Below, piece after piece: positions 1 through 10,618 of a stretch of DNA of 10,618 nt. The stretch comes from Microthrixaceae bacterium (GTDB lineage: Bacteria; Actinomycetota; Acidimicrobiia; Acidimicrobiales; Acidimicrobilacustridaceae). Position 1 is the first letter of the stretch; each line of letters starts with the position of its first letter. The stretch is from NCBI GenBank assembly GCA_023264915.1, contig JAHFUU010000003.1, forward strand, positions 7,029 through 17,646, in the 5' to 3' direction. The translations under genes were made by a program, and so were the position numbers. The notes beneath the pieces are model-generated. The model saw only the letters and a list, made by a program, of their open reading frames with translations. It was not told where the DNA came from and searched no databases.

Positions 1-312
1 AAGCTCGGCGGCATCAAGCCCGGTGTGGGTCTGGTGCTACGGGTCCAGAATTCCACCTCGCTGCGGGAGATGATCGTTTCATCTCCTACCAAGGACTGGT
101 CCGCATCGGTCTATGTAGCCGACTCACCACGATCCGCTCTGGGGGAATGGGGCGCGCCCGTAGACACCAAGGTCAACGTCTCCGGCTCAACCGAGTTCGA
201 CTTGTTGGGGGCCAGAGGCCAGTACGTCCTGTTGTGGATCACCGATCTCGGGAGTGCACCCCCACGGGTCTCAGCACAGATCGACGAGATCCAGCTGACC
301 GGCCACACCTGA
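1..312 (+). CDS. C-terminal end of a probable MurJ/MviN-type envelope protein (partial, 5' end outside window)
   Basis: An open frame runs from the first base of the window to a TGA at 310-312, giving 103 residues with no start needed. The visible part reads like a beta-sandwich (discoidin/galactose-binding-like) domain: alternating hydrophobic strands, a segment YVLLWITDLG near the end and a last strand IDEIQLTG. This pattern closes the actinobacterial MurJ (MviN) proteins, which carry a flippase, a cytoplasmic pseudokinase and this extracytoplasmic domain. Such a gene sits directly before sigM in mycobacteria, as here. The flippase and pseudokinase parts are not in the window, so the identity rests on this domain plus position. 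A serine/threonine kinase with the same kind of sensor domain is the main alternative. The sigma factor follows within about 90 bases. Confidence 0.6.
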   Translation, partial: KLGGIKPGVGLVLRVQNSTSLREMIVSSPTKDWSASVYVADSPRSALGEWGAPVDTKVNVSGSTEFDLLGARGQYVLLWITDLGSAPPRVSAQIDEIQLTGHT

Positions 313-457
313 GACCTCAGACCCCTCGCAGCCCCAAGCCATGAGCTGACTCTCGCTACCGCGTGCGGGTAGGTAACCTCGGCTCATCGTCACTGTCGAT
401 GACCAGACCCTCGTACCAGCGGCCCAGGCGGGTGACCGCGTCGCGCTCGAGGAGCTG

Positions 458-973
458 TTGCGCCGCCACCACGACCGCGTCTTTGCGATCTGCAGGCGAC
501 TCGCCGGCAACGATGCGGACGCTGCGGATGCGACCCAGGAAGCGTTGATCGCCCTGGTGCGGGGCCTGCCCCGATTTGACGGTCGGGCATCCTTCTCTAC
601 CTGGGCATACCGAGTCACGACCAACGCTTGCCTGGACGAGATGCGTCGCCGCAAGCGCCGGCCAGACCCTGGACTCCCTGCCAACGAGGTTCAACCGCTC
701 GGTCAGTCTCCCCACCTCGATGACCAAACAACAGATCGATTAGTCATCGATCAAGCCCTTCGTGATCTCCCTGAGGAGTTCCGATCAGCGGTCGTGCTCC
801 GTGACGTCCTGGGCCTGGACTACGCGGAGATCTCAGACGTGCTGGAGATACCACCGGGCACTGTCCGGTCCAGGATCGCCAGGGGACGCTCCCATCTGGC
901 ACGCCGTCTGAGCGGTGCGTCGACTGGGAACCAAACCGATACCGCGAGCGTACAAGAGGGGTCCTATGAGTGA
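458..973 (+). CDS. SigM-type ECF RNA polymerase sigma factor (N-terminus unresolved)
   Basis: This is a sigma-70 family ECF factor. Region 2 runs from the start to about residue 65 (DATQEALIALVRGLPRFDGR, then FSTWAYRVTTNACLDEMRRR). Region 4 covers about residues 105-155 (LPEEFRSAVVLRDVLGLDYA, then a helix-turn-helix with PPGTVRSRIARGRSHL). The first standard in-frame start is TTG at 458, used here to give 171 residues. However, family-like sequence continues upstream in the same frame (DDQTLVPAAQAGDRVALEEL) back to about 401, and the frame is open to a stop at 374-376 with no ATG, GTG or TTG. The true start may be a rare codon (ATC at 386), or a one-base indel may separate it from the ATG at 399, which lies in the next frame. 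The anti-sigma gene overlaps the end (ATG at 966), and MurJ-like DNA precedes it. This matches the sigM locus, and the gene probably controls an envelope or redox stress regulon. Confidence 0.9.
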   Translation: MRRHHDRVFAICRRLAGNDADAADATQEALIALVRGLPRFDGRASFSTWAYRVTTNACLDEMRRRKRRPDPGLPANEVQPLGQSPHLDDQTTDRLVIDQALRDLPEEFRSAVVLRDVLGLDYAEISDVLEIPPGTVRSRIARGRSHLARRLSGASTGNQTDTASVQEGSYE

Positions 974-1985
974 CCTCCGGCGCAAACCCGACGATGACAT
1001 GCTCAACGCATACATAGACGGTGAAGCCACACCAGAGGAACGGGCGCTAGTCGAGTCCGATGCGTCTCTGGAAGAGCGGATCGGGCTCCTGCGACGGGTC
1101 AGTGAGGCCGTGCGCGTAGCAAACCCGCCATCAGCAGCAACTCGCGAACGCAACGTCACGGGCGCGCTCGCGGTCTTTGATGCAAGCTCCGACGAATCGG
1201 GGACCGGTGTCGAGGCGCCAGGTCTCTCGTCCCCACGGAATACTTCCGGGCAGGCAGCCCAACCGCCCCTCAGCGGCATGACCGGACTCGGTGCCGCTAC
1301 GGATATCAACACCGCTCGCAAGCGCCGAAATCGCCGGCGTCTTACTGCGATGAGCGTCGCCGCCATCACGTTGGTGGGCTTCGTGATAGCTGCGACGCTG
1401 CTGACACGTGCCATCACCTCAGTCCCTGTCAACGAGGCAGCGCAAGTGCCAAGGACCGCTGCCAAGGAGCTGATCCAGACGCACGACGGCTCGGTTGTGG
1501 GCAGTGGTGCTGCCTCGGAGGAAGGCAACGGGTCTCCCTCAAGAGCTTCGGTACCCACGGTGTCCTCGCCCTCCCCCGCTCCCGCAGGCCGGCCGGCCGA
1601 GCCTCCTCGAGCAACCACCGGTCCGACAGCTGGGATCGCTTTCGTGGGCGATCTCGGTGCTACCTCTCCCGGGCCTCAGTTCCGTACCCTCGTAGGCCAG
1701 CAGATCGAGCACCTCAATGCCGAGAGGGCGGTTGGTGACTTGCCTTCGAGCGACACGGGTGATGGCGTCACCGCCTCGGAAGGGTCCACCAAGTGCCAAG
1801 ACGCTGTCCGCTCCACTGATCCCAAACTGGGCCCGTTGGTGATGGTGGGGTCAGTCCTCATCGACGGCACCCCGTCAACCGTCTTGGCATTCGCGTTTGT
1901 CGACCCAAACGATCCAACCAGGGTCGGACATCGCGCTTTCGCCGTAGCATCCAACTGCTCGATCATCGACGTCGAAACGCTCTGA
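966..1985 (+). CDS. Membrane-anchored anti-sigma factor (RsmA-like) partner of the upstream ECF sigma
   Basis: The protein has 339 residues starting at ATG 966, which overlaps the last bases of the sigma gene; AGAGGGG at 955-961 is its ribosome binding site. Residues 1-50 form an acidic helical anti-sigma domain (DDDMLNAYIDGEATPEERAL). A low-complexity linker follows, then a basic stretch (RKRRNRRR), one transmembrane helix at about 127-148, and an external Ser/Pro/Gly-rich region. The last ~75 residues look folded, with two cysteines (C277 and C331) that could form a disulfide outside the cell. The N-terminal domain lacks the HxxxCxxC zinc ligands of zinc-binding anti-sigmas. Overlap and order imply co-translation with the sigma factor and sequestration of it at the membrane. 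An upstream in-frame start at 915 is rejected because it lies deep in the sigma gene and has no ribosome binding site. Function is inferred from architecture and context. Confidence 0.8.
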   Translation: MSDLRRKPDDDMLNAYIDGEATPEERALVESDASLEERIGLLRRVSEAVRVANPPSAATRERNVTGALAVFDASSDESGTGVEAPGLSSPRNTSGQAAQPPLSGMTGLGAATDINTARKRRNRRRLTAMSVAAITLVGFVIAATLLTRAITSVPVNEAAQVPRTAAKELIQTHDGSVVGSGAASEEGNGSPSRASVPTVSSPSPAPAGRPAEPPRATTGPTAGIAFVGDLGATSPGPQFRTLVGQQIEHLNAERAVGDLPSSDTGDGVTASEGSTKCQDAVRSTDPKLGPLVMVGSVLIDGTPSTVLAFAFVDPNDPTRVGHRAFAVASNCSIIDVETL

Positions 1986-2030
1986 GTCATCTGGCTCACT
2001 GTCATTCGGCGGCCGGCCCATGCCCGATTA

Positions 2031-2046
2031 CCATGGTGCGCCATGG
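2031..2046 (+). repeat. Inverted repeat enclosing the start codon of the membrane protein gene
   Basis: Two CCATGG palindromes separated by TGCG can form a 6-bp stem with a 4-base loop, placing the ATG at 2043 in the right arm. The first ATG (2033) opens a five-codon frame ending in TGA at 2048-2050, so the start region also holds a tiny overlapping reading frame. It could be a translational control element or chance; no conservation data are available. Confidence 0.4.
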
Positions 2047-2459
2047 CTGAGACCTCCTCGGCGCAACCGATCGCTCCCCCCGTCGAAGACCCCATGGCAC
2101 CGTCAACATCGGTGCCTCCGCCTGTGGACGACTGGCCCAAACAGGCCACGGATGCCGTCGTCAAGGTGGTCGATGCCGTACGCGACAAGACCACCGGCCC
2201 GGCCGTCAATGCCGCTCACGCCCTCAAGTACGGCATCGTCTTGTTGTTCCTGGCCTTCGTGCTTGGGGTGGTGGGGCTGGTGATCACCATGCGGCTGTGT
2301 GAATCAATCATCCGCACCATCGCCGAGCGGTTTGATTCAACCAACTCGCTGTTCCTTGAGCCGATGTGGCTCGTCTACCTGTTGTTCGGGGTCCCTTTCT
2401 GTGTGATTGGTCTAGTCCTCTGGCGCAAGGCCAACCGCCCAGCGAAGGCCTCACGATAG
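2043..2459 (+). CDS. Small two-helix membrane protein of unknown function
   Basis: This frame encodes 138 residues and I do not recognise a named family. Residues 1-35 are Pro/Ser/Thr-rich and probably disordered. Residues 36-62 look like an amphipathic helix (ATDAVVKVVDAVRDKT). Two hydrophobic helices follow at about 63-84 and 107-127, ending in a short basic tail (RKANRPAKASR). By the positive-inside rule the C-terminus is cytoplasmic, so a hairpin topology is likely. The overall look resembles small actinobacterial holin-like or phage-shock-like membrane proteins, but that is only resemblance. ATG 2043 has no clear Shine-Dalgarno and sits inside the inverted repeat CCATGG-tgcg-CCATGG (2031-2046). 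It lies 57 bases after the anti-sigma gene on the same strand and may be co-transcribed with it. Confidence 0.7.
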   Translation: MAETSSAQPIAPPVEDPMAPSTSVPPPVDDWPKQATDAVVKVVDAVRDKTTGPAVNAAHALKYGIVLLFLAFVLGVVGLVITMRLCESIIRTIAERFDSTNSLFLEPMWLVYLLFGVPFCVIGLVLWRKANRPAKASR

Positions 2460-2911
2460 GTTCAGCTGCTGAACTGCCATCGGTGCCGAGGCGGCCGGGG
2501 TTGGCCGTTCCGATCGGCCTTGGTATCCGGGGGAGCAACGGTATCGACGTCCAGCTCCCTCTTGCAGGAAGGCTAGGAAGATCAGTTCTTCCGAGGCGGG
2601 TAGCTGTCGCTTTCTGAGCTTCAGCACTTTGAATCGCGAGTCAACCGCTGACGAGGGAAGCCCGCAGAAGTCCCAGGGCAGCGCAATGGGTCACCGAAGC
2701 ACACCTTCGGGCTTGCCCGGGCGGCGCCGTGAGTGGCAGGGATCGGGCCGCCCGGTTGTGACAGCCCGATCCCCGGGGATGACCCGTCAAGCCGGGGCGC
2801 TGCCCCGCTGGTGATCGAGGGACCTCGCCAGATCTTGGCAACCCTAGAGTTGATGCCGGCGCCTATCGAAGGACCATCGCGCCTACGTGTTCGCAAGACG
2901 ATTGGAGCAAG
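2460..2911. other. Gene-free 452-base stretch between the membrane protein gene and trxB, with hairpins
   Basis: No reading frame here looks like a protein: frames on both strands are short, lack ribosome binding sites and show no family pattern. Three inverted repeats stand out. GTTCAGC/GCTGAAC at 2460-2474 begins on the base after the stop codon. GGGATCGGGC (2739-2748) pairs perfectly with GCCCGATCCC (2764-2773) across a 15-base loop. CGGGGC/GCCCCG at 2793-2807 has a 3-base loop. None is followed by a clear T run. The stretch presumably holds the end of the upstream transcript and the trxB promoter, but I cannot place a convincing -35/-10 pair. Confidence 0.6.
2739..2773. terminator. Strong 10-bp hairpin, possible terminator without a T run
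   Basis: A perfect 10-bp GC-rich stem (GGGATCGGGC/GCCCGATCCC) encloses a 15-base loop. Its position between two same-strand genes fits a terminator of the upstream transcript, and actinobacterial terminators often lack a T run. It could equally be a leader structure of trxB. Confidence 0.35.
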
Positions 2912-3874
2912 ATGCCCTCACAAATCCGCAACGTGATCATCATCGGGTCGGGCCCGGCGGGCCTGACGGCAGGGATCTATACAGCGCGGGCGAACCTTGG
3001 GCCGCTCGTGATCGAGGGTGAACTCTCCTCGACCAGTGATCAACCGGGTGGCCAGCTCATGCTGACCACCGAGGTCGAGAACTACCCTGGGTTCCCAGAA
3101 GGGATCCTGGGGCCGGACCTGATCGCCAACTGCAGAAGTCAAGCCGCCCGGTTCGGCGCCGAGTTCCTCACTGACAAGGTCACCAAGGTGGACTTCGAGA
3201 CCCAGCCCTATTCGGTTTGGGTCGGCGACCCCGGCTCCCCCAAGCCAAGCTTCCGAGCTCACTCGATCATCGTGTCGACCGGGGCACAATCGCTCATGTT
3301 GGGCTTGGATTCCGAAGCCGCATTGTTGGGCCATGGGCTTTCAACGTGCGCGACTTGTGACGGGTTCTTCTTCCGGTCCCAGGAGATCGCAGTTGTTGGA
3401 GGAGGCGATTCGGCTGTTGAAGAAGCCCTGTTCCTCACCAAGTTCGCAGACAAGGTGACGATCGTTCACCGTCGCGACGAGCTGCGCGCTTCGAAGATCA
3501 TGCAAGATCGCGCCAACGCCAACCCGAAGATCGAGTTCCTCTGGAATCACGTCGTGGATGACCTCCTCGGCGACACCAAGCTTGATGGGGTCAAGGTACG
3601 GAACGTGCGAGATGGAGCGGTTTCTACCCTGCCTGTTAGCGGGTTGTTCGTTGCGATCGGGCATCGACCAAACACTGACCTGTTCAAAGGCATCTTGGAC
3701 ATGGAAGACAGCGGCTACCTGAAGACACGGCCAGGCTCCACGCAAACCAACGTTGCGGGCGTGTTTGCATGCGGTGACGTTCAGGACCACACTTACCGCC
3801 AGGCCATCACGGCAGCGGGCTCCGGCTGCATGGCGGCCATCGATTCCGAGCGCTGGCTCGAATCCCGATCATGA
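2912..3874 (+). CDS. trxB: Thioredoxin reductase (NADPH, FAD)
   Basis: This low-molecular-weight thioredoxin reductase has 320 residues, the usual family length. It passes electrons from NADPH through FAD and a redox disulfide to thioredoxin in the cytoplasm. FAD-binding GSGPAG is at residues 12-17, and the active-site CATCD places the redox cysteines at C146 and C149. The NADPH-binding GGGDSA is at 163-168, followed by HRRDELRASK from 186, whose arginines contact the NADPH 2'-phosphate. The second FAD motif CGD is at 287-289. ATG 2912 is preceded by GGAG at 2904-2907. The partner thioredoxin gene follows after 222 bases. No residue expected for function is missing. This is the trxB2 position of the mycobacterial origin region, which supports orthology. 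Confidence 0.97.
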   Translation: MPSQIRNVIIIGSGPAGLTAGIYTARANLGPLVIEGELSSTSDQPGGQLMLTTEVENYPGFPEGILGPDLIANCRSQAARFGAEFLTDKVTKVDFETQPYSVWVGDPGSPKPSFRAHSIIVSTGAQSLMLGLDSEAALLGHGLSTCATCDGFFFRSQEIAVVGGGDSAVEEALFLTKFADKVTIVHRRDELRASKIMQDRANANPKIEFLWNHVVDDLLGDTKLDGVKVRNVRDGAVSTLPVSGLFVAIGHRPNTDLFKGILDMEDSGYLKTRPGSTQTNVAGVFACGDVQDHTYRQAITAAGSGCMAAIDSERWLESRS

Positions 3875-3880
3875 ACTGGC

Positions 3881-3947
3881 GTCAAGACGGCTTGACAGGC
3901 GGTCCGCCGACAACCTGCTTGTTGGTTATCGTCAAGGAGACCTTGAC
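3881..3947. repeat. Cluster of four inverted repeats just after trxB, two with the same GTCAAG/CTTGAC arms
   Basis: GTCAAG-acgg-CTTGAC (3881-3896) and GTCAAGG-aga-CCTTGAC (3931-3947) share their arms, and their left ends lie exactly 50 bases apart. Between them are GGCGG-T-CCGCC (3898-3908) and CAAC-N6-GTTG (3911-3924). The right arms of the two GTCAAG dyads each contain TTGACA (3892-3897 and 3943-3948), a -35-like hexamer, though I find no good -10 at normal spacing. The cluster could be paired operator sites upstream of trxA, or RNA hairpins ending the trxB message. Confidence 0.5.
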
Positions 3948-4009
3948 ACACGGCCGGTGGGCTTCTTCGCTACTCCAGGATCGACAAGACAGCTAACGTG
4001 CGTATCGTT

Positions 4010-4036
4010 GGGAATGTTCAGGTGCTGGCATCGGTT
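4010..4036 (+). promoter_or_regulatory. Candidate SigR/SigH-type (disulfide-stress) promoter for trxA
   Basis: GGGAAT at 4010-4015 is followed after exactly 18 bases by GTT at 4034-4036. This equals the actinobacterial SigR/SigH consensus GGGAAT-N18-GTT, which drives thioredoxin genes in Streptomyces and Mycobacterium. Transcription would start near 4043, giving a leader of about 50 bases before the trxA ATG at 4097. Confidence 0.6.
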
Positions 4037-4096
4037 GTTGGCATGAATTCATGGGATAGATCGGATCCCACACTCGTTCTTTGGGAGGCAGGCTAT

Positions 4097-4420
4097 ATGA
4101 CCGAAGTCTTCACACTCAGCGATGGCACCTTCGATGAGGAGATCGGTGCCAGCGACCAGCCCGTGATAGTCGACTTCTGGGCCGAGTGGTGTGGTCCCTG
4201 CAAACTTGTAGCTCCCATCCTCGATGAGATCGCGGCGGAGCACGGTGGCAAGATCAGGGTTGCAAAGCTCAACATCGACGAGAACCCCAAGGTCACCCTT
4301 CGTTTCGGCGTCATGAGCATCCCAACCATGATCGTCTTCCAGGATGGAACCGAAGCGAAGCGACTGGTGGGGGCCAAAGGCAAGGCTCAGCTTCTCCAAG
4401 AGCTCAACGAGTTCATCTGA
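4097..4420 (+). CDS. trxA: Thioredoxin
   Basis: The protein has 107 residues, the standard thioredoxin length, and is a cytoplasmic dithiol reductant recharged by the TrxB encoded just upstream. The active site WCGPC lies at residues 31-35 (C32, C35), preceded by the typical strand VIVDFWAE. The cis-proline is P76 in SIPTM, and the C-terminal part has the family glycine and helix (LVGAKGKAQLLQELNEF). I chose ATG 4097 because GGGAGG (4083-4088) sits 8 bases upstream and the length then fits the family; the frame is open upstream to a possible start at 3998, which would add an unlikely 33-residue extension. It is the last plus-strand gene before the convergent parB. A SigR-type promoter at 4010-4036 suggests induction by thiol oxidation. 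Confidence 0.97.
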   Translation: MTEVFTLSDGTFDEEIGASDQPVIVDFWAEWCGPCKLVAPILDEIAAEHGGKIRVAKLNIDENPKVTLRFGVMSIPTMIVFQDGTEAKRLVGAKGKAQLLQELNEFI

Positions 4421-4438
4421 GCGATCCTTGGGTCGGGT

Positions 4439-4474
4439 CCAGGCATGGAGCGGGATACTCGACTCCACACCTGG
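4439..4474. terminator. Hairpin 19 bases after trxA, possible terminator
   Basis: CCAGG-ca-TGGAG (4439-4450) pairs with CTCCA-ca-CCTGG (4463-4474): two 5-bp helices separated by a symmetric 2x2 internal loop, with a 12-base apical loop. No T run follows, so a terminator role is inferred from position only. Confidence 0.4.
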
Positions 4475-4487
4475 TAGTTGCCACCGC

Positions 4488-4535
4488 GGGACGACCGGCC
4501 CGACATCCGGGAATTCGAGTTGAGCGTCCCATTTT
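4488..4535 (+). terminator. Terminator-like stem followed by ATTTT
   Basis: GGGACG (4488-4493) pairs with CGTCCC (4525-4530), directly followed by ATTTT. The 31-base loop can form a smaller CCCG/CGGG hairpin (4499-4511). It lies in the right direction to end the trxA transcript; the loop is long, so confidence is moderate. Confidence 0.4.
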
Positions 4536-4536
4536 C

Positions 4537-4583
4537 GATGCCAGGTTGAGGATCCAAGCTCCCCTCCTCAGCAAGCTGGCATC
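4537..4583. repeat. Two-tier hairpin with an 8-bp outer stem
   Basis: GATGCCAG (4537-4544) pairs perfectly with CTGGCATC (4576-4583), and inside it TGAGGA (4547-4552) pairs with TCCTCA (4565-4570). Fourteen base pairs in two nested perfect helices in non-coding DNA suggest a bidirectional terminator or a small structured RNA. Confidence 0.45.
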
Positions 4584-4802
4584 ACGCCAAGGGACACGAG
4601 GCCGCCCTCCCTGCCCGACACAACCCCTGTTCAGCGGTGACATCGGGCACAACGCGCAACGTTAACCACAGGTTTTGCCACAGACTGTGGATGTAGCACT
4701 TACGTTCAGGTGAGGGGTTACCCATCGGTCACCTCCTACTGTTGAGACACCGCGTTCTGGAACGTGGCTCACAGGCTGGTGGCTGAGGCTAGCCCGCATC
4801 CC

Positions 4803-5711
4803 TCAGTCGCTCTCGCGACCTTCGACCATCGCCCTGTAGATACGCTCCAAGTCCTCGATCCCCCCGAAGTCGATGGTCAACCGGCCCCGACGACCCCTGA
4901 TCTGCACGGATACCCTGGTGTCCAGGTGTGAGGACAGGAGTTCTTCCAGCTCCAACAGCGCGGCGGGGCGCTCCACGGGTCGTTTTGGAGACGGCACGGA
5001 CTGAGTCTCATCGCTTGACTGCACACGCTGACGTACCTCTTCCTCTACCCGGCGCACGGACCACTTCCCATCACTAGCTTGTCTGGCCAAGAGCAGTTGC
5101 AGCTCTGGTGCCTCAACTGCGAGTAGTGCCCGGGCGTGCCCAGCGCTGAGCCTGCGACTCGCCACAAGATCGACGACCTCGGTAGGGAGTTGGAGAAGTC
5201 GGAGAGTGTTGGTGACCGCAGATCGGCTCTTACCCACGCGACCAGCGACTTCGTCGTGGGATAGATCGAACTCATCGATGAGTTGACGAAAGGCTGCCGC
5301 CTCCTCGATAACGTTCAAGTCCTCCCGTTGAAGGTTCTCAACGAGGGCCTCTTCGAGGGATTGTTGGCTAGCAACATCGCGCACCAGCGCAGGTAGGTGT
5401 GTCAGGCCGGCTCGACGTGCAGCCCGTAGCCTGCGCTCCCCCGCTATCAGCTCAAAAGCCTCGGTCCCCGACTCATCGACAAAGGAACGGACCAAGACCG
5501 GTTGAAGGACCCCAACAGCCTTGATGGACGTGGCGAGCTCTTCAAGGGCTGCTTCGTCGAACCCTCCCCGTGGTTGGTTTCGATTCGGCCTCACCAGATC
5601 GATTGGCAGCCGTTGGAGACTGCCACTTGTTGGTAGTGCATCGATAGGAACTTCATCTTGGGGCGGGATAAGGGCTTCCAAGCCCTTACCCAGACCGCTT
5701 CTGCGACCCAC
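4803..5711 (-). CDS. parB: Chromosome partitioning protein ParB (CTP-dependent parS-binding clamp)
   Basis: The 302-residue ParB binds parS and spreads as a CTP-gated clamp, working with ParA to segregate origins. Its N-terminus GLGKGLEALIP (residues 6-16) is the typical ParA-contacting segment. The CTP-binding domain shows RPNRNQPR (41-48), GERRLRAA (91-98) and ENLQRED (125-131). The helix-turn-helix lies at about 152-172 (HDEVAGRVGKSRSAVTNTLR), and a C-terminal dimerisation domain ends the protein. The start is GTG at 5711, with an ideal GGAGG six bases upstream. This makes parB overlap the last 26 bases of parA in another frame, implying coupled translation. A parS site lies in this window just upstream of parA. 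Nothing essential is missing. Confidence 0.97.
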   Translation of the reverse strand: MGRRSGLGKGLEALIPPQDEVPIDALPTSGSLQRLPIDLVRPNRNQPRGGFDEAALEELATSIKAVGVLQPVLVRSFVDESGTEAFELIAGERRLRAARRAGLTHLPALVRDVASQQSLEEALVENLQREDLNVIEEAAAFRQLIDEFDLSHDEVAGRVGKSRSAVTNTLRLLQLPTEVVDLVASRRLSAGHARALLAVEAPELQLLLARQASDGKWSVRRVEEEVRQRVQSSDETQSVPSPKRPVERPAALLELEELLSSHLDTRVSVQIRGRRGRLTIDFGGIEDLERIYRAMVEGRESD

Positions 5712-6594
5712 CGCTCACCTCCTTGGCTAGCTCGCGGTAAGCGATCGCTCCTCGCGAAGTTGGATCGAACTGGATGATCGGCTGCCCAAAGGAAGGGGCT
5801 TCCGATAGGCGAACCGTACGCGGAACCACAGTCCTGCAAACCTTGTGATCGAAGTGCCTTCTAACCTCATTGACCACTTGATCAGCGAGGTTCGTGTGCT
5901 GGTACATGACCAGCACGATGGCGCTCACCTCTAGATCTCGGTTCAAGTTCTTGCGGACAAGCTCGACGTTGCGGAGCAGTTGGCCCAACCCCTCTAGGGC
6001 GTAGTACTCACACTGGATCGGAACCAGGACCTCAGAGGCAGCGGCCATGGCATTGACCGTAAGGAGTCCGAGAGAGGGTGGACAATCGATGAGGACGAAT
6101 TCGTAGTTGTCGCACACCTCGCGCACAGCGTTCTTCAACTTCAGCTCACGGCTGAAGGCTGGAACGAGCTCGATCTCTGCGCCGGCCAGATCAAGGCTCG
6201 CGGGGGCAAGGAACAGGTGCTTGATCTCAGTCGCTTCTATGCACTCATCGAGGTGTGTGTCATTCAAGATGACGTCATACATCGAAACTTCAAGCTCACG
6301 AGTGTTCACGCCCAAGCCAGTGCTGGCGTTCCCCTGGGGGTCGAGATCGATCACGAGCGTCCGGTATCCCAGGTCTGCAAGGCAAGCCCCAAGGTTGACG
6401 GCCGTCGTGGTCTTCCCGACCCCGCCCTTTTGGTTTGCAACGGCAACTATCCTGGGTAGCGGGCGTGCCGCTGAGAAACCGGAGCCCACCGACACAACCT
6501 GCTCGATCTCCTCGAGGTCACCTGGTAGATCCAGGTGCTTGACCTTCTCCAACGACATCTCATTGTTCGCCTCGGAGGGGCTCACATCTTCCAT
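5686..6594 (-). CDS. parA: Chromosome partitioning ATPase ParA (Soj)
   Basis: This 302-residue P-loop ATPase of the ParA/MinD group uses ATP-driven DNA binding to move ParB-parS complexes. The deviant Walker A KGGVGKT is at residues 56-62, with signature lysine K56 and catalytic-site K61. DLDPQGNAS follows (83-91), and Walker B (FVLIDCPPS) has D170. A patch SEAPSFGQPI near the C-terminus is typical of chromosomal ParA. About 47 residues precede the first strand; this acidic extension (DLEEIEQVV) is common in actinobacterial ParA but longer than in Soj. ATG 6594 follows GAGGAG closely and is the most upstream reasonable start. parB follows with a 26-base overlap. A candidate promoter and parS lie in the 89 bases between this gene and rsmG. 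Confidence 0.97.
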   Translation of the reverse strand: MEDVSPSEANNEMSLEKVKHLDLPGDLEEIEQVVSVGSGFSAARPLPRIVAVANQKGGVGKTTTAVNLGACLADLGYRTLVIDLDPQGNASTGLGVNTRELEVSMYDVILNDTHLDECIEATEIKHLFLAPASLDLAGAEIELVPAFSRELKLKNAVREVCDNYEFVLIDCPPSLGLLTVNAMAAASEVLVPIQCEYYALEGLGQLLRNVELVRKNLNRDLEVSAIVLVMYQHTNLADQVVNEVRRHFDHKVCRTVVPRTVRLSEAPSFGQPIIQFDPTSRGAIAYRELAKEVSGGSQKRSG

Positions 6595-6646
6595 GGTCTC
6601 CTCACCCGTTTGTGGACGCCTACCGGTTCTGGCCCCCGGATTCGCA

Positions 6647-6675
6647 ATCCTTTCCCTCTAGGAGGCCACGGTCAA
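6647..6675 (-). promoter_or_regulatory. Candidate promoter for parA-parB
   Basis: On the minus strand TTGACC (6670-6675) is followed after 17 bases by AAGGAT (6647-6652). The -35 is close to TTGACA and the spacing is ideal, while the -10 is weak. The start would fall about 45 bases before the parA ATG. The -35 lies only 5 bases from the parS core, so ParB bound there could affect transcription. Confidence 0.4.
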
Positions 6676-6679
6676 GGGA

Positions 6680-6695
6680 TGTTTCACGTGAAACT
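6680..6695. promoter_or_regulatory. parS centromere site
   Basis: The core GTTTCACGTGAAAC at 6681-6694 is a perfect 14-bp palindrome. The full 16-mer differs from the common bacterial parS TGTTTCACGTGAAACA only at the last base (T). It sits beside parAB, near the presumed origin, where parS sites cluster. The TGA that ends rsmG (6684-6686, minus strand) is inside the site. Confidence 0.93.
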
Positions 6696-7418
6696 TGATG
6701 GGCCAGCGAACAACGGCCGTTTAGCCGGGATCCCCGTGCGCCGCGGGAATCTGGCAGGTGTCGGGGCTACCTTATCAATCACCTGGATCGAATCTTCTGA
6801 GCTGCCCAGAGCAAGACCCAGAGCGCTCAGATCGACGGCGCTCCAACGGCGCGAACCGTCATCTGGGGGTTCGCTCACCGCTAGACGTCCCTGGAGCTTC
6901 AAGAAGCCAGCCGCGCATTCGGCTACAACTGCCGGCGGTCCAAACGATCGTGCCACCACCAGATCAGTGCTACCGCGCAAGGCGGGGTCATGAGCAAGAA
7001 CCTCCGCGCGGCCCAACAGGACCGACACCCGATCCGTCCATCCAAGGTCGTCGATGACCTGCTCCAACAGCCTCAAGCGCGAGGGCTTCCCATCCAGGAG
7101 AAGCCAGGTTGACCGAGGCCACCACCACGCCAACATCAATCCAGGCACGCCAGCACCCGTTCCTAGGTCAATCATCTGACCGGACAGATCCTTGCCGAGG
7201 GCGTCTACAAACCGGTGAGCTTGTCGAACATGGTCGCGAACAGGCCGAGGGCCCAGGAATCCGAGCTCGCGAGCGTTCTCCAACCACTTCAGCAATGACT
7301 CGCGACCCTGAACAGGGCTGTTCGGATGCCCGGTTGAAGGGCCGTCCACGGTGGGTGGATTGCTTGGAGGCTCCAACTCAAACTCATCGCCTGGGCCACT
7401 CAGCCCCAACGTGGCCAC
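6684..7418 (-). CDS. rsmG: 16S rRNA (guanine-527-N7)-methyltransferase RsmG (GidB)
   Basis: This 244-residue SAM-dependent methyltransferase modifies G527 in the 530 loop of 16S rRNA; loss of it in other bacteria gives low-level streptomycin resistance. The SAM-binding motif IDLGTGAGVPG lies at residues 83-93. A later acidic/loop segment (LLLDGKPSRLRLLEQVIDDLG) and the closing basic motif RFPRRTGIPAKRPLF are typical of the family. The first ~38 residues (acidic, Pro/Gly-rich) look disordered. The start is GTG at 7418, 10 bases after the khpB stop; it has no clear Shine-Dalgarno, so translation may be coupled to khpB. A TTG three codons later is a weak alternative. The stop codon lies within parS. 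The order khpB-rsmG-parA is conserved across bacteria. Confidence 0.93.
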   Translation of the reverse strand: MATLGLSGPGDEFELEPPSNPPTVDGPSTGHPNSPVQGRESLLKWLENARELGFLGPRPVRDHVRQAHRFVDALGKDLSGQMIDLGTGAGVPGLMLAWWWPRSTWLLLDGKPSRLRLLEQVIDDLGWTDRVSVLLGRAEVLAHDPALRGSTDLVVARSFGPPAVVAECAAGFLKLQGRLAVSEPPDDGSRRWSAVDLSALGLALGSSEDSIQVIDKVAPTPARFPRRTGIPAKRPLFAGPSSFT

Positions 7419-7428
7419 GGGAACGTGA

Positions 7429-8409
7429 TCACTTGAGGGGGCGGATGACTACTCGCCTGAAAGGCTCGGTTCCTTCTGACGAGGTGGCAACGCCGTCGAT
7501 CTCGTTGATGGTGTCGTGCACGACCTTCCGGTCAGCGGGGTTCATCGGCTCGAGCACCTTCTGCTTCCCTGATGCGCTCACCTGCTCTGCAACAGACTGG
7601 GCGAACCGTTCTAGTGCGGCCCGCCGCCTGTTGCGATAGCCCCCTATGTCGATACGGACTCGCCCTTGATACACCCCCGTTGCCTTGCGCTGGAGGACTG
7701 TGCGGGCGATCTCTTGGATCGCAGTGAGAGTCTGTCCCTTCGGGCCGATCAGGAGGCCCAAATCTGGTGCTTCGACCAGAACCTCGAGGAGCTCGTCATC
7801 GACCTCCTGGCGTCCGACTCCCGCCTCGATCCCGAACGCGTCCACCAGACCTTTCAAGAATGCCTCAATGATGTCTGCCTGCTCGCTTGTTGGAACCGTT
7901 TCAGTGCTCATCGCTTTCCCCTCTGGTTGTCTCCCCCCACCTGAACCCTTGGTTGTGGTGGACTTGGTCGGCTTCGTGGCTCGTTGCTCACTCGTCTTGG
8001 CCTGTTTGGAGTCTCGCCGAGATCCCACCTCAGATTGGTCGCGTGGGCCGTCTTCTCCTCTTTCGGGTCGTTGGAGGTTTGACGGCGGTCGAGTGACCTC
8101 TGAGCCTTCAAGCTGAGATCTGCTTCCCTTCCTGGAAGAAGCCTTGGGTTGGCCACCATCTCGCTTCTTGGAATCGTTTGTGTTGGATGAATGCCTCGGC
8201 CGGCGATCGCGGCGATCCGCCTTCGGCCTCGGATGTTTGGGTTGAACCCGCGCGCGCACGCGCGCCTCTCGCCGGACCCGTCCGAACAGGCCGCTCTTTG
8301 GTTCCTCCAGGATCTCGAATTCGGCCTCCTGCTCATCTACCCCTAGTTGGTCAAGTGCCGCGTCCTTGGCTTCTTCAATCGTCTTTCCTGTGGTCTCTAC
8401 CCACTCCAC
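7429..8409 (-). CDS. khpB: RNA-binding protein KhpB (Jag/EloR), Jag-N, KH and R3H domains
   Basis: The protein has 326 residues. Residues 1-57 form the Jag-N domain (TGKTIEEAKDAALDQLGVDE, then KSGLFG). Residues 58-171 are a long, basic, low-complexity linker rich in Arg, Lys, Ser and Gln. The KH domain carries its GxxG loop as GPKG at 222-225. The R3H motif is R294-xxx-H298 in NPADRKVVHDTIN. In other bacteria KhpB pairs with KhpA, binds many RNAs and influences cell elongation. The start is GTG at 8409, with GAGG six bases upstream and three bases after the yidC stop, so co-translation with yidC is likely. The linker is its unusual part and resembles the YidC tail in composition. Confidence 0.93.
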   Translation of the reverse strand: MEWVETTGKTIEEAKDAALDQLGVDEQEAEFEILEEPKSGLFGRVRREARVRARVQPKHPRPKADRRDRRPRHSSNTNDSKKRDGGQPKASSRKGSRSQLEGSEVTRPPSNLQRPERGEDGPRDQSEVGSRRDSKQAKTSEQRATKPTKSTTTKGSGGGRQPEGKAMSTETVPTSEQADIIEAFLKGLVDAFGIEAGVGRQEVDDELLEVLVEAPDLGLLIGPKGQTLTAIQEIARTVLQRKATGVYQGRVRIDIGGYRNRRRAALERFAQSVAEQVSASGKQKVLEPMNPADRKVVHDTINEIDGVATSSEGTEPFRRVVIRPLK

Positions 8410-8412
8410 GAA

Positions 8413-9585
8413 TCACCTCTTCTTGGACTTCCGGGCACGTGGCTGGAGCGACGGCGATGAGCCCTTGCCCTCGGTCTTCGCTCCAGCAGACCGTTGGCGA
8501 GACCCCTCTGGCCGCCCCGATCCCTGTCTGGCACCCTCGTTCTTCGCACTTGCGCTTCTGTCACTACCCCGCGCCTTGCTGACCGCCTGCTTCTTGTTGA
8601 CTGCCTGCTTCTGGCGAGCGCCTTGGCCTTTGTTGGATCCTTTGCCGCTTGCCTTGCCGTCTCCAGACGATCCGCCGCGCGCACCTCCTCGTGCCGCACT
8701 AGTTGGGCCAACTGGCTTCGGTTCCTTCTTCGACGCGCGATCCCCGGTGCCGGGGTCGCTCCCACCTCGACGCTTGATCCCATAGATGCTCCGGGATATG
8801 AACCCCTGAAGCCCTACCCGCCAGAGGTTGGAGACTGCGAAGTACAAGACCAAGCCGGCTGGCAGGCTTAGAGAGATCAACGGAAGTACGACCGGCATGA
8901 TCTTCATCAACGTCTGCTGTTGTGAACTCATCACAGCATTGGGGTTACGCCCCTGGATCTGGCGTTGCTGATAGAAGCTTGTAAAGGCTACTATCGCTAT
9001 CAGGAGGACGTAGGGCACTGAGGCGACGAGGCCCTTGACGTTCCAAGTCTCAGTGAGACTCAAGGACAGATCCATGCTGAGGGCGTTCATGGTCGTGGAT
9101 CCCTGCAAGGATTGATAGAGCTGCGAGTTGTGGTCGAGATAGGCGGGATCGAACGGTGTGTACCATGCTCTGGCTACCGAAAGCCCTTGGTTGGTCGCGA
9201 ACTGACCACTGTTGAAGCCGGCCTCATAGCCGATCTCACTGACCCGGCGCGTCAACCCCCGAAGGATCTGGTAGAGGATGAAGAAGACGGGCATCTGCAC
9301 CAGGAGCGGTATGCACCCACCCAATGGATTGATGTTGTTCTCGCGGTAGAACTTGAGCAGCTCCTCGTTCTGGCGTTGGCGATCGTCCTTGTACCTCGCT
9401 TGGATCTTCTTCATTTCAGGTTGAAGCTGTTGCATGACCATCATGGACCGTGTGCTCTTCAACACCAACGGTGTAGTCACAGCCATTACCAACAACGTCA
9501 GCAGCACTATTGAGGCTGCGTAGTCTGGTATGAAGGAGTAGAAGGCCGCCAAGATGTTGGCAACAAGGTCATAGAGAAGGTTCAT
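8413..9585 (-). CDS. yidC: Membrane protein insertase YidC/Oxa1 (short form, long basic C-terminal tail)
   Basis: The protein has 390 residues and belongs to the Gram-positive-type YidC family without the large periplasmic domain. It inserts membrane proteins alone or with SecYEG. The first helix is at about 22-43 (SIVLLTLLVMAVTTPLVL), with the groove arginine probably R46. A charged cytoplasmic hairpin follows at about 55-85 (NEELLKFYRENNINPLGGC at its end). Further helices lie at 90-110, 186-205 and 228-262. Residues 270-390 are a strongly basic, Gly/Ser/Ala/Gln-rich tail with a small internal repeat (KQAVNKKQAV), like the ribosome-binding tail of Oxa1. ATG 9585 is chosen because it overlaps the yidD stop as ATGA and begins at the conserved N-terminus. 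The frame stays open further upstream but only as a shadow of yidD. Confidence 0.95.
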   Translation of the reverse strand: MNLLYDLVANILAAFYSFIPDYAASIVLLTLLVMAVTTPLVLKSTRSMMVMQQLQPEMKKIQARYKDDRQRQNEELLKFYRENNINPLGGCIPLLVQMPVFFILYQILRGLTRRVSEIGYEAGFNSGQFATNQGLSVARAWYTPFDPAYLDHNSQLYQSLQGSTTMNALSMDLSLSLTETWNVKGLVASVPYVLLIAIVAFTSFYQQRQIQGRNPNAVMSSQQQTLMKIMPVVLPLISLSLPAGLVLYFAVSNLWRVGLQGFISRSIYGIKRRGGSDPGTGDRASKKEPKPVGPTSAARGGARGGSSGDGKASGKGSNKGQGARQKQAVNKKQAVSKARGSDRSASAKNEGARQGSGRPEGSRQRSAGAKTEGKGSSPSLQPRARKSKKR

Positions 9586-9947
9586 GTCCTCACAGCCTCG
9601 TTGGCGTCGGCGGAGTTTGGGGCACCGCAAGGCGCATGATCTGTCGATTTTGGCACCATGCGTGCCGGCACAGGATCCCACCCTGCCGGGCCCCACGGAT
9701 TGCATCGCAAGATCCGGCGGACACTCAGGTGCCCTCCGTGGACCAAGCCTTGGTCTTCGAGGGCCGCAAGCGTGTAGCTCGAGCAACTGGGCACGAACCG
9801 GCACGGTGACCTGCGCCGGGCCGCAAGGCGCTGATAGCCCCGGACACACCAAGTTGCCGCCCTCACAGGCAAGCTGGGTTGTCGAGCTGGTTGAACTGCA
9901 AGAGGTGCGTCGGGGGCGCAGCCCCAATGGTTGGTCGTTGGGCTCAC
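9582..9947 (-). CDS. yidD: Membrane protein insertion efficiency factor YidD
   Basis: The product has 121 residues. The conserved core runs from about 36 to 94: RGYQRL (36-41), CRFVPSCSSY (49-58) with its paired cysteines, RCNPWG (81-86) and DPVP (91-94). YidD acts near YidC to help insert membrane proteins. GTG 9947 is chosen because AGGAG lies 7 bases upstream and the codon overlaps the rnpA stop (GTGA). It gives about 28 residues before the core; a GTG at 9866 would remove most of them but lacks a ribosome binding site. The tail after DPVP is polar and extra. The gene ends in an ATGA overlap with yidC, so translation is coupled at both ends. Confidence 0.92.
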   Translation of the reverse strand: MSPTTNHWGCAPDAPLAVQPARQPSLPVRAATWCVRGYQRLAARRRSPCRFVPSCSSYTLAALEDQGLVHGGHLSVRRILRCNPWGPAGWDPVPARMVPKSTDHAPCGAPNSADANEAVRT

Positions 9948-10423
9948 TGAAATGCTCCTGCTTGCTCCAAAGCGCGGTGAAGGTCGGCGCGTAGAGCATC
10001 AAAGTCCAGATCAGACACACCAGGGACGGCCGAAAGCAAGTAGGCGCCGTCTCTCAGCATGCCTGCGCGATCGAGTGACCGAAGGCATTCGAGCAGACGC
10101 CTACGAACCCGATTTCGCGTTGGCGCTGTGCCGATCTTTCTCGTCAGAGCGAAAGCGATGCGAGGTGGTGGGTCGCCTGGAAGAAACGAGACCATCACGA
10201 TCTCGCCCCGCCCACGGTGACCCTTCCTCGGCAGGTGGTGCAGTGTGAGCTGGTCGCGGACACGCCAGATCAAGCGGACAGGCGGTGGCGACCCTTGGCC
10301 CGCCTGTTGCGAATGACCGCTCGACCGCCACGCGTCGACATCCGGTGGCGGAATCCGTGCCGGCGTGCCCGCCTTCTGTTGTTCGGTTGAAACGTCCTTT
10401 TCACCTTGCGTCTCCTTGTCCAC
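9944..10423 (-). CDS. rnpA: Ribonuclease P protein component, with a 50-residue N-terminal extension encoded across rpmH
   Basis: RnpA is the protein subunit of RNase P, which matures tRNA 5' ends. The conserved body starts near residue 51 ([18 protein letters not shown]). It includes [15 protein letters not shown] (86-100) and the RNR signature RNRVRRRL (103-110), and ends with [13 protein letters not shown]. The frame can start at GTG 10423, preceded by GGAGGG at 10427-10432 with short (3-base) spacing. The resulting 159-residue protein has an extension whose codons 7-52 contain the whole rpmH gene in another frame. The alternative start is TTG at 10273, which overlaps the rpmH stop (TTGA), has no ribosome binding site and gives a normal 109-residue RnpA. 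I am sure of the gene but only slightly prefer the long form. It ends in a GTGA overlap with yidD. Confidence 0.9.
10270..10404 (-). CDS. rpmH: 50S ribosomal protein L34, nested inside the rnpA frame
   Basis: This 44-residue frame is an unmistakable L34. It opens [18 protein letters not shown], continues with [12 protein letters not shown], and ends [11 protein letters not shown], matching the family's conserved HGFR, M-T-GR and KGR-RL positions and its usual length. The start is GTG at 10404, with AAGGAG at 10412-10417 spaced 7 bases, a nearly ideal ribosome binding site. It is read in a different frame from rnpA, and its stop TGA (10270-10272) overlaps a TTG in the rnpA frame. L34 is a basic protein buried in the large subunit rRNA. 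Nesting in rnpA is known from Thermus but is not the usual arrangement, in which rpmH simply precedes rnpA. Confidence 0.96.
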
Positions 10424-10424
10424 A
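10416..10424 (+). promoter_or_regulatory. DnaA-box 9-mer TTGTCCACA overlapping the rnpA start
   Basis: TTGTCCACA matches the actinobacterial DnaA box exactly. On the minus strand the same bases hold the GTG of the long rnpA form and run into the ribosome binding site of rpmH. A single 9-mer can occur by chance, but the location beside the presumed origin makes binding plausible. Confidence 0.45.
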
Positions 10425-10433
10425 GGCCCTCCG

Positions 10434-10448
10434 TTCAGGCGTCCTGAA
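10434..10448 (-). promoter_or_regulatory. Small hairpin directly upstream of the rnpA Shine-Dalgarno
   Basis: TTCAGG-acg-CCTGAA (minus strand) is a perfect 6-bp stem with a 3-base loop. It ends one base before GGAGGG (10427-10432). Such a position can tune ribosome access to the first start codon; this role is inferred. Confidence 0.4.
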
Positions 10449-10513
10449 GGAAGAACCTCAGTTGTCCTCGGCTCCGATCAAACTGAACCATCTCTATGAC
10501 CGATGTCACGAAA

Positions 10514-10577
10514 GCTTAGGGGGCATCCAGGCTGACTCGTGCTCGCAGCGAAGAGCCAGGTGCGGACGCCCCCAAGC
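10514..10577 (-). promoter_or_regulatory. Long hairpin in the presumed leader of the rpmH-rnpA transcript
   Basis: On the minus strand GCTTGGGGGCGTCC (10564-10577) pairs with GGATGCCCCCTAAGC (10514-10528): 14 pairs with one bulged T and one G-U pair. As plus-strand RNA the same position would be an A-C mismatch, so the fold favours a minus-strand transcript. The 35-base loop can fold further through GGCT/AGCC. It could be an rpmH leader element, or the terminator of a gene outside the window (a short TTT follows). No protein and no further DnaA boxes are seen in 10424-10618. Confidence 0.4.
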
Positions 10578-10618
10578 CGACCATGCGAGAAGGGTTCCGA
10601 AAAGCTCCTCCACCGTAG

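Follow-up and report, generated by a model that had tools for sequence, protein, structure and literature searches.

Introduction

Bacteria rarely have one conserved gene nested completely in another, and the overlap of a stop codon with the next start codon (TTGA, GTGA) is associated with translational coupling. The closest described system is the nested rnpA/rpmH pair of Thermus (Feltens et al., 2003, as related in PMC9841429). That 2022 paper also describes the AUGUG/GUGUG ambiguous start sites of the Escherichia coli genes pqiA, tamA, and narQ, and names the rnpA-rpmH start of Thermus as the one ambiguous site of this type that had been described in bacteria (PMC9841429). A further source mentions gene order only (PMC10490939). 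No report of nested rpmH/rnpA in Acidimicrobiales was found in the open-access literature searched, where PMC9841429 alone among the titles listed dealt with the subject.

Gene organization and start signals of the window

The window, that is, the whole stretch of DNA analyzed, comprises 10,618 nucleotides of a Microthrixaceae bacterium (contig JAHFUU010000003.1). Its minus-strand genes, whose short names were assigned from Pfam families, run in the order rpmH, rnpA, yidD, yidC, jag, rsmG, parA, and parB, and the contig also encodes DnaA (PF00308, PF11638) farther out, past a run of N and in divergent orientation to rpmH. We take this gene set, together with dnaA, to be a typical chromosomal-origin neighborhood. 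The rpmH product is L34 (PF00468, E 1.4e-21; PF00468 and TIGR01030 both above cut-off). RnpA exceeds the PF00825 cut-off of 22.3 bits in both its long form (41.2 bits) and its short form (42.7 bits), and stays below the 38.35-bit cut-off of NCBIfam TIGR00188 (24.9 and 26.3 bits, respectively).

An earlier note on this DNA had placed rpmH inside an open rnpA frame, and its coordinates proved exact. The 44-aa rpmH gene (10270..10404, minus strand, GTG start, TGA stop) lies in another frame within the long form of rnpA (9944..10423, minus strand), whose frame covers the whole of rpmH and stays open for 159 codons, from GTG 10423 until a stop at 9946-9944. The predicted long product has 159 aa and is longer at its N-terminus by about 50 residues, for most of which the rpmH DNA supplies the codons. 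The two start signals named in the note are both present. GGAGGG (Shine-Dalgarno 1, SD1; 10427..10432, minus strand) stands about 3-4 nt before the GTG start of the long frame (10421..10423, minus strand), which is at position -19 relative to rpmH. AAGGAG (Shine-Dalgarno 2; 10412..10417, minus strand) stands 7 nt before the rpmH GTG, within codons 3-4 of long rnpA, and relatives carry GGAGG near its position. The rival start that the note pointed out was likewise found: TTG 10273-10271 overlaps the rpmH TGA at 10272-10270 (TTGA, 10273-10270) and would give a short RnpA of 109 aa (9944..10273, minus strand). Since the GTG start of yidD (9582..9947, minus strand) overlaps the rnpA stop (GTGA, 9944-9947), a stop-start overlap is also present elsewhere in the operon.

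A hairpin that would mask SD1 of rnpA, a point against the nested reading, is predicted at 10428-10453 on the minus strand (CUUCCUUCAGG...CCUGAACGGAGG). The 80-nt stretch was no better folded than its shuffles (z -0.79), and no counterpart of the same form was found in the other -19 genomes. A promoter and terminator scan gave no match.

The note had also cautioned that the rnpA frame might be open by chance in high-GC DNA, which holds for the window by itself. When rpmH was redrawn synonymously 50,000 times, with the L34 sequence fixed and codons drawn as nine genes of the window use them (GC3 0.684, T3 0.163), 29.9% of the redraws left the rnpA frame open throughout the gene (P about 0.30), and taken alone the open frame of the window is unremarkable. 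This chance, the TTGA overlap, and the overlap of the same kind between rnpA and yidD are all consistent with the explanation that only the short RnpA is made, by termination-reinitiation at the rpmH stop (at TTG 10273 here; in relatives at CTG or ATC), with high G+C and the L34 sequence producing the open frame as a by-product. We consider this explanation unlikely. The case for non-random nesting comes from the relatives, through their starts, pattern searches, and stop avoidance, rather than from the window alone.

Two classes of nested start in Acidimicrobiales

An rpmH gene was detected in 33 of 37 genomes of the window's family (f1) and, among 298 genomes taken from the order Acidimicrobiales, in 281. 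The sample consisted of 157 loci: the 33 of the family, and 124 from the 270 genomes of other families in the order that matched. The remaining 146 matches (18 listed and 128 beyond the listing) fell outside it, so that it leans to L34s like that of the window.

A nested start at -19 (ATG, GTG, or TTG in the rnpA frame, with its own Shine-Dalgarno) was found in 15 of the 157 loci. Twelve belong to the 33 loci of the window's family, where they cover six genera and include L030 with its closed frame; together with families f3, f24, and f30 (TTG), the class occupies four families. Shine-Dalgarno and start are typically GGGAGGCCCGATGGTCGAGGAGGCACCCCGTG. An SD1-like motif at -31 to -22 was present in 15/15 of the -19 representatives (13 genera), compared with 2/23 of the -4 class described below and 0/29 of the non-nested rpmH genes with a GTG start. 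Locus L062 has ATG at -19, no SD1 resembling those of the others, and TTG at the junction; its ATG is a probable coincidence, and the locus was set aside and counted with the non-nested ones. A DNA pattern of ATG or GTG at -19 with GGAGG before rpmH, which takes no account of the rnpA frame, was present in 16 of 397 order genomes, from families f1, f3, and f24; the sequence of the window departs from it. Nine of the 16 were already among the 157 loci and seven were new, and the frame was open in 15 of the 16. This pattern replaced an earlier one with fixed SD1 spacing, which gave 6/397 matches and missed most known cases.

The second class has ATG at -4 (ATGRGTG), with one Shine-Dalgarno common to both starts. 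It comprises 14 of the 157 loci, from families f8, f10, f16, f30, and f39 (13 genera), and all 14 are open and in frame with RnpA. Acidiferrimicrobium sp. IK (L174) is a member. When a named genome collection was scanned for ATGRGTG plus the first rpmH codons, again with no account taken of the rnpA frame, 19 records were retrieved, all labeled actinobacterial and eight of them already in the 157. The frame was open into RnpA in 18/18 testable records, the contig of the nineteenth ending inside rpmH. The ATG -4 pattern had no match in 396 genomes of the phylum; as it also demands a fit to rpmH that an uncounted share of them meets, no conclusion is based on this result. Near-cognate codons at -4 with an open rnpA frame were observed in L058 (ATC), L060 (ATT), L126 (ATC), L061 (CTG), and L134 (ACG); they are possibly near-cognate nested starts or decayed ones.

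Both positions recur in protein databases. The long RnpA of L004 had 702 matches, that of L054 had 604, and that of the window had 38; among the matches listed, at most 120 per query, were 259 proteins. The predicted N-terminus fell at -4 in 89, at -19 in 71, and elsewhere in 77 of the 237 proteins that could be anchored on the rpmH start by the motif used (22 could not). As these N-termini are choices of gene callers and the queries carried the extension, a source of bias, they support only the recurrence of the two positions.

Stop avoidance and history of the nested frame

The wobble bases of rpmH are the first codon bases of the rnpA frame, so that a stop requires a codon ending in T with AA, AG, or GA directly after it. 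Openness in high-G+C genomes is therefore weak evidence, and stop-making wobble sites were for this reason compared with other wobble sites. The rnpA frame was open through rpmH (codons 2 to 43) in 45 of 46 nested genomes (22 at -19 and 24 at -4), compared with 50 of 94 non-nested loci that have RnpA in the same frame. T occupied 1/296 stop-making sites in the nested genomes and 87/653 in the non-nested loci, whereas at other wobble sites the corresponding counts were 188/1638 and 577/3295. At about genus level, nested genomes had zero stop-making T's, where permutations within strata of T content gave a mean of 10.7 (P 0.00015). This test was not tree-corrected and ignored deeper kinship; it took a single genome from each genus for which a genus code was used, and it counted 17 added loci singly among its 38 "genera", including the same-genus pairs G771/G313 and G247/G110. 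Chance openness, which stands for the window alone, is rejected for the lineage by this test.

The explanation by short RnpA alone leaves several of these results without account, namely the conservation of a start at -19 that has a Shine-Dalgarno to itself, the -4 ATG, the avoidance of stops limited to nested genomes, and DNA patterns that predict an open frame.

The note had proposed that relatives be compared at this locus. The comparison supports conservation of the upstream start together with its Shine-Dalgarno and the open frame, and stops are avoided; part of genus g2 (family f1) lacks these features. The stops in close relatives that the note would have counted against nesting do occur in genus g2, in 13 of 15 loci without the -19 start and in one of six with it. 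The frame there is thus open in 5/6 loci with the start and 2/15 without (Fisher P 0.0055).

L030/L186 retains the ATG at -19, meets a stop at +23 after 14 codons, and has CGAGG instead of SD1, while L059/L183 of the same genus keeps the ATG at -19, SD1 (AGGAGG), and the open frame. Judged by these sequences, the state of L030/L186 looks like a recent loss of nesting. It would also agree with the upstream start encoding a short leader peptide that controls rpmH initiation, with incidental continuity into RnpA. We regard such a leader as very improbable, as the frame stays open through rpmH in all but one of the nested genomes and RnpA lies in that frame in 29/29 nested loci, against 94/128 others. 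On a FastTree phylogeny of RnpA plus YidD, a short alignment that is unreliable in detail and in which gain and loss look alike, the nested state changed at least 23 times over 174 loci (11 changes for -19 and 13 for -4).

Junction starts as an alternative source of RnpA

A standard start (ATG, GTG, or TTG) is present at the rpmH/rnpA junction in 5/29 nested loci and in 86/128 other loci. Strong as the raw counts are, this depletion lost significance once the comparison was confined to tree-independent pairs (6 pairs, median p 1), and it was dropped as support for nesting.

Forty-two of the 157 loci have neither a nested start at -4 or -19 nor a standard junction start, and in 19 of them the frame is closed inside rpmH. 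Where a closed frame coincides with the lack of a standard start, RnpA must begin at the CTG that shares bases with the rpmH stop (CTGA), or one codon later at ATC or ATT. RnpA can evidently start at such codons in closed-frame loci, and it might do so elsewhere. Loci L014-L028 of genus g2 (frame closed inside rpmH in 13/15) and L137-L139 of family f59 (closed in 3/3) have no ATG, GTG, or TTG start that could be found for RnpA, which probably begins there at the CTG on the rpmH stop or at the ATC one codon on. That closed-frame genomes without standard starts must use CTG, ATC, or ATT is a point in favor of RnpA being made solely in its short form. The overlapping CTG is found in 38 of the 42 loci and also in 25 of the 29 nested loci, where it is the strongest point against the nested start as the only source of RnpA. 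The CTG looks conserved because a C-ending last codon is followed by TGA. The window is the only one of the 33 family loci with TTG at this codon, the other 32 having CTG, and L084 of the -4 class has GTA in place of CTG, TTG, GTG, or ATG.

The two forms may also both be made and be functionally equal, the long one from the nested start and the short one from the junction start, an account that overlaps with nesting and that we hold possible, if somewhat doubtful. In at least 5 of the 15 -19 representatives, a standard start is available as well, either on the junction or shortly past it (the window with its TTG, L003, L191, L193, and L196; in the pattern-search sets, the RnpA position of L196, L172, and L188 was misplaced, their junction-start lists being invalid and their frames valid), whereas 24 of the 29 nested loci have no standard junction start.

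An ATG at +46 of rpmH, in the third frame, which is the open frame of RnpA there, was observed in L036, L040, L048, L064, L065, and L108. It is probably a by-product of L34 His-Gly; L040 and L048 have no standard junction start.

The N-terminal extension of RnpA

The RnpA sequences with solved structures (11 distinct ones) match the profile from position 53 or later, that is, they match the long form from about residue 53, near the start of the short form. The structure model of the long RnpA of the window (35 sequences) had a mean pLDDT of 78.4. The RnpA core is modeled with confidence (block means of 90-98 from residue 61), and residues 1-50 have block means of 44-58. Such low values suggest that the extension, which is rich in P, Q, R, and S, is probably disordered. 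The solved structures, and a model that is confident only from about the same point, would also be expected if RnpA were made in the short form alone. With no counterpart in solved structures and with predicted disorder, nothing points to a use for the extension, and it looks like a tolerated tail rather than a useful part of the protein.

Public annotation places the start of RnpA within the extended protein in two cases. P0025, from a contig equal in length to that of a nested locus (G023:C12), is annotated with 91 aa and begins inside RnpA, and P0123, that of Acidiferrimicrobium sp. IK, is annotated with 125 aa from a start on ATC. This suggests that the RnpA proteins of nested loci are misannotated and cut short.

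Proposed mechanism of nested initiation

Taken together, rpmH nested in rnpA, with a long RnpA begun at the nested starts, is the reading that we favor with good confidence. The long RnpA is probably made from the nested starts in these lineages and probably in the window genome too. We are less confident that the window genome uses the long form exclusively; some short RnpA may be made there from the TTG. From the positions and frames, the conserved start with its Shine-Dalgarno, and the stop avoidance, we infer that both proteins are made, in competition and in unequal amounts.

According to this proposal, one mRNA would carry two competing initiation sites 19 nt apart. SD1 and GTG 10423 would begin RnpA, with an extension of about 50 residues read through rpmH DNA in the -1 frame, and Shine-Dalgarno 2 and GTG 10404 would begin L34. 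The starts are too close for two ribosomes to initiate simultaneously, so that initiation at one would exclude the other. L34, which is needed in ribosomal amounts, would be served by the better-spaced Shine-Dalgarno (7 nt), and RnpA by the tighter one (about 3-4 nt). Spacing and competition may thereby yield abundant L34 and little RnpA from a single transcript. Families of the order that have starts 4 nt apart could reach this outcome through one common Shine-Dalgarno.

Whether much of the order sets the ratio of L34 to RNase P protein by competing nested initiation is a broader question, to which we give an even chance of a positive answer. In that event, two geometries, a shared Shine-Dalgarno at -4 and a doubled Shine-Dalgarno-plus-start at -19, would have been gained or lost repeatedly, alternating with CUG/AUC starts of RnpA on the rpmH stop and perhaps with near-cognate -4 starts (ATC, ATT, CTG, ACG).

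Comparison with known systems

The nesting described here is real and conserved, a known but rare arrangement in a new variant and in a phylum unrelated to Thermus. With a second, unrelated lineage in which there are two geometries, seemingly some losses, and a named member without the label of a MAG, Acidiferrimicrobium sp. IK, the question of why rpmH and rnpA combine their starts becomes testable. The lineage also allows one to test how a start site divides ribosomes between frames.

The E. coli ambiguous sites, as described in PMC9841429, share with the window the competition of two starts in two frames served by one or two Shine-Dalgarno motifs (two in tamA). In contrast, the E. coli starts overlap (AUGUG/GUGUG) and pqiA has a short alternative ORF, whereas in the window both frames encode conserved proteins (PMC9841429). 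Stop-start overlaps occur in the window twice, as TTGA between rpmH and rnpA and as GTGA between rnpA and yidD, and the long rnpA frame is independent of them.

The Thermus pair, as outlined in PMC9841429, agrees with the window in that rpmH lies wholly within a longer rnpA frame and is read in another frame. It differs in geometry, and the case is separate from Thermus, as the earlier note had suggested: the window belongs to the phylum Actinomycetota and has starts 19 nt apart, a ribosome-binding site for each, a GTG start for rpmH, and TTG at the junction. A single nucleotide between the starts and one shared Shine-Dalgarno, absent from the window, are found in its -4 relatives, which have the same geometry as Thermus with one GGAGG. 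As expected of a nested pair of the Thermus kind, the start and the open frame are kept among relatives, part of genus g2 excepted.
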